From NCBI RefSeq assembly GCF_003149045.1, contig NZ_QGDU01000001.1, positions 62,001-126,000 of the forward strand: a stretch of DNA of 64,000 bases, read 5' to 3'. This DNA is from Fibrobacter sp. UWR4 (lineage in GTDB: Bacteria > Fibrobacterota > Fibrobacteria > Fibrobacterales > Fibrobacteraceae). Position numbers and translations under genes: made by a program. Under the pieces are notes generated by a model. The model had not been told where the DNA came from, did not search any database, and was given only the letters and a program-made list of their open reading frames with translations. Below, one piece after another: positions 1 through 64,000 of the stretch; the stretch's first letter is position 1, and every line of letters begins with the position of its first letter.

Positions 1-1416
1 ACTGCGGAAGATGCTAGCACTGCGGTGTGGAACATTTCTGCTGATTATCCGCTGTCTTCTGAAGCGGATGTGAAGACATTTTCTGTTGAAGGTGTTGCAG
101 TCGATGCCGGACCTGTGATTGATGCTTCCAAACATGAAATCTCTTTTGAAGTTCCCTATGGAACGAATCTTTCTGACGTTTACTTTACTGCGACTTACTC
201 TGACAAGGCAAAGAAAAAATCGCCTTCCGAAAATGCAGTCAACCTTACCAGTGGTTCTGCAAAGATTGTGGTCGTCGCTGAAAATGGCGATGAAGTGGAA
301 TGGACTGTGAAGGTAAAGGTGGGGGAGGCTCCTGTTGTTTTGGAAGCTCCGCGAATTCGTTCTATGAAAATTGATGGTAAGGATGCTGTGGTGGATAGCG
401 TCAAGGAAAACGGCAAGTGGATCCATTGGATTCATTACGATAACCTAGAGTTCCGTTCTGATTTAAGCAAATTGAAAATCAGCGATATTAAACTTTCTGA
501 TGGTGCTGAAATTACGGGTGTCGCAGATGGTTCATCTTATGATTTAGGCACAGGAGTGAAAGCTACTGTTTCTAACGGGGCAGAGTCTCTGGACTATGAA
601 ATCCGTGCCGGATATCAGTATCCTAATAGTAGTTTTGAAACCTGGAGCGGCAATAAACCTTCTGACTGGGACAATGGCAACCAGTCAGGACTTGTTAACG
701 TTACCATAACCTCTTCCACATCTTCTGGTAACGGCAAGGCTGTATATATGCAAACCAAGAAAGCTCCTGTGGTGAACACTTTGGCTAGTGGAAATTTGTT
801 TATCGGTGTGATGAATCCCAAGGGTGTTGCTGCGACAAGTATGCTAAGTTACAAGGATGGAAATGAACTTATTGATTTTGGAAAGCCCTTTGCTGCACGT
901 CCGAAGTATATGGAATTGGACATCAAGTATACGGGAAAGAATGATAGTTGTGACGTTTATCTACTATTGGAAAATAGAACCTCTACGAAAACTTGCACGA
1001 ACGGATCTACTGCAGGATCAAATGTATGTAGAACTAGTAGCGACGTGAACACTTTGGTAGCTTCTGCTTGGTATCGTTCTACCTCTGATAATGATTTGTC
1101 GGATCCTGATGTCATTAGCATTTCTGAGCCTAATGCAACAACTGGACTTCGTACCTTGAGAATGAAATTGAAGTATGGAGAGCCCTATGCCGCATCGCCA
1201 ATTATGAATGTTGGTTCTGATAAGGGGTCTGTATCAACTTTGTATAGTGGCGCATTGCTTAATTCTAAGGGAATTGACAATCATTTGATTGTTGGTGATG
1301 GTACGTTGCCGGTGACTCATATTAGAGCTGTATTTGCTGCTAGTGCGGATGGCAATCACTACAGCGGAACTGAGGGTGCCGTGTTTATTGTAGATAACTT
1401 CAAACTTATTTACTAA
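1..1416 (+). CDS. PCMD-domain surface/carbohydrate-associated protein (5' truncated)
   Basis: The frame is open from base 1 to a TAA at 1414-1416, so the gene begins upstream; the GTG at 25 is only the first possible start inside the window. The first ~110 visible residues form an Ig-like beta domain (ending EVEWTVKVKV). From about residue 195 the pattern YPNSSFETWSG followed by a long beta-rich region ending in VDNFKLIY matches the PCMD family (putative carbohydrate metabolism domain), known from secreted Bacteroidetes-group proteins. Family knowledge suggests glycan binding or handling at the cell surface; the specific ligand is unknown. A hairpin follows the stop, so it probably ends its transcription unit. 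The signal peptide, if any, lies outside the window. Confidence 0.75.
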   Translation, partial: TAEDASTAVWNISADYPLSSEADVKTFSVEGVAVDAGPVIDASKHEISFEVPYGTNLSDVYFTATYSDKAKKKSPSENAVNLTSGSAKIVVVAENGDEVEWTVKVKVGEAPVVLEAPRIRSMKIDGKDAVVDSVKENGKWIHWIHYDNLEFRSDLSKLKISDIKLSDGAEITGVADGSSYDLGTGVKATVSNGAESLDYEIRAGYQYPNSSFETWSGNKPSDWDNGNQSGLVNVTITSSTSSGNGKAVYMQTKKAPVVNTLASGNLFIGVMNPKGVAATSMLSYKDGNELIDFGKPFAARPKYMELDIKYTGKNDSCDVYLLLENRTSTKTCTNGSTAGSNVCRTSSDVNTLVASAWYRSTSDNDLSDPDVISISEPNATTGLRTLRMKLKYGEPYAASPIMNVGSDKGSVSTLYSGALLNSKGIDNHLIVGDGTLPVTHIRAVFAASADGNHYSGTEGAVFIVDNFKLIY

Positions 1417-1445
1417 GCGGAGAAAATAACCTGGGTTCTAAGCAG

Positions 1446-1476
1446 ATGATGGGACGTTTTTCCCATCATTTGATTT
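1446..1476 (+). terminator. Hairpin terminator after PCMD gene
   Basis: A 9-bp perfect inverted repeat (ATGATGGGA / TCCCATCAT) with a 6-nt loop lies 30 bases after the PCMD stop codon. The following T-run is weak and interrupted, so termination efficiency is uncertain. Confidence 0.5.
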
Positions 1477-1598
1477 ACTAGTCGCTCTCAAAAGGTGTGA
1501 CCTGCGACATAAAATGGACTTTGGACTTTTTCTTTTAATTTGTTTTTGTTATATTTCATTGCGTAGAGAAATTCCCTTAACGGGAAATGGAGATAATA

Positions 1599-1922
1599 AT
1601 GGCTGCTTTGAATCTTACAGCAGATAAGTTTGATGAAGTGATTAGCTCTGGTCAGCTGGTTTTTGTTGACTTTTGGGCTACCTGGTGCCGTCCTTGCATG
1701 ATGATGGGCCCCGTGGTTGAAGAACTTGCTTCCGAATATGAAGGCAAGGCTATTATCGCTAAGATGAATGTTGACGAACCGGGTGTAGGTGACATTTGCG
1801 CTCGTTTTGGTATCACCAACATTCCCAACATGAAGCTCTTTAAGAACGGCGTGGAAGTGGGTAACGTTGTTGGCGCAGTTCCTAAGAATACCGTCAAGAC
1901 CGTTATCGACCGCAATTTGTAA
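1599..1922 (+). CDS. trxA: Thioredoxin with WCRPC active site
   Basis: This is a 107-residue single-domain thioredoxin. The redox motif is FWATWCRPC, with cysteines at about residues 30 and 33, and the cis-proline region reads NIPNMKLF. I chose the ATG at 1599 because GGAG (1589-1592) sits 6 nt ahead of it; the in-frame ATG at 1587 lacks a Shine-Dalgarno and would add MEII. It should act in the cytoplasm as a general disulfide reductant fed by thioredoxin reductase, which is not in this window. The only unusual feature is Arg in place of the canonical Gly between the cysteines (CRPC rather than CGPC), a change expected to shift redox potential or partner choice. It stands alone between a hairpin and hisF. 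Confidence 0.9.
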   Translation: MAALNLTADKFDEVISSGQLVFVDFWATWCRPCMMMGPVVEELASEYEGKAIIAKMNVDEPGVGDICARFGITNIPNMKLFKNGVEVGNVVGAVPKNTVKTVIDRNL

Positions 1923-2012
1923 AAGTCCGTTCGTTCAGTACATTTGGTGAAGAACCGACAGAACTGTAGAATCCGTTCCTGTGCAAGGGATGGATTTTTT
2001 TATCTTTGGATT

Positions 2013-2804
2013 ATGCTTACTAAACGTTTGATTGTTTGTTTGGATGTCCGTGACCGCAAGGTGACGAAGGGTGTAAAGTTCAAGGGCAATATTGATATTG
2101 GCGATCCGGTGGAAATGGGTGCCCGTTATAGCGAAGATGGCGTAGATGAACTGGTGTTCTACGATATTACAGCCAGCGCTGAAAACCGTCCCTGTGACAT
2201 GGAGATGATTCGTCAGATTGCAAAGCGTGTATTTATCCCCTTTGCTGTGGGTGGCGGTATCCGCAATCTGGACGACATGCACCAGGCTCTGCTTGCCGGT
2301 GCCGAAAAAGTAAGCGTGAACAGCCTTGCTGTTCTTCATCCTGAAATTATTGCTGAAGGCGCCAAGGCCTTTGGTCGTCAGTGCATCGTCCTTGGTATGG
2401 ATGCCAAGTTTGTGGGGGTGTCCGAAAAATTCCCTAGCGGTTATGAAGTGTACATTCGCGGTGGTCGTCAGGCAATGGGCTTGGACGCTGTGGAATGGGC
2501 TAAGAAGGCCGAAGAACTGGGCGTTGGCGAAATTTGCCTGAATGCCATTGATACGGATGGTGTCCGCAATGGTTACGAACTGAACATTACGGATCAGGTT
2601 GCAAAGGCTGTGCAGATTCCCGTAATCGCAAGCGGTGGTGCTGGTACTCCGGACCACATTGTGGACCTGTTCAACAAGACTTCTGCCGATGCCGCCCTGG
2701 TGGCTTCCATGGTGCATTTCGGCGATTACACTGTTCCCCAGATCAAGGGTGAAATGCTTGCCGCCGGTATTCCCGTGCGCAAGAAAATGAACGGCGAGGT
2801 TTAA
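2013..2804 (+). CDS. hisF: Imidazole glycerol phosphate synthase cyclase subunit HisF
   Basis: This is a 263-residue TIM-barrel protein. Starting at the ATG at 2013 ([12 protein letters not shown]) puts the two catalytic aspartates at exactly the usual positions, Asp11 (CLDV) and Asp130 (GMDAK). An upstream in-frame extension to 1944 adds 23 residues unlike the family, so I reject it. HisF uses ammonia from HisH to convert PRFAR to imidazole glycerol phosphate and AICAR in histidine biosynthesis. Phosphate-binding glycine loops ([13 protein letters not shown]) are present. No hisH or other his gene is nearby, so the partner must be encoded elsewhere. Its stop codon directly abuts the tldD start (TAAATG), suggesting co-transcription. 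Confidence 0.93.
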
Positions 2805-4187
2805 ATGAATCCGTCCGTAGCAGTCAAGATTTTTGAAGCCGGTCGTAAGGCTGGTGCAGACTTCGTTGAAATTTACGAAGAAGAGACACGCAGTTCCGTA
2901 CTTGGACTGAAGTCCAGCCAGATTGATTCTGCCACTGCAGGTACGGATTATGGTATTGGCATTCGTTTGCTTTATGGTACCGAAGTTCTATACGGTTTTA
3001 CCAGCGATGATTCCGAAGAAGCATTGATCAAGCTGGTAGAAACGCTTGCATTCGGAAGAATTGCTGGAATGGAACAGAAACCCATCGAACTGAATCCGTC
3101 CAAGCGTGTGGTGGATTATAATCCCGCAGCATTCAAGGATCCTCGCGTTTTAGGTCAGGCGGTGAAGCAGGATTTCCTGTTCCGTGCTGATAAGGCCGCC
3201 CGTGCTGTTTCCGACAAGGTGGCTCAGGTTGCTGTTTCCGTCGCAGACGATTGCACACACGTTCATCTGCTGAACAGTGAAGGCGTGAATCTGGAAATGG
3301 ACCGTTCCCACTTGCGCCTGAGCGTCAGCGTGACTGCTACAGATGGAACTGAACGCTTGACTTCCGCTGAACGTCCGGGCGCCATTGGCGGTTATGAACT
3401 GATGGAAAATTACAGTCCCGAACAAATGGCTGTTGCCGCTGGAGAACGTGCCGTCCGTATGCTTTCTGCGGGCTACATCAATGGCGGGCAAATGCCTGTA
3501 GTGATGGGCAACGGTTTTGGTGGCGTCATCTTCCACGAAGCTTGCGGTCATCCGCTGGAAACGGAATCGATTCGTCGTAATGCAAGCCCCTTCTGCGGGA
3601 AGCTGGGTGAAACCATCGGACAGCCCTGCCTTACCGCCATCGATGATGGTACTTTGGATGGTGTCTGGGGTAGCTTGAAAGTGGATGACGAAGGTACTCC
3701 TACGGAACGTACCGTGCTCATCGAAAACGGCGTGCTGAAGACTTATATGTCTGATCGTGTTGGTGCTGCAGAAGTGGGCGTAAAGCGCTCTGGAAGCGGT
3801 CGCCGCGAATCCTACAAGTACGCTCCTGTAAGCCGCATGCGCAATACCTTTATTGCTCCCGGCAAGGATACTCTGGACTCCATGATTGCCAGCGTGGATT
3901 ATGGCCTGTATGCCGCCCGTATGGCTGGTGGATCCGTCAATCCTGCCACAGGCGAATTCAACTTTGCTGTAGACGAAGGTTACGTCATTCGCAACGGCAA
4001 AATTTGCGAAGCTGTTCGCGGTGCCGCCCTCATCGGTAAGGGGCACGAAATCATGCCTCGCATTAGCATGGTGGGCTCCGACCTGGAACTCGCTGCAGGC
4101 GTTTGCGGTGCCAGCTCCGGCCACGTTCCCGTGACGGTGGGCCAGCCCTCCATTAAAGTGGACCAGATTCTGGTGGGCGGTCGATAA
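2805..4187 (+). CDS. tldD: Metalloprotease TldD
   Basis: This 460-residue protein is of TldD/PmbA (peptidase U62/M103) type. The zinc-binding HEXXXH motif is seen as HEACGH at about residues 244-248, preceded by a Gly-rich stretch and followed by the long C-terminal beta domain ending in GHVPVTVGQPSIKVDQILVG. TldD and TldE (PmbA) form a heteromeric protease that processes peptides such as microcin B17 and CcdA. The partner PmbA/TldE, which lacks the HEXXXH motif, is not in this window. The start is immediately after the hisF stop, and a strong terminator hairpin follows. Length is close to the family norm of about 450-480 residues. Confidence 0.93.
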   Translation: MNPSVAVKIFEAGRKAGADFVEIYEEETRSSVLGLKSSQIDSATAGTDYGIGIRLLYGTEVLYGFTSDDSEEALIKLVETLAFGRIAGMEQKPIELNPSKRVVDYNPAAFKDPRVLGQAVKQDFLFRADKAARAVSDKVAQVAVSVADDCTHVHLLNSEGVNLEMDRSHLRLSVSVTATDGTERLTSAERPGAIGGYELMENYSPEQMAVAAGERAVRMLSAGYINGGQMPVVMGNGFGGVIFHEACGHPLETESIRRNASPFCGKLGETIGQPCLTAIDDGTLDGVWGSLKVDDEGTPTERTVLIENGVLKTYMSDRVGAAEVGVKRSGSGRRESYKYAPVSRMRNTFIAPGKDTLDSMIASVDYGLYAARMAGGSVNPATGEFNFAVDEGYVIRNGKICEAVRGAALIGKGHEIMPRISMVGSDLELAAGVCGASSGHVPVTVGQPSIKVDQILVGGR

Positions 4188-4216
4188 GGCTTATCTCCTG
4201 CAAATCTGCAATATTG

Positions 4217-4247
4217 AAAAAGGCTGTGCAAATGCACAGCCTTTTCT
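4217..4247 (+). terminator. Rho-independent terminator of hisF-tldD
   Basis: A perfect stem (AAAAAGGCTGTGC ... GCACAGCCTTTT) with a 4-nt loop and a T-rich tail lies about 30 bases past the tldD stop. The A-tract before it means it could also work for the leftward murD transcript. Confidence 0.85.
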
Positions 4248-4257
4248 TAAATGAATA

Positions 4258-4285
4258 AGCCGATGCCGAGAGTCCTCGGCTTGGC
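4258..4285. repeat. Probable degenerate copy of the 29-bp palindromic repeat
   Basis: Read on the minus strand, CAAGCCGAGGA-CTCTCGGCATCGGCT resembles the intergenic repeat at 12553-12581 with an altered loop. It lies 2 bases beyond the murD stop codon, between the convergent tldD and murD genes. Assignment to the family is tentative because the centre differs. Confidence 0.4.
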
Positions 4286-4287
4286 TG

Positions 4288-5634
4288 TTAGCCTAAATCT
4301 GCCACCAGCTTGTCAAAGACTTGGCCGCGGACCTTGTAGTTCTTGAACAGGCCGAAACTTGCGCAGGCGGGACTCATGATTACAGTTCCGCCTTCGCCAA
4401 TATTTAGACTGTCGGCGAATGCTTCTTCCAGAGTGGGGAAGATGGCGGTCTTGATTCCTGCGGCATCCACACCAGCCTTCTTCAAATCGTCTAGCATACG
4501 TTCAGCGGTTGCGCCGATCAAAGCCACACGCTTCAGGTTGGGGCGATCCTTCACCAGGATGTTGCTCAATTCGGTAAAGTCTGCGTTCTTTTCGGAACCG
4601 CCCAGAATCAGCGCGAAGGGGCGCTTCATGCTGCCGGTGGCCGCGATAGTTGCATCCGGACGTGTGGCGTAGCTGTCGTTGTAGAATTCGATGCCATTCT
4701 TTTCTCCCTTGAATTCCATACGGAAGGGGAGGGTTTCATAAGTTTTAAGAGCTTCGAAGGCGTCTGCAACCTTGATGCCCAGGGCGGTACAGGCGAGAGT
4801 TGCTGCAGCCATGTTTTCCAGCTGGTAGATGCCGCGGACCTTGCAATCGCTAAGGAACAGCTTGTCGTTACCGATGGTAAGTACGGATCCTTCGATGTTG
4901 GCGTCTCCATCGCCGAAACTTACTGCAAGCTTGTTCTTGGCAGGGCTTTCGCTTGCAATCTTTGCGGTGGGGGCGGCGTCCTTCAGGTAGACGCAGGTGC
5001 CGGCACTCTTCTGCCAACGGACAAGATTTGCCTTTGCGTCGCGGTATTCTTCCACGCTGGTATGCCAGTCCAGATGTTCGGTGGATACGCGCAGTACTAC
5101 GCCTACATCGGGAGAAAGAGAAAGTGTCATTAGCTGGAAACTGGAAAGTTCCAGGATGCTGATGCGGTCAGCGGAATCGTCTTCCAGCAAGTCGAGAGCG
5201 GGCACGCCGAAATTTCCGCCAATGATATTTGCCTTGCCGCACTTATCGAGAATGTGGCTAATCATGCTGACGGTACTGCCCTTGCCCAAGGTGCCGGTAA
5301 CGCCTACGGTCTTGGTGGATTTAGTTTGTTCTAAAAACAACTGGATCTGGCTGGTCATCATGCCACCGTTCATCTGGAACTTGAACAAATCCTGACTCAT
5401 GGGATAGACGCCCGCAGAACGTACTACAGTAACGCAGTCTCTCAAACCTTCCAGATAGTTCTCGCCGCTAAATACCTTCACGTTAATGCCGATGGGGGCT
5501 TCCGGCAAGTTCACTGGGTTCTTGTCCATGACGATAATTTCCTTGACGCCTTCACGGAACAAGTAACGCAGAGTGCTCTGACCTTCAACGCCAAAGCCGA
5601 GAATACCAACAGGAGAAACCAAATTGTTGTTCAT
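4288..5634 (-). CDS. murD: UDP-N-acetylmuramoylalanine--D-glutamate ligase MurD
   Basis: This 448-residue Mur ligase adds D-glutamate to UDP-MurNAc-L-Ala in cytoplasmic peptidoglycan precursor synthesis. The N-terminal Rossmann domain begins GILGFGVEGQST. The ATP P-loop is GVTGTLGKGST (about residues 111-121), and the C-terminal signature NDSYATRPDA matches the MurD-type NDSxATxP. I chose the ATG at 5634 because AGG lies about 7 nt upstream; an upstream in-frame ATG at 5685 would add 17 residues ahead of the Rossmann fold. The P-loop has Leu where Asn is common and Gly at the first hydroxyl position (TGTLGKGST versus TGTNGKTTT). No other mur/fts gene is adjacent, which is unusual because murD is often in the dcw cluster. 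Confidence 0.92.
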   Translation of the reverse strand: MNNNLVSPVGILGFGVEGQSTLRYLFREGVKEIIVMDKNPVNLPEAPIGINVKVFSGENYLEGLRDCVTVVRSAGVYPMSQDLFKFQMNGGMMTSQIQLFLEQTKSTKTVGVTGTLGKGSTVSMISHILDKCGKANIIGGNFGVPALDLLEDDSADRISILELSSFQLMTLSLSPDVGVVLRVSTEHLDWHTSVEEYRDAKANLVRWQKSAGTCVYLKDAAPTAKIASESPAKNKLAVSFGDGDANIEGSVLTIGNDKLFLSDCKVRGIYQLENMAAATLACTALGIKVADAFEALKTYETLPFRMEFKGEKNGIEFYNDSYATRPDATIAATGSMKRPFALILGGSEKNADFTELSNILVKDRPNLKRVALIGATAERMLDDLKKAGVDAAGIKTAIFPTLEEAFADSLNIGEGGTVIMSPACASFGLFKNYKVRGQVFDKLVADLG

Positions 5635-5743
5635 ATAAAACCTTTTTTGCGCGGTACAGAACCGCAATTTTTCGCGCGGAACCATCCCGCGAATTACGGG
5701 CTAAAATTTAGCAAGATGTGATTGAAAAAATAGAAGGAAACTC

Positions 5744-6016
5744 TTACTTGCAATTGTAGGAATGTTTCTCTTGACAGTATTTTTGAATATTAATCCTTTC
5801 GGGGAGAGCCGTAGATTCCTGCTCTTTAATGCATGCGTCAACCTTGCCTTGGTCGTAGCAGATTCGGTTGTCGAGGTCTCTATCACGATTTTCTGCGGCA
5901 TTCTTTTCTTCTTCTTCTCGGCAAGTTTCGCCATAATCATCGACTGTTCCGCAACTGCAGGATGTTGTAGCCAGACAGATTGAGGTAAGTATCACCGCTA
6001 GAAAAAGGACTTTCAT
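5744..6016 (-). CDS. Small Cys-rich lipoprotein of unknown function
   Basis: This is a 90-residue protein starting MKVLFLAVILTSICLATTSC, a classic lipoprotein signal with lipobox ATTSC and predicted lipidated Cys20. The mature part is short, highly charged (EEEEKN, RDRD) and carries several further cysteines. A good AGGAG Shine-Dalgarno lies upstream of the ATG at 6016. It sits alone between murD and the tRNA-Leu terminator. I recognise no domain; expected location is the periplasmic face of the inner or outer membrane. Confidence 0.7.
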   Translation of the reverse strand: MKVLFLAVILTSICLATTSCSCGTVDDYGETCREEEEKNAAENRDRDLDNRICYDQGKVDACIKEQESTALPERINIQKYCQEKHSYNCK

Positions 6017-6090
6017 TTAAGATCTCCTATGCCCAGTTTCTTTTTAATTTAAAAAAATACTTTCTCAAAAAAATTGTCGATCTTTAAAAT

Positions 6091-6124
6091 AAAAAAGAAG
6101 CCCAGTCTTTCGACTGGACTTCTT
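6091..6124 (-). terminator. Terminator of the tpiA-secG-tRNA-Leu unit
   Basis: On the minus strand, AAGAAGTCCAGTC-GAAA-GACTGGGCTTCTT is followed by a T-run (TTTTTTATTTT). It begins 2 bases after the tRNA-Leu 3' end. Confidence 0.85.
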
Positions 6125-6126
6125 AC

Positions 6127-6210
6127 TGCGGTCGGACAGACTTGAACTGTCATGGGATCGCTCCCACTAGCACCTCAAGCTAGCGTGTCTACCAATTCCA
6201 CCACGACCGC
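6127..6210 (-). tRNA. tRNA-Leu (anticodon GAG)
   Basis: This is an 84-nt class II tRNA read on the minus strand. The acceptor stem is GCGGTCG/CGACCGC and the D-arm reads TGGTGGAATTGGTAGACACG. The anticodon stem CTAGC/GCTAG encloses loop TTGAGGT (anticodon GAG). There is a long variable arm (GGGAGCGATCCC region), a T-arm GACAG-TTCAAGT-CTGTC and discriminator A. CCA is not encoded. It lies 48 bases downstream of secG on the same strand with a terminator right after it, so co-transcription with tpiA-secG is likely. The secG-tRNA-Leu(GAG) order is also found in Escherichia coli (secG-leuU). Confidence 0.95.
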
Positions 6211-6258
6211 GAGGTTCGCGCAACATCGAGGATGATGCGCAAAACTTTTCCTCAAGGA

Positions 6259-6642
6259 TTATTCTGCGGCAGGTGCTGCCGGAGCCTCTGCAGGTGCTGC
6301 AGCCGGAGCGCCGAAGTTGGCGGGCATAGCCGGAATTTCCGGAGCCTGCTGTGCTGCAGCTTCGTGAGAAGCCTTCTGCATAGCGGATTCTTCAACAACC
6401 TGGTTCTGCTTAGCAGTGATGAGGCCCAGTGCGAAAACCACGATGAAGAAGATAACAGCTACGATACGAGTCAGCTTCTGGATGAAGGTAGCTGCACCAG
6501 CGGTGGAGAAAGCAGACTGAGAAGTCATGCCACCGAGACCTGCAAGGCCGCCCATCTTGTCGTTCTGAACGAGAACGAGGAGCATGAGGAACAAGCAGAG
6601 GAATACGTGGAGGACGATACCAATCCAAAAGAGAGTTGTCAT
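6259..6642 (-). CDS. secG: Preprotein translocase subunit SecG
   Basis: This 127-residue protein has two transmembrane segments (about residues 5-24 and 58-76). They flank the SecG signature VLVQNDKMGGLAGLGG and the Ser/Ala-rich GGMTSQSAFSTAGAATF loop. SecG assists SecYE-mediated export across the inner membrane. Unlike short SecG proteins (70-110 residues) it carries a ~30-residue Ala/Pro/Glu-rich tail (APAAAPAEAPAAPAAE). It lies 44 bases after tpiA on the same strand, with tRNA-Leu downstream. Confidence 0.93.
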   Translation of the reverse strand: MTTLFWIGIVLHVFLCLFLMLLVLVQNDKMGGLAGLGGMTSQSAFSTAGAATFIQKLTRIVAVIFFIVVFALGLITAKQNQVVEESAMQKASHEAAAQQAPEIPAMPANFGAPAAAPAEAPAAPAAE

Positions 6643-6686
6643 AGTCGTTTTTACCTTGAGTTGTTTAAAGTTTTAATGGCTGGAAA

Positions 6687-7448
6687 TTACTTTGCTTCTG
6701 CAGCAGCGATGATTTCCATGAAGGTGTTAGCCTTGAGACCTGCACCACCAATGAGACCGCCGTCGATGTCCTTCTGAGCGAGGAGGCCAGCAGCGTTTGC
6801 GCCCTTCATGGAGCCACCGTACTGGATGCGCATGCCTTCGGCAATTGCTTCGCCGTAGATTTCCTTAACAACGGAACGTACGAAAGCCTGGGTGTCCTGA
6901 GCCTGTTCGTCGGTAGCGGTAACGCCAGTACCGATTGCCCAAACCGGTTCGTATGCGAGAACGCACTTAGCAGCGTCTTCTGCGGAAACGCCTTCGAAAG
7001 CACCCTTCACCTGAGTGGAGAGAACAGCTTCTAGCTTGCCGCCGTTACGTTCGTCGAGGGTTTCGCCAATGCAGATGATGGGCTTGAGACCTGCTTCAAG
7101 AGTCTTCTTGACCTTCAGGTTCACGGTTTCTTCGGTTTCGTGGAAGTACTGACGCTGTTCGGAGTGACCGATGATGATGTATTCTGCGCCGATTTCCTTA
7201 ACCATGTCAACGGAAACCTTACCAGTGTATGCGCCCTGGTCCTTCCAGTGGATGTCCTGGATAGCAAGCTTCACGTTGGTGCCCTTAACGATGTCTGCAA
7301 CCTTTGCAGCAGCGAGGTAGGTCGGAGCGATGACCACTTCGGTCTTCTTCACGTCCTTGACGGCTTCAACGATGTCCTTAGCGAGCTGAACGGATTCGCT
7401 AACGGTCTTGTTCATCTTCCAGTTACCAGCAATGATATACTGACGCAT
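6687..7448 (-). CDS. tpiA: Triosephosphate isomerase
   Basis: This 253-residue TIM barrel interconverts dihydroxyacetone phosphate and glyceraldehyde 3-phosphate in glycolysis. Active-site residues are all in place: Asn9/Lys11 in AGNWKMN, His95 in IIGHSEQR and Glu167 in AYEPVWAIGTG. The C-terminal phosphate loop GGLIGGAGL is intact. The start ATG at 7448 has GGAG-type sequence upstream. It is first in a leftward unit with secG and tRNA-Leu(GAG). Confidence 0.96.
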   Translation of the reverse strand: MRQYIIAGNWKMNKTVSESVQLAKDIVEAVKDVKKTEVVIAPTYLAAAKVADIVKGTNVKLAIQDIHWKDQGAYTGKVSVDMVKEIGAEYIIIGHSEQRQYFHETEETVNLKVKKTLEAGLKPIICIGETLDERNGGKLEAVLSTQVKGAFEGVSAEDAAKCVLAYEPVWAIGTGVTATDEQAQDTQAFVRSVVKEIYGEAIAEGMRIQYGGSMKGANAAGLLAQKDIDGGLIGGAGLKANTFMEIIAAAEAK

Positions 7449-7494
7449 AATTAACTCCTTGAGAGGTTTAAAAATTTAACGGGTTAAATTTAGT

Positions 7495-7531
7495 AAAAAA
7501 AGACCGCCAGGGGAAGTCCGGGCGGTTTTTT
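7495..7531 (-). terminator. Terminator of the BamE-like lipoprotein gene
   Basis: On the minus strand, ACCGCC-CGGACTTCCCCT-GGCGGT is followed by TCTTTTTTT. It lies 28 bases after the lipoprotein stop codon and upstream of tpiA, separating the two transcripts. Confidence 0.8.
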
Positions 7532-7558
7532 ATACTGAAAACTCCTGTTAGAGAGCTA

Positions 7559-7999
7559 TTAGTAGTTAGAGCTGTGCTTGCTGACGGGAGCCGGAGAGCC
7601 ACCATAACGGTCGCCTTCGATCTTTTCGAGGATCCATTCCTCTTCGTACCCCTTCAGACGGGCCTGATCGGGGTGCTTCCAGATAAGGCGGGTAATCAGC
7701 TTGCCTTCGCGGGTGTAGTATTCCCAGACGCTGGACTTGTCGTTGGACTTTTCGTGATCGGGAGGTCCCCACAGCAGGTTCACCATGTCGTTGGTCATAC
7801 CTTCTTCGATATAACCCTGCTTGAACACGTCCTTCAAGCGCTTGTCGATGCCCATACTTTCCTTGACGGCAAAGTATTCGCGTTCGTATTCCTTACGACC
7901 TTCACCACGTTCAATAAGAATCGGGGAAGAGTAACGGCTTGCACAGGCCCAGAACATCAGGGCGCTAATGCCAAGCACGCACAAATGTGAAAACTTCAT
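7559..7999 (-). CDS. Lipoprotein, possibly BamE/SmpA-like fold
   Basis: This is a 146-residue protein with signal MKFSHLCVLGISALMFWACAS and probable lipidated Cys19. The segment GYIEEGMTNDMVNLLWGPPD, followed by a short WEYY...ITRLIW strand pair, resembles the GMTxxxVxxxxGxPD helix-turn-strand pattern of BamE/SmpA/OmlA-type lipoproteins. By that resemblance it could act at the outer membrane in protein assembly. The similarity is short and visual only, so an unrelated periplasmic lipoprotein remains possible. It is a single gene flanked by its own terminator. Confidence 0.6.
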   Translation of the reverse strand: MKFSHLCVLGISALMFWACASRYSSPILIERGEGRKEYEREYFAVKESMGIDKRLKDVFKQGYIEEGMTNDMVNLLWGPPDHEKSNDKSSVWEYYTREGKLITRLIWKHPDQARLKGYEEEWILEKIEGDRYGGSPAPVSKHSSNY

Positions 8000-8080
8000 A
8001 CAATCTCCTCAGAAAATGATGACCACAAAATAAGAACTTTATGGTGGATATGACAAAAATAATTTAAATTTTACACAGCA

Positions 8081-9055
8081 ATGACGTATTTCAAGCGTTT
8101 TACATGCATTTTTATCATTGGTTTTTGCCTAATGGCAAATGCCTTTGCTGCTGATTTTAATCATAGTGCCCAGACGGGCTTCCGCTATGGTCCCAATATG
8201 GCGTGGACTTTGTCCGGGAATACTCCCTTTGTCTGGGGGCAGTGGTTGCCGCAGGCCTACGGTTCTCTCCATTACACCTGGTTGGAGCCTTTGGATTTGC
8301 TGAAGTACGGTGAAAAGCTGGACCGTACTCCGTCTTACTGGCGCATGGATGCCGGCGTCGAAATTACCCCTTTCTATGGGGGGTATCTGGCTGGCATCGG
8401 TATCCGCCCGTTCAAGTCCAATCCCCAGATTGAACTGAACATGACCTACGAAAGCTACCTGTACTTCAAGTCCAACCTGGAAATGGTGACTGCTGACGTA
8501 GAGGGTGGTGGACGTATTGCGGAAACTTGGAATGCTGACTACATCACCGACAACGTCTACAATGACGATGCTGAATTTGACTATGCCCAGCTGGTGGACT
8601 TAAATGGAGTAATCTGCTATTCATTCCCCAAGGGGTCCGTTCTTGGATTGTCCCTCCATTACATTCTGTCTGACGTAAGTACGGGATACGACGGAAAAAG
8701 CTACGACTACAAACGTAACATTCCCGTTTTCAGTAGAGACTTCCTGATCGAACTGGAAAACTATGGACGAATCCCCCTGAATGAAAATTTCGCTCTTCTG
8801 TATAGGACTACCTATTATAGAACGGGCTATCTCCGTAGCGAAAATACCGTCCAGAAGGAAGGCTTGAGCTATGGTAAGATGCTGCTGGGTGGGCATTTTT
8901 CCTGGAAGGATGGCCTCCAGAATATTTCCGTGGAACTTGGTGCCTGGAAGCGTCTGAAGGACCGTTTCTATGACGGAAATCTGTCCCAGAGATTCCTGCT
9001 GCAGGTAGAATACGAAGGGTATTTCTCTTTCCCCTTCCATCGTAATTATCAGTAG
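8081..9055 (+). CDS. Exported outer-membrane barrel-like protein, unknown
   Basis: This 324-residue protein has a signal peptide (MTYFKRFTCIFIIGFCLMANAFA). The mature chain is dominated by alternating aromatic/hydrophobic strands (GSLHYTWLEPLDLLKYG, GGYLAGIGIRPFK, IELNMTYESYLYFKSN), typical of beta-barrels, and ends with an aromatic-rich strand (YFSFPFHRNYQ). I recognise no named family. It converges with the gene at 9072 with only 16 bases between the stops. No clear Shine-Dalgarno precedes the ATG. Function inferred only to the level of an envelope protein. Confidence 0.6.
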   Translation: MTYFKRFTCIFIIGFCLMANAFAADFNHSAQTGFRYGPNMAWTLSGNTPFVWGQWLPQAYGSLHYTWLEPLDLLKYGEKLDRTPSYWRMDAGVEITPFYGGYLAGIGIRPFKSNPQIELNMTYESYLYFKSNLEMVTADVEGGGRIAETWNADYITDNVYNDDAEFDYAQLVDLNGVICYSFPKGSVLGLSLHYILSDVSTGYDGKSYDYKRNIPVFSRDFLIELENYGRIPLNENFALLYRTTYYRTGYLRSENTVQKEGLSYGKMLLGGHFSWKDGLQNISVELGAWKRLKDRFYDGNLSQRFLLQVEYEGYFSFPFHRNYQ

Positions 9056-9071
9056 GCTGAATTAAATTGGA

Positions 9072-9674
9072 TTAGTAAAATACGATGTTGCCGGAAAAGT
9101 TCTTTCCGGTAATTTTTGTATTGGCAGGAAGCATTGCCCCGGAGAATTCCTTCCATTCCGTAATCTCGTAGGAGCGGTCGTCATTCCATCTCTTGACGGA
9201 AATGTTCATGGGATAGGGGAGGGTGTCCAGGGTGAATTCAGCCTGTGTTTCCGGGAATGCGGAAAGGATTACGTTAGGGACGTTTGCGGAATCCGGATGC
9301 AGGAACCATCCGTTAGCCAGAAGTTCCAGATCGTCATACTTCATTGGTGTCTCGCCGATGTTTTCCCGCAGGTGACGTGCGCCAATCTGACGCTTTGCCT
9401 TCGTCTTCCCGTAGATCACATAGCGGTGCTCGCCGGCGGTAACGAACATCTGCGCCTCTGTACCGGTAGCGATGATATAGAAGGTGTCCTGTGCGGCGGG
9501 ATTGTGATGCCATTCCACGTCCACGGAAACGTTATTCTTCTTTGCGTTGATGTAATCGCCCTTGAATTTCACGGTTAGGGGAGTGTTTGCCACCTGGTGG
9601 GTGCAATGAGCAATATCTTGACCGAGAGAAATAGATGCAAGGACGCCGCAAGCGAGAAGAGTAGACTTAAGCAT
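9072..9674 (-). CDS. Exported protein of unknown function
   Basis: This 200-residue protein has an N-terminal signal (MLKSTLLACGVLASISLGQ) and a mature part made of predicted beta strands (LTVKFKGDY, VSVDVEWHH, FYIIATGTEAQMFV, HRYVIYGKTKAKR). It ends in a strand (KNFSGNIVFY). The regular beta pattern suggests a small periplasmic or secreted sandwich domain. There is no motif I can link to an enzyme. It follows recA on the same strand, separated from it by a terminator, so it probably has its own promoter in the ~100-base gap. Confidence 0.55.
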   Translation of the reverse strand: MLKSTLLACGVLASISLGQDIAHCTHQVANTPLTVKFKGDYINAKKNNVSVDVEWHHNPAAQDTFYIIATGTEAQMFVTAGEHRYVIYGKTKAKRQIGARHLRENIGETPMKYDDLELLANGWFLHPDSANVPNVILSAFPETQAEFTLDTLPYPMNISVKRWNDDRSYEITEWKEFSGAMLPANTKITGKNFSGNIVFY

Positions 9675-9697
9675 GTGCCAAAAATAAAAAAAGGAAA

Positions 9698-9737
9698 ACT
9701 CCGGTCAATCCCAATGGCTAAAAAGAGAGACCGGAGT
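9698..9737 (-). terminator. recA terminator
   Basis: An inverted repeat (ACTCCGGTC / GACCGGAGT) with a 22-nt loop lies 42 bases after the recA stop. On the minus strand it is followed by TTCCTTTTTTT. Confidence 0.7.
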
Positions 9738-9778
9738 TTGTTGTCTAAGGAAGAAAATCGTGCTTACAAGTTTGTTTG

Positions 9779-10876
9779 TTATGCTTCGTCGGAGCTGATT
9801 TCCACATCGTCATCTGCGGACAGGGCATCGCCTTCGCTCAGCTTGAACAGTTCGACGTCCTTCATGCTTTCGCGGATCTTTTCTTCGATTTCGTTGCAGA
9901 GATCGACGTTGTCCTTCAGGAAGAGGCGGGTATTTTCGCGACCCTGACCGATACGTTCGTTGTTGTAGCTGAACCAGGAACCGCTCTTCTGGATGATATC
10001 CAGTTCGGTAGCGAGATCCAGGATGGAAGCTTCGCGAGAAATGCCGCAACCATAGAGAATGTCGAATTCGCACTGGGTGAACGGAGCGGCCACCTTGTTC
10101 TTGACCACCTTGACGCGGGTGCGGTTGCCGATGACGTCCTCGCCGTCCTTGATGGCGGCGATGCGGCGGATGTCGATACGCTGGGTGGCGTAGAACTTAA
10201 GTGCGTTACCGCCGGTAGTAGTTTCCGGGTTGCCGAACATGACGCCAATCTTCATACGCAGCTGGTTGATGAACAGCATGCAGGTATTGGACTTGGAGAG
10301 GATGCCGGTGAGCTTACGGAGTGCCTGGCTCATGAGGCGAGCCTGCAGTCCCACATGGTTGTCGCCCATTTCGCCGTTAATTTCGGCCTGGGGAACCAGG
10401 GCTGCCACGGAGTCAATGACGATGATGTCGATTGCGCCAGAGCGGACCAGGGTTTCTGCAATGTCCAGAGCCTGTTCACCAGTATCCGGCTGGGAGACCA
10501 GGAGGGATTCGATATCCACACCGAGCTTACGGGCATAAACGGCGTCGAATGCGTGTTCTGCGTCGATGAAGGCTGCCACACCGCCGAGCTTCTGTGCTTC
10601 AGCAATGGCATGGAGGGTGAGGGTGGTCTTACCGGAGGATTCGGGTCCGTAAATTTCGATGATACGACCGCGGGGGAAGCCGCCTACGCCCAGAGCCATG
10701 TCCAGCTGGATACAGCCGGTGGGGATCACGGGAATGTCTTCGTTGGGCTGCTGGCCCAGTGCCATGATGGAACCCTTTCCATAATTCTTTTCAATCTGTG
10801 CAATTGCTGCTTCTACAGCTTTTGCCTTGTCTGCGGAAAGGTTGCTTGTCGGGGTGTTGATCGTTTTCTTAGCCAT
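9779..10876 (-). CDS. recA: Recombinase A
   Basis: This 365-residue RecA has Walker [10 protein letters not shown] at about residues 77-85, Walker [11 protein letters not shown], and loop region [20 protein letters not shown], followed by the L2 segment ([17 protein letters not shown]) and an acidic C-terminus ([11 protein letters not shown]). It forms filaments on single-stranded DNA for homologous recombination and SOS induction. I start it at the ATG at 10876 because GGAG lies 6 nt upstream, rather than at the in-frame ATG at 10888. Its promoter (TTGCAC-17-TATATT) lies in the 3' end of pncC and carries a putative LexA site. The pncC/cinA-recA order occurs in many bacteria. Confidence 0.97.
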
Positions 10877-10908
10877 GATTGACTCCATTTTTTGTTTTTT
10901 CGTTTCTA

Positions 10909-10937
10909 AATATACTAACTAGTGTACTTTTGTGCAA
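10909..10937 (-). promoter_or_regulatory. recA promoter inside the 3' end of pncC
   Basis: On the minus strand the -35 element TTGCAC (10937-10932) and the -10 element TATATT (10914-10909) are separated by exactly 17 bases. The -35 box and part of the spacer lie within the last codons and stop of pncC. The expected transcription start is about 25 bases upstream of the recA ATG. Confidence 0.75.
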
Positions 10938-11431
10938 GTGCTTTTTTGGTTAATTCTTTCTAAAAGCAGCTGCAACGCTGTATACACGCTTTTTTCGCGT
11001 ACATTTTGGCGATTTCCACTAAATTTTTTACAAAAAGCCTCATTTTGCAAACTACTGGCGACACCAATCCACACGGTGCCCACAGGTTTGCCGGGCTCGG
11101 CGCCTCCGGGACCTGCGATTCCCGTGGTGGCTACAGCCCATTCACAACCGAATTTCTTGCGGGCGCCTTCCGCCATTTCCTTGACGGTTTCTGCGCTGAC
11201 CACACCATATTTATCGATTGTACTTGCGGAAACATCAAGCAACTTCACCTTGATTTCGTTCTGGTATGCCACGATTCCGCCGGCGAGAACTGCGGAGGAT
11301 CCGGGAATATCTACGATGGAACTTGCAATGAGGCCGCCTGTGCAGGATTCGGCGGTGGCCATCATTTGGCCCTTGTTTTCCAGGGCTTCCTTGACGGCGA
11401 GAGCAAGATCGTTAATGGTTTCGAAGTTCAT
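10919..11431 (-). CDS. pncC: Nicotinamide-nucleotide amidase PncC (CinA C-terminal domain)
   Basis: This 170-residue protein has the CinA C-terminal signature: TAESCTGGLIAS near residue 26, the IVAYQNEIK segment, and ATTGIAGPGGAEPGKPVGTVWIG. The family deamidates nicotinamide mononucleotide to nicotinate mononucleotide in the pyridine nucleotide salvage cycle. It is the stand-alone amidase; the N-terminal molybdopterin-binding-like domain of full CinA is absent. I chose the ATG at 11431 (AAAGGA upstream) over an in-frame start at 11476 that adds 15 unrelated residues. It lies upstream of recA on the same strand, and recA's promoter is embedded in its last codons. Confidence 0.92.
   Translation of the reverse strand: MNFETINDLALAVKEALENKGQMMATAESCTGGLIASSIVDIPGSSAVLAGGIVAYQNEIKVKLLDVSASTIDKYGVVSAETVKEMAEGARKKFGCEWAVATTGIAGPGGAEPGKPVGTVWIGVASSLQNEAFCKKFSGNRQNVREKSVYTALQLLLERINQKSTCTKVH
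10923..10936 (-). promoter_or_regulatory. Putative LexA (SOS) box at recA
   Basis: On the minus strand the sequence TGCACAAAAGTACA has one mismatch to TGCNCN4GTGCA, the LexA-binding motif I recall being reported for Fibrobacter succinogenes. It overlaps the recA -35 element, the position expected for a repressor site. The assignment rests on motif match and location only. Confidence 0.7.
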
Positions 11432-11588
11432 TGTTGTTTCCTTTGATGACTCAAATATAAAAACATCCAGTGTCAAAAAATGTCAGACAATGCTGACCGC
11501 TAAAAAAATACAAATTTTCTTCTGGAATTAGCAATCGCCCTGGTTTAATCGCTGATCTACCAGGTGTAATAATTCTATATTAGCGCCG

Positions 11589-12551
11589 ATGATTTCACGT
11601 TCCTTTATCCTGAGTCTGCTTGTGGCGCTGTCTGTTGCAGTGGCCGTCCATGCCGCAAGCCCGCTGGAAAAGGGACGAACAGGAATTGAATCCATCGATA
11701 CCTTGACTGTCAACGAGTGGGACATTCCGACAGAACGAAATTCCCTGCCCCTTACCATGCTGTTCAGTGTATTGCCTGGCGGCGGCCAGTATTATACGGA
11801 ACATTACGTCCGCGGTGGTTTTATTACAGGTATCGAGCTCCTGCTGTTCTATGAAGTCGTCTACAATAAGTCGTTCCAATATGATCGCGTGCTGGAGCAG
11901 GCGGCTCCGTTCAGGGATTCCGTGTCTTACTATACGAACCTGATCCGCAACGCATCTACCAGGGACAGCATCTCCTATTACCAGGGAAAACGCCAGAACC
12001 ATGTGAACCGTCTACGCTCCTACAGCGACAAGAAGATGGAACAGGAAGACCTGCGCAAGGCTGAAACTGCCTGGCTCTATGGCTTGCATCTGTATGGCAT
12101 GATGGATGCCTTTGGCATCTGGTGGAACAACAACCATCGCAGCGTGGAACAGCGTAGCATGCTGAAGGCCGTGCTCTGGGGGATTATTCCCGGAGCAGGT
12201 CAGATGTACAACGGCGACTTTGGAAAGGCGGGGCTTCTCTATATGGGACTGATTGGTTCCGCCGTCAGTATCTGGACTTCCCAGAATATGGTTGAATACT
12301 ATCTAGACCGAAAGCACATGCAGGCTGGGGAGGGGACGTCTTCCGAAGATTACGAAAAAATACAGGAACGCGTGACCTACTACCGTAAGAACCGAAACCA
12401 GTATATTTGGGCGAGTGCCTTACTTTATCTGTACTCTTTAGGCGATGCCGCTGTAGATGCTCTCCTGAGTGATTTTGACAATCCGGTTCACCTGGCTCTT
12501 TTGCCCACCCTTTCCGGTGGCGCCCAGGCCTTATTTACCTTTGATTTTTAA
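11589..12551 (+). CDS. DUF5683-like membrane protein
   Basis: This 320-residue protein has a signal/anchor (MISRSFILSLLVALSVAVAVHA). It has two copies of the pattern PGxGQxYxGxxxxGxxxxG: SVLPGGGQYYTEHYVRGGFITG near residue 60 and GIIPGAGQMYNGDFGKAGLLYMG near residue 200. These are the hallmark of DUF5683-type small membrane domains seen in Bacteroidetes and Fibrobacterota. Several hydrophobic helices flank these motifs. The role is unknown. A TATATT element (11576-11581) ends 7 bases before the ATG and there is no Shine-Dalgarno, so the transcript may be leaderless. It converges with the phosphatase gene across a palindromic repeat. Confidence 0.7.
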   Translation: MISRSFILSLLVALSVAVAVHAASPLEKGRTGIESIDTLTVNEWDIPTERNSLPLTMLFSVLPGGGQYYTEHYVRGGFITGIELLLFYEVVYNKSFQYDRVLEQAAPFRDSVSYYTNLIRNASTRDSISYYQGKRQNHVNRLRSYSDKKMEQEDLRKAETAWLYGLHLYGMMDAFGIWWNNNHRSVEQRSMLKAVLWGIIPGAGQMYNGDFGKAGLLYMGLIGSAVSIWTSQNMVEYYLDRKHMQAGEGTSSEDYEKIQERVTYYRKNRNQYIWASALLYLYSLGDAAVDALLSDFDNPVHLALLPTLSGGAQALFTFDF

Positions 12552-12552
12552 C

Positions 12553-12581
12553 GTCATGCCGAGCTTGACTCGGCATCAGCT
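12553..12581. repeat. 29-bp palindromic repeat, intergenic copy
   Basis: GTCATGCCGAGCT-TGACTCGGCATCAGCT is a near-perfect inverted repeat (TGCCGAG / CTCGGCA). It lies between two convergent genes, where it may also act as a weak terminator. Related copies occur at 38562-38590 (opposite strand), 54058-54086, 54511-54538 and 54592-54620. Confidence 0.75.
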
Positions 12582-12587
12582 GTTTAA

Positions 12588-13205
12588 TTAGCCGATTTTT
12601 AAGGGTTGCATTTGGATTCCGTCGTGGATTTTGGTGAACGTTCCGCGGAAATGTCCTTCGGCGTTGCGTTTGAATTCGAACTTGGTCACCATGGTGTAGC
12701 TGAATGCCCCTTCCACGAAAATGTCGTTAGGAAGTCCGCAGGCGAAGTGCTGCAGGGCGGCAATCACGCCGGCGTGGCTGATCCAGAGAAATTCGCCCTC
12801 GTCGTCCAGGCTGTCCAGGAATTTTTCCACGCGCTTGTCGATATCGAAGAAGTTCTCGCCATTCTTGAATCGGTAGCCTCGGAGGTCAGCTGCCCACCCG
12901 GACATTTCCTCACGGGGAATTTCAGAAAAGTGCTTGCCTTCCCAGTCGCCAAAGTTGATTTCGATGATCTCGTCACGCTTTTCGATAGGGAGGTTGACTA
13001 TGGGGGATGCCTTTTCTGCCAGGCGGGTGCAGCGCAGCAGCGGGCTGGAGAACAGCCTGGTAGGTTTGGCGTTGGCGGCAACTAGAGCCTTAAGGGCGCC
13101 GTCGCTTTCTTCTTCAAAAGTGGGGGAGACGTCGAAATCCAGACGGCCATAGCAGAGGTCGTTGGGATTATAGGGCTTAGAGTGTCGGATGGTCCATAGA
13201 ATCAT
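12588..13205 (-). CDS. Histidine phosphatase superfamily protein (CobC-like)
   Basis: This 205-residue protein belongs to the phosphoglycerate mutase-like superfamily. The phosphohistidine motif is seen as IRHSKP (Arg7-His8), the second arginine as SSPLLRCTRLAE, the conserved acid as INFGDWEGK and the second histidine as SHAGV. The EINFGDWEGK element and size resemble alpha-ribazole phosphatase CobC, but no cobalamin gene is nearby. A general phosphatase role is equally likely. The usual RHGxT is RHSKP here, a variation common in CobC-like members. It lies immediately downstream of the SRP RNA on the same strand. Confidence 0.85.
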   Translation of the reverse strand: MILWTIRHSKPYNPNDLCYGRLDFDVSPTFEEESDGALKALVAANAKPTRLFSSPLLRCTRLAEKASPIVNLPIEKRDEIIEINFGDWEGKHFSEIPREEMSGWAADLRGYRFKNGENFFDIDKRVEKFLDSLDDEGEFLWISHAGVIAALQHFACGLPNDIFVEGAFSYTMVTKFEFKRNAEGHFRGTFTKIHDGIQMQPLKIG

Positions 13206-13216
13206 GGCCCAAAAGA

Positions 13217-13253
13217 TAAAAAAATAACCCGCGGGAAGACCCTGCAGGTTATT
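13217..13253 (-). terminator. Terminator of the SRP RNA gene
   Basis: On the minus strand, AATAACCTGCAGG ... CCCGCGGGTTATT is a ~12-bp stem with one mismatch, followed by TTTTTT. It lies just after the SRP RNA 3' end and before the phosphatase start codon. Confidence 0.75.
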
Positions 13254-13255
13254 AA

Positions 13256-13356
13256 AAAGAATCCTAGGTTACCTGAGCACATAAAAACTCGCAAGTCCGT
13301 TGCTGCTTTCGCCCTGGCGATTTGCCCGCAAATAGTCATTGCGCAGGACCTAGGAC
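13256..13356 (-). ncRNA. ffs: Signal recognition particle RNA, small bacterial (4.5S) type
   Basis: This is an RNA of about 100 nt on the minus strand. The closing stem is CCTAGGT/ACCTAGG, and the next helix is formed by CCTGCGCA and TGTGCTCAGG, matching the conserved GGTCCTGCGCAA...TGTGC.CAGG pattern. At the tip, the Ffh-binding region reads CCAGG-GCGAAAGC-AGCA: a GAAA tetraloop with the CAGG and AGCA sides of the symmetric internal loop. With Ffh it targets nascent membrane proteins to SecYEG. A strong promoter lies directly upstream (TTGAAA-17-TATAAT), and the 3' end runs into T-rich sequence and a terminator. Ends are approximate, set from the promoter and the closing stem. Confidence 0.87.
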
Positions 13357-13361
13357 TTCCA

Positions 13362-13390
13362 ATTATAGAAAACTCGTGATTTTTTTTCAA
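13362..13390 (-). promoter_or_regulatory. Promoter of the SRP RNA gene
   Basis: On the minus strand, TTGAAA (13390-13385), a 17-base spacer and consensus TATAAT (13367-13362) lie about 7 bases before the predicted RNA start. This is one of the closest consensus promoters in the window, as expected for an abundant stable RNA. Confidence 0.85.
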
Positions 13391-13677
13391 GTCAGGCAAA
13401 AAAGAAAAAACGGGGCGAGTTTTGTTGATGTATGTCACATTTACGTAAGAAAAACGTCAATTACGTTGCCGATTTATCCATGAAAAAACGCTAAATTGCT
13501 TAAATTTATTTACATTTGACATGTAACTTTAGATAAAAAAAGCAAGGGGATAATGCGCATTTTTTGTAAAAATCTGTTCATAGTTGAAAAAGTGTTGAAA
13601 AAACGTGACTTTTTACCACACTTTTACAACAAACGGCCCTTGCAAATATTGCTGATGTAAGATGTTTTTAGTATTTT

Positions 13678-13718
13678 TTGCACGGTTGTTTGGTAGAAAG
13701 ATATTCCAAGTTGGAATA
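13678..13718 (+). promoter_or_regulatory. Putative promoter with 17-bp palindromic operator for the giant cadherin gene
   Basis: TTGCAC (13678-13683), a 16-base spacer and GATATT (13700-13705) precede the gene by ~50 bases. A perfect palindrome TATTCCAA-G-TTGGAATA (13702-13718) overlaps the -10 and the expected start site, an arrangement typical of a repressor operator. AGGAG lies 7 nt before the ATG at 13758. The rest of the gap from 13391 to 13677 is AT-rich, with no gene that I can support. Confidence 0.5.
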
Positions 13719-13757
13719 AAGTTTTAAGAATCCGTTATTCATCCCAGGAGATGTAAT

Positions 13758-16700
13758 ATGCGATTTGAGATTGGATTAGTCAAACGATTTGCCCTGGCTC
13801 TGGCCATGGTAGTGTCCGTAGGTTTCGCTGCGGACCTTGAACCATTTCAATTCCTTGATGCTGCTACTGGCCATGACGTCCAGCAGAAGGAATGGAATAA
13901 ACTCCTGAAGTACAAACTGTGGGGTACAGGTAAGACTGGTGAATACGGTGTAGCTTTTATTGGACAAAAGGTCTTTGTTACTGATTCCAGTGGTTATTCT
14001 GGTAGTGCTAAGGGTTACCTCCGTATGTCTAATACCCACCACACAATTGGTGGACCATTATCATTTGGTGGAGGCTTCTTCCAAGCTGCTAACGGGCAGG
14101 AGGGAACTCCTGTAGATTCCTATTCTAATGGCGATGGTAATGATACCATCTCTACAGGGCCTAGCCATTTTGGTGGCGATTTTTATGTGTCCTTTAATGC
14201 TCGCGATAAAATGTTTATCGCGGGAAATCTTTGTGTTGATGGCACTGTTACCAGAGCTGATCAGGGGTTGGCTAATGGCCATGGAAACCTTACCTGTACA
14301 GCTTCTGATATTCCTGAAATCGATGCGACTCTTGACGTTCCGACTGTTAATTATGCTATGGCTGGGTTTGCATTCGATAGGGAAGTTGCCTCTATCAACG
14401 TAATTAATGAAAAGTTCATTGATATTCCTAAAGGTGAAGGCGTTTTTGATTTGCATGTTAAAGGTGATATCAAATTCGAAAATAATGCAGCACTTTATGT
14501 TCGTATGCCTGCGGGTGGACGTTTAACTCGAATTTTCCTTGATGGTAAGTTTGATATCAATTCTACGCAGCATAACATTGGTGTTATGTATGCTACAAAG
14601 GATGCTACTTGGAATGGATCTACTTGGAGTAAGGCTGAACGAGTTGAAAATAAGGACTATGCAGGTAACTTGCTGTTCTATACACCGGAAGATATTTCTT
14701 TCCCTACGGAAGAATGTAACATTCAGGGTACGTTTATTTCTCAGGGTGAAATTTTCTTTAAACAGCACTACAAGTTTGCTGGTCAGCTGCTTGCAAAACG
14801 TATTAAAATTGATGCTGAATTCCGTGCTCAGGACTTCATCTACGTTCCCTTTGATCCTCCTACCTTTAAGCACGAAGCAAATAGCTGGGGCCAGTTGAAG
14901 GAAGGTGTTTCTGGCCCTCAGAAGCTCTCTGTGGCTTTGACAAAAAAACCGGAAACTCAGGTTACTTTTGATTACTGCTTCATCTTTAACACTACGAAGA
15001 ATGGTGATGCCGAAAGCGATGAGGATAATCAGGCAAGCGAAGCTGATGTGGCTGCAACGAGTGAACGTTATCTGTGTAGCAAGGGTGATGTTGGTCATGC
15101 AAAGTTCCTGAAGGGCGACTCTTTGCTGGCTGAGCCAATCACTTTGACAATTGCTGATGACAACTATGTTGAAAATGAAGAATTCTTCACTATTCATGTG
15201 TTCAACCTTAGAGGTGCTGTATCGGATACTGCTAAGCAGGAAACTTTTGAAGGTGATTTCGATATTTCCATTATTGACGATGATGACCGTTTGATTTCTA
15301 AGGATACCAACGTAAACATGTTGGAAGATACTCCTTATACATTTGGTCGTATTGATTTCCCTGTGATGGCTCGTGACGGTTCTGAATGGACTGGTGAATA
15401 TGCTATCCGTATCGTTACTCCGCCTTATTATGCTGATTCCCTGAAGATTGATAATAAGCCTGTTGATTACAATGGCGTTCATCCTGTTTACTCTTCTATT
15501 CTTGAAGGTAAGCTTAATGGCTGGCACATGGTTTATTATCCGCCGAAGGATCTTTACGGTGATAAGCTGGACTCTCTGGAATACGTTGTAATGCGTAATT
15601 CTAGCAAGTCTGAATCCGTTTACAAACTGTACTTCAATGTTAAGCCGGTAAACGATGCTCCTGTGGTTGACTCTACTCAGTTTACTATTGAAGAAAATAG
15701 TGCCGCAGGTACAGAAGTTACAGGTACTCTTAAGGTTACTGACGTTGATGATAAAATCTTCAGCTATGCGTTTGATTCTGCCGATAAGAATTACGAAAAG
15801 GTTTCTAGTCTCTTCGCTATTGACTCTAAGACGGGTGTGATTACCGCTAAGGGTGCTTTGAACTACGAATCTGCCGATAGCGTTCTTACCATTGGAATTT
15901 CTGTCAAGGATAGCAGCAAGTCTACTGGTGATTATAAGGATGCTTTAACAACTACTAAGACTGTTTCCATCCGTCTGATTGATGTGAACGAAAAACCGGT
16001 AATGGAACCTCAGTCCTTCGAGGTGATGGAAAATTCCAAGAAGGGTACTGAGGTTGGTACTGTTGTGGCAACTGATCCGGACCGTTCTACCGTTGACTTC
16101 GGTAAGCTGGTTTTCTCTATTCCTGAAACTGAAAATGTCCCGTTCGCCGTGTCCTCCAGTGGTGTAATCACCGTAACCGATAGCACCAAGCTGGACTATG
16201 AAAAGGTTAAGAGTATTTCCTTCAACGTTATCGTTAGCGATAAGGGTGATCCTTCTCTTAAGGATATTGCTCTGGTTACCATCAACATTGAAGACGAAAA
16301 TGAACCTCCTGAATTCATTGATGATGGTAAAGATCACTACGATGTTAACGAACATGTTGCAGATAACTTTGAAGTTGCTCGTCTAAAGTTCGTTGATGGT
16401 GATGCCGCTGATTCAAAGATTACGGACTTTGTCCCCACTTTGACTGACAACAAGAAGACTTCTGGTAAGGTTAGCGCAGAAGACTTGTTCTCGCTTTCCA
16501 TTGAAAAGGACGCCGAAAGTGATACTTTCTACGTAGTCATTTCTGTTGCAGATAGCGCAAAGCTTGACTATGAAAAGCTGGCTGCTTCTGAAAAGGCTGC
16601 TGTTTCCTTCGATGTAACCATTTCTATCAAGGATAACGAAGGTAAGGCTGGCTACAATGAAATTTCTATTGATCGCAAGCTTAACGTGATTGACGTGAAT

Positions 16701-19700
16701 GAAGCTCCTACTGCAAAACCCTTCAGCAAGGAAATTGCTGAAAATCTGCCGACTGGTTCTGTAGTTGGTACTGTGGAAGCTTCTGATCCGGATACCAAGA
16801 ATGCAACCTACAGCAAACTGACCTACTCCATTCCTGTAAACGAAGATGCAAGTACTGCAAATGATGTTCCGTTCACCATCAATGCTTCTACTGGTGTAAT
16901 CACTGTTAAGGATGGCTCCAAGCTTGATTACGAAACGAATCCCAGCTTTACCTTCAAGGTTGAAGTGAAGGATATCGAATACACCGCAACTTCTACCGTT
17001 ACGATTACTCTGTCTGACGAAGAAGAACCTCCTGAAATCATTCCGGATCCGTCTTGCGATGAGGAAAAGGAAGATTGCTGCGATCCGAACCTTGAAAATT
17101 GCTCTGATCCGATCGATCCGCCGGATACTACTTGCGTGACTAACTGCGGTTATATCAAGGGTGATACCCTTTATGTGAACGTTCGTGAAAATTCCAAGAC
17201 TGGTACTCAGATTCTTAAGTACTACGTGAAGGATCAGGATGCCGGTGACCTTGTAAGCATGAAGGTTTATTTCGAAGACGTGTACAAGTCAGGTGCAGAT
17301 TCCCTGTTTATAGTCTCTCCGACTTTGACTAAGGATACCAAGGGTAACTACTACTTCACTCTTACGGTGAAGGATGGCTCTAAGCTTGACTTTGAAAAGG
17401 TCAATGAAACGCATGTTCTCCGTATTATTGCCAAGGATGATGGCGGCAAGTCCGATGCCATCGTTCGTGTGATCAAGGTTGTTGACCTGAACGAAAAGCC
17501 GGTCGTGGAAGATTCTAAGAAGGAAATTAAGGAAAACCTGCCCAATGGTACTCCTGTGGATACCTTGGTTGCTTACGATCCGGATACCAAGCATGTGAAG
17601 GAATTCGGTACCTTGAGCTATGAAATCCTGGATTCTGCTAATGTGCCGTTTACTCTGGATTCCAAGAACCCGAAGATTATCAAGGTGAAGGACCGTACCA
17701 AGCTTGACTACGAAAAGACTTCCTCCTTTACCTTCTATGTTCGTGTAACGGATGGTACTCTGGCTGATACCGCTACGATTACCTTGACCTTGACCGACGA
17801 AGAAGAACCTCCTGAAATCATCGAAGACGACCCGAAGTGCGATGAAGAGAAGGAAGATTGCCACAAGTGCGATGCTACTATCCAGGATTGTGGTAAGCCG
17901 GTTGAGCCTCCTGTAGAATGCACCGAAAATTGCGGCTACATGAAGGGCGATACTGTCTATGTGAACGTCCGTGAAAATTCCAAGACTGGTACTAAGATCC
18001 TTGAATACTATGTCAAGGACCAGGATGCTGGTGACCTGGAATCCATGGAGGTGACTTTCGAAAACAAGAACAAGTCTGGTGCAGATTCCCTGTTTGCAAT
18101 TACCAAGAAGCTGGACAAGGATGCAGATGGCGACTACAAGTTTGTTCTGTCTGTTAAGGATAGTGCAAAGCTTAACTACGAAAAGATCAATGAAGTTCAT
18201 CGCCTCCTCATCATCGTAAAGGATGATGGCGGTAAGGCTGACTCTATCCTCCGTGTAATCAAGGTTGTGGATGTGAACGAAGCACCCACCATCAAGGATA
18301 ACCTGAAGGGTAAAGTTGACGAAAACAGCAAAGTTGGCGTGGTTGCAGCCACAATGTCCGCATCCGATCCGGATATTAAGCACCCGGAAATCTACGGAAA
18401 GCTGACCTACACTGTCGTCGAAGAAGGCACCCCGTTCAAGATGGATTCCAATAAGGTGGTGGTTGCCGATGGTTCCATGCTGAACTACGAAAAGGATTCT
18501 CTCTATACCATTCATGTCCGCGTGACGGATGGAGAGTTCGCCGCAACCGCCCTGGTACAGATTAAGCTGAACAATACCAACGAAGAACCGTTTATCAAGT
18601 GCCTTGAAGACGACGACAACTGTGAAGGTCCTTACGATATTGCTGAAAATTCCGCAACGGGTACTGAAATCCATACCTTCGCCGTGATGGACGACGATAA
18701 GGATCCCGCTTACCGTCTGAACTCCGCTTCTATCTCTGATATGCAGGGTACTAACGCTAGGGATCTGTTCGCTATCAAGTTCAATGTGGACTCCTCTCAG
18801 GTGACCGTCTATGTGAAGGATGGTTCCAAGCTCGACTACGAAAAGGTCCAGCCGTCTTACACCGTGAAGATCAAGATCTCTGACGCAATGGGTGTCGCTG
18901 ACTCCGTTATCCGCGTGATTAACGTGATAGACGTGAACGAAGCCCCGTCTATTGCCGACAGTTCCTTTGCTGTTGCTGAAAACACCAAGAATGGTACTGT
19001 GATTGGTTCTCTGAGAGCTTCCGATCCGGATATCAAGAATGTTCTTTTCAGCAGCTTGAGCTATGAAATTGTGGACGAAGTTCCCTTCAAGATGGATTCC
19101 AACAAGATTGTGGTTGCTGACTCCAAGAGCCTGAACTACGAAAAGGTTACCGAATTCTACTTCGACGTCCGTGTTACTGACGGCGGTAATCTCACCGATC
19201 TTGCTACGGTATATGTGAAGTTGAGCAATGTGGATGAACCTCCGCAGATTGATACTATTCCGCCTTGCGATCCTGAAGTTGAAGTTTGCCATGCATGCGA
19301 CGCAACTATCGAAGATTGCGATAATGAAGATGATCCTCCTCCTCCGACCTGTACTGAAAACTGCGGTTACATGAAGGGCGATACCGTTTACGTGAACGTC
19401 CGTGAAGATGCTCCCGCAGGTACCAAGATCCTGGAATACTACGTGAACGACGAAGATGCTGGCGACCTGGAAACCATGAAGGTTACCTTCGTGGATAACA
19501 ACAAATCCGGCTCTGACACCCTGTTCACTATTACTCCGACTCTGGTCAAGGACGAAAAGGGTTACAAGTTCGTCTTGGCGGTTACCGATAGCGTTGACTA
19601 CGAAACCACCAAGCATTCTCATCAGATGACCATCATCGTCGAAGATGCTGCGGGTCTTAAGGATTCCGTCTTCCGCGTCATCAACATTGTTGACGTGAAC

Positions 19701-22700
19701 GAACCTCCTTACATTGTGAAGGCCGACTTCGACCTGAAGGAACATAATAAGGAAGGTGCTACCGTCGGTACCATCGAATGGGGTGACGATAGGGATATGG
19801 ACGGTGTTTCCAATCCGGCCTTCCGCGACAACCGCGTGGTGGCTGTGGACGGTGCAACCGATATCTTTGATGTGGACTCCCTTGGCGTAATCACTGTCAA
19901 GAAGACTTTGAACTACGAAACCGACGATTCCACTTACACCTTGATTGTAAGCGTGGTGGACAAGACTGATCCTACCTTGAAGTCTACTGAAACCATGACC
20001 ATCCATCTGAAGAATATTCCGGAAACTCCGGTAATCACTTCTACCGAATTCTCTGTTGATGAAAATCCGGCAGACCGAAAGGTTATCGGTACCCTCACTT
20101 CCGAAGACTTGGATGACCTGAAGAATGAAGAAACTCGTACTTACACTCTTATCGGTACCAGTGAATTTGTCAAGGTTACCGAAAATGGTGAAATCGTGGT
20201 GATTAACAAGGATAAGTTTGACTACGAAACTGTGGATTCCTTCACCATCAAGGTTAAGGTTACTGACCCGCAGGGCGTATCCTCCGACACTACGGTTACG
20301 ATCAAGATTAACGATGTGAACGAAGCTCCGAATCTGGATGACAAGCCCATCACCGTTTCCGAACATACCGCTCCGGGTACTGTGATCGATACCTTGAAGG
20401 CTACTGACCCGGATAAGGATCCTACGAAGCGCGAACTGACCTACACGATTGTCGACGGTGATACTAGCCTCTTCGAAATTGACTCGAAGACTGGTGTAAT
20501 CACCCTGAAGGATTCCCTGGACTATGAAAAGGCTAAGGAACATATCCTGAAGGTCGAAGTTTCTGACGGAGAATTTGCTGACATTGCAAAGATTACCGTG
20601 AATGTCGAGAACGTGGAAGAAAAATCCGTCGTGGAAATCCAGATGGTGGATGATGGTGACTCCCTGTGGGTTCGTCCTGACTCTGTCTACACCAACCGTA
20701 CGGATGTGACAATCTGCTGGACTGAGGATGGTCGAGACTACTGCAGCGATACCACCATGACAGAAGGTATCCACACCATTATCAAGACCTTCAAGGATCC
20801 CAAGAAGGACTTCCCGGGTGCTGATACTGTGGTTATCCAGATTAGCACTTCAGCTCCGCAGGTGATCGTTTCTGCTAAGGCTGATGGCTTGAGCGATGGT
20901 AGCATCTTCACCTTGGATGAAGGTGTGCTTGCAGGCGATACCAATATCTACGTGAACGATTCCAAGAATGACATCCAGGTGACCATCAAGGATCCTGTCA
21001 ACAAGAAGGACTCTACCTTCACCGTGAAGCTGGATCTTGAAACTGTGGATGTTTCCGATAAGGACCTGGAATCTGTATCGAACATCGCTGAAAAGGGTAA
21101 GCTGACCTTGAATGAAAATCCGAAGATTCCCGCAAGCCGTACTCCGGTGAACGGATCTGAAGTGAAGGTTTTCTACACTGAAGAAGTGGATGGCAAGAAG
21201 GTTGAAGTTTCCTACTACACCGATAAGAACGGCGATGTCCTGAAGACTCCTGTAATTATCGATGGCAAGGTGGATTCTATCGAGGTGATTACCGTCTCTT
21301 ATGAAACTAAGATTGGCGGTAGGGACGTGGTTGTTTCTTACCAGGCTGATGCAATTACCGGCCAGGTGCTGAACGTGTCCTCTGACGGTATGCTGACCTA
21401 CGATGACAAGATCGTGGTCGAAAGTGTTCCGGATGGCAAGCCCAGCGCAAAGGACACCACCGTTTCCAATACCACCGAAGTTAGCGTTGGTTCCTACAAG
21501 GTTACCTACGAATACGAAGATGAAAAGCACAACACTATCGTGGTTACTTACACCGTCGACGAAAAGGGTAACATTGTGAAGAACGGTGATGGCGACATTG
21601 GTTACAAGGTCTCCTACACCTACGAAAATAAGTTCGGCAACTCTGCAACTCAGTCTGTGTTCATCGTGCTTGACCAGAAGCCGCCTGTAGTGAAGATCGT
21701 AAGCCCCGAATACGGCTCCAAGATTCGTGCTAACTCTGTGGAAGTGGTCTGGACCGTTAATGGTGTCGTTCAGGATACCTTGACTCTCCAGGGTCTCAAG
21801 AAGGGCTTCCAGTGGATCAAGCGTGAATACCGCGATAAGGCTGGCAACACTGCAGTCGACTCCGTGGCTGTCCAGGTGAAGGATGCTAAGTCCATGGAAA
21901 TCGAAGTGGTCGAAGCCGTAACCGAAATGAACGTGGAAAAGGTTGAAGAATACTATGCCTCCAACCCGCCGAAGAAGGGTGAAACCTTTGCTGTTAGCGT
22001 GGCAAATCCCTCTACCGGCAAGGAAGTTGAAGCTCTGACTGGTGGTAGCTATGGCCAGGAAGATGGCACCTTCAAGACTCCGTATCCGGGTGTTGAGGGT
22101 AATGGCCACCTCGGTCCGACCTTGGCTATGGAGGTCCGCCTGCCTGTGGTGAACGACGTTGCTGGTCTTGCAACCTTCGATGACCTTATTCTTTCCGATG
22201 GTACTATCTCTAGCCGCGGCGTGAATAGTGACCGATGCAAGATGGCAGAAGAATACGAAGCCATGGGTCTTGTCGTTGACACCCTGGTGAAGGATACCTC
22301 TGTCTGCGTGAAGTTCACTCAGGAGCAGTACGTTGAAAAGTTCTGCGAAGACGATGTCGACCTTACGGGTGACTTGAGCAAGATCAACCTGTATTCTACT
22401 AGAATGCATGCTAAGGTCTGGATTTACACCTCTATTGGTGGCTTCGTAGATTACTACAACTTCAAGGTGGACCTGAACGATCCGGATTACACTGACAATG
22501 CTGGTGTCTTGAACATGTACTTCGAACAGAAACCGGATAAGAATGGCGAAATCCATACGGAAGACGGCCGCGTAATGGCTACCGGCGCTTACCTCTACAA
22601 GGTTGAAGCCGATATCCGTGCAAAGCTGCGCTGCTCTCTGCCTCCGTTCGACGAAGTTTCCTCTACCAACAAGAAGAAGGGATCTGTCGTCAAGAAGTCT

Positions 22701-22748
22701 GACGAACTGCTGAAGCCCTTCGGTTACAAGAGACCTTCCAAGAAGTAA
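13758..22748 (+). CDS. Giant secreted protein with ~14 cadherin-like repeats and a Calx-beta domain
   Basis: This 2996-residue protein has a signal peptide (MRFEIGLVKRFALALAMVVSVGFA). Residues ~30-370 form a beta-rich head (GGDFYVSFNARDKMFIAGN ... KFAGQLLAKRIKIDAEF). A Calx-beta-like domain (~385-515, with DDNYVENEEFF) follows. From ~630 to ~2290 I count about 14 cadherin-like repeats by the marks EN(S/T)..GT, SDPD, (L)DYE and DVNEAP, the usual calcium-binding elements. Three Cys-rich linkers with CDEEKEDC / CxxNCGY(M/I)KGDT near residues 1094, 1354 and 1832 each start a similar block, pointing to internal duplication. The C-terminal ~700 residues hold further beta domains and end in a basic tail (GYKRPSKK) after TGAYLYKVEA, which resembles FlgD-Ig ends. 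Such proteins usually mediate adhesion or surface layering; the partner and secretion route are not shown. Confidence 0.85.
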   Translation: MRFEIGLVKRFALALAMVVSVGFAADLEPFQFLDAATGHDVQQKEWNKLLKYKLWGTGKTGEYGVAFIGQKVFVTDSSGYSGSAKGYLRMSNTHHTIGGPLSFGGGFFQAANGQEGTPVDSYSNGDGNDTISTGPSHFGGDFYVSFNARDKMFIAGNLCVDGTVTRADQGLANGHGNLTCTASDIPEIDATLDVPTVNYAMAGFAFDREVASINVINEKFIDIPKGEGVFDLHVKGDIKFENNAALYVRMPAGGRLTRIFLDGKFDINSTQHNIGVMYATKDATWNGSTWSKAERVENKDYAGNLLFYTPEDISFPTEECNIQGTFISQGEIFFKQHYKFAGQLLAKRIKIDAEFRAQDFIYVPFDPPTFKHEANSWGQLKEGVSGPQKLSVALTKKPETQVTFDYCFIFNTTKNGDAESDEDNQASEADVAATSERYLCSKGDVGHAKFLKGDSLLAEPITLTIADDNYVENEEFFTIHVFNLRGAVSDTAKQETFEGDFDISIIDDDDRLISKDTNVNMLEDTPYTFGRIDFPVMARDGSEWTGEYAIRIVTPPYYADSLKIDNKPVDYNGVHPVYSSILEGKLNGWHMVYYPPKDLYGDKLDSLEYVVMRNSSKSESVYKLYFNVKPVNDAPVVDSTQFTIEENSAAGTEVTGTLKVTDVDDKIFSYAFDSADKNYEKVSSLFAIDSKTGVITAKGALNYESADSVLTIGISVKDSSKSTGDYKDALTTTKTVSIRLIDVNEKPVMEPQSFEVMENSKKGTEVGTVVATDPDRSTVDFGKLVFSIPETENVPFAVSSSGVITVTDSTKLDYEKVKSISFNVIVSDKGDPSLKDIALVTINIEDENEPPEFIDDGKDHYDVNEHVADNFEVARLKFVDGDAADSKITDFVPTLTDNKKTSGKVSAEDLFSLSIEKDAESDTFYVVISVADSAKLDYEKLAASEKAAVSFDVTISIKDNEGKAGYNEISIDRKLNVIDVNEAPTAKPFSKEIAENLPTGSVVGTVEASDPDTKNATYSKLTYSIPVNEDASTANDVPFTINASTGVITVKDGSKLDYETNPSFTFKVEVKDIEYTATSTVTITLSDEEEPPEIIPDPSCDEEKEDCCDPNLENCSDPIDPPDTTCVTNCGYIKGDTLYVNVRENSKTGTQILKYYVKDQDAGDLVSMKVYFEDVYKSGADSLFIVSPTLTKDTKGNYYFTLTVKDGSKLDFEKVNETHVLRIIAKDDGGKSDAIVRVIKVVDLNEKPVVEDSKKEIKENLPNGTPVDTLVAYDPDTKHVKEFGTLSYEILDSANVPFTLDSKNPKIIKVKDRTKLDYEKTSSFTFYVRVTDGTLADTATITLTLTDEEEPPEIIEDDPKCDEEKEDCHKCDATIQDCGKPVEPPVECTENCGYMKGDTVYVNVRENSKTGTKILEYYVKDQDAGDLESMEVTFENKNKSGADSLFAITKKLDKDADGDYKFVLSVKDSAKLNYEKINEVHRLLIIVKDDGGKADSILRVIKVVDVNEAPTIKDNLKGKVDENSKVGVVAATMSASDPDIKHPEIYGKLTYTVVEEGTPFKMDSNKVVVADGSMLNYEKDSLYTIHVRVTDGEFAATALVQIKLNNTNEEPFIKCLEDDDNCEGPYDIAENSATGTEIHTFAVMDDDKDPAYRLNSASISDMQGTNARDLFAIKFNVDSSQVTVYVKDGSKLDYEKVQPSYTVKIKISDAMGVADSVIRVINVIDVNEAPSIADSSFAVAENTKNGTVIGSLRASDPDIKNVLFSSLSYEIVDEVPFKMDSNKIVVADSKSLNYEKVTEFYFDVRVTDGGNLTDLATVYVKLSNVDEPPQIDTIPPCDPEVEVCHACDATIEDCDNEDDPPPPTCTENCGYMKGDTVYVNVREDAPAGTKILEYYVNDEDAGDLETMKVTFVDNNKSGSDTLFTITPTLVKDEKGYKFVLAVTDSVDYETTKHSHQMTIIVEDAAGLKDSVFRVINIVDVNEPPYIVKADFDLKEHNKEGATVGTIEWGDDRDMDGVSNPAFRDNRVVAVDGATDIFDVDSLGVITVKKTLNYETDDSTYTLIVSVVDKTDPTLKSTETMTIHLKNIPETPVITSTEFSVDENPADRKVIGTLTSEDLDDLKNEETRTYTLIGTSEFVKVTENGEIVVINKDKFDYETVDSFTIKVKVTDPQGVSSDTTVTIKINDVNEAPNLDDKPITVSEHTAPGTVIDTLKATDPDKDPTKRELTYTIVDGDTSLFEIDSKTGVITLKDSLDYEKAKEHILKVEVSDGEFADIAKITVNVENVEEKSVVEIQMVDDGDSLWVRPDSVYTNRTDVTICWTEDGRDYCSDTTMTEGIHTIIKTFKDPKKDFPGADTVVIQISTSAPQVIVSAKADGLSDGSIFTLDEGVLAGDTNIYVNDSKNDIQVTIKDPVNKKDSTFTVKLDLETVDVSDKDLESVSNIAEKGKLTLNENPKIPASRTPVNGSEVKVFYTEEVDGKKVEVSYYTDKNGDVLKTPVIIDGKVDSIEVITVSYETKIGGRDVVVSYQADAITGQVLNVSSDGMLTYDDKIVVESVPDGKPSAKDTTVSNTTEVSVGSYKVTYEYEDEKHNTIVVTYTVDEKGNIVKNGDGDIGYKVSYTYENKFGNSATQSVFIVLDQKPPVVKIVSPEYGSKIRANSVEVVWTVNGVVQDTLTLQGLKKGFQWIKREYRDKAGNTAVDSVAVQVKDAKSMEIEVVEAVTEMNVEKVEEYYASNPPKKGETFAVSVANPSTGKEVEALTGGSYGQEDGTFKTPYPGVEGNGHLGPTLAMEVRLPVVNDVAGLATFDDLILSDGTISSRGVNSDRCKMAEEYEAMGLVVDTLVKDTSVCVKFTQEQYVEKFCEDDVDLTGDLSKINLYSTRMHAKVWIYTSIGGFVDYYNFKVDLNDPDYTDNAGVLNMYFEQKPDKNGEIHTEDGRVMATGAYLYKVEADIRAKLRCSLPPFDEVSSTNKKKGSVVKKSDELLKPFGYKRPSKK

Positions 22749-22764
22749 TCGGAAATATTTGAGT

Positions 22765-22792
22765 AAAGAGCTCGGCCAAGCCGAGCTCTTTT
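22765..22792 (+). terminator. Terminator of the giant cadherin-like gene
   Basis: Perfect stem AAAGAGCTCGGC / GCCGAGCTCTTT with a 3-nt CAA loop and a short T-run, 17 bases after the stop codon. Confidence 0.85.
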
Positions 22793-22830
22793 CGTATAAA
22801 AACGTAAATTAGGTAAAAAAGGATTTGATT

Positions 22831-23160
22831 ATGGGTATTGAAGAACGTTCTACGCTTGTGTATTCTACTGAACTGGGTGGCCGCGTCAAGCAGGAAAAGC
22901 CCAAGGCTGAACGCCCCAAGGGGGATGGCACCGTCCGTATCCAGCTGAAGCGCCTGGGTGGCGGCAAGATGGCAAGTGTTGTGACGGGCTTGCCCCTGGA
23001 TGAGGATGAGCTGAAGGATTTGGGCCGTCAGCTGAAGCAAAAGTGCGGTGTGGGCGGTTCCGTAAAGGATTTTACCATTGAAATACAGGGCGACAAGCGC
23101 AATATCCTGAAACAGGAGTTGGAGAAGAAGGGCTATACCGTCAAATTGGCCGGCGGTTAG
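22831..23160 (+). CDS. yciH: SUI1/YciH-family translation factor
   Basis: This 109-residue protein has a basic N-terminal arm and an SUI1 domain. Key segments are TVRIQLKRLGGGKMASVVTGL, the KCGVGGSVKD loop and the C-terminal EIQGDKRNILKQELEKKGY, all matching the eIF1/SUI1 fold. Bacterial YciH is thought to influence initiation fidelity or translation under stress. I chose the ATG at 22831 because AAAGGA lies 7 nt upstream; a TTG six bases earlier is less likely. It lies just after the terminator of the giant gene and is probably transcribed alone. Confidence 0.9.
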   Translation: MGIEERSTLVYSTELGGRVKQEKPKAERPKGDGTVRIQLKRLGGGKMASVVTGLPLDEDELKDLGRQLKQKCGVGGSVKDFTIEIQGDKRNILKQELEKKGYTVKLAGG

Positions 23161-23233
23161 TTGTTCTATATCACCTACTGAAAATATTTCTAAACACTTT
23201 TCGAGAAAAAAGTCTATTTTCTTATGGTAAAAA

Positions 23234-24874
23234 ATGAAAAGAGGGCTTATGTTCGAAAAGTGTTCTTTGCTTCATGGTTTGGCCATTTTGGCCCTTGTTC
23301 CTGCGATGGCTTACTCTGCTCCTGCAGCGGGTAAGGTTCGTTCCGTATTGGGTACCGTAGAACGCCAAAAAATCAGTCAGACTGATTGGAATGCCCTTCG
23401 CGCAAACTCTAACGTTTTCCAGTCCGACAAGGTCCGTACGGGTGAAGCTTCCGAAGTGATCTTTAATCTTCCGGACGGAAGTTCCATTACCATTGCAGAA
23501 TTTGCCGAAGTTGAATTGGCAACTCTGTTGCAGCCTAACGACAAGGGTGGCTTTGAAACCCGAATCGACATTAAGAAGGGCCACATCAACTTTGCGGTTG
23601 AAAAGCTGAAACAGAAAAACTCCACCTTTAAGTTCAAGACCGGTACCGCAACTGCATCTATTCGCGGTACGGAAGGTTACGTAGGCGGTGAAGGCGTGTT
23701 CTTCGCTGGCCTTAAGACCGGTAAGCTTGAAATTGTTCCCGAAGGTAAGGATACTCCCGTTTCTATCGTAGCGGGTGAAACCACCTTCGGTAAGGATTCC
23801 CTGGTGGTGTTGAAGCTTGCTTCTTCCGGTCATCCCCGCTTTGCCAAGAAGCTGGAAAAGTTGCTTGCCGATCCTTCCAAGGACTTGAATGCCCTGGTGG
23901 TGGAAGTTCAGAAGGCTGACTCCTCTTTCCAGCAGCAGCTGAAGGACGAAGCTGATAGCTCCGCTGTGAACGCTCTTCCCTCCAATGGCTTTACGATCAA
24001 GACTTCTTCTCCTGCGGAAGTTTGCGCCCAGGGTCTGGAAGTGGAAGGTTACTACCGCACTGCAGACTCCAATGCCACTATGACCATCAAGGTGGGAAGT
24101 GTTTCCTCTGGAAACTTGATTACCGCTGCTGATGGCCAGGCTCATGCTTTCAACCACAAGGTTTCCATCTCTGATGAAAACGGCCTCTGGACTGCAAACA
24201 AGGCTACCGTGACCTTTAGCGGTGCAGGTGTGAATGATTCCAAGACTCTTAACCTGAATGTGAACCGAGCCTGTGGCGACGTGAACCGTAAGGCTCCCGT
24301 GGTTTCCATTAGTTCTTACGACTCCCTGCGTTGCGCTGCCAATATTTCTGTTGGTAACATGCAGAACGATGCCGGTATCTTTGCTGTGGAAGTGGATGGC
24401 GCTCCGATGTCCGAAGATGCCATTACCCGTAACGTCCAGCAGAGAATCAAGCTGAAGAGCGGCAGCCACGAGTACCTGATGAGGGCTGAAGACCAGGCTG
24501 GCAACAAGACGGAAGTGAGCCGTGTCATGGGCTGCTATCCTATGAAGCGCTTTAATGTGGATGTGGATGGTCCTACTAAGGAACTGGTAACCGCACCTCC
24601 TCTGGGATCTCCGGATAGTCCGGCTCGTCTCGTGAAAACACTTCAATTTAGAGTAAAGATTCCCGAAAATAATCCGGAATTTTTGTACAAGGTTCTTGTG
24701 AAGCAGAACGGAAAGATTATATTACAAGAGACGCTTTCCCAGATTCAGAATCTGGATTATCAGTTGCCTGTAGAACTGTCCCGTGAATTGCCGAACCGCA
24801 TTGAAATTGAGGTTACCCATAAGAGCGGATTCAGGGCTAAGGCTAAGAAAGTTTACGAGGTCTCTCCGAGATGA
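23234..24874 (+). CDS. Exported FecR-domain protein
   Basis: This 546-residue protein has a signal peptide (cleavage probably after AMAYS). Residues ~30-170 form a FecR domain: GKVRSVLGTVERQ, SDKVRTGEASEVIFNLPDGSSITIAE and TASIRGTEGYVGG with the typical GT.F.V-like end. A coiled/charged segment (~190-245) and two Ig-like beta domains follow, with TVTFSGAGVNDSKTLNLNV and a C-terminal KVLVKQNGKIILQ...VTHKSGFRAKAKKV. FecR domains bind peptidoglycan or relay signals in the periplasm. No sigma factor or TonB receptor is adjacent, so this is not a classic FecIRA system. The stop overlaps the start of the next gene (ATGA), indicating translational coupling. An alternative ATG at 23249 with GAGGG close by is possible. 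Confidence 0.85.
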   Translation: MKRGLMFEKCSLLHGLAILALVPAMAYSAPAAGKVRSVLGTVERQKISQTDWNALRANSNVFQSDKVRTGEASEVIFNLPDGSSITIAEFAEVELATLLQPNDKGGFETRIDIKKGHINFAVEKLKQKNSTFKFKTGTATASIRGTEGYVGGEGVFFAGLKTGKLEIVPEGKDTPVSIVAGETTFGKDSLVVLKLASSGHPRFAKKLEKLLADPSKDLNALVVEVQKADSSFQQQLKDEADSSAVNALPSNGFTIKTSSPAEVCAQGLEVEGYYRTADSNATMTIKVGSVSSGNLITAADGQAHAFNHKVSISDENGLWTANKATVTFSGAGVNDSKTLNLNVNRACGDVNRKAPVVSISSYDSLRCAANISVGNMQNDAGIFAVEVDGAPMSEDAITRNVQQRIKLKSGSHEYLMRAEDQAGNKTEVSRVMGCYPMKRFNVDVDGPTKELVTAPPLGSPDSPARLVKTLQFRVKIPENNPEFLYKVLVKQNGKIILQETLSQIQNLDYQLPVELSRELPNRIEIEVTHKSGFRAKAKKVYEVSPR

Positions 24875-27800
24875 TGAAAAGAGTTTTCTCTTTAACAGCT
24901 GTATTTGCAATGGCACTCCATGTGAGTGCTTTTGCTGTTGATAACGAAAACGTCAAGGGTGGCGTTATTAGCGGTTTTCTCAAGAAGAGCGAATCTCCTT
25001 ATCTGGTGAAGGAGACTCTCGTTGTTCCTAAGGGAAAGGCCCTGGTTGTTGAGCCTGGCGTTGTTGTGGAATTTAATGACGGTACGGGCCTGGATGTCCG
25101 TGGCGGCTCTTTGGCTATTATGGGCCAGACCAATAGTCCGGTAGTCTTTAAGGCTAAGGGGACGTTCTGGAATGGTATTTCCGTAACGGGCGAAAAGAAA
25201 ACGGAAATTCAGGACCTGCAGATTCTCAATGCCGAATATGGTATTGCTGTGGAAAATGGCTCCCTGGATTTAAAGTCCGTGACGATCGATAGTCCTGATC
25301 GTATAGGCCTTCATGTCCGTAATGCCTCCGTTGATGCTCAGTGGATGACTGTATCCAATGGTTCTAACGTAGGTGTTTGGGCTTCCGAAAATTCAAAGCT
25401 CAAGATTTCCAGTTCTAACTTGAATGGAAACCGCATGGGTCTGGTTGTTTCTGAAGGCGCCGATGTGAATATCCAGTCTACTGGCATTCGTCAGAATGAT
25501 GTGGGTGTTTTTGTTCAGGGCGATCATCAGTTTTCCCAGCGCGCTCTTGTGGTGGAAAAGAATAAGATTGGCCTTGCTTCCCAGGAACGTCCTGATCCGG
25601 AATTCAAGAATTCAGTGGCCAAGAATAATGACCGCAGGCTTCTAAGAAAGACGGGAATGCTGGAGTCCACCTTGGGGGATGAACCTGTAAATCCCTATGC
25701 AAATGCCATGGTTGCCATGGAAGCCGAAGCAAATTCCGAAGATGGTTGGAAGGTTTCCGGTAACATTGTTCTAGACCTTGGACACCATTGGGTGTATATG
25801 TCTCACAATCGTTCCGACGATATGATTGTGGGCGAGGATACTATTTATCATGGCGACCGCTACAAGAATTATTTCCAGGTGCCGGGACTGTTTGCCAACT
25901 GGATTGCCAGCGTGGTAATGGAATCCCCTACGGGTAAGACGATTGAAATTTCTACGGATGTTTCCAGCGATAAATGGAATTCCTTTAACGTACATTCTTT
26001 CCAGGCATCTTACACCGATGAATACCAGAAGTTGGTTCTTGGTAATCTTTTTGCTAACGGTGGTGAAATTTCCCTGGCTGGTATTAACGTTCTTGGTGCG
26101 TCCTATGAACTTGAACTGTTCAAGAATGCTTTTAAGAAGCACATGTTTGAATTGTCTGGTTTTGTCGGTGAAGCTCAGGCTCCCAAGGTGATTGGTACCA
26201 GGGATCGTGACATGTATAACGAATACATTGACGATGGTGAAGCTGTTGCCCAGAAGATGGTGGCTGGTACCAAGATTCTCTGGAACATCCATCGTCGCTT
26301 TGATGGTGCTCTTGGATTTATCGGCAGTAAGGACTATATGAACGATCCGTTCCTGAGAGATGGCATGGCTGATGACGTCAATACTGCATCTCCCATCATT
26401 GCTTCCAGAACCTTGTTTGCCGAAGGCAACTGGCTTGTTTATCCGGGTGATATCAAACTGAATGGCCAGGTGGCTGTAGGTGTTGCCGATACTGCAAATG
26501 CTGCCGCGATTCGCGCCATGAATAGCGTGTTTACCAGCGCTGGCCTTGATGCTTCTGACTTCTCCTTGCTGAATCGCCTGATGAAGAATCCTTCTGCAGT
26601 GAATAGCTTGTCTCAGGAACAGCTGGAATCCATCTTTGGCGATAATTCCATGATGACTGTTGGTGATATGAAGAAGAAACTTCAGAGTCTTCTGGCTGAA
26701 GCGAAGGCTCGTGTGAAGGAATTTGAGCCTAAGGATTCCCGTCCTTCCAATCCGGATTTCTGGAATTATAAGAATTGGGCCATTGCTGGATCCTTTGAAT
26801 GGTCTAACGATAATACCTTTGTTGAAGGTTATTTCAAGTATGTGGGTGCTGGTTATTATAGTGCTGGTTCTCCGGACATGCAGCAAAATACCCGCTTGTA
26901 TGGTGGTAACTTGAAACAGAAGATTACGGACTTCTGGAAGCTGAACTTTGGCTATGACATCAACATCGAAAACGCAGACGATGGTAATGGCGGTTACAAC
27001 ATCATTGGCTTTGGTGAAGGTGAAAAGTGGGGCGTTGCGGGTGCTGATGGCAAGTGGCTGAAACAGCATAACCAGGACGAAAACCGTACCTTGTATATTC
27101 ATAATGGTTACCTGACTAATGAATTCAAGATTCTTGATAATCTGTCTCTGTCCCTGAAGTATGGCTTTGATTATCGTACCCGTAGCACCGCTACAAGACT
27201 TTACCCCAGCTTCGAAGCTGCTTCCGGTATTTATGAGGACAGCTGGTTCAAGCCCAGATCTGGAAAGTCTACCATGTCCTTTGTGGAAAATGGTGACACG
27301 ATTCGCATAGATGCCGAACGTTGGGAAAAGTATCGCGAATTGCAGGATGAAGATTATCTGGCTTCCATGTTTGAAGAAAATCTCCTGAAGCATACGATTG
27401 ATCTTGCTGTGACTTACAAGTTCCCCAAGAATGTGCTGAAGGTGGGTGGTACCTGGGTTTATCGTACGGACCTGTCTAAATTTGGCGAAGATGGCTTGCT
27501 GGATGGTTTCAACTTCTCCAATAAGACTTATGGTATCCTCGGCTACTACTTCCATGGTGGCGACTACTTCGAACAGCGTTATCCTGTATCCTTGACGACT
27601 ACTCTGGACTTCATTCGTAACACGGTCAGCGTGATGCCCCGTTACAAGATTTACAATCGTGACGACATGACTGAATTCGAATGGACTTTGTCTGATAACA
27701 TGACTATCCCTGTGGTGAAGGACTTCCTGGATGTTTCCCTGAATGGAAACTTCCGCCAGAATTTCCTGGATAGAACAGTGGATGGTGAAGATCTGGATGA

Positions 27801-27963
27801 AATGGAAATTGACGTAGATGGCGCAATCTCCCTGAGATTCCATCATACTGCATCCTTGTTTACGGACTGGACTTTGGGCGCTGTCTATGATTACAGACCG
27901 GACAATCGTGCGGACCAGTACAAGGATTTCTACGCCATCGTTTCTTTGAATTATTCCTTCTAA
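24871..27963 (+). CDS. Outer-membrane protein with N-terminal beta-helix and C-terminal barrel
   Basis: This 1030-residue protein has a signal peptide ([22 protein letters not shown]). Residues ~30-235 show right-handed beta-helix periodicity: repeated short strands such as [29 protein letters not shown] (split here as motif region ~55-90), ITVEN-like turns, and [27 protein letters not shown]. From ~285 to the end the chain is rich in alternating aromatic strands and ends VSLNYSF, with the C-terminal Phe expected of a BAM-inserted barrel. The start overlaps the FecR gene stop by 4 bases (ATGA); a second ATG follows at 24874. Polarity resembles an autotransporter (passenger then barrel), although the barrel seems larger than the usual 12 strands. 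Function unknown. Confidence 0.75.
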
Positions 27964-27964
27964 T

Positions 27965-28795
27965 ATGCTCCATATTGGTTGCCACTTATCCTCTTCGGAC
28001 GGTTTTCTCGCAATGGGTAAAACCGCCCTTTCTATTGGTGCGGATACTTTCCAGTTCTTTACCCGAAATCCCCGTGGGGGAGCGGCAAAGCCTTTCGACA
28101 AGAATGACGCGGCTAAGCTTGTGGAACTGATGGAAACGAATCAATTCGCTCCTATTTTGGCTCACGCTCCCTATACCCTGAATGCCTGTGCCGCTGATGC
28201 GGGCTTGCGTCAGTTTGCGGAAGATGTGATGGCCGATGATATTTTCCGTATGGATCATTTTCCGGGGGCCATGTACAATTTCCATCCGGGTAGTCATGTG
28301 AAGCAAGGCGCCGATGTGGGAATTGACTTTATTTCCTCCATGTTGAATCGCTTGCTGAAACCGGCCCAGAAGACCACGGTCCTTCTGGAAACCATGGCAG
28401 GAAAAGGCTCCGAGGTGGGACGAACCTTTGAAGAAATCCGTGCCATTTTGGACCGGGTGGAACTGAAGGACAAGATGGGCGTTTGTCTGGATACTTGCCA
28501 TGTTTTTGACGGTGGCTACGACATTGTGGACCATCTGGATGATGTTTTAGGGGAGTTTGACAAGGTGATTGGCCTGAATAAGCTTAAGGCGATTCATTTG
28601 AACGACAGCAAGAATCCTATGGGCAGCCATAAGGACCGTCATGAGGTCATTGGAGGCGGTTTTATTGGCTTGGAGGCCCTTGTAAGGGTTGTAAATCACA
28701 AAAGCCTGAGGGAATTGCCGTTTTATCTGGAAACTCCCAATGAATTGCCTGGGTATGCCGCTGAAATTAAGCTGATGCGGGAGAATTATCGTTAA
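27965..28795 (+). CDS. nfo: Endonuclease IV (AP endonuclease)
   Basis: This 276-residue TIM barrel of the Nfo/AP endonuclease 2 family cleaves DNA 5' to abasic sites in base-excision repair. Metal ligands are visible as HLSSSDGF near the N-terminus, [52 protein letters not shown] and YLETPNE at the C-terminus. All nine family ligands appear present, which normally bind three zinc ions. The ATG lies one base after the stop of the barrel-protein gene, so it may be co-transcribed although functionally unrelated. Length is typical. Confidence 0.95.
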
Positions 28796-28884
28796 TCGTT
28801 TCCCTTTAGGTGTGGTTCTTGCGGTAAACGACAAAAATTAAAAGGAGCCTGCTCGGTGGTCTCCTTAAAATGTATTCTTAAGGC

Positions 28885-30540
28885 ATGAAAACCCCTGTTC
28901 GCTATAATCATGTAGGTTACACCCCCGAGGCTTCCAAGACGTTTTTTGTGGATGTGAAAGCATTCCCTTGCCAGGGGTCCTTTTGCATTCTTGACGACCA
29001 GGAAAAAATTGTATATGAAGGCTCCCTGACGGAAGGGTCTTTTGGTCATCGTGGAGTTTGCGATTACTCTGGCGAAACTTTATGGACGGGTGATTTTTCC
29101 GCAGTAACTGTACCGGGTAAGTACTGCATTTCCGTTGCGGGTAAGAGTGGCGCTGATTGCAGGACGGAGTATTTTGAAGTTTCTAATAGCTGGATTGGTA
29201 AACAGGTAAAGGCCAATATCAAGTCCTTCTTCTACCAGCGTTCTGGCGTGGAATTGCCGGAAGAGTTTGCAGGGAAGTGGGCAAGACCTGCTGCACACCT
29301 GGATGATAACATTGGATTCCATTGTATGATGGAGCGTGAAGGAACCTGGAACGCTCATGGTGGCTGGTACGATGCTGGCGACTATGGCAAATACATCGTG
29401 AATGGTGGCATTTCCGTTGGAACACTTCTGCTGGCTTGTCAGATTGCTCCTGAAGCGGAGGCGGTGAATGTGGGTGGTTCCTTTGAACAGCCCTACAGCC
29501 TGAAGGATGAACTGCGTTTTGAACTGGATTTCTTTTTGCGGATGCAGGATCATGATGGTGGCGTTTTCTTTAAGGTGACCCCCGAACATTGGGACGGCTT
29601 TATTTCGCCCCGAGATTCTGACCTGCTGCAAAAGCGTCTGGTGCTTGGAAAATCCACCACGTCCACCTTGAACTTTGCGGGTGCATTGGCTCAGGCTTCC
29701 TGCGTTTTCCGTAAGGAGGACGAAACTTTTGCGGACCATTGCCTGGACGCATCTGTTGCGGCTTACCGCTGGGCCGTCAAAAATCCCGCAGCCGACTGGC
29801 CTCATAATACAGAGGGGAGCGGTGGCTATGGGGATGAACATTACGACGACGAATTTTTCTGGGCTCGTGCCGCGTTGTTCTGTGCTTTGGACGCTGCCGG
29901 ACGTAACTGTGACCCGCTTTTTGATGAAGTCCGTAAGATGTTGCCTGCTGACATGGAAAAGAATCCTGCAGCGTTGGGAATGGACTGGCGCGATACTCAG
30001 AACATGGGCTGGAACCTGCTTGCCTTGCAGGACATCGATGCCGACCTGCAGAAGTCTGCACGTAAGACCCTGGAAGGTGTCGTTACTGAAACTTTGAGGT
30101 TGCAGAAGGAAGACGCCTATGGCCTTTCCATCCGTCGTTTCATTTGGGGCAGTAACGGTGAAGTGGCAAATCATGCCTTGACGATGCTTGTGGTAGATCA
30201 GTGGAAAAAGGATGCCGAGTTACGTGCGGCTAGTCTTGAAATGATGAACTTCGTCTACGGAAGAAATCCGGTAAATACTTGCTTTGTAACCGGTGCTGCC
30301 TGGAGTTCTCCTAAGCATCCCCATCATCGCTTAAGTCATTCCGATGGCGTTGCAGAACCGATCCCTGGCCTTGTGGTGGGGGGCATTAACTGCGATCGCC
30401 AGGATGGCCATCGTGCCCCTCATTATCCGGGTGACTTGCCGGGATTATCCTATACGGATGAACGCTGCTCTTTTGCCAGTAACGAAACTGCCATTAACTG
30501 GAGTTCGCCACTTACAGCGGTGCTCCTACTTCTTAGCTAA
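28885..30540 (+). CDS. Glycoside hydrolase family 9 (cellulase/cellodextrinase) without signal peptide
   Basis: This 551-residue enzyme has an N-terminal Ig-like CelD_N domain (residues 1-100, beginning VRYNHVGYTPEASKTF) followed by the (alpha/alpha)6 GH9 catalytic domain. Catalytic residues are seen as WYDAGDYGKY (Asp163, Asp166) and the proton donor Glu534 in SFASNETAINWSSPL. The second GH9 signature HHRLSH is present. GH9 enzymes invert beta-1,4-glucosidic bonds in cellulose or cello-oligosaccharides. The protein begins directly with the Ig domain, and an in-frame stop (28879-28881) lies two codons upstream, so no secretion signal can be added. A cytoplasmic cellodextrinase is therefore inferred. 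It overlaps the opposite-strand DUF218 gene by 15 bases. Confidence 0.92.
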   Translation: MKTPVRYNHVGYTPEASKTFFVDVKAFPCQGSFCILDDQEKIVYEGSLTEGSFGHRGVCDYSGETLWTGDFSAVTVPGKYCISVAGKSGADCRTEYFEVSNSWIGKQVKANIKSFFYQRSGVELPEEFAGKWARPAAHLDDNIGFHCMMEREGTWNAHGGWYDAGDYGKYIVNGGISVGTLLLACQIAPEAEAVNVGGSFEQPYSLKDELRFELDFFLRMQDHDGGVFFKVTPEHWDGFISPRDSDLLQKRLVLGKSTTSTLNFAGALAQASCVFRKEDETFADHCLDASVAAYRWAVKNPAADWPHNTEGSGGYGDEHYDDEFFWARAALFCALDAAGRNCDPLFDEVRKMLPADMEKNPAALGMDWRDTQNMGWNLLALQDIDADLQKSARKTLEGVVTETLRLQKEDAYGLSIRRFIWGSNGEVANHALTMLVVDQWKKDAELRAASLEMMNFVYGRNPVNTCFVTGAAWSSPKHPHHRLSHSDGVAEPIPGLVVGGINCDRQDGHRAPHYPGDLPGLSYTDERCSFASNETAINWSSPLTAVLLLLS

Positions 30541-31416
30541 AGAATCTTTCTTAGACTCTGTCTTAGATTCGGTCTTTACGGAATCCTTTGCGGGTTCCGT
30601 TTTTTCTGTATTGACCTTAAGTGTATCTGCGGTAGCGGTATCGGCGGTTACGGTCGTCTTTAATTTTTCCTGGACCTTTGGTATCAGGGACTGGAGGTTG
30701 ACTACGGGGCTTTTACGCTGTTCATATTCCTTCAGGGATACGATAGGCTTGTAATAAGTGGAATCACCTGCAGTGAGTTCGCCTGCGGGCCACAGATCGA
30801 AGATGGATGCTGCGGTAGCGAGCCACTCGCGAAGCCAGTGTTTACGGGATTCGCGATTGGAATACCAGCTGTCTGCGCTGAACTGGTAATGATGAATGTC
30901 TACGGTCTTGTATACAGGAGTTTCGCCAGAAAGCGTTTCGAAAATTCTCTTGACGCGATGAGTGGCAGGGGCGCTAGTCAGCAGGAGAACCGTGTCTGCC
31001 TTATGCTTCTTGAGCCAAGGAATGATGGTGTAGGCTTCGCCGATGGTGGAGGCATCGTCGTGAGGGGCGAGAAATACAGCGCTACTGTCAAAGGATCCTT
31101 GCTGCATAAATTCTTCAGCATAGAATTCCGCGTTGTTTCTGTTGCGCAGGCAGCGACGTCCAAGAATCAGAACGGAGTCCACCTTGCTGTTAGACATCAG
31201 GTTGGCGGCAAAATCAATGCGTTCCATATCTGCAGACTGTCCATCTAGGACAGCGACCCATTTGGCGTGTTCAAATTCATCGTCGTCTACCAGCCAATGC
31301 CCGCTTTGGGTCATGATCAAGTAAAAGACAATGATGGCGAGAACTGCTGCTGCTCCGGCTATGCTTGCGGCAAGACGTCTTGCGCGGATTTGCTTTTTAC
31401 TGAGAGTCTTGGACAT
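30526..31416 (-). CDS. Membrane-anchored DUF218/YdcF-like protein
   Basis: This 296-residue protein has a basic start (MSKTLSKKQIRARR) and one transmembrane helix (~17-36). Residues ~50-190 fit DUF218 (SanA/ElyC/YdcF): WVAVLDGQ, RIDFAANLM, VDSVLILG, DDASTIGEAYTI and DTVLLLTSAPATHRVKRI. The last ~60 residues are a low-complexity Lys/Thr/Glu tail (TESKTESKKDSLAKK). The family is linked to envelope or polysaccharide processes, but its chemistry is not settled. It is last in the leftward ddl-tsaB-rimI cluster, 17 bases after rimI, and its 3' end overlaps the convergent GH9 gene. Confidence 0.75.
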   Translation of the reverse strand: MSKTLSKKQIRARRLAASIAGAAAVLAIIVFYLIMTQSGHWLVDDDEFEHAKWVAVLDGQSADMERIDFAANLMSNSKVDSVLILGRRCLRNRNNAEFYAEEFMQQGSFDSSAVFLAPHDDASTIGEAYTIIPWLKKHKADTVLLLTSAPATHRVKRIFETLSGETPVYKTVDIHHYQFSADSWYSNRESRKHWLREWLATAASIFDLWPAGELTAGDSTYYKPIVSLKEYEQRKSPVVNLQSLIPKVQEKLKTTVTADTATADTLKVNTEKTEPAKDSVKTESKTESKKDSLAKK

Positions 31417-31433
31417 GAGAACCTCCGATGACG

Positions 31434-31865
31434 TTATGGTTCAGTCTTGTACAGGACGGCATCTTCACCGTCGGAGTAATATTTCTTGCGGACGTTATAG
31501 GGCTTGAACTTGTTCTTTTCGTAGAACTTGCGGGCTTTTGTATTCCCTTCTCGAACTTCCAGGAAACAACAGTCCCCGTTTGTGAAGTCCAGCAGGGAAA
31601 AGCCTGCGTCAAGCAGTTGCTGGCCGATGCCCTTTTGCTGTTGGCTGCCTGTTGTTGCAATGCTTAGCAGCTCGGAGTCGGGACCCATGATGTGAAAGAT
31701 GGAGTAGCCCAGAATTTTCTGGTCTTCTTCATAAACATAACAGGCGGCGTAGGTTGCCGTGACTTCGCAGGTAAACTGCTTTTCGTTCCATTCCTGAAAC
31801 TGCAGTTCTTCCTGAATGGCAAGAACTGCGGGAATGTCGGCAATTTCCATCTTGCGAATCGGCAT
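31434..31865 (-). CDS. rimI: Ribosomal protein S18-alanine N-acetyltransferase
   Basis: This 143-residue GNAT acetyltransferase has the acetyl-CoA loop QQQKGIGQQLL and the RimI-type C-terminus LEVREGNTKARKFYEKNKFKPYNVRKKYY. RimI acetylates the N-terminus of ribosomal protein S18. Its position 24 bases downstream of tsaB on the same strand is the common bacterial tsaB-rimI arrangement, which supports the specific assignment over other GNAT families. Confidence 0.9.
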   Translation of the reverse strand: MPIRKMEIADIPAVLAIQEELQFQEWNEKQFTCEVTATYAACYVYEEDQKILGYSIFHIMGPDSELLSIATTGSQQQKGIGQQLLDAGFSLLDFTNGDCCFLEVREGNTKARKFYEKNKFKPYNVRKKYYSDGEDAVLYKTEP

Positions 31866-31889
31866 GGGGGACTGGACTCTCGGGTAGGC

Positions 31890-32531
31890 TTACTTTAGCT
31901 TCTCGAAATAGGAGGGCTGAATGTAGTTGGCCTCCTGAATGAGACTTGCCTTGACGGACTGGAACAGCGGGGCCCACTGGTTAAGAGGCTTGCCTGTGTC
32001 AAGAACGGTTGTGGCACCGATTTCGGCGAACAGGTTCTTCAAAGTTTCGTCGGCAGAGGCTGCCTCGTCAATGACGACCGTCTTTGCGGGTGCCTCCTTT
32101 AGACGTTCTACCACTTCGGCCGTTTCGATAAAGCTTTCTTCTGCCTTGCCGTTGGCTGTCTGACGCAAATACCAGTAACCGGGACGAGCCTTGACGACAA
32201 CGGCTACATCGGCGGAGGCGCAGGGGCTGCCGAAGCATTCCAGAGCCTGCAGGGTGCTGACTCCGTACAGTTCGCGTTTGCCACTAAAGCATAAGCCCTG
32301 GCAGAAGGCGACACCAGTGCGAAGACCGCTAAAGGATCCGGGGCCGACAGTAACGAGGACTCGCTTGATGTCGTCCAGCTTGGCGCCTACGCGTGTTAGC
32401 AGTTCGTCCAGAATTGCCGATGCAGTCTCACCACGGGCGGCTGCGTCTACAGTTTCCTGGTACAAACCAGAAGCGCTGTCGGACAGCCCCATGGAAATTC
32501 CCTTACGGGATGTATCTACGAATAAGTCCAT
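31890..32531 (-). CDS. tsaB: tRNA threonylcarbamoyladenosine biosynthesis protein TsaB
   Basis: This 213-residue ASKHA-fold protein begins MDLFVDTS with the family core VTVGPGSFSGLRTGVAFCQGL near residue 62. TsaB is the scaffold partner of TsaD and TsaE in making t6A37 in tRNAs that read ANN codons. As usual for TsaB, the N-terminal half is conserved and the C-terminal half diverged (KPLNQWAPLFQSVKASL). It lies 1 base after the ddl stop codon and upstream of rimI. tsaD and tsaE are not in the window. Confidence 0.92.
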   Translation of the reverse strand: MDLFVDTSRKGISMGLSDSASGLYQETVDAAARGETASAILDELLTRVGAKLDDIKRVLVTVGPGSFSGLRTGVAFCQGLCFSGKRELYGVSTLQALECFGSPCASADVAVVVKARPGYWYLRQTANGKAEESFIETAEVVERLKEAPAKTVVIDEAASADETLKNLFAEIGATTVLDTGKPLNQWAPLFQSVKASLIQEANYIQPSYFEKLK

Positions 32532-32532
32532 A

Positions 32533-33567
32533 CTAGCGCTTGATGTACAGGCTCTTGTCGATAATCATATCGATGAGCTGGCTGTAGGTAATGCCGTTGC
32601 AAGCAGCCTGCTGGGGGAGAAGGCTGGTGGGTGTCATACCCGGCAGGGTGTTGGTTTCGATTGCGAACAATTCGCCGTCCTTGGTGATACGAACGTCGGT
32701 ACGGCTGTAGCCTGCACCGCCCAAGGCGTAGTGGGCGTTCTTTACCAATTCCTGAATGCGTGCGGTCAGTTCCGGAGCGAATTCTGCGGGAGTGACTTCC
32801 TTACATTCGCCATTGTACTTGGCTTCGTAGTCAAAGTATTCGCGGGTGGTCATGCGCATTTCGGTGGGCGGGAGGGGCTTTTCGCCTTCGATGTAGCCGC
32901 AGCTTGCTTCGCCACCGGCAATGAACTTTTCGCAGAGAAGACGGTTGGAATCCTTGAACAGATCCTGGGCAATCTTGCCTGCTTCGTCCAGGTCCTTGGC
33001 AATGCCGATACCGATGGAGGAACCTCCCAGAGGGTCCTTGATGACCAGGGGGAATCCCAGTTCGTCAGAAACGTTAACCAGAGTGTCTCCAGTAAAGTCG
33101 TGCTTCCAGATTACGCGGTAAGGCGGGGTGGGGATGCCATTGGCGCGGTAGATTTCCTTGGACTTGATCTTGTCCATGGCGAGGGCGGATGCCAGAAGTC
33201 CGCAACCGGTGTAGGGAATGCCCCAGTTTTCAAGAAGTGCCTGGATATGGCCATCTTCGCCCCACTTGCCGTGGAGGGCCAGGAATGCGATGTCTGCGTC
33301 CGGCAATTCAGAGAGGGCTGGGTTCTTCTTGGTGTTTGCAGCAGTGCCTTCCAGACCGCGGAAGTAGTTCACGGAGAAGTTATCCTTCTGGTAGGGGGAC
33401 AGTTCCCGGGAAGACCAGTGCCAGGTACCATCCTTGTCGATGAGGACCGGGTGAATATTGTACTTGTCCGGATTCATTGCGCGGACAACACCAGTACCGC
33501 TAACGACAGAAACATCATGTTCGGTGGACGGACCACCCATCAAAACGAGAACGCGCATACGTGCCAT
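32533..33567 (-). CDS. ddl: D-alanine--D-alanine ligase
   Basis: This 344-residue ATP-grasp enzyme makes D-Ala-D-Ala for peptidoglycan. The N-terminal motif VLMGGPSTEHDVSVVSG, the HGKWGEDGHIQALLE segment, and the ATP-grasp lysine/glycine loop VIKDPLGGSSIGIG are clear. The C-terminal metal/ATP residues are in GYSRTDVRI and FAIETNTLPGMTPTSLLPQQ. The start ATG at 33567 is preceded by AGAGG. It is the first gene of the leftward ddl-tsaB-rimI-DUF218 unit, diverging from the SDR gene. Confidence 0.95.
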   Translation of the reverse strand: MARMRVLVLMGGPSTEHDVSVVSGTGVVRAMNPDKYNIHPVLIDKDGTWHWSSRELSPYQKDNFSVNYFRGLEGTAANTKKNPALSELPDADIAFLALHGKWGEDGHIQALLENWGIPYTGCGLLASALAMDKIKSKEIYRANGIPTPPYRVIWKHDFTGDTLVNVSDELGFPLVIKDPLGGSSIGIGIAKDLDEAGKIAQDLFKDSNRLLCEKFIAGGEASCGYIEGEKPLPPTEMRMTTREYFDYEAKYNGECKEVTPAEFAPELTARIQELVKNAHYALGGAGYSRTDVRITKDGELFAIETNTLPGMTPTSLLPQQAACNGITYSQLIDMIIDKSLYIKR

Positions 33568-33677
33568 TGTAAGCCTCTTTGATAAAAACTTTTACGGGAA
33601 TAATGTAGTTATTTTACTGGGCGTGGGCCGTCTAGTCGGTTCTGTATACGGATGTATCTAATAATTCGTGCGGATTG

Positions 33678-33707
33678 TTGCATGAGTCGCAAAAAGGATT
33701 ATATATT
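33678..33707 (+). promoter_or_regulatory. Promoter of the SDR epimerase gene
   Basis: TTGCAT (33678-33683), an 18-base spacer and TATATT (33702-33707) lie ~30 bases before the ATG at 33739. A clear AGAGG Shine-Dalgarno follows. Confidence 0.6.
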
Positions 33708-33738
33708 TCTATCAGAAAAAATTGAGAAGAGGTAAAAA

Positions 33739-34659
33739 ATGAAGGTCTTTGTTACTGGTGGAACTGGTTTTATTGGTCATTATGTGGTCAAGGCTCTGCT
33801 TGCTCGTGGTCATGAGGTTGTTGTCGCCACACGTCATCCCAATAAGGTCCCCAGTATGAAGGTTCAGCCGGGTGTCTCTTTCGTAGAATGCGCCCTGACA
33901 GATTTTGACAAGATGGCGGAAGGCCTGGTGGGCTGTGATGCCTGTATTCATGTGGCTCTGGGTTGGGGCGAAACTCCCGTAACCATGCTTATGAACGATA
34001 CCCGCGCTACGGTGAACTTGCTGGAAGCAGCTGCCCGTGCAGGATGCAAGAAGTTTATCTATACCTCCAGTACTGCGGCAATGGGCCGTATGCGCCCCGC
34101 TATGCGCGAAGTGACTAGCAACCTGCCCATGGATCTTTACGGCGCTACTAAGGCTGCCGGCGAGGCTTTCGTTCTGGGTTTCTCCCATGGTTATGGCGCT
34201 CAGTTCCCGGAAGTGAAGATGACCCGCAACATTATCCGTCCGGGTTATACCTTCGGAAATCCCGCGTGGAATGATGGCTGCAGCCAGCCGGACCGCCGTT
34301 TCTTCACTATGGCCCAGGCTGTGAAGGAAGGCCGTGACATCAATATCATCAAGAATGATGGAACCCAGTTTATTCACGCAAGCCAGCAGGCTGAACTTTA
34401 CATAAAGGTTCTGGAATCCGACAAGAACGAAGAAATTTTCTTGGGCTTGAGCGAATCCTGGATGAGCTGGAAGGAAATTGCCGAAATGATGATTGCCTTG
34501 AAGCCGGGCACAAAGTCCAAGATTGTGGAAACCGACCTGGGCTGGGCTGATGAACCGACCTTGTTTGACGTAAGCAAGATTAAGGATGTTTTCGGACTGT
34601 CCTTCAATGCCCATGGTTTCATGGAAGATCATGTGAAGTGGACCTTTGAACAGGTGTAA
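33739..34659 (+). CDS. NAD-dependent epimerase/dehydratase-like SDR
   Basis: This 306-residue extended short-chain dehydrogenase has a Rossmann dinucleotide motif GGTGFIG (residues 7-13), a catalytic TSS (~109-111) and YGATK with Tyr134 and Lys138. The overall pattern is that of NAD(P)-dependent sugar epimerases, dehydratases or hydroxysteroid-type reductases. Substrate cannot be read from the sequence: the substrate half (GNPAWNDGCSQPDRRFFTM) does not match a family I can name. It is a single gene between its own promoter and a terminator, with no sugar-nucleotide neighbours. Confidence 0.85.
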   Translation: MKVFVTGGTGFIGHYVVKALLARGHEVVVATRHPNKVPSMKVQPGVSFVECALTDFDKMAEGLVGCDACIHVALGWGETPVTMLMNDTRATVNLLEAAARAGCKKFIYTSSTAAMGRMRPAMREVTSNLPMDLYGATKAAGEAFVLGFSHGYGAQFPEVKMTRNIIRPGYTFGNPAWNDGCSQPDRRFFTMAQAVKEGRDINIIKNDGTQFIHASQQAELYIKVLESDKNEEIFLGLSESWMSWKEIAEMMIALKPGTKSKIVETDLGWADEPTLFDVSKIKDVFGLSFNAHGFMEDHVKWTFEQV

Positions 34660-34683
34660 CTGCTAAATACAAGCGCCTGTAAC

Positions 34684-34715
34684 GAAAAGAGGCTCGCCTA
34701 GGCGAGTCTCTTTTT
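34684..34715. terminator. Bidirectional terminator between SDR and purF
   Basis: AAAGAGGCTCGCC-TA-GGCGAGTCTCTTT with T-runs on both strands. It lies 25 bases after the SDR stop and 22 bases from the convergent purF stop. Confidence 0.85.
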
Positions 34716-34736
34716 GCATTTGTAGGTTTTCGAGAT

Positions 34737-36122
34737 TTAACCGCAGCGGAACTTGTCTGCGTCGATGCCGATGTAGTCGGGATAGTCGTTGTTGAAGCAA
34801 GCGGCGCAGTAGTTTTCGCCTTCGCCGGTACATTCCTTCATGCCTTCTACGCTGAGGTAACCTAGGCTTTCTACGCCCAGCATCTTTGCGATTTCGTCGG
34901 GAGTCATGGAGCTGGCTGCAAGTTCGCCCTGGCTGGGGAAGTCCATGCCGAAGAAGCAAGGATGGGCCACCGGAGGAGATGCAATGCGAATGTGGACTTC
35001 GAGAGCGCCTGCGTCACGGAGCATTTTGGAAAGGATTTTCAGGGTGGTGCCACGGACGATGGAGTCTTCCACTACGCAGACGCGTTTGTTCTTTAAAACG
35101 CCTTCGATGGGGTTGAACTTCAGTTTTACCTTCTGTTCGCGGACGTTCTGGGTGGGGTCGATGAAGGTACGGCCCACATAGTGGTTACGGAGTAGTCCGA
35201 TTTCAAAGCGGATGCCGCTGGCCTGTGCGTAGCCCAGGGCTGCGGTCGTTGCACTGTCCGGAACGGAAATGACGATATCTGCGTCGACGGGGCATTCCTT
35301 AGCCAACTGCTTACCCATCTTGCGGCGGACCTTGTCGCAGGACTGCTCGAAGATCTTGGAATCCGGACGGCTGAAGTAGATGTATTCGAAAATGCAGTGG
35401 GCCAGACGGTCTTTCTGGGTGAAACGTTCGGAATGGAGGCCGTTGGTCGTAATGGTAAGAAATTCACCAGGCTGGATGTCGCGAACGTAGTTGGCGCCTA
35501 GCAAGTCGAAGGCGCAGGTCTCGGAGGCCACGCACCAGGATTTTCCCATGCGGGCAATGGAGAGGGGGCGGAAACCGAAGCCGTCGCGGGCTACATACAT
35601 GGTGTCCTTGCTAATGAAAATCAAACAAAAACAGCCGGTGAACTTGGTAATGGCTTTCTTGATTGCTTGTCCCAAATCATCGGCTTCTGTGCGTGCGATT
35701 TCATGAAGAAGAATTTCTGAGTCTGAAGTGGTCTGGAAGATGTGACCTTCGTTTTCCATCTCCTGACGCAATTCAGTTGCGTTGGTGATGTTGCCGTTGT
35801 GAACCACTGCCAGCTGGCCCCACTTGCAACTCACTAGAATCGGCTGGGCGTTTGCCAGGGTGCTTGCGCCTGTGGTGCTGTAGCGAACGTGACCTACGCA
35901 GGTATGGCCCGGACACTCGTCTACGCTGTGTTCTTGCAGGAGGGTGGAAACCAGACCCATGGACTTGCGGACGCGAATCTTTTCGCCGTCAGTGACTGCA
36001 AAACCTGCGGATTCCTGACCGCGGTGCTGCAGAGCGTACAGACCCATGGTAACATTACGAACAACGTTTTCGCCATTGAAAATACCGATCACGCCGCATT
36101 CTTCATGAATTTCTTCGAGCAT
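34737..36122 (-). CDS. purF: Amidophosphoribosyltransferase
   Basis: This 461-residue PurF catalyses the first step of purine synthesis, PRPP plus glutamine to phosphoribosylamine. With the ATG at 36122 (AGAGG upstream) the protein begins MLEEIHEEC, a short propeptide before the catalytic cysteine Cys9 (CGVIGIFNGEN). An in-frame start at 36218 would run through the structured leader and is rejected. The PRPP loop VVEDSIVRGTT is intact. Near the C-terminus, ECTGEGENYCAACF supplies cysteines of the Bacillus-type 4Fe-4S PurF, suggesting the oxygen-sensitive form, which suits an anaerobe. The leader at 36143-36196 probably regulates it. Confidence 0.95.
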   Translation of the reverse strand: MLEEIHEECGVIGIFNGENVVRNVTMGLYALQHRGQESAGFAVTDGEKIRVRKSMGLVSTLLQEHSVDECPGHTCVGHVRYSTTGASTLANAQPILVSCKWGQLAVVHNGNITNATELRQEMENEGHIFQTTSDSEILLHEIARTEADDLGQAIKKAITKFTGCFCLIFISKDTMYVARDGFGFRPLSIARMGKSWCVASETCAFDLLGANYVRDIQPGEFLTITTNGLHSERFTQKDRLAHCIFEYIYFSRPDSKIFEQSCDKVRRKMGKQLAKECPVDADIVISVPDSATTAALGYAQASGIRFEIGLLRNHYVGRTFIDPTQNVREQKVKLKFNPIEGVLKNKRVCVVEDSIVRGTTLKILSKMLRDAGALEVHIRIASPPVAHPCFFGMDFPSQGELAASSMTPDEIAKMLGVESLGYLSVEGMKECTGEGENYCAACFNNDYPDYIGIDADKFRCG

Positions 36123-36142
36123 AACGCCTCTTTGGAAATGAA

Positions 36143-36196
36143 ATTCTCCCTGCCTCAAGGGCCGTAGCTCACCGGAATCGGTGCAAGCAGGAGAAT
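36143..36196 (-). promoter_or_regulatory. Structured purF leader, candidate Fibro-purF RNA motif
   Basis: On the minus strand, 21 bases ahead of the purF ATG, an outer helix ATTCTCCTGC / GCAGGGAGAAT (one bulged G) closes a region holding an inner hairpin CACCG-ATTC-CGGTG and a conserved-looking single-stranded stretch (AGCTACGGCCCTTGAG). I recall a Fibro-purF motif being reported from comparative genomics in Fibrobacter upstream of purF; the location and organism fit. A GU-containing hairpin followed by TTTATTTTTTT lies just upstream (36207-36236). I could not align it to the published covariance model. Confidence 0.7.
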
Positions 36197-36373
36197 CAAG
36201 CGGCAAAAAAATAAACACCCATTGAACGGGCGCAAAGGGCGAAAAATTGAAAAATTTTGGCGAAGTATGCTTGAAAATGGAGAAAATTTTACGTTTTGTG
36301 TAAAAGCGGCGGTTTTGGGAATATATGTATTACAATTTCTGAAAATGCGTTTTTGCGATAAAAATGCGCAACT

Positions 36374-37330
36374 TTAGTAAATCAAGGTCGGTTTCACCTG
36401 TGTATATGTAGCCGTAAATATGCAGATATAGTGGGGATCCACGATGGTGCTTACCACCAATGCAATCAATCCCAGGAACATGGCGACCTTGATCAGGCCT
36501 TGGGCTCTGTGGTAGTTCTTCTGGTGTGCAGAAATGATAGCTGCTCCAAGGGTTGGGGTAAGGGTGGCGGCGGCGACAATCAAGAACCATTTGGAAAAAT
36601 AACCTTGCATGACTGGTAGAGGCAGGAGGACCCAACAGAAAATGGCTAGGGCGCCTGCCAGGCGGCGTGCGGTGGGGGCACCCGCAATGAGGGGAAAAGT
36701 CATGATGCCTGCCATCAGGTCGCCGGATTCATCTTCAAGGTCCTTGTAGATTTCGCGGGCTGTGGTAAGCAGAAACGCAAATAACATGGCAGGGTAGAGG
36801 CTTCCAAGTCGGGCGGAAAATGCGATGGTAGTCTTGTCAATAACAACGACCGTGTAAAGTAAGTTCAGGATTAAAGGGGTAGTGCAAAGGAACGCTACCG
36901 TCATGTTCTTCAGCAGAGGAATGTGTTTCAGCTTTTTGTTGTATGCGATAAGCAAAAGGACAAGAGCCGCAAAGAACAGGGAGGGCGTCGCATAGGCTCC
37001 GGATAAAATGCCGTCGGCAAGTCCGCACGCAACGGTAAGAATAGCCATGACGATCCATGCTGTTTTTGCCGCGCCAACGCTGATGCGGCCACTGGGTAGC
37101 GGACGTTCAGGACGGTTCAGCTTATCGCTTTCAAAATCAAGGACGTCGTTCTGGATGTTTCCAAAACCGATGGCGAAGGCAAAGCCAAGAGCTTGCAGAA
37201 CAAGACTGCAAACTGGAACATCGCTCGCGCCAAGTGCGAGAACGCCCTGCAGAAAATACCCGATGAACAAGGTCACAACGGCGATGACGATATTCACGGG
37301 ACGGGTCATTTTGATTAAGGTCGCAAGCAT
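36374..37330 (-). CDS. UbiA-family prenyltransferase
   Basis: This 318-residue integral membrane protein has about eight to nine hydrophobic helices. The first polyprenyl-diphosphate/Mg motif is NDVLDFESD (residues 61-69, NDxxDxxxD), followed by NRPERPLPSGRIS. The second Asp-rich motif lies in the DLEDESGDLMAGI region. UbiA enzymes attach polyprenyl chains to aromatic acceptors or glycerol phosphate. The N(Q)DVxDxxxDxxNRPxRPLPSG form is seen in geranylgeranylglycerol-phosphate synthase-like and menaquinone-pathway members; substrate is not decidable here. It is a single gene upstream of purF, diverging from the desulfoferrodoxin gene. Confidence 0.87.
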   Translation of the reverse strand: MLATLIKMTRPVNIVIAVVTLFIGYFLQGVLALGASDVPVCSLVLQALGFAFAIGFGNIQNDVLDFESDKLNRPERPLPSGRISVGAAKTAWIVMAILTVACGLADGILSGAYATPSLFFAALVLLLIAYNKKLKHIPLLKNMTVAFLCTTPLILNLLYTVVVIDKTTIAFSARLGSLYPAMLFAFLLTTAREIYKDLEDESGDLMAGIMTFPLIAGAPTARRLAGALAIFCWVLLPLPVMQGYFSKWFLIVAAATLTPTLGAAIISAHQKNYHRAQGLIKVAMFLGLIALVVSTIVDPHYICIFTATYTQVKPTLIY

Positions 37331-37475
37331 ACTTTAAAAATAGAATAGTTATCCTATTCAGAAAATTTTAGCAAGGCTGTTTTGGGTAAAAAATATTTCA
37401 TCAGGGAAGGTCTTGTGTTTACTTGATGGGCTTAGGTACATTGCTCTTAGTCACTCAATTATAAAGGAGGTCCTT

Positions 37476-37862
37476 ATGGATAACTTGGTCTTTTTCCGAT
37501 GCCCCATGTGCGGAAACATCGTGGTGTATATTAAAAATTCTAGCGTCCCTGTAGTTTGCTGCGGAAAACCTATGGAAGAGCTGGTGGTCAACACCGTGGA
37601 CGCATCCAAGGAAAAGCATGTGCCCAAGGTGGATCTCTTTAGGACAACCGCCCTGGTAACGGTGGGGGAGGTGATGCATCCCATGATTGACAGTCATTAC
37701 ATCGAGTGGATTGCGTTGCAAAGTGCCACTGGATTTCAGATTCATTATTTGAAACCTGGGGAACCGCCTTGCTACGAATTCCAGATGCAGGAAACTGCGC
37801 GGCCTATCGCTGTGTTTGCCTACTGCAATCTACATGGCTTGTGGAAATCTCCTGTGGTTTAA
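37476..37862 (+). CDS. dfx: Desulfoferrodoxin (2Fe superoxide reductase)
   Basis: This 128-residue protein reduces superoxide to hydrogen peroxide without making oxygen, a defence used by anaerobes. Starting at the ATG at 37476 (perfect AAAGGAGG upstream) puts the FeS4 cysteines at 9, 12, 28 and 29 (CPMC...CC). The SOR site has His48, His68, His74, Cys117 and His120 (KHVP, MHPMIDSHYIEW, CNLHGLWKS), as in characterised desulfoferrodoxins, with the catalytic Glu-Lys pair at EKH. An upstream in-frame start at 37413 is rejected. A terminator follows. Electron donor (rubredoxin) is not in the window. Confidence 0.95.
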   Translation: MDNLVFFRCPMCGNIVVYIKNSSVPVVCCGKPMEELVVNTVDASKEKHVPKVDLFRTTALVTVGEVMHPMIDSHYIEWIALQSATGFQIHYLKPGEPPCYEFQMQETARPIAVFAYCNLHGLWKSPVV

Positions 37863-37866
37863 GAGG

Positions 37867-37890
37867 GGAGGCCTTGAGCCTCCTTTTTTT
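37867..37890 (+). terminator. Desulfoferrodoxin terminator
   Basis: GGAGGC-CTTGA-GCCTCC followed by seven Ts, 4 bases after the stop codon. Confidence 0.9.
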
Positions 37891-37936
37891 GTTTTACTGA
37901 ACAGGCTTTTTTTTCATCATTACTATATTTTGGACC

Positions 37937-38266
37937 ATGGCATTTTTCACCAAGAGTAAGATAGAGGACCTTCGTAGGGAAGCGGATCAACTTTCCATTT
38001 GTATAGAACATTTTCTGTACGCATCTGATATTGTGCCCGAATGGGATTACAAAACTCGAGGCTTCTATGATAACTGTATTGAAAAGTGCAATGGTCGCCT
38101 GAAGGCAATTCATTTTATTATGGAATCCATCCGACATGATCGTCCTGTAACGGAAGCGGAACTGGACGAGGCTCGTGAACGCGACGATTCCGAAGCGGGT
38201 CTTGCCGCCAAGAAGCGTGTGGAAGAACGAAGAAACCAGAAGAACGGGGAACCTGATGCGAAGTAA
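37937..38266 (+). CDS. Small cytoplasmic protein of unknown function upstream of rsgA
   Basis: This 109-residue, charged, mostly helical protein has no signal or membrane segment. The N-terminal part (MAFFTKSKIEDLRREADQ) and the tail (GLAAKKRVEERRNQKNGEP) are likely amphipathic or coiled. I recognise no family. A TATATT element (37924-37929) ends 7 bases before the ATG with no Shine-Dalgarno, so the message could be leaderless. Its 3' end overlaps the rsgA start by 11 bases, suggesting coupled expression with that ribosome-assembly GTPase. Confidence 0.65.
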   Translation: MAFFTKSKIEDLRREADQLSICIEHFLYASDIVPEWDYKTRGFYDNCIEKCNGRLKAIHFIMESIRHDRPVTEAELDEARERDDSEAGLAAKKRVEERRNQKNGEPDAK

Positions 38267-39497
38267 TTTCGAAGCCGACAACGACTTTGAAGAGGAAGAA
38301 GCCCCCCTTCGTTCTGTACGTCCTACCCGTCGTGACCATCGAAGCCGTCGCATTGACGTGATGAAGGAACTTGAAAGTGGGGTTGTGGATGAACGCCCCA
38401 TCAAGGAACGTTACAGCCGCGAATTCAAGAAGGCTAAAATCAAGAAGGTGAAAAACCCTATCGAGAATATCGGCGAGGAAAATTGCGTCGAGGGATTGGT
38501 CCTGGAAGTTCACCGCCGAACTTGCGAAGTGAGACTAGAAAGTCCTGTTTCAAATTTGGACAGCGGATGCCGAAACGAGTTCGGCAAGACAGAAGGTTGT
38601 GCTGGTCAGGAAATCGTAACTGCCATGTACCGTGCGACCACATCCAAGACTTTGGGTGAATTTCCTGCCGTAGGGGACCGCGTGCTCCTGGGGCAGGTAA
38701 ACGATGCGGAAGACGAGGGCGACGGCGTGGGCTCCCAGAAGTATTGCGTGGTCCGCGTTCTCCCGCGAAAGAGCGAGCTGAAACGCCCGGGACCTCGAGA
38801 TAGTTTTTACAAGCAGCAGACTTTGGCAGCCAATATTGATCAGGTGGTAATTGTTGCCAGCGTGACCCAGCCGGAATTCAACTATGGCTTTATGGACCGT
38901 TTCCTGCTGGCTGCAAACCTGAATGACTTGCCTTTTGTGCTGGTGCTGACCAAGATGGACCTGCTTCCCAACGGGGAGGCAGACCTGTCTGAAGATATTC
39001 GTGACTTTATGTCCATCGCCGACAAGGTGATTCCCGTGAGCGTTCGTACCGGCGAGGGCCTTGAGATCCTGAGAGCGGAACTGAACGGCAAGTCTTCCGT
39101 ATTTAGCGGTCAGAGTGGTGTGGGAAAATCCACATTGGTAAACGCCCTGGTTCCTGATGCCGAACTGGAAACGGGTGAAGTCCGTGAACGTGATGGCAAG
39201 GGCCGTCACACGACCACGTCCTCCAGCTTGTTTGACCTGCCTCTGGAAGATTTCCCCGATGGCGGTATCGTGATTGATACTCCGGGGATCAGAAGCATTG
39301 GTCTTATGGATATGGATGCGGAAACTTTGGCCAAGATCTTTCCGGGATTTTTCGAGGGAGACCTGTTTACCTGCAAGTACAGTAACTGTATCCATGTGAA
39401 GGAACCGGGTTGTGCCGTGCGCGCCGCCGTGGAAGAAGGCCGAATCTCTAAAGCCCGATTTGCAAGTTACATTCGAATTTTGAATTCTGGAAATTAA
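38256..39497 (+). CDS. rsgA: Ribosome small-subunit-dependent GTPase RsgA
   Basis: This 413-residue circularly permuted GTPase acts in late 30S maturation. An OB-fold precedes the G domain, whose motifs run G4 (TKMD), G1 (GQSGVGKST), G3 (DTPGIRS), the permuted order typical of RsgA. The zinc motif CX4CXHX5C is seen as CKYSNCIHVKEPGC. I chose the ATG at 38256 (GGGGA upstream) over an in-frame start at 38175 inside the previous gene. Two oddities stand out. A ~70-residue charged N-terminal extension rich in Arg/Lys/Glu precedes the OB-fold. The OB-fold itself contains a reverse copy of the genome's 29-bp palindromic repeat, adding roughly SGCRNEFGKTE. Confidence 0.94.
   Translation: MRSNFEADNDFEEEEAPLRSVRPTRRDHRSRRIDVMKELESGVVDERPIKERYSREFKKAKIKKVKNPIENIGEENCVEGLVLEVHRRTCEVRLESPVSNLDSGCRNEFGKTEGCAGQEIVTAMYRATTSKTLGEFPAVGDRVLLGQVNDAEDEGDGVGSQKYCVVRVLPRKSELKRPGPRDSFYKQQTLAANIDQVVIVASVTQPEFNYGFMDRFLLAANLNDLPFVLVLTKMDLLPNGEADLSEDIRDFMSIADKVIPVSVRTGEGLEILRAELNGKSSVFSGQSGVGKSTLVNALVPDAELETGEVRERDGKGRHTTTSSSLFDLPLEDFPDGGIVIDTPGIRSIGLMDMDAETLAKIFPGFFEGDLFTCKYSNCIHVKEPGCAVRAAVEEGRISKARFASYIRILNSGN
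38562..38590 (-). repeat. 29-bp palindromic repeat inside rsgA
   Basis: The minus strand reads GTCTTGCCGAACTC-GTTTCGGCATCCGCT, close to the copy at 54592-54620 and the intergenic copy at 12553-12581. It lies in the coding sequence at about codons 103-112 without breaking the frame. Confidence 0.75.
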
Positions 39498-39505
39498 GAA
39501 CTGTT

Positions 39506-39913
39506 ATGGATATTTCGATCAAAGTCATGCTGGTTGCGTCTGTCATCCTCCTAGGATATAATCTTTCCCAGGTATTTGCCAGCTACGACTCCGTATGTAA
39601 GAAAATCCAGGACTTCAAACGTCTTGCCCAGGAAACGGAATCTGGAGACAGTTCTGTCAAGAAGTCCAATTTTGTGTTGGTAACGCTTCTTTCCATGACT
39701 TACATTACCATCGCTTATCTGTGTGGTTTTGACTACTGGATTCTTGGAATCCTTGTGTTTAAGTTTGCCTTGTCCCTGATGTTCTCCAATATGGAACTGA
39801 ATCGAATTCTGAAGAAAGGATCCATCGACAAGGGTTTCTATAAAATCAGCAAGTTGGACGAACTGGCCAATGCGCTGGTGGGTTTGACAGTGGCTTTAAT
39901 ACTGGTGTTGTAG
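39506..39913 (+). CDS. Small integral membrane protein, unknown
   Basis: This 135-residue protein has a hydrophobic N-terminal helix (~6-26), two more helices (~57-77 and ~79-95) and a hydrophobic C-terminus (ANALVGLTVALILVL). A charged loop (KKIQDFKRLAQETESGDSS) follows the first helix. No domain recognised. It starts 8 bases after rsgA and is followed, 1 base after its stop, by the next gene, so it lies within a rightward run rsgA-39506-39915-nadD-rluA. Confidence 0.65.
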   Translation: MDISIKVMLVASVILLGYNLSQVFASYDSVCKKIQDFKRLAQETESGDSSVKKSNFVLVTLLSMTYITIAYLCGFDYWILGILVFKFALSLMFSNMELNRILKKGSIDKGFYKISKLDELANALVGLTVALILVL

Positions 39914-39914
39914 T

Positions 39915-40511
39915 ATGATTCAACTGACGAAAAAAGTTTTTTTGATTTGCCTTCTGTTGGGGGCGATCGCTTTTGCTCAAACTGGTGCTGCAACCATGGC
40001 TGCTGGTAACGGGAATGCTGCTCCTGCTAGTACGGGTATTCGTACCCCCTTGGTCCTGGGCGGTTTCCTGGGGTTTGGCTCCGGTACTGGGGTAGGTGCG
40101 GAACGTGGTTTGGGGCTTTATCAGGTGGAACCGATTCTCGGACTGTGGTATCCCCGCTTGGGCTTCCTTCGTGTGGGCTACGGTTTTTACGATTACAATT
40201 CCAGGACGGAAGACACTAAGTACGAAGTGGAACATTCGGACTTGGATATCAAGCTGGGTGTCCACCTGCTGGGTGAACTCTACGTGACGGGTACGTATTC
40301 CCGAGTGAATGAATTGAGCGATGTTGGCGACATTGCCTGGAATGAATGGGGATTGGGTGGTGGTTCCCTGCTGAACCTGTTCTCCAAGACTTTGCTGTTT
40401 GCTGAAGTGGGTTATCACTGGGTGCTGAAACATTATGACCCCTTCCAGAAAAAGAGTATTAAGGGAGGACGCATCCAGATGAATATTGGTTTTGCTGCTT
40501 ATGTCTACTAA
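39915..40511 (+). CDS. Exported beta-rich (barrel-like) envelope protein, unknown
   Basis: This 198-residue protein has a signal peptide (MIQLTKKVFLICLLLGAIAFAQ). The mature part has an Ala/Gly-rich lead, then alternating strands with many aromatics (LGLWYPRLGFLRVGYGFYDY, DIKLGVHLLGELYVTGTYS, LLFAEVGYHWVLKHYD). It ends RIQMNIGFAAYVY, a terminal aromatic consistent with a small outer-membrane barrel. Its last codons overlap the nadD start by 11 bases. No family recognised. Confidence 0.65.
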   Translation: MIQLTKKVFLICLLLGAIAFAQTGAATMAAGNGNAAPASTGIRTPLVLGGFLGFGSGTGVGAERGLGLYQVEPILGLWYPRLGFLRVGYGFYDYNSRTEDTKYEVEHSDLDIKLGVHLLGELYVTGTYSRVNELSDVGDIAWNEWGLGGGSLLNLFSKTLLFAEVGYHWVLKHYDPFQKKSIKGGRIQMNIGFAAYVY

Positions 40512-41136
40512 GAACGTTGCTGTCCTGGGGGGTGCTTTTGATCCGGTCCATATGGACCATGTTGCGGTGGCGAAGACTTGCCTGGATCGCGGGTTCTGCG
40601 ATGAAGTGTGGTTCATGCCGAGTCCTGACCGTTGGGACAAGACTTTGAATGCAAGCCCGGAGGATCGCTTTGCCATGTTGGAATTGGCTTTCTCCGGCGA
40701 CACTCGCCTGGTGCTTTCCGACTTGGAAATCCAGCAGGGAGACTTCCGCGGTTCCTATGTTTTTTTGATGGGGCTGAAGGAGAAATTTCCGGATATTAAT
40801 TTCCGTTTGCTGACGGGGGCGGATACCTATGAAGGCATTCCTCACTGGCGCGATCCCATGAACTTTTTCGGAACCAATTACAATGGCCACCTGTTGTTGC
40901 GTGACATTGAACTGATCGTGTTTGCCCGAGACGGGTACGAAAAGCCTGACTTGAAAAAACATAAGGCGAACGGCTACGCCGACTTGCTTTGGCTTGGCGA
41001 AGAAGAAGGTTTTGTAGGCCAGTATTCCAGTACAGCCATACGAAAGGCCTTGCTTTGCAATTACAATGAATGTCCTGCAGGACTTGAGCCTTCCGTTTAC
41101 GAGTATATCAGAGAGAAAAACCTTTATCGGGACTAG
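40501..41136 (+). CDS. nadD: Nicotinate-nucleotide adenylyltransferase
   Basis: This 211-residue nucleotidyltransferase converts nicotinate mononucleotide and ATP to deamido-NAD. The ATP-binding motif is GGAFDPVHMDH near the N-terminus and the second motif is SSTAIR (ISSTxIR) near residue 180. I chose the ATG at 40501; the in-frame start at 40486 is inside the previous gene and adds MVLLL. A related cytidylyltransferase role (CoaD) is less likely because the C-terminal YSSTAIRKALL...YIREKNLY pattern is that of NadD. It overlaps its upstream neighbour and is 2 bases before the pseudouridine synthase gene. Confidence 0.9.
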   Translation: MSTKNVAVLGGAFDPVHMDHVAVAKTCLDRGFCDEVWFMPSPDRWDKTLNASPEDRFAMLELAFSGDTRLVLSDLEIQQGDFRGSYVFLMGLKEKFPDINFRLLTGADTYEGIPHWRDPMNFFGTNYNGHLLLRDIELIVFARDGYEKPDLKKHKANGYADLLWLGEEEGFVGQYSSTAIRKALLCNYNECPAGLEPSVYEYIREKNLYRD

Positions 41137-41138
41137 TC

Positions 41139-42158
41139 GTGAGCGTACCTTCAGACATGTATTTTGAAAGCGTGGTTCAGCCGGAACATGAAGGCTGGTT
41201 GCTGCTGAAATCCTTGTGCGCCCGTTTTACGTATCATAGCGAAATGGACTGGGCGGACAAGCTCGCCCGCGGTCTTGTTTCCGTAAATGGGGTGGTGGCG
41301 AACGCTTCCACTATCGCCCATAAGAACGACAAGGTAGTTTACCATGTGGAAAACTACACCGAGCCGGACGTTCCCACCAATTATGAAGTGATTTTTGAAG
41401 ACGATGAGTTTATGCTTATCGCAAAGCCTGCGGGTGTGCCTGTGCACCATACGGGGCGAATCTTCTACAATACCTTTACGTCTATTGTCCGTCGTGGCAC
41501 GGACTACGAAACAGCAACCCCCATGCACCGTCTGGATAGAGATACGGGTGGTGTCATGCTTTTTGCCAAGTATGCGGAATCCGCAGCTCGCTTCCAGAAA
41601 AATCTGGACCGTATCCTGCTGAAGAAGTTCTATATGGCGGTGGTCCGCGGTGAATTCCCGGAAGAGGCTGTGGACTGTCAGATGGCTCTGCGGGAAGATC
41701 CCGATGACCGTATCCGTATCAGGATGCATCATTTTGAGGACGGCAAACCATGCCACACGGTGTTTCGTAAAATTGCGGGCGGAACTCGTCCTGCGGTAAA
41801 TGAAGCGGGGGAATCCCGGGACGAAGCTTACTCGGTGGTGGAGTGCGAGCTGATTACGGGACGAAAACACCAGATTCGGGCCCATCTTTCTGAGTTGGGA
41901 TACCCGATTTTGGGGGATCGTCTATATAGCTTTGATGGAAAGTACTACGAAAAAATGACGGATAAGGTGGCTGAAGCCCGCGCTCGAGGGGAATTGAGCC
42001 AGGAAGATGCTCTTTCGCCTGAAGATTTCGCTGTACTGGGTTCCAAAAGTCAGATGCTTTATGCCTATAAGGCCGAAATTCAGTTGCCGTACTGGAGGGA
42101 ATCCCGTACTTTTGAGTGCCGGGACTTTCCGCAGGAGATGAAGGCTCTGGTTCCTTAG
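41139..42158 (+). CDS. RluA-family pseudouridine synthase
   Basis: This 339-residue protein has an N-terminal S4-like segment (ARGLVSVNGVVANASTIAHKND) and a catalytic domain with the RluA signature HRLDRDTGG; the Asp of RLD is the nucleophile. Downstream motifs TGRKHQIRAHLSELGYPILGD complete the fold. It isomerises uridines in rRNA or tRNA; the exact site (RluC/RluD/TruC-like) is not decidable. The start is taken as GTG at 41139, 2 bases after nadD; an ATG at 41157 is possible. It is followed by the tRNA-Asn units. Confidence 0.9.
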   Translation: MSVPSDMYFESVVQPEHEGWLLLKSLCARFTYHSEMDWADKLARGLVSVNGVVANASTIAHKNDKVVYHVENYTEPDVPTNYEVIFEDDEFMLIAKPAGVPVHHTGRIFYNTFTSIVRRGTDYETATPMHRLDRDTGGVMLFAKYAESAARFQKNLDRILLKKFYMAVVRGEFPEEAVDCQMALREDPDDRIRIRMHHFEDGKPCHTVFRKIAGGTRPAVNEAGESRDEAYSVVECELITGRKHQIRAHLSELGYPILGDRLYSFDGKYYEKMTDKVAEARARGELSQEDALSPEDFAVLGSKSQMLYAYKAEIQLPYWRESRTFECRDFPQEMKALVP

Positions 42159-42199
42159 GAAAAATCGCGCTTTTTTTCACTTTTTTTCGTGAATATGAC

Positions 42200-42227
42200 T
42201 TGACAAAGGACGCGAATAATCTATCTT
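42200..42227 (+). promoter_or_regulatory. Promoter of first tRNA-Asn
   Basis: TTGACA (42200-42205), 16-base spacer, TATCTT (42222-42227), 35 bases before the tRNA. The same element is repeated in the second unit. Confidence 0.7.
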
Positions 42228-42261
42228 TGGCTTCGTCAGTGAGGAAACTCAATGACCTGAT

Positions 42262-42334
42262 TGCTTCATAGCTCAGTTGGTAGAGCCCGCGACTGTTAAT
42301 CGCGTTGTCCTTGGTTCGAGTCCAAGTGAAGCAG
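42262..42334 (+). tRNA. tRNA-Asn (GTT), copy 1
   Basis: This is a 73-nt cloverleaf. The acceptor is TGCTTCA/TGAAGCA and the D-arm reads AGCTCAGTTGGTAGAGC. The anticodon stem CGCGA/TCGCG has loop CTGTTAA (anticodon GTT). The T-arm is TTGG-TTCGAGT-CCAA and the discriminator is G. CCA is not encoded. Confidence 0.95.
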
Positions 42335-42336
42335 CG

Positions 42337-42375
42337 AAAGACCCGTAACGAAAGTTGCGGGTCTTTCTTTTTTTT
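42337..42375 (+). terminator. Terminator of first tRNA-Asn
   Basis: AAAGACCCGTAAC-GAAA-GTTGCGGGTCTTT with a GAAA-type loop, then CTTTTTTT, starting 2 bases after the tRNA. Confidence 0.9.
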
Positions 42376-42386
42376 ATCGGACCCCC

Positions 42387-42414
42387 TTGACAAAAGGCGT
42401 GAATAATCTATCTT
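42387..42414 (+). promoter_or_regulatory. Promoter of second tRNA-Asn
   Basis: TTGACA (42387-42392), 16-base spacer, TATCTT (42409-42414), matching the first unit. Confidence 0.7.
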
Positions 42415-42447
42415 TGGCTCATCAAAGAGGAAACTCGATGATCTGAT

Positions 42448-42520
42448 TGCTTCATAGCTCAGTTGGTAGAGCCCGCGACTGTTAATCGCGTTGTCCTTGG
42501 TTCGAGTCCAAGTGAAGCAG
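42448..42520 (+). tRNA. tRNA-Asn (GTT), copy 2
   Basis: This 73-nt tRNA is identical to the copy at 42262-42334, with anticodon GTT. No CCA is encoded. Confidence 0.95.
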
Positions 42521-42522
42521 CG

Positions 42523-42560
42523 AAAGACCCGTAACGAAAGTTACGGGTCTTTCTTTTTTT
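42523..42560 (+). terminator. Terminator of second tRNA-Asn
   Basis: AAAGACCCGTAAC-GAAA-GTTACGGGTCTTT followed by CTTTTTTT. It differs from the first copy at a base that makes the stem fully paired. Confidence 0.9.
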
Positions 42561-42591
42561 ATTATATTGGAGTAAAATATAAAGGTAGACT

Positions 42592-42978
42592 ATGCTTAAG
42601 AAACTTGCTATTCTCGTTTTCACTATGGCCATGTTCGCTGTAGCAGATCCCATTGCTGTGGAAGGTCGTCTGACTGAAATTCCGGGTAAGATGCCTAGCA
42701 ACGATCTTTATAGCTATGTCTATGTATTCAAGTATAAGGTCCTTTCCGGTATGGATGCCAAGGAAATCCTGGTGGGTGTCTACAACCCGCTGATTGCTCG
42801 TGGCAAAGTAAAGGACAAAATGGCTGACAAGTCCAAGGGCAACGTTTCCGAATTCAAGGCAAAGGCCAAGCATAAGATGAAGCTTGTTCCTCTGGAAGGT
42901 AACTGGGATGGAGCCGTTGAAGATGAATACTTCGATGACGAAAGCCCCCGTTATCTTGCTATTGAAGTGAACGAATAA
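42592..42978 (+). CDS. Small exported protein preceding an MBOAT acyltransferase
   Basis: This 128-residue protein has a signal peptide (MLKKLAILVFTMAMFAVA). The mature part is a single beta-rich domain: VEGRLTEIPGKMPSNDLYSY, VYVFKYKVLSG, EILVGVYNPLIARGKVKD, KMKLVPLEGNWDGAVEDEY. The order of strands suggests an OB-like fold, but I know no assigned function. A TATATT-type element and AAAGG lie upstream. Its 9-base distance to the MBOAT gene suggests that it works in the periplasm with the acyltransferase. Confidence 0.7.
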   Translation: MLKKLAILVFTMAMFAVADPIAVEGRLTEIPGKMPSNDLYSYVYVFKYKVLSGMDAKEILVGVYNPLIARGKVKDKMADKSKGNVSEFKAKAKHKMKLVPLEGNWDGAVEDEYFDDESPRYLAIEVNE

Positions 42979-42987
42979 TATCCATTT

Positions 42988-44406
42988 ATGGTTTTTTCCT
43001 CCCAGCTTTTCCTGTTCTATTTTCTCCCGACTTTCCTAGTCGGGTATTTCGTCCTGCTTAAGCTGGGCGCCCGCCATTCCTATCTGAATTTTTTCATTAC
43101 GGTATTCAGCTATATCTTTTATGGCTGGCTGGAACCCTGGCTTGTGTTCCTGATGTTTGGTTCCACTTTGGTGGTGTACGTTTCCGGCAAGATGATTTCT
43201 GCTGAAGGAGCCTCCAAGTTTAAGCGTAATCTTGGATTGGCTCTGGCGGTTGGCGTAAATCTTGGTGCGTTAGGTTTCTTTAAGTATTACATGTTCGGCA
43301 TGGGCGCGCTGAATACCATTATCGAAAAATTTGGTGGTGAACCGTTCCATGTGATGACCATTCTTTTGCCGGTGGGTATTTCCTTCTATACCTTCCAGTC
43401 CATGAGTTACGCTATTGACGTATGGCGAGGCTCTGCACCTCCTGTAAAGAATTTTGCGACTTTCGCTTGCTATGTGGCCTTGTTCCCTCAGCTGGTCGCA
43501 GGTCCTATTGTACGTTACAATACGGTGGCCGAAGAACTGGATACCCGAACCCATACGGTTGAAAACTTTGCACGAGGTATTGCCTTTTTCTGCTTTGGAT
43601 TTGCGGAAAAGATTTTCCTTGCCAATCAGGTGGGAATCATTGCGGACCGTGTATTCGCGGCGGAAGCACCTGGCGTTCTGAATAGCTGGTGGGGCTCCAT
43701 TGCGTACATGTTCCAGATCTATTTTGACTTCTCCGCTTATTCCAACATGGCGATAGGTCTTGGTCTCATGCTGGGGTTCCACTTCCCCAGGAACTTCAAT
43801 GGTCCCTATCGGGCCAAGAGCATTACGGAATTCTGGAAGTACTGGCATATCTCCCTGACCAGTTGGTTCCGCGACTACCTGTACATTGCGCTGGGTGGCA
43901 ATCGCGTGAGCAAGGGACGACTGTACTTGAATTTGTTCCTGGTGATGTTTGCCAGCGGTGTTTGGCATGGGGCTAACTGGACCTTTATTTGCTGGGGCCT
44001 CTATCATGCGTTCTTCATGATCGTGGAACGCGCCAATAATAAGCAGGCCTTTTACGCCAAGGCTCCTGCGGTTGTGCAAGTGCTTATTACGCAGGTTTTG
44101 GTGCTCTTTGGCTGGGTGCTGTTCCGCGCCGACAACATTTCTGAAGCCTGGCGTATGTGGAAATCCATGTTGGGCCTGAATGCGGTAAGTGGTGCAGATG
44201 CCATTCTCTCTGCTGAAATTTTTACTCCTAGTTGCGTTGTGTTTATGGGGCTTGCGGCTTTGCTTTCTCTATGGAAATTCCGTTCCTTTGATTGGTGTAG
44301 CAAGGTGAACCCGTTACGCTTGGCTGTATCCATGATTATTTTTGTTTTGGCAATTCTCGCTCTATTTACACAGAGTTACAATCCTTTCCTTTATTTCCAG
44401 TTCTAG
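42988..44406 (+). CDS. MBOAT-family O-acyltransferase (AlgI-like)
   Basis: This 472-residue polytopic membrane protein is of MBOAT/AlgI type. It starts FSSQLFLFYFLPTFLVGYF and contains ILLPVGISFYTFQSMSYAIDV, LVAGPIVRY, FAEKIFLANQVG, YFDFSAYSNMAIGLGLMLGF, and the catalytic-histidine motif VWHGANWTF near residue 325. AlgI-type proteins pass acetyl or other acyl groups across the membrane to an exopolysaccharide or other acceptor. The usual SGNH/AlgJ/AlgX partner is absent; only the small exported protein precedes it. The hybrid histidine kinase begins 3 bases after its stop. Confidence 0.92.
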   Translation: MVFSSQLFLFYFLPTFLVGYFVLLKLGARHSYLNFFITVFSYIFYGWLEPWLVFLMFGSTLVVYVSGKMISAEGASKFKRNLGLALAVGVNLGALGFFKYYMFGMGALNTIIEKFGGEPFHVMTILLPVGISFYTFQSMSYAIDVWRGSAPPVKNFATFACYVALFPQLVAGPIVRYNTVAEELDTRTHTVENFARGIAFFCFGFAEKIFLANQVGIIADRVFAAEAPGVLNSWWGSIAYMFQIYFDFSAYSNMAIGLGLMLGFHFPRNFNGPYRAKSITEFWKYWHISLTSWFRDYLYIALGGNRVSKGRLYLNLFLVMFASGVWHGANWTFICWGLYHAFFMIVERANNKQAFYAKAPAVVQVLITQVLVLFGWVLFRADNISEAWRMWKSMLGLNAVSGADAILSAEIFTPSCVVFMGLAALLSLWKFRSFDWCSKVNPLRLAVSMIIFVLAILALFTQSYNPFLYFQF

Positions 44407-44409
44407 ACT

Positions 44410-46161
44410 ATGACAACGATTCTAGTTGTACTTGCAATTATTGTTGCTCTGGCATTTATTGTCCTGATTCACGTTTACGTTGCCCGATATAAACGTGTTG
44501 CCGGTGAACAGCTTGCCACTAAGAAGGAACTTCAAAAGAACTTCGATATTATCAAGACCTTGGCAACGACTTTTGATTCCGTGTGCTATGTGGATGTGAA
44601 TACGAAGAATGTGATCCCTTATTCCTTAGGGGATACCCTGATTGAAAAATTGGGCGATGTCAAGAATTTAAAGATTGAACTGAAATACGATCAGGGCATG
44701 ACCTTGTTGCTCCATTCCATTGTTCATCCTGACGACAAGGAAAAAATTTCCCGTGCTCTCCAGTTTGACAATGTAATCAGTACCCTTAGGACGAGAAAGT
44801 CCTTTAATATCCAGTGCCAGGCTCTTGAATATGGCGGATATCGCTATCATCGAATCTACGTCATTAAGTCCAATGATGGGGAAGGTGTTGTTGGGTTCGT
44901 CGTTGCCCTGGCGGATGAAGATGACGAAATGCGCCGACTGGAAATGTGCCAGCAGGAACTGAAGGATGCGAAGGATCGTGCAGAGGATGCAAGCCAGGCG
45001 AAGAGCATCTTCCTTGCCAATATGAGCCATGAAATTCGCACACCCATTAATGCCGTGATGGGCATGAACGAGATGATTCTTCGTGAATGTAAGGATGATA
45101 AGATCCGCTCCTATGCCGCTGATGTCAAGAGCGCAAGCCAGATGCTTTTATCCATTATCAACGACATTCTGGATTTTTCCAAGATTGAAGCCGGAAAGAT
45201 GGATATTGTGGAGGCGGACTACGATATCGGTTCTGTGCTCAACGATGTGTCCAACATGATCAGCATCAAGGCGGAACAGAAGGGCCTGAAGTTGAATGTC
45301 TGCGTGGATGAAAATATCCCTTGCGCGTTGTATGGCGACGCTGTACGAATTCAGCAGGTAATGCTGAACTTGCTGAATAATGCGGTGAAGTATACGGAGT
45401 CTGGTGAAGTTTCCTTTGTCGTGAAGAGTGAATCTGCTCAAAATGATATGGTGAATTTGTCCATCCAGGTGAAGGATTCCGGCATTGGCATTCGCGAGGA
45501 CGACCTTTCCAAGCTGTTCAAGAGTTTCCAGCGACTGGATATAAGCCAGAACCGCGCCGTAGAAGGTACAGGGCTTGGTCTTGCCATTACGGGAAAACTT
45601 GTCGAACGCATGAATGGAACCATCGATGTAAAGAGTACCTATGGAGTTGGTTCGACATTTACCGTTGTTCTTCCCCAGAAAGTGGTGGACGGGACTCCCG
45701 TCGGTAATTTCGAGAAACGCTATCAGGAATTCAAGAGGAATGAACTTGAAATCGATACGGTGTTCTCTGCTCCGGATGTGCGAGTGCTGGTGGTGGACGA
45801 CAATAGCCTGAACCTTCGAGTGGCGGAACTGATGATGGGGCAGCTGGACCTTCAGGTGACTCTCTGCTCCAGCGGCAAGGAATGTCTGGAACTGATTCAA
45901 AAGGAACACTTTGACGTGGTGTTCCTGGATCACATGATGCCAGGAATGGATGGTATCGAAGTCCTTAAGAACAGCAAGATGCTGACAAACAATCTCTGTG
46001 CAAAGACGCCTTTTGTCGCGTTGACCGCCAATGCAATTGTTGGTGCAAAGGAAATGTACCTGCAGGAAGGCTTTGACGATTATCTATGCAAGCCAATCCG
46101 TATGGATAAACTGGAAAGTTGCCTGCAGAAATTCCTTCCTGAGGATCGTATTAAGCAATAA
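44410..46161 (+). CDS. Membrane hybrid histidine kinase (HisKA-HATPase-REC)
   Basis: This 583-residue protein has one N-terminal transmembrane helix (~5-27). A PAS-like sensor region (~50-185, with a short coiled coil RRLEMCQQELKDAKDRAEDA) follows. The HisKA box MSHEIRTPINAVMGMNEM has phospho-His near residue 208. The HATPase has N box NLLNNAVKYTESG and G boxes KDSGIGIREDD and GTGLGLAITGKLVERM. A C-terminal receiver domain has VLVVDDNSLN and the phospho-Asp in VVFLDHMMPGMDG. No periplasmic loop is evident, so the signal may be cytosolic or membrane-borne. Output partner is not encoded next door. Location directly behind the MBOAT gene suggests shared transcription. Confidence 0.93.
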   Translation: MTTILVVLAIIVALAFIVLIHVYVARYKRVAGEQLATKKELQKNFDIIKTLATTFDSVCYVDVNTKNVIPYSLGDTLIEKLGDVKNLKIELKYDQGMTLLLHSIVHPDDKEKISRALQFDNVISTLRTRKSFNIQCQALEYGGYRYHRIYVIKSNDGEGVVGFVVALADEDDEMRRLEMCQQELKDAKDRAEDASQAKSIFLANMSHEIRTPINAVMGMNEMILRECKDDKIRSYAADVKSASQMLLSIINDILDFSKIEAGKMDIVEADYDIGSVLNDVSNMISIKAEQKGLKLNVCVDENIPCALYGDAVRIQQVMLNLLNNAVKYTESGEVSFVVKSESAQNDMVNLSIQVKDSGIGIREDDLSKLFKSFQRLDISQNRAVEGTGLGLAITGKLVERMNGTIDVKSTYGVGSTFTVVLPQKVVDGTPVGNFEKRYQEFKRNELEIDTVFSAPDVRVLVVDDNSLNLRVAELMMGQLDLQVTLCSSGKECLELIQKEHFDVVFLDHMMPGMDGIEVLKNSKMLTNNLCAKTPFVALTANAIVGAKEMYLQEGFDDYLCKPIRMDKLESCLQKFLPEDRIKQ

Positions 46162-46196
46162 GCGAATTTTCGCCGCCTGAATATAAAAGAAAACGT

Positions 46197-46228
46197 AAAA
46201 GAGGACCGCTTAAATGCGGTCCTCTTTT
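46197..46228. terminator. Bidirectional terminator between kinase and metK
   Basis: AAAAGAGGACCGC-TTAAAT-GCGGTCCTCTTTT lies between the convergent kinase and metK genes, with A/T tracts on both sides. Confidence 0.9.
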
Positions 46229-46261
46229 GCAAGATGTCGTAACGAACCTGGTTCGGTATGA

Positions 46262-47458
46262 TTACTTGATTTTAGCAGCTGCGGCCTTAAGAGCAGCTGC
46301 CTTGTCGGTCTTTTCCCAGGTGAAACGTGCGCCGACCCGACCGAAGTGGCCGAGGGCTGCGGTTGCCTGGTAACCGGGCTTCTTCAGGTCAAGCATCTTG
46401 TTGAGGCCTGCCGGAGAGAGGTCGAAGTTCTTTGCGACGATTTCTTCAATCTTGCTGTCATCGATCTTGCCGGTACCGAAGGTGTTCACCAGGACGGAAA
46501 CGGGCTTGGAGTAACCGATGGCGTAGGCAACCTGGACTTCGCAGCGATGGGCGAGGCCTGCTGCCACGATGTTCTTTGCAACGTAGCGGGCGGCATATGC
46601 GCCGGAACGGTCTACCTTGGAAGGATCCTTACCGCTGAATGCGCCACCACCATGACGGCCCATACCACCGTAGGTGTCCACGATGATCTTACGACCGGTA
46701 AGGCCGCAGTCGCCATGAGGACCGCCAACCACGAACTTGCCGGTGGGGTTGATGAGGTAACGGGTCTTCTTGTCCAGAAGCTTTGCCGGAATCACCTTCT
46801 TGATGAGCTTTTCGATGATTTCCTTTTCGATAGTCTTGTGCTTCAGTTCCTTGCCGTTCACGAATTCGTCGTGCTGGGTGGAAATGACCACGGTGTCCAC
46901 GCGGACGGGCTTGTCGTTTTCGTCGTATTCCACGGTGACCTGGGACTTGGCATCCGGGCGGAGCCACTTGATCTTGCCCTTTTCGCGGAGGTTCTGAATT
47001 TCTTCCATGAGCTTGTGAGCCAGGCTAATGGGCAGCGGCATCAGTTCCTTGGTTTCGTTCACGGCATAACCGAACATCATGCCCTGGTCGCCTGCGCCCT
47101 GCTTGTCGTCTTCCTTACCTTCGGCAGCCTTGGCGTCCACGCCCTGAGCGATATCGGGGGACTGCTTGTCCATAGCAACGAGAACGGAGCAGCCCTTATA
47201 GTCGAAGGCCAGTTCCGGGTTCACGTAGCCGATGCTCTTGATGGTCTTGCGAGCAATCTGCTGGTAGTCGATCACTGCCTTGGTGGTGATTTCGCCGGAA
47301 ATCACAACGAGACCGGTGTTCACGAGAGTTTCGCAAGCAACGCGGCTGTTGGGGTCCTGTGCAAGGCAGGCATCCAGGATAGCATCGGAAATCTGGTCGC
47401 AGACCTTATCCGGGTGACCCTTGGATACGGATTCGGAAGTAAAAAGATAATGTGCCAT
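46262..47458 (-). CDS. metK: S-adenosylmethionine synthetase
   Basis: This 398-residue MetK makes S-adenosylmethionine from methionine and ATP. Family motifs are [19 protein letters not shown] at the start, [12 protein letters not shown] in the middle, and the P-loop-like [16 protein letters not shown]. The C-terminal part ([16 protein letters not shown]) is intact. The insertion [17 protein letters not shown] is the usual variable loop. AAGGAG precedes the ATG at 47458. The ~200-base leader region towards nif3 shows no SAM riboswitch class that I recognise. Confidence 0.97.
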
Positions 47459-47659
47459 TATGGCTCCTTATTTTGGCGCCAAGCGCGAAATGCCTACCTC
47501 CGTCGCTGCGATAAGTGTAACGCAGGGGTAAACACAACACTTGACGAACCTGTTGTTTCGTTTTTTATGCGTAAATGTACAAAAATGCATAAACGCTGAC
47601 TAGTAGTCCTATCGTAATTGTGGCTTAAACTGTCAAAATGTTTTACTACTTTTTTCACT

Positions 47660-48421
47660 ATGGAACTTAAAGAATTTTCCTCCTGGCTAAATGACCTGCT
47701 TACGCCGCAGGCTTTTCGTGACTACTGTACTGATGGCCTTTGTGTAGAGGCGAACGACAAGGTGACCAAGGTGGTGACTGGGGTTAGCTTCCGTGATCGC
47801 CTGATCGATGCGGCCATCGAAGAAAAGGCGGATTGTATCATTGTTCACCATCCCAATGGGTTCTGGAAGGGCGAAGATCGCGTCCTTGTTGGAAAGTTTG
47901 GCGAACGGATGCGTCGACTGATGCAGAATGGGATTAGCCTGTACGGTTTCCACTTGCCCCTGGATGGTCATCCTGAAATCGGAAATAACGCCCTAATTGC
48001 CAAGCGCATGGGACTTCAGGTGACAGAAGGTTTTATGCAGGAGGGGGTAAACTATGTGGGCTGGATTGGCGAATTTCCGGAACCGATGACTCAGGAAGCC
48101 TTTGTTGCCCAGGCCGAAAAAGCCTTTGCTGCCGGCGTGCAGACCAAGCTTTTCTATGGCTCCAAGACTATTAGGAAGGTTGCTATTTGCAGTGGTTCCG
48201 GTGCAAGTGGCATCAACGAGGCTCTATCCCTAGGCTGTGACGCCTTTATTACGGGTGAAATCAAGGAATCCGTGCCTATTATTTGTGAGGAATCCAATTT
48301 CAACTTGATCGCCTGTGGGCATCACAGAACTGAAATTTTTGGCGTGCAGGCCCTGGCCGAAAAAATCCAGAGTGAGTTGAAGATTCCTGCTAAGTTCGTG
48401 GATATTGATAACCCTATATAG
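47660..48421 (+). CDS. Nif3/YbgI-family metal-binding protein (DUF34)
   Basis: This 253-residue protein fits the NIF3 family (often named GTP cyclohydrolase I type 2). Metal-binding residues lie in VHHPNGFW, HLPLDGHPEIGNNALIA, FITGEIKES and CGHHRTEIFG. I chose the ATG at 47660; an in-frame start at 47618 adds an unrelated 14-residue leader. Nif3 proteins bind two metals as hexamers, but their cellular role is unsettled, so I give no pathway. It diverges from metK and ends before a strong terminator. Confidence 0.88.
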   Translation: MELKEFSSWLNDLLTPQAFRDYCTDGLCVEANDKVTKVVTGVSFRDRLIDAAIEEKADCIIVHHPNGFWKGEDRVLVGKFGERMRRLMQNGISLYGFHLPLDGHPEIGNNALIAKRMGLQVTEGFMQEGVNYVGWIGEFPEPMTQEAFVAQAEKAFAAGVQTKLFYGSKTIRKVAICSGSGASGINEALSLGCDAFITGEIKESVPIICEESNFNLIACGHHRTEIFGVQALAEKIQSELKIPAKFVDIDNPI

Positions 48422-48433
48422 GTCAATAAGTTA

Positions 48434-48505
48434 ACCTACCTGAACGGTAGGTAATGTGTTTTGAGGTCCAATTTGAGGAAAAATCCCTTAAATTGGACTT
48501 TTTTT
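48434..48505 (+). terminator. Hairpin plus terminator after nif3
   Basis: A small hairpin ACCTACC-TGAAC-GGTAGGT (48434-48452) precedes a stronger one, GTCCAATTT...AAATTGGAC (48466-48498), ending in seven Ts. The rest of the gap to 48685 is AT-rich, with no gene that I support. Confidence 0.8.
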
Positions 48506-48685
48506 GTGAACAAAATGAAAAAAATCTGAAAATTTTACATTTGAAATTCTAACTTTGTAAGTCGTTGAGTGTCAATGAGTTACGTGTTGTCGATGGCCCG
48601 TTTTCGAGGCTTTGTCAAGAGGGACATTCCGTTTTTGGGGTGATTTTTTTTGCCAAATCGGGAGTAAAAAGTTATCTTACGAGCC

Positions 48686-49606
48686 GTGAATTTCGTAAAG
48701 ACAACTATACACTTCCAGAATTCGTCCAAGTCCATGACGCTGCATGTGCCTGCGTTCCTGTTCTCGACTTGGCCGGTGGCTCGTATTTTTGTCGCTATTG
48801 GCGCGCTCTTGTTCCTGGCCCAGATGGCATTTACCACCGTTTATGATGGCGTGCTGAATCTGCAGCTGAATGAACGCCAGAAGCTGGAAAAGGAAATTGC
48901 CGGCATTCAGGGTACTTTGGATTACCTGCATTATACTTCTTCCGACTTCTTCAGGGACGAAAACCTGCTTTTCTCCCGCTTTGGCCTGCCTTCCCAGGAT
49001 GAGGATACCCGCAAGTTCGGTACTGGTGGCGACATTTCCCCGGAAGATATGCTCCAGCGTAAGATCGCTCCGGTGTTCCAGCATGTGGCTGGCCTGAACG
49101 AATCTTCCGTACAGATTCAGGGTAAGCTGGCTAGCAGCGAAGCCTCCTTCGTGAACTTGAACAAGTATATGGAACAGAAACTGGCCCAGTGGCGCTATGT
49201 TCCTTCTGTTTCTCCCACTACTGGTCGCTATGCATCCGCTTTCGGTCCCCGCATTCATCCGGTGACTGGCGAAGTGGGCAAGATGCATCAGGGTGTCGAT
49301 ATTGCTAACGACCGCTGGACTCCGATTTTCGCACCCTCCGATGGCGTTGTGGAAATTGCTCAGCCTAGCGCCACCTTCGGTAACTTCGTGACGATTGATC
49401 ACGGCAATGGCATCAAGACCCGTTACGGTCATATGCAGAGGTCCATTGTTCGCCCCGGCCAGTTTGTCTCCCGTTACCAGGTGATTGGATACATGGGTAA
49501 CACCGGACGTTCCGTTGGCCCCCACCTTCATTACGAAGTATGGGTCAACAACTCTCCTGTAAATCCCCTTGCCTATATTTTGCCTAACGACCACTCTGTA
49601 GACTAA
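48686..49606 (+). CDS. M23-family (LytM) peptidoglycan metallopeptidase, membrane anchored
   Basis: This 306-residue protein has a transmembrane helix at ~30-52, a coiled-coil-like stalk (NERQKLEKEIAGIQGTLDYLH) and a C-terminal M23 domain. The zinc ligands are visible as HQGVDIAND (H..xxD) and HLHYEVW (HxH), plus GYGHM-type RYGHMQ. The domain order resembles MepM/NlpD-type divisome or wall-growth hydrolases that face the periplasm. All catalytic residues are present, so it is probably active rather than a degenerate activator. The start is taken as GTG at 48686; an ATG at 48734 that keeps the helix is also possible. Confidence 0.9.
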   Translation: MNFVKTTIHFQNSSKSMTLHVPAFLFSTWPVARIFVAIGALLFLAQMAFTTVYDGVLNLQLNERQKLEKEIAGIQGTLDYLHYTSSDFFRDENLLFSRFGLPSQDEDTRKFGTGGDISPEDMLQRKIAPVFQHVAGLNESSVQIQGKLASSEASFVNLNKYMEQKLAQWRYVPSVSPTTGRYASAFGPRIHPVTGEVGKMHQGVDIANDRWTPIFAPSDGVVEIAQPSATFGNFVTIDHGNGIKTRYGHMQRSIVRPGQFVSRYQVIGYMGNTGRSVGPHLHYEVWVNNSPVNPLAYILPNDHSVD

Positions 49607-49674
49607 TCTCTCAGTGGACTGACAAGGCGACCGCCCGAGAAAATGGCGCCGGCTAGTTCCGGCTAAAGGCGGAT

Positions 49675-49694
49675 AACACCCTTTGGAGGGTGTT
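49675..49694 (+). promoter_or_regulatory. Hairpin holding the Shine-Dalgarno of the lamin-tail gene
   Basis: AACACCC-TTTGGA-GGGTGTT folds into a 7-bp stem followed by TTGTTTTTTT, like a terminator for the M23 gene. Yet GGAGGG (49685-49690) inside it is the best ribosome-binding site for the TTG at 49695. Confidence 0.55.
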
Positions 49695-51113
49695 TTGTTT
49701 TTTCTAGTCATTTTTTTGGCTGTGGCGGCTTTTGGCTGCCCTTCCTTCGTGGAGTTTTTTCCGGACCCTATGGACGTTTCTGACGTTCAGGGGGAATTTG
49801 TCGAGATTCGACTTGGGAGGGACGATCTGGGAAACATTTATGGCCCGGAAAGTCTTAAGATCCAATTAGACGGGAAGACTCCGCTTGTAATGGAATTTCC
49901 GCGGACAGAACGTCTTTTGCTGGTTCATGAGGAGGGAAATTGTATTGCCTCGGATCTTGTAACTTGTGGTTCCCTAGGGAATTTTTCATTACCTAATTCC
50001 AGGGAGACGGTGTGGAATCTTTGGGCGGGAACCTGCACTGATTCGGTAACGCTCCCGACGCCGAAAGCGGGGAAAAGCTTCCAGCGGGTGAAGGAGTCCG
50101 ATGAATGGGTCCTGACGGAAGCGACTCCTGGGGCCGCCAATCCTACTTATGAAAGTGACGTGAAGGATTGCGGGATCGACGGCCTGGTTGCCCGTTACGA
50201 GGGGGCGGAAAACGTCCGGTGGCATTTTTCGTTCAACTTTTCGGGATGCGACTCCACCCGCTTCACCTACCTGCTGGAAAACCTTGGGAATGGACGTGTC
50301 CAGCAGGATACCGCCTTGGCGGGGGAGATCTTCCAGTTGAAATCTGTTGAGGGAAATGCCTTCCGGATCCGGGCGGAAGTTCCTCCTGATGCAGCCCCAT
50401 CCAATAACCTGCTGGATACGATGGTCTTTGTATCCGGAAAGTCCCCGCTGGTTATTTCCGAAATCCATCATTGTCCCAACGAACCGGAACCGGAGTGGGT
50501 GGAAGTCTATAACAGAGGGGAGAGTTTCTTCCCGCTGGAAAAGATTCGCTTTTGCGGGAGGGGCGGCCTCTGGAAAGATTCTCTTGAGGGGGGAGGCTCT
50601 CTGGTGCTTTCCAAGGATACGGCGTCCCTTCGGGAGTTCCTGGGGTTTCGGGATGTTCGTTTTAAGCAAGTAGCGTTGGGTTTTCTGAACAATACTGCGG
50701 GAAGTTTGTCTATCTGCTATGGGGAACAGGTGCTGGATTCCGTCGGGTGGGATAAGTCTACGGTGGGGTGTCCCTTAGGATTTAACCCTCTGACGGGTGG
50801 GGCGGAAAATACCCCTGGCTATCAGAGTGTCCGTTCCAGGAATGCTTCGGGAAAAATCTTTACGTACAAACTTTCATCCAGAATTGTCCGGAAGAACAAG
50901 GGCCCGCTTTTGGTATACCTGGAGAGTGAATCCTCCGTGGTGCTGAAACTTCTGGATTCCGCCGGCCGTTCCCTCTGGAAACAGACGGCTCCTTCGAACA
51001 GTAACGCCTGGTGGAAAGTCCCTGCGGATACACTGCTGAATGTAGGAGTGGGTTACCTTGCCATTTCTTCTGGCAGGGAGGAACAGACCATCGGCATCCT
51101 GGTGAGGCCTTAG
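49695..51113 (+). CDS. Exported lamin-tail-domain protein
   Basis: This is a ~472-residue protein. The N-terminus FFLVIFLAVAAFGC is a signal sequence, possibly a lipoprotein one. Two lamin-tail-like domains are suggested: VEFFPDPMDVSDVQGEFVEIRL (~residue 17) and LVISEIHHCPNEPEPEWVEVYN (~residue 255). The second is followed by the typical SLVLSKDTASLREFLG pattern. A final beta domain (FTYKLSSRIV...LLVYLESESSVVLKLLD) resembles a C-terminal Ig-like fold. Bacterial lamin-tail proteins are secreted or surface attached. The first in-frame ATG would remove the signal, so I chose TTG at 49695 with GGAGGG 4 nt upstream; TTG at 49683 is possible. Confidence 0.75.
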   Translation: MFFLVIFLAVAAFGCPSFVEFFPDPMDVSDVQGEFVEIRLGRDDLGNIYGPESLKIQLDGKTPLVMEFPRTERLLLVHEEGNCIASDLVTCGSLGNFSLPNSRETVWNLWAGTCTDSVTLPTPKAGKSFQRVKESDEWVLTEATPGAANPTYESDVKDCGIDGLVARYEGAENVRWHFSFNFSGCDSTRFTYLLENLGNGRVQQDTALAGEIFQLKSVEGNAFRIRAEVPPDAAPSNNLLDTMVFVSGKSPLVISEIHHCPNEPEPEWVEVYNRGESFFPLEKIRFCGRGGLWKDSLEGGGSLVLSKDTASLREFLGFRDVRFKQVALGFLNNTAGSLSICYGEQVLDSVGWDKSTVGCPLGFNPLTGGAENTPGYQSVRSRNASGKIFTYKLSSRIVRKNKGPLLVYLESESSVVLKLLDSAGRSLWKQTAPSNSNAWWKVPADTLLNVGVGYLAISSGREEQTIGILVRP

Positions 51114-51115
51114 CC

Positions 51116-51826
51116 ATGAAGATATTTCTTTTGGTCTTGTGCCTGTGGGGTTGTTGTCTTGCTCAGGGTATTTGGATGCCCTTGACCTCCTTCGCTTCGG
51201 GAGGTTTCAAAAACTCGCCTGCAAAGGTGGGGGCGCCTTCCGTCTTTATGTCCTGCGAATTTCTTCGTGGGATGGAGGCTCTTGGCTGTGGCGCTGGCGG
51301 GGAGTTTCTTATTCAATCCAAGCGGATTTATTTCTACAGCATCTATGAACAGATGGATTCCCTTTACCGTCAGGTTTATTCGGAACTGGATTTTTCCTAT
51401 GGCTGGAAAACTTTGGTGCTCGGTGGTGCCTATGGGTATTCCATGGAGTGGTCTCCGGGGCTTGCCAAATGGTCCCGTCATCGATACAAGGGGGGCGTGT
51501 CCCTGGTGTTTGAGAATGCCTATGTGGAGGCCTTTATGGAAGGATGGATGTCCGATTTCGAGAAAACGTGGGAAGGTGCCCTGGGGGCGGGGGTTTATCT
51601 GGGAAATCTGGGGCTAGCCTATGGACAATGGGACGGATCCGGTTTCTTTCTTGGAAATCGTATTGCCTGGAAGTTCCTCACGGTGGAAACATCCTACCAG
51701 TTTCCCGATTTCGGGGTGGGATTTCGAGTTGTTTTTTCATTGGGAAAATGGGAGCCTTCGGGAAGTTATGGATTTTCGTCGGGGAAATGGTCCTGGTTCG
51801 GGATTGGCGGCGTTCGCAAAATTTGA
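51116..51826 (+). CDS. Exported beta-rich protein, unknown
   Basis: This 236-residue protein has a signal peptide (MKIFLLVLCLWGCCLAQG). Its mature part is rich in Gly, Trp and Tyr strands (LVLGGAYGYSMEWSPG, LGAGVYLGNLGLAYGQWDGSG, FLTVETSYQFPDFGVGFRVVFSLG), a barrel-like pattern. The ATG at 51116, with GTGAGG upstream, is 2 bases after the lamin-tail stop, so the two are probably co-expressed and may act together at the outer membrane. No family is recognised. Confidence 0.65.
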   Translation: MKIFLLVLCLWGCCLAQGIWMPLTSFASGGFKNSPAKVGAPSVFMSCEFLRGMEALGCGAGGEFLIQSKRIYFYSIYEQMDSLYRQVYSELDFSYGWKTLVLGGAYGYSMEWSPGLAKWSRHRYKGGVSLVFENAYVEAFMEGWMSDFEKTWEGALGAGVYLGNLGLAYGQWDGSGFFLGNRIAWKFLTVETSYQFPDFGVGFRVVFSLGKWEPSGSYGFSSGKWSWFGIGGVRKI

Positions 51827-51862
51827 AAAAAGACTATCTTGTATGCCAAGGTTTAGGTTTAT

Positions 51863-53107
51863 ATGGTCATATCTCCGGGTGTACTTGCTGGAATCATGTT
51901 CGTACTGTTTTTGACGTTGGTGGCGTTTGTCATCGCGGTGATGCTGTATCGTGATTTGCGCTTCCGTCAGGATGTTTATGCGAATTTTTCCTCCTTCCTG
52001 GACGAATTCATGGTGATTATGACCAAGGATGGTGTTCTTCACGATGTCTTGCCTAAGTATATGGATGATCCGCTGTATGAACAGCTTGTGCAGAACCAGT
52101 CTTTTGAAAGCATCCTTTCCATTTCCGATTTGACTCGACTGAATGATTATATTCGCGGGTTGGATGCTTATCCGGATATTCCCTTTATTTTCTCCTTCCG
52201 TGGGGAATCGGGAATGCTGTGGTATGAATTGAGGGCTGTGGTCCAGAAGAATTCCAACTATCTGGCCTACCTGATCAAGAACGTGACCATGGATGTGGAA
52301 TCCAGAAATCAGCGTGACCTGATTCAGAAAAATCAGGATTTATTGCTCCAGAGTACCGGTGATTTCCTATGGAGCCTGGATGTGGAACAACGCCAGTTCA
52401 GCTTGCTTACGCCTATTTCTGATGACGAAGGACGTGTGGTTCCTCGTTCCGTTGGCGTACAGGATATTCATACGATGTTGTCGCAGGAAGATTTTGAAGT
52501 CTTTGAGCGCGTCGTGAACGCCCGTGTGGTGGACTTTAGAACCACGGGTCGAGATAATGACGAAAATCGGACGATCAAGCTTCGCCTGCATGGTCAGGAT
52601 GGCAAAAAAATCTGGTACGCCTTGCGTTGCAAAGTGGGTTATGACGAAAATGCCAAATTGATGATTAAGGGTACCGCTCGTCGCATGGATATGGCGATTG
52701 AAACGCCTGTGTCCGATGATGAAGCCCAGAGTGCCTTGGCTTCCCTTGCGTTTTCCTTCCCGGATATTAGTATTTTCTGCCTTGATCGAGATTACAAGTT
52801 TGTCAGCTGTAACTTGACCTTTGCCGTGGAACATGATGTTTCCGATGTGAAATTGATTGTGGGCAAGCGTGCCAAGGATGTGATTACGACGAAGTACTTC
52901 ACCTATCTGATGGGTATTTGTTCCAGGGCCTTTGAAGATGGTCGTCCTGTGTCCTGGAGAGGTTCCGTTCACAAATCCGATCAGATTATTGTGCTGAATG
53001 TGGTCCCCGTTAAGAATGAGGATGTGGTCAACAGGCTGCTCTGTACCTACATCTACATGAGTCGGGAAGATTTTGAAAAACATTTGAATTCTAATGAGGA
53101 AAAATAA
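51863..53107 (+). CDS. Membrane PAS-domain sensor without output domain
   Basis: This 414-residue protein has one N-terminal transmembrane helix (~5-27). About three PAS-like modules follow: ~40-140 (FLDEFMVIMTKDGVLHDVLPKY), ~165-280 (STGDFLWSLDVEQRQFSLL ... KIWYALRCKVGYDENAKLMIKG) and ~295-400 (ISIFCLDRDYKFVSCNLTF). The chain ends right after the third module with no kinase, GGDEF, EAL, HTH or methyl-accepting part. The layout resembles the sensor half of the hybrid kinase at 44410. It may feed a separate kinase in trans. The stop overlaps the AGGA-containing leader of the rhodanese gene, which starts 2 bases later. Confidence 0.7.
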   Translation: MVISPGVLAGIMFVLFLTLVAFVIAVMLYRDLRFRQDVYANFSSFLDEFMVIMTKDGVLHDVLPKYMDDPLYEQLVQNQSFESILSISDLTRLNDYIRGLDAYPDIPFIFSFRGESGMLWYELRAVVQKNSNYLAYLIKNVTMDVESRNQRDLIQKNQDLLLQSTGDFLWSLDVEQRQFSLLTPISDDEGRVVPRSVGVQDIHTMLSQEDFEVFERVVNARVVDFRTTGRDNDENRTIKLRLHGQDGKKIWYALRCKVGYDENAKLMIKGTARRMDMAIETPVSDDEAQSALASLAFSFPDISIFCLDRDYKFVSCNLTFAVEHDVSDVKLIVGKRAKDVITTKYFTYLMGICSRAFEDGRPVSWRGSVHKSDQIIVLNVVPVKNEDVVNRLLCTYIYMSREDFEKHLNSNEEK

Positions 53108-53108
53108 T

Positions 53109-53570
53109 ATGAAGAAGATGTTGCTCTCTGTTTTTGCATTGAGTGTCGCTCTTGTGGCTTGTAATGAAAGCGAAGCTAAGCAAGAGACCGCTGCTCCTGC
53201 CGCACAGCCTGCGGTTGCCCAGGCACCTGCAGCACCGGCTCCCGAAGCAAAGCCTGCCGCTGAAAATCGTATGGCCCATGTGAAGACCGTTGACTGGGCC
53301 AAGGCCGACGAAATGGCTAAGGCCGGTGCTATGTATTTGGACGTCCGCTATCCGGATGAACTGATGAAGGGCTACGTTCCTAACGCCAAGAACATTCCTA
53401 TCAACGAATTGCTTCCCCGCATGGGCGAACTTCCCAAGGATAAGGATATTCTGATTTATTGCCGTTCCGGCCGTCGTAGCGAAGCTGCTACCAATCTGCT
53501 TATGAAGAATGGTTTTGAACGCGTCTATAACGTGGCTGGTGGCTTCCTGGCTTATCCGCAGCAGAATTAA
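53109..53570 (+). CDS. Rhodanese-domain lipoprotein
   Basis: This 153-residue protein starts MKKMLLSVFALSVALVAC with lipobox LVAC and lipidated Cys18. An Ala/Pro-rich linker (AAPAAQPAVAQAPAAPAPEA) leads to a single rhodanese domain (~60-150): AMYLDVRYPDELMKGYVPNA, active-site loop IYCRSGRRS with catalytic Cys, and NVAGGFLAYP. Periplasmic or outer-membrane sulfurtransferase activity is expected; the acceptor is unknown. I chose the ATG at 53109 (GAGGAA upstream) over an in-frame start 15 bases earlier inside the PAS gene. Confidence 0.9.
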   Translation: MKKMLLSVFALSVALVACNESEAKQETAAPAAQPAVAQAPAAPAPEAKPAAENRMAHVKTVDWAKADEMAKAGAMYLDVRYPDELMKGYVPNAKNIPINELLPRMGELPKDKDILIYCRSGRRSEAATNLLMKNGFERVYNVAGGFLAYPQQN

Positions 53571-53591
53571 TCCGCTTGAAATAGAAAGAAC

Positions 53592-54980
53592 ATGAACTAT
53601 TTGCGTCTGGCTTTGGAGGAGTCCGTCTTTTCTATTGGGACAAGCCGCCCTAATCCGGCGGTAGGTGCCGTCGTGGTTAAAGATGGAATCGTCGTGGGGA
53701 AGGGGCGTACGCAGCGCCCCGGGTCTGCCCATGCCGAAGTCATGGCGCTGCGTGACGCGGGCGAGCTTGCCCGCGGCGCGGCCATTTACGTGACGTTGGA
53801 ACCCTGCTGCCATTATGGCCGCACGCCCCCCTGCACCAAGGCCATCATCGACGCAGGAATTGCCGAAGTATACTACGCTCACGGCGACCCCAATCCCATT
53901 GTCCGCGGGAACAGTAGGGCTGTGCTGGAGGCCGCCGGCATCAAAGTCTACGAAGGTGTAGACGCTTGTATTCGTGCCGAAGTGGAAGATGACTGGAACG
54001 ATGATAGCTGCGGTGGGGAATGCCATTGCCTGAGTATGAATGGTCTTCCTGAACCGTGTCATGCCGGACTTGATTCGGCGTCGACTATATCAACCGGGAA
54101 TCTTGCATCCTTCTCCAAATCTGCCGTTGCGGAAGGCCGTGCTGTCTTCCATGATGTGGAACGTTATTTCGAAGCCTACGACTACTTCGTCCGTAACAAG
54201 CGAACCTTTGTAGAAGTCAAGTGTGCCGTTTCCCAGGAAGGCTACATGGGGGTGGTTGCCTGCGATGGCGCCCATCTGCCTACACGCATTACAGGGGATG
54301 GAGCCAACTGCTGGAATCATGAACTTCGCGCCATGAGTGACGCGGTCCTCGTGGGGGCAGGAACCGTTCTTGCGGATAACCCCAGCTTGAACGTTCGCAA
54401 TGCCGCCGGTAACGATCCCGTGAAAATCATCTGGGCCGGCCATCATGAATTCACCGCTGATGAAGTCGCAAAACTAAAAGTTTTCACACCCGCACGTCAT
54501 CCTGATCCATGTCATGCTGACGCAGGTCAGCATCGGCTGTCTACCCTCGTCTTCTCCTGCGTCCCGCAGCCCGCATGTCATGCCGTGCAATGTCATGCTG
54601 AACTTGTTTCAGCATCAGCTGCTACATCCTGCGAAGTCATCCTCCTCACTGGCGCCTCCTTCGCTGAAAACTGGACCTTGATGATTGACGATCTTTCCGC
54701 CCGGGGCATGCACCGCCTCATGGTGGAACCTGGTGCCGGTCTTGCCAAGCAACTCTTTGTCGAGATAGTCCCTGCAGGCGACGGCCCGCAAAAGCCCCTC
54801 TGGAACCGTCTCGACATCTGGCGTTCTACCGACTGCCGTATCGATGACGCTATTGCAGACCTTGCCGCTTCCGGCAACATCAAGGAAGGCCTGGAATTTC
54901 CGGAATTTCCCAAGAACATCGTAGCCAAGGAATCCTTCATGGCCGGCCCCGATGTGTTGACTGTGTATTATCCTGGTTAA
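53592..54980 (+). CDS. ribD: Bifunctional riboflavin biosynthesis deaminase/reductase RibD with repeat-derived insertions
   Basis: This 462-residue protein is clearly longer than the usual 360-380. The N-terminal deaminase (1-~125) has HAEVMAL and the zinc motif PCCHYGRTPPC; the C-terminal reductase has VEVKCAVSQEG, AVLVGAGTVLADNPSLNVR and VEPGAGLAKQLF. Together they turn the pyrimidine product of GTP cyclohydrolase II into the ribitylamino-uracil. Two extra stretches (~residues 137-185 and ~300-350) contain three copies of the 29-bp palindromic repeat, translated as CHAGLDSAS, CHADAGQHRLS and CHAELVSAS. The frame stays open throughout, so the enzyme may still be functional. It heads the rib cluster, with a 241-base gap before ribE. 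Confidence 0.92.
   Translation: MNYLRLALEESVFSIGTSRPNPAVGAVVVKDGIVVGKGRTQRPGSAHAEVMALRDAGELARGAAIYVTLEPCCHYGRTPPCTKAIIDAGIAEVYYAHGDPNPIVRGNSRAVLEAAGIKVYEGVDACIRAEVEDDWNDDSCGGECHCLSMNGLPEPCHAGLDSASTISTGNLASFSKSAVAEGRAVFHDVERYFEAYDYFVRNKRTFVEVKCAVSQEGYMGVVACDGAHLPTRITGDGANCWNHELRAMSDAVLVGAGTVLADNPSLNVRNAAGNDPVKIIWAGHHEFTADEVAKLKVFTPARHPDPCHADAGQHRLSTLVFSCVPQPACHAVQCHAELVSASAATSCEVILLTGASFAENWTLMIDDLSARGMHRLMVEPGAGLAKQLFVEIVPAGDGPQKPLWNRLDIWRSTDCRIDDAIADLAASGNIKEGLEFPEFPKNIVAKESFMAGPDVLTVYYPG
54058..54086 (+). repeat. 29-bp palindromic repeat in ribD, copy 1
   Basis: GTCATGCCGGACT-TGATTCGGCGTCGACT lies in the linker between the deaminase and reductase domains, encoding CHAGLDSAST. Confidence 0.75.
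54511..54538 (+). repeat. 29-bp palindromic repeat in ribD, copy 2
   Basis: GTCATGCTGACGC-AGGTCAGCATCGGCT has the same arms but a different loop from the other copies, encoding CHADAGQHRLS in the reductase half. Confidence 0.65.
54592..54620 (+). repeat. 29-bp palindromic repeat in ribD, copy 3
   Basis: GTCATGCTGAACT-TGTTTCAGCATCAGCT is the best-formed copy, with arms TGCTGAA / TTCAGCA. It encodes CHAELVSASA in the reductase half. Confidence 0.8.
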
Positions 54981-55021
54981 ATCAAAAATACAAGCAGCAA
55001 CTTCCTGTGTTTTTTTTCTGC

Positions 55022-55212
55022 AAGTTAGCTTTAACTAACTTACGGTGCTGGTCCAATCCAAAATTCTTCCCAAAAAGTTGTTTTCGCCCCGCATTTCTCT
55101 CGTAATTCATAATTCATAATTTTCTACTTGGCACACTTCGTGTGCATTTAGTACGGCTCAACCATGAAAAATAAGCAAGCTTATTTTTCGCGGCACTCGC
55201 CTTTTACTAAAT
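55022..55212 (+). promoter_or_regulatory. Stacked hairpins in the ribD-ribE gap
   Basis: Three inverted repeats lie in the gap: AAGTTAG/CTAACTT (55022-55041), GCACAC-TTC-GTGTGC (55131-55145), and a nested structure from 55146 to 55212. In the last, ATTTAGT/ACTAAAT encloses a perfect 11-bp stem GAAAAATAAGC / GCTTATTTTTC (55166-55189). It ends 9 bases before the ribE ATG. No FMN riboswitch core is seen. It could be a regulatory leader or a mobile palindromic element. Confidence 0.5.
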
Positions 55213-55221
55213 TTGGCGCGT

Positions 55222-55821
55222 ATGTTTACAGGTATTATTCAAAGTACTGGTACCATCCTCTCGCTGGAAAGCCGCGGGGATGCGCTTACCATGAAACTTT
55301 CTGCACCCGGCTTCTTTAAGGGCTGCAATTTGGGCGATAGTGTCGCTAATGACGGCGTGTGCCTTTCGATTGAAAGCTGCACCGACGACGAGGCTACCTT
55401 TTGCCTGATGCACCAGACGGTGGAAAACACCTCCTTTAAGCAGGCTGAACCGGGTAAATTGGTGAATTTGGAAAAGGCTTGCCGTGCGGATTCCTTTATG
55501 GGCGGACATTTTGTCATGGGCCATGTGGATACCTCGGTGAAGGTCCTTGCGGTTGCAAATCGCGAAACTGGGGTAGAAGTGGACTTGGAACTTCCCAAGG
55601 ATCTGCGCCGTTACGTGATTCGTCGTGGCTCCGTATCCCTGAACGGCATCAGCCTTACGGTGGCCGAGAAGTTCGAGGATTCCATCCGCGTCTGCATTAT
55701 TCCAGAAACTTTGGCTCGTACTAATTTGCGTAACTGGGTTCCCGGTACTATCGTGAATGTGGAAGTAGACATGCTGGGTAAGTACATTGAGAACTATTTG
55801 AAGGAGCGTGACCTTGCTTAA
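55222..55821 (+). CDS. ribE: Riboflavin synthase alpha subunit
   Basis: This 199-residue protein has two lumazine-binding repeats. The N-terminus [12 protein letters not shown] is the family hallmark; the second repeat begins around [14 protein letters not shown]. It dismutates two 6,7-dimethyl-8-ribityllumazine molecules to riboflavin. The ATG at 55222 fits the family start; no Shine-Dalgarno is seen because a hairpin ends just upstream. Its end overlaps ribBA by up to 14 bases, indicating translational coupling. Also called ribC in some species. Confidence 0.95.
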
Positions 55822-57019
55822 TACCATTGAAGAAGCCCTTGAGGATTTCAAGGCTGGCAAATTTTTGATTGTGGTGGATGACGAAGACCGTGAAAATGAG
55901 GGAGACTTCGTTATTGCCGCTGAAAAGATTACGCCGGAAAAGGTGAACTTCATGCTCCACGAAGGCCGTGGCGTTCTTTGCTGCCCGCTGCCTATCAAGC
56001 GCTGCCATGAACTGAATTTAACCCGCCAGACTGCGGAAAATACATCCATTCTGGGTACCCCGTTCACCATCATGGTGGATAAGATCGAAGGTTGCTCCAC
56101 TGGCGTTTCCGCCCATGACCGTGCGGCAACAATTCTTGCGCTCTCTGATCCTGCTTCCAAGCCCAGTGATTTTGGCCGTCCGGGCCATATTTCCCCGCTG
56201 TATGCCCAGGAAGAAGGTGTGCTCCGCCGCGCTGGTCATACCGAGGCCGCAGTGGATCTGGCAAGGCTTGCTGGACTTCGCCCCGCAGCCGCTCTCATTG
56301 AAATCATGAATGAAGACGGTACCATGGCCCGCATGCCCCAGTTGCAGGAAGTGGCCAAGAAGTTCGACATCAAGATTATTTCCATCCACGACCTGATTGC
56401 CTACCGCCTGAAGAACGAAAAGCTGGTGCAGCGTGTGGCTGCTCCCAACGTTCCCACCAAGTATGGCGAATTCAAGGCTTACGCCTACCGCAGCAATACC
56501 GATGGGGTGGAACATGTGGCCTGGGTGGCTGGTAATCCGGACTTTTCCAAGCCGGTCTATGTCCGCGTTCACAGCGAATGCCTGACTGGCGATATTTTCG
56601 GCAGCATGCGTTGCGATTGCGGTGAACAGCTGGAAGCCTCCATGAAGTTCATTGGTGAACATGGTGGCGTTCTCCTGTACCTACGTGGCCAGGAAGGTCG
56701 CGGTATTGGCCTCTGCAATAAGCTCCGCGCATACGAACTGCAGGAAAAAGGCCTGGATACTGTGGAAGCCAACATTAAGCTGGGCTTCAAGTCTGACCTG
56801 CGTCAGTATGGTACTGGCGCCCAGATTCTTGCGGACCTGGGTGTGAAGCAGATGCGCCTGCTTACCAACAATCCTAGCAAGATTAACGGCATTTCCGCCT
56901 ACGGTCTTGAAATTGTGGAACGGGTTCCTATTGAAATCAAGCCCAACAACATTAACCGTTTTTACCTTCGCACCAAGAAAGAAAAGATGGGCCACGACCT
57001 GAAGTTGGACGAGGCCTAA
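55808..57019 (+). CDS. ribBA: Bifunctional DHBP synthase / GTP cyclohydrolase II
   Basis: This 403-residue fusion protein has an N-terminal RibB domain (~1-205), with [27 protein letters not shown] and [16 protein letters not shown], which makes dihydroxybutanone phosphate from ribulose 5-phosphate. The C-terminal RibA domain (~210-403) opens GTP; its zinc cysteines lie in [19 protein letters not shown] and the active-site loop is [12 protein letters not shown]. Both sets of catalytic residues look intact. The start is written as GTG at 55808, but AAGGAG lies only 1 nt before it. TTG at 55814, 7 nt from AAGGAG, may be the true start. It overlaps ribE and is 9 bases before ribH. Confidence 0.95.
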
Positions 57020-57028
57020 GGGAGTACT

Positions 57029-57490
57029 ATGAACGAACTGAAGAATTCTTTGAATGGAAATGGCCTCAAGGTGGCAATCGCCGTGGCCCGCTTCAACGAA
57101 ATCGTGACTGACAAGTTGCTGGAAGGCGCTCTCCGTCAGCTGGCTATCCTGGGTGTGGACGAAAAGGACATCACCGTGGCTCATGTTCCTGGTGCATTCG
57201 AACTGCCGGGTATCTGTCGCCGTATGGTGGATTCTGGCAAGTTTGACGCTGTCATGGCTCTGGGCGCCGTTATTCGCGGTGAAACCGGCCATTATGACGT
57301 TGTGGTGAACAATTCTACCAGCGGTATTGCTGGTATTGCCGCTGAAGGCAAGGTTCCCATGATTCTCGGCATCCTGACCACCGACACTGTGGATCAGGCT
57401 ATGAACCGTGCAGGCCTGAAGGCTGGCAACCTGGGTTGCAGCTGGGCTTCCACCGCCGTAGAAATGGCAAACCTCTACAAGCAGATTTAA
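57029..57490 (+). CDS. ribH: 6,7-dimethyl-8-ribityllumazine synthase
   Basis: This 153-residue lumazine synthase condenses the ribitylamino-uracil with dihydroxybutanone phosphate. Motifs are VAIAVARFNEIVTDKLLEGA near the N-terminus, VPGAFELPG, ALGAVIRGETGHYD (substrate loop with the catalytic His) and FGILTTDT-like LGILTTDTVDQAMNRAG. Length and motifs are typical of the icosahedral or pentameric enzymes. It sits between ribBA and nusB, a very common bacterial order. Confidence 0.96.
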   Translation: MNELKNSLNGNGLKVAIAVARFNEIVTDKLLEGALRQLAILGVDEKDITVAHVPGAFELPGICRRMVDSGKFDAVMALGAVIRGETGHYDVVVNNSTSGIAGIAAEGKVPMILGILTTDTVDQAMNRAGLKAGNLGCSWASTAVEMANLYKQI

Positions 57491-57513
57491 TTGAAAAAAG
57501 AAGAGATCGTTTT

Positions 57514-57972
57514 ATGGCACAAGTAAGTTTTAGACCCGCTCGCGTATTTGCAATGCAGTTGCTGTACGCTATGGAAATTACTGGACAGACTGCTGGTCAG
57601 GCTCTGCCCGGCGTTATCGCCGCATTGCCGGACCAGGACACCAAGCCCTTCCCGGATGCACAGAAAAAGTACGGCATGAAATTGGTGGACCTGATTCAGG
57701 AACACAAGGCTGAACTGGAAGAATCCCTGAAGGAAAGCGCTATCCATTGGGAACTGGACCGCATCGCCCGTATCGACCGCATTGTGTTGTTCATGGCCAT
57801 GGTGGAACTGTCCTACATTCCGGAAGTGCCCATGAAGGTGGCTATTTCCGAAGCAGTTCAGATTGCTGCCAAGTACAGCACGGATTCTTCTGACGCTTTC
57901 GTAAACGGTATCCTCACTGGCTTTATGCAGAAGAAGGGCATCGTCATTCCCCAGACCAAGGAGTCTAAGTAA
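57514..57972 (+). CDS. nusB: Transcription antitermination factor NusB
   Basis: This 152-residue all-helical protein starts AQVSFRPARVFAMQLLYAMEITGQ and has the NusB core DRIARIDRIVLFMAMVELSYIPEVPMKVAISEAVQIAAKYSTDSSDAFVNGIL (read as motif region ~85-135). NusB binds boxA RNA with NusE/S10 for rRNA antitermination. I chose the ATG at 57514 (AAGAG upstream); an in-frame start at 57436 lies inside ribH. Its stop overlaps the next ATG (TAATG). Confidence 0.95.
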   Translation: MAQVSFRPARVFAMQLLYAMEITGQTAGQALPGVIAALPDQDTKPFPDAQKKYGMKLVDLIQEHKAELEESLKESAIHWELDRIARIDRIVLFMAMVELSYIPEVPMKVAISEAVQIAAKYSTDSSDAFVNGILTGFMQKKGIVIPQTKESK

Positions 57973-60900
57973 TGTATAACGACAAAAAGAACAAGCACAT
58001 TTTTGCCGGTATTGCAAGTTTCATTGCACTTGTCATTTATTGCCTGACTATGGCTCCCACAGTATCCTTCTGGGACTGTGGTGAATTCGTCGCCTGCGCA
58101 AACACCTTGGGTATTCCTCATCCTCCTGGAACACCCTTCTTCGTGTTCTTCGCACGAGCTGTCATCGTCCTGCTTCCCTTTGTAGAAGAAATTGCAAAGC
58201 GCGTGAACTACATTTCTGTAGTAAGCTCTGCTGCTACAGTTTATGTGACCGCACTCTTCGCTTGGGAACTTCTGGCTGTCGTCCTGGATTCCGCCAAGGA
58301 AAAGGGTGAAGGTGTTGTTGAACGTCTCGCCGACAAGATTTCCGGCAAGACCCGCACCATTGTTCTCGGTACCGCAGCTCTCGTTGCAGGCTTCCTCCTG
58401 ACTTTCTCCGATACCTTCTGGTTCAACGCTGTGGAAGCTGAAGTGTACGGTATCGCCATGCTGATCCTTATGCTGGTGTCCTATCTAGGCCTGGTATGGT
58501 ACAAGCATCGCGACGAAGATTCTAGCGACCGCATTCTGATCTTTATCTGCTACATCGCCTTCCTGGGTGTTGGCGCTCATTTGTACACAATGCTTACCGT
58601 TCCCGCAGTCTTTGTGTTGCTCCTGGTGGCTCAGCCCAAGAAGATTTTGGAACGTTTCCCGGTGTGGATTACTGGAACCTTGCTGTGCTCCGTGATCTAC
58701 ATGGTTTCTGCCTTCATTGAAATTTCCCTGGTCTGCCTGGTTGCTCTTGCAATTCTTACCTTGGCAAAGCCTTTCAACAAGAACGTGAACAAGGCTGTTC
58801 GCCTTTCCCTGGCGTTCGCCTTCTTTGCTCTCATCGGCTACAGCACTCACCTTTATATTCCGATTCGCTCCGAATTGAATCCCGTGATTGACGAAAACAA
58901 TCCGGAAATCAACATCCGTGACGATCAAGGTAATCTCCAGCTGGGTAACCTGTTCAAGGCAGAAAACTGGGATTCCTTCAATGCCTTCATTGAACGTAAG
59001 CAGTACGGCTCTGAAAGCATGATCGACCGCGCCTTCTACCGTCGTGGTAGTCTTTCTCACCAGTTCCTGGCATTCCCCCACATGGGTTATGGTGGCTACC
59101 AGATGGCTCAGTACCTGCCTTACAAGGTGGGTGAGGTAAACTACGCCAATGGCGTCTATACCTTTGATCCGGGTGACAACCAGCCTCTGGAACGTTTTGG
59201 CTTCAAGTTCCCCACTCAGATGGCTATGATGGGTGACGATCAGTCCATGGGTACTCTTGCCCAGTTCCTGATCTTCGTTATTTTCAACGGCCTTCTCATT
59301 ATGGTTTGCGTCTTCTGCTGGAAGCGTAACTCCAAGATGGGCATCTTCATGTCCACTCTCTATGCACTTTGCTCTCTGGGTCTTATCTTCTACATCAACT
59401 TCGCCGACGGTTCCCGTATGGACAAGAAGTCTGATGAAGCTTATTGGAACAATACTATCGCTCGTTACAGCCAGAGTCTTGGCCTTAACGTTCCTGTTCC
59501 TAATGCAAACGACATTATCGATCTCCGCCAGAAGATTGAAGTTGCCAAGTATCGTATTGAAATGGCTACCTCCCGTGGTGAAGGCGGCAGCGAAAAGGTT
59601 GCAAACCTGAAGAAGGAAGTGGAATCCCTGGAAAATACTACTGCATGGCAGAACTGGACCAAGATTGAACAGGGATTTGCCCGTGCTGGCGCTCGCGCTC
59701 CGTTCCCGGAAACGGTTCATCTGGAAGTTCGCGAACGTGACTACTTCTACACTCCGGCATACATCTTCATGAGCATGATCTTTGGTGTCGGTGCCGGCAT
59801 CCTGGTGTTCATGGTTGCGACGGGAACCATGGCTAGCCTTGCATCTCCCATCGCCGCAGCTCTCGTTCTGGTTTCCTTCCTGGTGCCCTGCATTTCCAAC
59901 TATAAGGAACACGACCGTTCCGGCCTGTGGGTTCCTTGGGATTATGCCTACAACTTGCTGAACAGCTGCCGACCCAATGCAATTCTTTTCACCAATGGTG
60001 ACAACGATACATTCCCCCTGTGGTTTGCTCAGGAAGTGGCTGGTATCCGTAAGGACGTTCGCGTGGTGAACCTGTCCCTGGGTAATACCGACTGGTATAT
60101 CTCCCAGATGCTGGATAATGAACCGATTCTTAAGTTGAGCTACAACAAGGAAACCATCCTTACGGATATGGTCCTGGATAGTAAGACTGCGAACAACCCC
60201 AACCATCAGGTTTCCGTGTGGGTTAATCGTGCTCAGCGTCTGATGCCTCAGCTGAAGTCCCGTATTGATGCGATGGAAGGTCAGCAGCTCTCTGCTGCAG
60301 ATTCCGCAAAGTTGATGCAGTTCAAGGTTCATTACCAGGTATGGGATGCTTTCAACGATTGGGCTCAGCGTTCTCGTAGCTCTATGATGCTTACCCAGCA
60401 CAAGCTGGTGATTGATCTTGCTCTCCAGAATATGGACAAGCCTATTGAAATCTCTACCACTGTTGGCCAGAGCAACTTCATGGGTCTTGAAAAGTATATG
60501 GTTCAGGAAGGTATGGTCTACCACTTCATGAAGGGTGACCTGGAACCGAAGCGTAATGCATTCGATGCTGCCTACACTGCAAACCTGATTGACAACGTTT
60601 ATAAGTATCGTGGCCTTGGTGATGGTACCGCTTTCATCAACGACGAAACCTCCCGTTTGCTCTCCAGTTACATTTCTCTGTATTTGCAGCTGTCCTTTGA
60701 CGCTCGTGAAAAGATTGACCGTCTCCGCAACGAACATCCTTTCACTGCAGACAAGAAGGCTCAGGTGGATAGCCTGGCACTTTCTGCTGGCAAGTATCTG
60801 GAAATGGGCATCAAGCAGTTCCCGGATGAATGGCGCAATTACTGGGCTGCCTCCTATGTCTATCAGGCTGCCGGTATGAAGCAGAAGGCTGTCGAACTGG

Positions 60901-61085
60901 CTAACCGTGGTCTGGAAGCTGTACCGTCTTTTGAAGAAGGTGGTCGCGCTCGACTGAACATGGCTCTCCGTCAGTCCGAAGCTATGTCCGACGCTCCTCT
61001 CGCTGTTGAAGAACCCGCTCCGGAACCGGAAGCACCTGCGGCAGATTCTGCAGTTGCTGAAAGTGCTGTAGTGGCCGCTAAGTAG
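57972..61085 (+). CDS. DUF2723 membrane protein (candidate GT-C glycosyltransferase)
   Basis: This 1037-residue protein has about a dozen transmembrane helices in the first ~640 residues. The DUF2723 signature is at the N-terminus: MAPTVSFWDCGEFVACANTLGIPHPPGTP, with the acidic residues typical of GT-C first loops (motif ~residues 28-56). A soluble region (~645-1000) follows, ending in helical, TPR-like repeats (YQAAGMKQKAVELANRGLEA) and an Ala/Glu/Pro tail. DUF2723 proteins are placed among GT-C/protein O-mannosyltransferase-like enzymes using lipid-linked sugars. The ATG overlaps the nusB stop by 1 base. Polyprenol-sugar synthase-like genes follow directly, supporting a glycosylation role. 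Confidence 0.85.
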   Translation: MYNDKKNKHIFAGIASFIALVIYCLTMAPTVSFWDCGEFVACANTLGIPHPPGTPFFVFFARAVIVLLPFVEEIAKRVNYISVVSSAATVYVTALFAWELLAVVLDSAKEKGEGVVERLADKISGKTRTIVLGTAALVAGFLLTFSDTFWFNAVEAEVYGIAMLILMLVSYLGLVWYKHRDEDSSDRILIFICYIAFLGVGAHLYTMLTVPAVFVLLLVAQPKKILERFPVWITGTLLCSVIYMVSAFIEISLVCLVALAILTLAKPFNKNVNKAVRLSLAFAFFALIGYSTHLYIPIRSELNPVIDENNPEINIRDDQGNLQLGNLFKAENWDSFNAFIERKQYGSESMIDRAFYRRGSLSHQFLAFPHMGYGGYQMAQYLPYKVGEVNYANGVYTFDPGDNQPLERFGFKFPTQMAMMGDDQSMGTLAQFLIFVIFNGLLIMVCVFCWKRNSKMGIFMSTLYALCSLGLIFYINFADGSRMDKKSDEAYWNNTIARYSQSLGLNVPVPNANDIIDLRQKIEVAKYRIEMATSRGEGGSEKVANLKKEVESLENTTAWQNWTKIEQGFARAGARAPFPETVHLEVRERDYFYTPAYIFMSMIFGVGAGILVFMVATGTMASLASPIAAALVLVSFLVPCISNYKEHDRSGLWVPWDYAYNLLNSCRPNAILFTNGDNDTFPLWFAQEVAGIRKDVRVVNLSLGNTDWYISQMLDNEPILKLSYNKETILTDMVLDSKTANNPNHQVSVWVNRAQRLMPQLKSRIDAMEGQQLSAADSAKLMQFKVHYQVWDAFNDWAQRSRSSMMLTQHKLVIDLALQNMDKPIEISTTVGQSNFMGLEKYMVQEGMVYHFMKGDLEPKRNAFDAAYTANLIDNVYKYRGLGDGTAFINDETSRLLSSYISLYLQLSFDAREKIDRLRNEHPFTADKKAQVDSLALSAGKYLEMGIKQFPDEWRNYWAASYVYQAAGMKQKAVELANRGLEAVPSFEEGGRARLNMALRQSEAMSDAPLAVEEPAPEPEAPAADSAVAESAVVAAK

Positions 61086-61110
61086 TTTATTTCTGTAAGT
61101 CGATATTGTT

Positions 61111-62043
61111 ATGGATTTAAGTCTTGTTATCCCAGTTAAGGAAGAAAGCGAAAATCTTCCGGAACTGTTTAAGGAAATCGTTTCTGCTCTTGCCCCTACG
61201 GGTTATGAGTACGAAGTCATCGTCATTGATGACGGTAGCCGCGATAATACCTGGGAAGTGATTGAAGGCCTGGCTAAGGAATATCCCTTTACTCAGGCTT
61301 ATCGCTTCCAGTTCAACTGCGGTAAGGCCGCCGGTCTTTCTCTGGGCTTCTCCAAGGCCAAGGGCAAGTACGTGGCTACCCTGGATGGTGACCTTCAGGA
61401 TGATCCTCTGGAAATCCCCAAGATGATCAAGATCCTGGAAGAAGGTTACGACCTGGTTTCCGGCTGGAAGATTCGTCGCCTGGATCCCTGGCACAAGACT
61501 TGGCCTTCCAAGTTGTTCAACCTGACGGTTTCTGCCGTCTGTGGTAAGCGTCTCCATGACTTTAACTGCGGTATCAAGGCATATCGCTGCGCAGTGGTCC
61601 GCTTTATTGACTTGTATGGTGACTTCCATCGCTTTATTCCCGTGATGGCGAAATGGCAGGGCTTCCGCATTACGGAAATGCCTGTTGCCCATAGAGCCCG
61701 TGTCCATGGGGTCTCCAAGTATGGTGTTTCCCGCTTGGTTTCCGGCTTCCTGGATCTGCTCTCCCTGATGTTCCTGAAAAGTTTTGCCACAAAACCTCTT
61801 CATTTCTTTGGTTTACTGGGCTTGATTTGTATATTGATTGGACTTGGCGTAACCGGTTACTTCGCCTACGAATGGATCCAGCTGGGCGCTCTTCATGTGC
61901 GTCCGCTGCTTCTCGCTGGAGGATTTGCCTTGGTGATGGGCGTGCAGTTTATTTCCTTGGGCTTGCTGGGTGAAATGATGCATGGCAACAAGAAGAAAAC
62001 GTACCCTGTGGCGGAATCCATCGGTGATTCGTCCACAAAGTGA
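61111..62043 (+). CDS. Family-2 glycosyltransferase, polyprenyl-phosphate sugar synthase-like (GtrB/ArnC type)
   Basis: This 310-residue protein has an N-terminal GT2 domain: LVIPVKEESENLPELF, EVIVIDDGSRDNTW, NCGKAAGLSLGF and the metal-binding ATLDGDLQDDP. Two C-terminal transmembrane helices (~228-250 and ~262-285) follow, and the tail is hydrophilic. This layout is that of undecaprenyl- or dolichyl-phosphate sugar transferases such as GtrB, ArnC or DPMS with anchor. The product, a lipid-linked single sugar, is what GT-C enzymes consume, so DUF2723 upstream is a likely user. The exact sugar is unknown. It starts 25 bases after the DUF2723 gene. Confidence 0.88.
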   Translation: MDLSLVIPVKEESENLPELFKEIVSALAPTGYEYEVIVIDDGSRDNTWEVIEGLAKEYPFTQAYRFQFNCGKAAGLSLGFSKAKGKYVATLDGDLQDDPLEIPKMIKILEEGYDLVSGWKIRRLDPWHKTWPSKLFNLTVSAVCGKRLHDFNCGIKAYRCAVVRFIDLYGDFHRFIPVMAKWQGFRITEMPVAHRARVHGVSKYGVSRLVSGFLDLLSLMFLKSFATKPLHFFGLLGLICILIGLGVTGYFAYEWIQLGALHVRPLLLAGGFALVMGVQFISLGLLGEMMHGNKKKTYPVAESIGDSSTK

Positions 62044-62063
62044 TTTTGTGTTTTGGAGGATGC

Positions 62064-62780
62064 ATGGCGTACCCTAAGAGTTTGGTGATTATTCCGACCT
62101 ATAACGAGAAGGAAAATATCCTTCTGATTATGGGGGAAATTTTGAAGCAGAGTGAATGTCTGGAAATCCTGGTGGTGGACGATGGTTCTCCCGATGGTAC
62201 CGGCGACATTGTCCAAGGGGAAACGGAAAAGAACCCGCGAATCCATCTGCTGCGCCGTAAGGGCAAGATGGGCCTGGGCTCTGCTTATGTCACGGGCTTC
62301 AAGTGGGCTCTGGAACGTGACTATGAACGTGTTTTCGAAATGGATGCCGATTTCAGTCACAATCCTGCCGATTTGACTCGATTCCTGGACGCCGCCGAAA
62401 ATGGTGCCGACCTGGTGCTGGGTAGCCGTTATCTCGACAACAAGATTAGCGTGGTGAACTGGGATCTGAAGCGTTTGATCCTGAGTTATGGCGCAAATGT
62501 CTATACCCGTATTGTAACGGGCCTTCCCATTAGTGATGCTACTGGTGGATTCAAGTGCTATAGCCGTACCGCTCTCCAGGCTCTGAACCTGGACAAGATG
62601 AAGAGTGATGGCTATTGCTTCCAGATTGAAACCACTTTCAAGGTTCGCAAGAAGGGCCTTACCGTGAAGGAAATTCCCATTGTCTTTACGGACCGTACTC
62701 GTGGCACTTCCAAGATGAGCGGTGGCATTATTTCCGAAGCCTTCTTCCTGGTTCTTAAGCTTCGCCTGGGCTTGGCATAA
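62064..62780 (+). CDS. Family-2 glycosyltransferase, Dpm1-like polyprenol monophosphomannose synthase
   Basis: This 238-residue soluble GT2 has IIPTYNEKENI at the start, LVVDDGSPDGTGDIV, the catalytic DADFSHNP and SRYLDNKISVVNWDLKRLILSYGANVYTR. The C-terminal pattern FKVRKKGLTVKEIPIVFTDRTRGTSKMSGGII is typical of single-domain dolichyl/polyprenol-phosphate mannose synthases. No membrane helix is present, as in Dpm1/Ppm1-type enzymes. The ATG at 62064 has GGAGG upstream. It supplies, by inference, polyprenyl-phosphate mannose to a GT-C enzyme. It lies 20 bases after the GtrB-like gene. Confidence 0.9.
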   Translation: MAYPKSLVIIPTYNEKENILLIMGEILKQSECLEILVVDDGSPDGTGDIVQGETEKNPRIHLLRRKGKMGLGSAYVTGFKWALERDYERVFEMDADFSHNPADLTRFLDAAENGADLVLGSRYLDNKISVVNWDLKRLILSYGANVYTRIVTGLPISDATGGFKCYSRTALQALNLDKMKSDGYCFQIETTFKVRKKGLTVKEIPIVFTDRTRGTSKMSGGIISEAFFLVLKLRLGLA

Positions 62781-62802
62781 TTCTGACGTTAAGGTTTTTT
62801 TG

Positions 62803-64000
62803 ATGGCTGTTGATTATTCCTGTTCCGTTATTATTGTCGCATATAATTCCTGCGACTTTATTCCTGCATGTCTTAAGTCTGTCCGCGATGCTTGCGAGGG
62901 CGTTGACGCAGAAGTTATCGTTTTGGATAACGGATCCCCGGAACCGATCACTGCCGAAATCAAGGCCTTCTTTCCGGAAGTGAAGTGGCTTGATTCCAAG
63001 GAAAATCTGGGGTTCGGCAAGGGATGTAATCTTGCTGTAAAGTCTGCCACGAAACCTTATCTATTCTTTATCAATCCGGATACTCTTGTTTCTAGGGATT
63101 CTTTCCGCAAGATGCTGGAATTTGTCCAGGAACATCCGGAAACGGGTCTTGCCGGTAGCCGAATCCTGAATGAGGATGGCTCCCTGCAGCTGGCTTGCCG
63201 CCGCTCTTTCCCCACCACTTTCTCCGCCATTTCCAAGACGGTGGGGTTGGCTGCTCTGTTCCCCAAGAGCAAGTTGCTGGCTTCCTATAACATGACCTAT
63301 GCCGATCCTGAGGAAGTGACGGAAGTGGACGCCATCAGTGGTTCCTTCTTCTGTATGCGGAACGATCTGTATCGTGAACTGAAGGGCTTTGACGAAGATT
63401 TCTTCATGTATGGTGAAGACCTGGATCTTTGTTTCCGGGCAAAGGTGGCTGGATTCAAGAACTACTATACTCCGGCGACAAACATCCTGCATTTCAAGGG
63501 TCAGAGTTGTAAGACCCGCCGCTGGAAATCCTATGTGGATTTCTACAAGGCCATGATTATCTTTGTGAAGAAGCACAAGGACCTTTACTTTGTGCCGACT
63601 CTGCTTGTGACCATGGGTATTTTATTCGCCGCTTTTGTGGGTATGTTCTCCCGACTGATTCCTAAGTTCTGGAAGATTATTCTAGATACTGTGATGATTC
63701 TTGGAATTAGTTTGCTTGCGGTTGTTGTGGAGAATGATCCCTATGATGGATTCCTTGATTATGGTCGAGTTCCGATTGTACTTCTGTGTACACTTGTGAT
63801 AAATGTCTTGTATTTGGCGTTGCGTGGGGAGTATAGTACTGCATCGCTAGCCGGTAAAAATTTCATTTCTCGCTTAATTCCTGTTAACTTTGTGGCTGTT
63901 GCAGGTTCTCTTGCCTACATTGTTTTCTTTAGCGGGCGAGGATGTATCTGCAATATTTTTGCGTCTAGTGAGTTGTGCGGCTATTTAACGTACGTTTTGG
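62803..64000 (+). CDS. Family-2 glycosyltransferase (rhamnosyltransferase-like) fused to membrane helices, 3' truncated
   Basis: The frame is open from the ATG at 62803 to the end of the window (~399 codons), so the gene continues. Residues ~1-270 form a WbbL/RfbF-type GT2: CSVIIVAYNSCDF, AEVIVLDNGSPE, NLGFGKGCNLAV, LFFINPDTLVS, and AISGSFFCMRNDLYRELKGFDEDFFMYGEDLDLC (motif region ~183-215). About four hydrophobic segments follow from residue ~265. They do not belong to a usual GT2 anchor and might be the start of a second domain, such as a polyprenyl-phosphate sugar transferase. A role in cell-surface polysaccharide or O-glycan assembly fits its neighbours. Confidence 0.85.
   Translation, partial: MAVDYSCSVIIVAYNSCDFIPACLKSVRDACEGVDAEVIVLDNGSPEPITAEIKAFFPEVKWLDSKENLGFGKGCNLAVKSATKPYLFFINPDTLVSRDSFRKMLEFVQEHPETGLAGSRILNEDGSLQLACRRSFPTTFSAISKTVGLAALFPKSKLLASYNMTYADPEEVTEVDAISGSFFCMRNDLYRELKGFDEDFFMYGEDLDLCFRAKVAGFKNYYTPATNILHFKGQSCKTRRWKSYVDFYKAMIIFVKKHKDLYFVPTLLVTMGILFAAFVGMFSRLIPKFWKIILDTVMILGISLLAVVVENDPYDGFLDYGRVPIVLLCTLVINVLYLALRGEYSTASLAGKNFISRLIPVNFVAVAGSLAYIVFFSGRGCICNIFASSELCGYLTYVL

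Follow-up and report, generated by a model that had tools for sequence, protein, structure and literature searches.

A Fibro-purF three-way-junction RNA in the predicted 5′ leader of purF in Fibrobacter sp. UWR4

The purF leader in a 64,000-nt stretch of the Fibrobacter sp. UWR4 genome (contig NZ_QGDU01000001.1, positions 62,001–126,000; hereafter, the window) is an authentic and ordinary member of the Fibro-purF RNA family. A cmscan search of the whole window against Rfam 15 places RF02974 on the minus strand at 36200–36126 with an E-value of 3e-15 and a score of 68.7 bits (gathering score, 60 bits), and the match spans all 75 model positions (1–75). The family is already known, is found only in Fibrobacter and has had a ligand proposed for it in the literature; what is added here is promoter evidence on where the purF message starts relative to the RNA. 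The first-pass annotation of this DNA had named the family and proposed the covariance search as a check, to be read together with conservation at purF in other Fibrobacter genomes. The name proves right, with a score above threshold and the motif adjoining purF in every genome whose leader was retrieved, and the strings on which the name was based, ATTCTCCTGC (36196–36187), CACCG (36183–36179), CGGTG (36174–36170), ACGGCCC (36165–36159) and GCAGGGAGAAT (36153–36143), all lie at those positions of the minus strand (Table 1).

The fold of the RNA is a three-way junction. In an alignment of 56 distinct leaders (A2), 98.9% of the cells in the three-stem Rfam structure are paired, and changes on both sides are seen in 11 of the 15 pairs, with all three stems represented and a total of 104 such cells versus 30 in shuffles. 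The covariation score is likewise well above that of shuffles (0.434 versus 0.241; 0/500), pairing falls to 51–56% when partners are slid by one column, and the window's own sequence forms all 15 model pairs. Since single-sequence folding energy is by itself unremarkable (z −0.61), the case for the RNA rests on homology and covariation; the energy value is also the one point in favor of a chance hairpin devoid of function, a reading already refuted by the match to a curated family and by the excess of two-sided compensatory changes. The two-level hairpin originally drawn for this leader must therefore be replaced, because it overlooked a third stem (P3) that covaries. The seven conserved pairs of its outer helix (36196–36190/36149–36143) hold, but the additional UGC/GCA pairs do not: the first of them is broken in 16 of the 56 sequences, and the letters involved co-vary instead within the third hairpin (AU in 39 sequences, GC in 16). 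Similarly, the ACGGCCC stretch singled out as conserved is present, but resolves structurally into the linker UACG and the 5′ arm of that hairpin, GCC-CUUGA-GGC. A short extension of P2 (GCU/RGC), absent from the Rfam structure line, is plausible from RNAalifold modeling and pair counts; two of its pairs are invariant in 56/56 leaders and the third alternates among U-G, U-A and C-G, so that this largely invariant helix is left unproven by covariation. The 56 distinct sequences provide an improved consensus for the family, in which P2 of the three-way junction is probably bulged. Between the variable stems, the unpaired letters of the junction (GCUUG / RGCUAYG / A) are conserved, which gives it the look of an aptamer. 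Inspection of the alignment extends this pattern to a diverged leader scoring below threshold (G082; 52.6 bits), where altered stem sequences still pair and the junction letters are kept.

Table 1. Features of the purF locus in the window (positions in the 64,000-nt stretch).
Feature	Position	Strand	Basis
Candidate sigma-70-type −10 element, TATTTT	36208..36213	-	Sequence and matching −10 position in relatives; predicted +1 at ~36200–36201
Fibro-purF RNA (RF02974)	36126..36200	-	cmscan, 68.7 bits, full-length
P1 5′ strand, AUUCUCC	36190..36196	-	Pairs with 36149–36143; 6/7 pairs changed both-sided in relatives
Putative P2 extension 5′ strand, GCU	36186..36188	-	Pairs with AGC 36169–36167; RNAalifold and pair counts
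UG bulge inside P2, nearly invariant	36184..36185	-	Alignment A2
P2 5′ strand, CACCG	36179..36183	-	2/5 pairs change both-sided, other 3 never vary
P2 3′ strand, CGGUG	36170..36174	-	Covariation
Putative P2 extension 3′ strand, AGC	36167..36169	-	RNAalifold and pair counts
Junction linker, UACG	36163..36166	-	Alignment A2
P3 5′ strand, GCC	36160..36162	-	AU:39/GC:16 co-change at outer pair
P3 3′ strand, GGC	36152..36154	-	Covariation
P1 3′ strand, GGAGAAU	36143..36149	-	Covariation
AGAGGC with Shine-Dalgarno core GAGG (36130–36127)	36126..36131	-	Invariant in 56 aligned leaders
purF, amidophosphoribosyltransferase, 461 aa	34737..36122	-	TIGR01134, 512.8 bits (cut-off 350)

The distribution of the motif bears out the restriction to Fibrobacter that had been claimed for it. 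RF02974 is found above threshold once in the UWR4 genome, the remainder of which yields only sub-threshold noise of a sort that 13 of the 14 control genomes also produce; none of the 14 controls has a hit above the cut-off. Among 168 Fibrobacterota genomes, 61 score above the cut-off, with a single copy, at purF, in those checked; 60 of these belong to the genus of the window, and the remaining one (G150) carries the code of a different genus in the family but the name Fibrobacter sp. UBA1765. A scan for an exact degenerate core pattern in 84,980 prokaryote species, with one genome per species, returned 39 matches, of which 38 are in Fibrobacter. The other, in Comamonas aquatica, lies inside a coding gene, has no Rfam match and can be put down to chance. 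This settles that the leader truly belongs to a rare RNA class confined to one genus. The nearest named relatives of the window are Fibrobacter metagenome-assembled genomes from horse faeces.

The promoters upstream of the RNA point to a message that begins with it. A canonical sigma-54 element (GGCAY-N5-TTGC) precedes the motif in 30 of 60 leaders, and in one further genome (G064) by inspection; in all the counted leaders its last C falls at −90 or −89 relative to the ATG. In sigma-54 promoters the GC dinucleotide is located at −13/−12, and this geometry would place the start of transcription near −78, where the Rfam model begins. Another 28 leaders have no sigma-54 match and display instead a −10 element resembling TATATT or TATTTT, which in 27 of the 28 ends between −84 and −87, implying a start at −77 to −80. 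From the spacing of both promoter types, transcription is hence predicted to start within 1–2 nt of the first base of the motif, and the motif and the last nucleotides before the ATG probably make up the complete 5′ leader, of about 78 nt, of the purF mRNA. In the window's own clade the sigma-54 element is absent upstream of purF, and the candidate −10 element is weak by the E. coli consensus, a strict scan for which found no promoter at the window's purF. RpoN is encoded in the UWR4 genome, and in the four genomes searched for sigma-54 patterns (G000, G063, G072 and G124) these are enriched genome-wide, some three- to sixfold over a reversed control (33 versus 6 in G000 and 23 versus 4 in G063). 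In the searched genomes, such patterns also precede the nitrogen genes for GltB and PII, the chaperone genes for HtpG, ClpB, GroES and GrpE, and a gene for a sigma-70-family factor (for example L156, L164, L167, L169, L175, L178 and L184); it would be unusual for heat-shock genes to be under sigma-54 control.

P1 ends 20 nt upstream of the purF ATG (36122–36120), so that the location first assigned to the motif holds while the gap of 21 bases given for it is one too many. The gene downstream of purF lies on the opposite strand and the upstream gene, encoding a UbiA-like prenyltransferase, ends about 250 nt before purF on the same strand; purF looks monocistronic from this strand arrangement and spacing. 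A terminator-like hairpin with a T-run (GCGCCCGTTCAATGGGTGT; 36233–36215, minus strand) overlaps the candidate −10 region of purF and is probably the terminator of the prenyltransferase gene. In the window, no stop interrupts the purF frame upstream across the RNA, giving a 493-aa ORF from a GTG (36218–34737, minus strand). A coding role for the motif was nonetheless rejected, given that the purF frame contains stops there in many relatives, which makes the extension accidental; a program that set the start at GTG 36218 would be in error. Elsewhere in the window, a bacterial small SRP RNA (RF00169; 13259–13355, minus strand) scores barely above its threshold (41.7 versus 40 bits).

Within the genus, the RNA has a history of loss and replacement. 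In a PurF tree, the genomes that lack it (G068; G111, G116, G126 and G134; G113; G124) fall among RNA-bearing Fibrobacter, and this distribution, which requires a total of five changes, the outgroup step counted, on a tree with many weakly supported forks, reads best as one origin followed by about four losses. The G111 group (L037, L039, L041 and L042) has kept the sigma-54 promoter with a different purF leader; its GCCUCU, which overlaps a strong competing hairpin (UCUGCGC..GCGCAGA), is the complement of the AGAGGC ribosome-binding site. The purF leader of G124 is predicted to span only about 23 nt. In G113 (L147/L038), purF lies directly downstream of gltD, encoding the glutamate synthase small subunit, with no Fibro-purF RNA, an adjacency that may represent another link of purF with nitrogen assimilation.

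The explanation that we favor, with moderate confidence, is that Fibro-purF is a translational riboswitch, in which an RNA making up the whole leader responds to a small-molecule ligand. In the proposed mechanism, the three-way junction would occupy the 5′ terminus of the message and form its entire leader, the conserved junction segments would bind the small molecule, for which phosphoribosylamine (PRA) is the published candidate, and binding would stabilize P1, the 3′ end of which precedes the GAGG ribosome-binding site by 12 nt. Stabilized P1 would in turn lower 30S access, resulting in product feedback on purF. The position of the motif favors regulation of translation initiation or of mRNA stability at the 5′ end. 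The 20 nt that separate P1 from the ATG contain no hairpin with a T-run, the sole terminator-like site lying upstream of the motif. A transcription-terminating riboswitch, which would need an intrinsic terminator between aptamer and start codon, was hence discarded, and the lack of room for one makes translational control probable. The absence of the RNA from several Fibrobacter lineages counts against the riboswitch explanation, as do the weak consensus of the promoter in the window's own species and the instability of PRA. If, as predicted, the RNA begins at +1 and works at the level of translation, the appropriate test construct is the exact 78-nt leader fused in frame.

How the ribosome-binding site would be reached is less clear-cut. 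It is unpaired in the junction fold, and GCUU (36188–36185) is complementary to AGGC (36129–36126) in 56/56 leaders, both elements being nearly invariant. Shuffled sites pair equally well, however, with 0.52 of controls showing complementarity between leader and ribosome-binding site at least as good, so that a classical sequestering switch is not evident; clear-cut sequestration was set aside on these grounds and retained as a possible mode. The 5′ strand of P1 was also considered as an anti-Shine-Dalgarno element (CGCUUC/GAGGCG) and rejected, as the pairing is present in 32 of 56 leaders and absent in the window. In view of the shuffles, crowding of the ribosome-binding site by a ligand-stabilized P1 may be preferred, with a pseudoknot as an option. 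A wider reading, which we regard as doubtful, would place Fibrobacter purF under two inputs stacked at a single nucleotide. The promoters would differ in type among species, sigma-54 (nitrogen) in some and sigma-70 in others, with +1 held at the RNA's first base; within this 5′-terminal RNA, the junction segment GCUU would be shared between the P2 extension (ON) and AGGC in the ribosome-binding site (OFF, pseudoknot); and some lineages would have substituted a different leader with complementarity to the ribosome-binding site.

The ligand of the favored riboswitch already has a proposal. PRA is a very unstable compound, and the work of Malkowski and colleagues, whose motif, to judge from the title, is probably Fibro-purF, reportedly encompassed about 30 unique sequences, with PRA binding said not to be directly testable owing to this instability. 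A review (PMC9971707) lists PRA, which PurF produces, among the compounds that a riboswitch class senses, and cites Malkowski et al. (2020; RNA 26:1838), where a rare RNA motif of purF is implicated. This corrects the description of the ligand as undefined in the first-pass annotation and makes PRA the published candidate for Fibro-purF. Should PRA be the ligand, this would be a riboswitch for an unusually short-lived metabolite, exerting control at the very step that makes it.

A riboswitch for some other ligand of the pathway, such as PRPP, glutamine, AMP/GMP or ppGpp, would find a rationale in PurF itself, which has PRPP and glutamine as substrates and nucleotides as inhibitors, and in the sigma-54 promoters of many species, which suggest a link of purF to nitrogen supply. 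Searches of eight homologues up to an E-value of 3 returned no other meaningful Rfam family at the motif, however, and the published work, as the review presents it, favors PRA, making this alternative unlikely. The short conserved junction beside the ribosome-binding site, with one target gene per genome, would also suit an autoregulatory site for PurF or another RNA-binding protein that blocks ribosome loading when bound; we consider this quite improbable, as the literature, in the same review, leans towards a small-molecule ligand and no candidate binding protein emerged here. A passive role as a 5′ stabilizer or translation enhancer of the mRNA, with no ligand, agrees with the location of the RNA at the predicted 5′ end of the message and with its dispensability, as evidenced by at least four losses within the genus, but a mere stem-loop would not need junction letters to be strongly conserved while stems vary, and we see very little likelihood in it.

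Like Fibro-purF, the PRPP and ppGpp riboswitches (subclasses of ykkC), the ZTP riboswitches and the purine riboswitches are found in leaders of purine-metabolism genes, but none of them has an Rfam match here. Glutamine riboswitches (glnA RNA and Downstream-peptide) are small three-way junctions too, and glutamine is a substrate of PurF, yet these families are also unmatched up to an E-value of 3 in the eight homologues. With RF02974, on the other hand, the leader shares the gene, purF, the same three stems and the confinement to Fibrobacter. Within this family, the window's clade (G000, G088-G094, G096 and G099; horse-faeces Fibrobacter where named) differs in three respects: it scores 60–73 bits versus 85–101 in most other carriers, its P1 is of another sequence (AUUCUCC in the window), and its 5′ flank reads CUUG, rather than GUCC.
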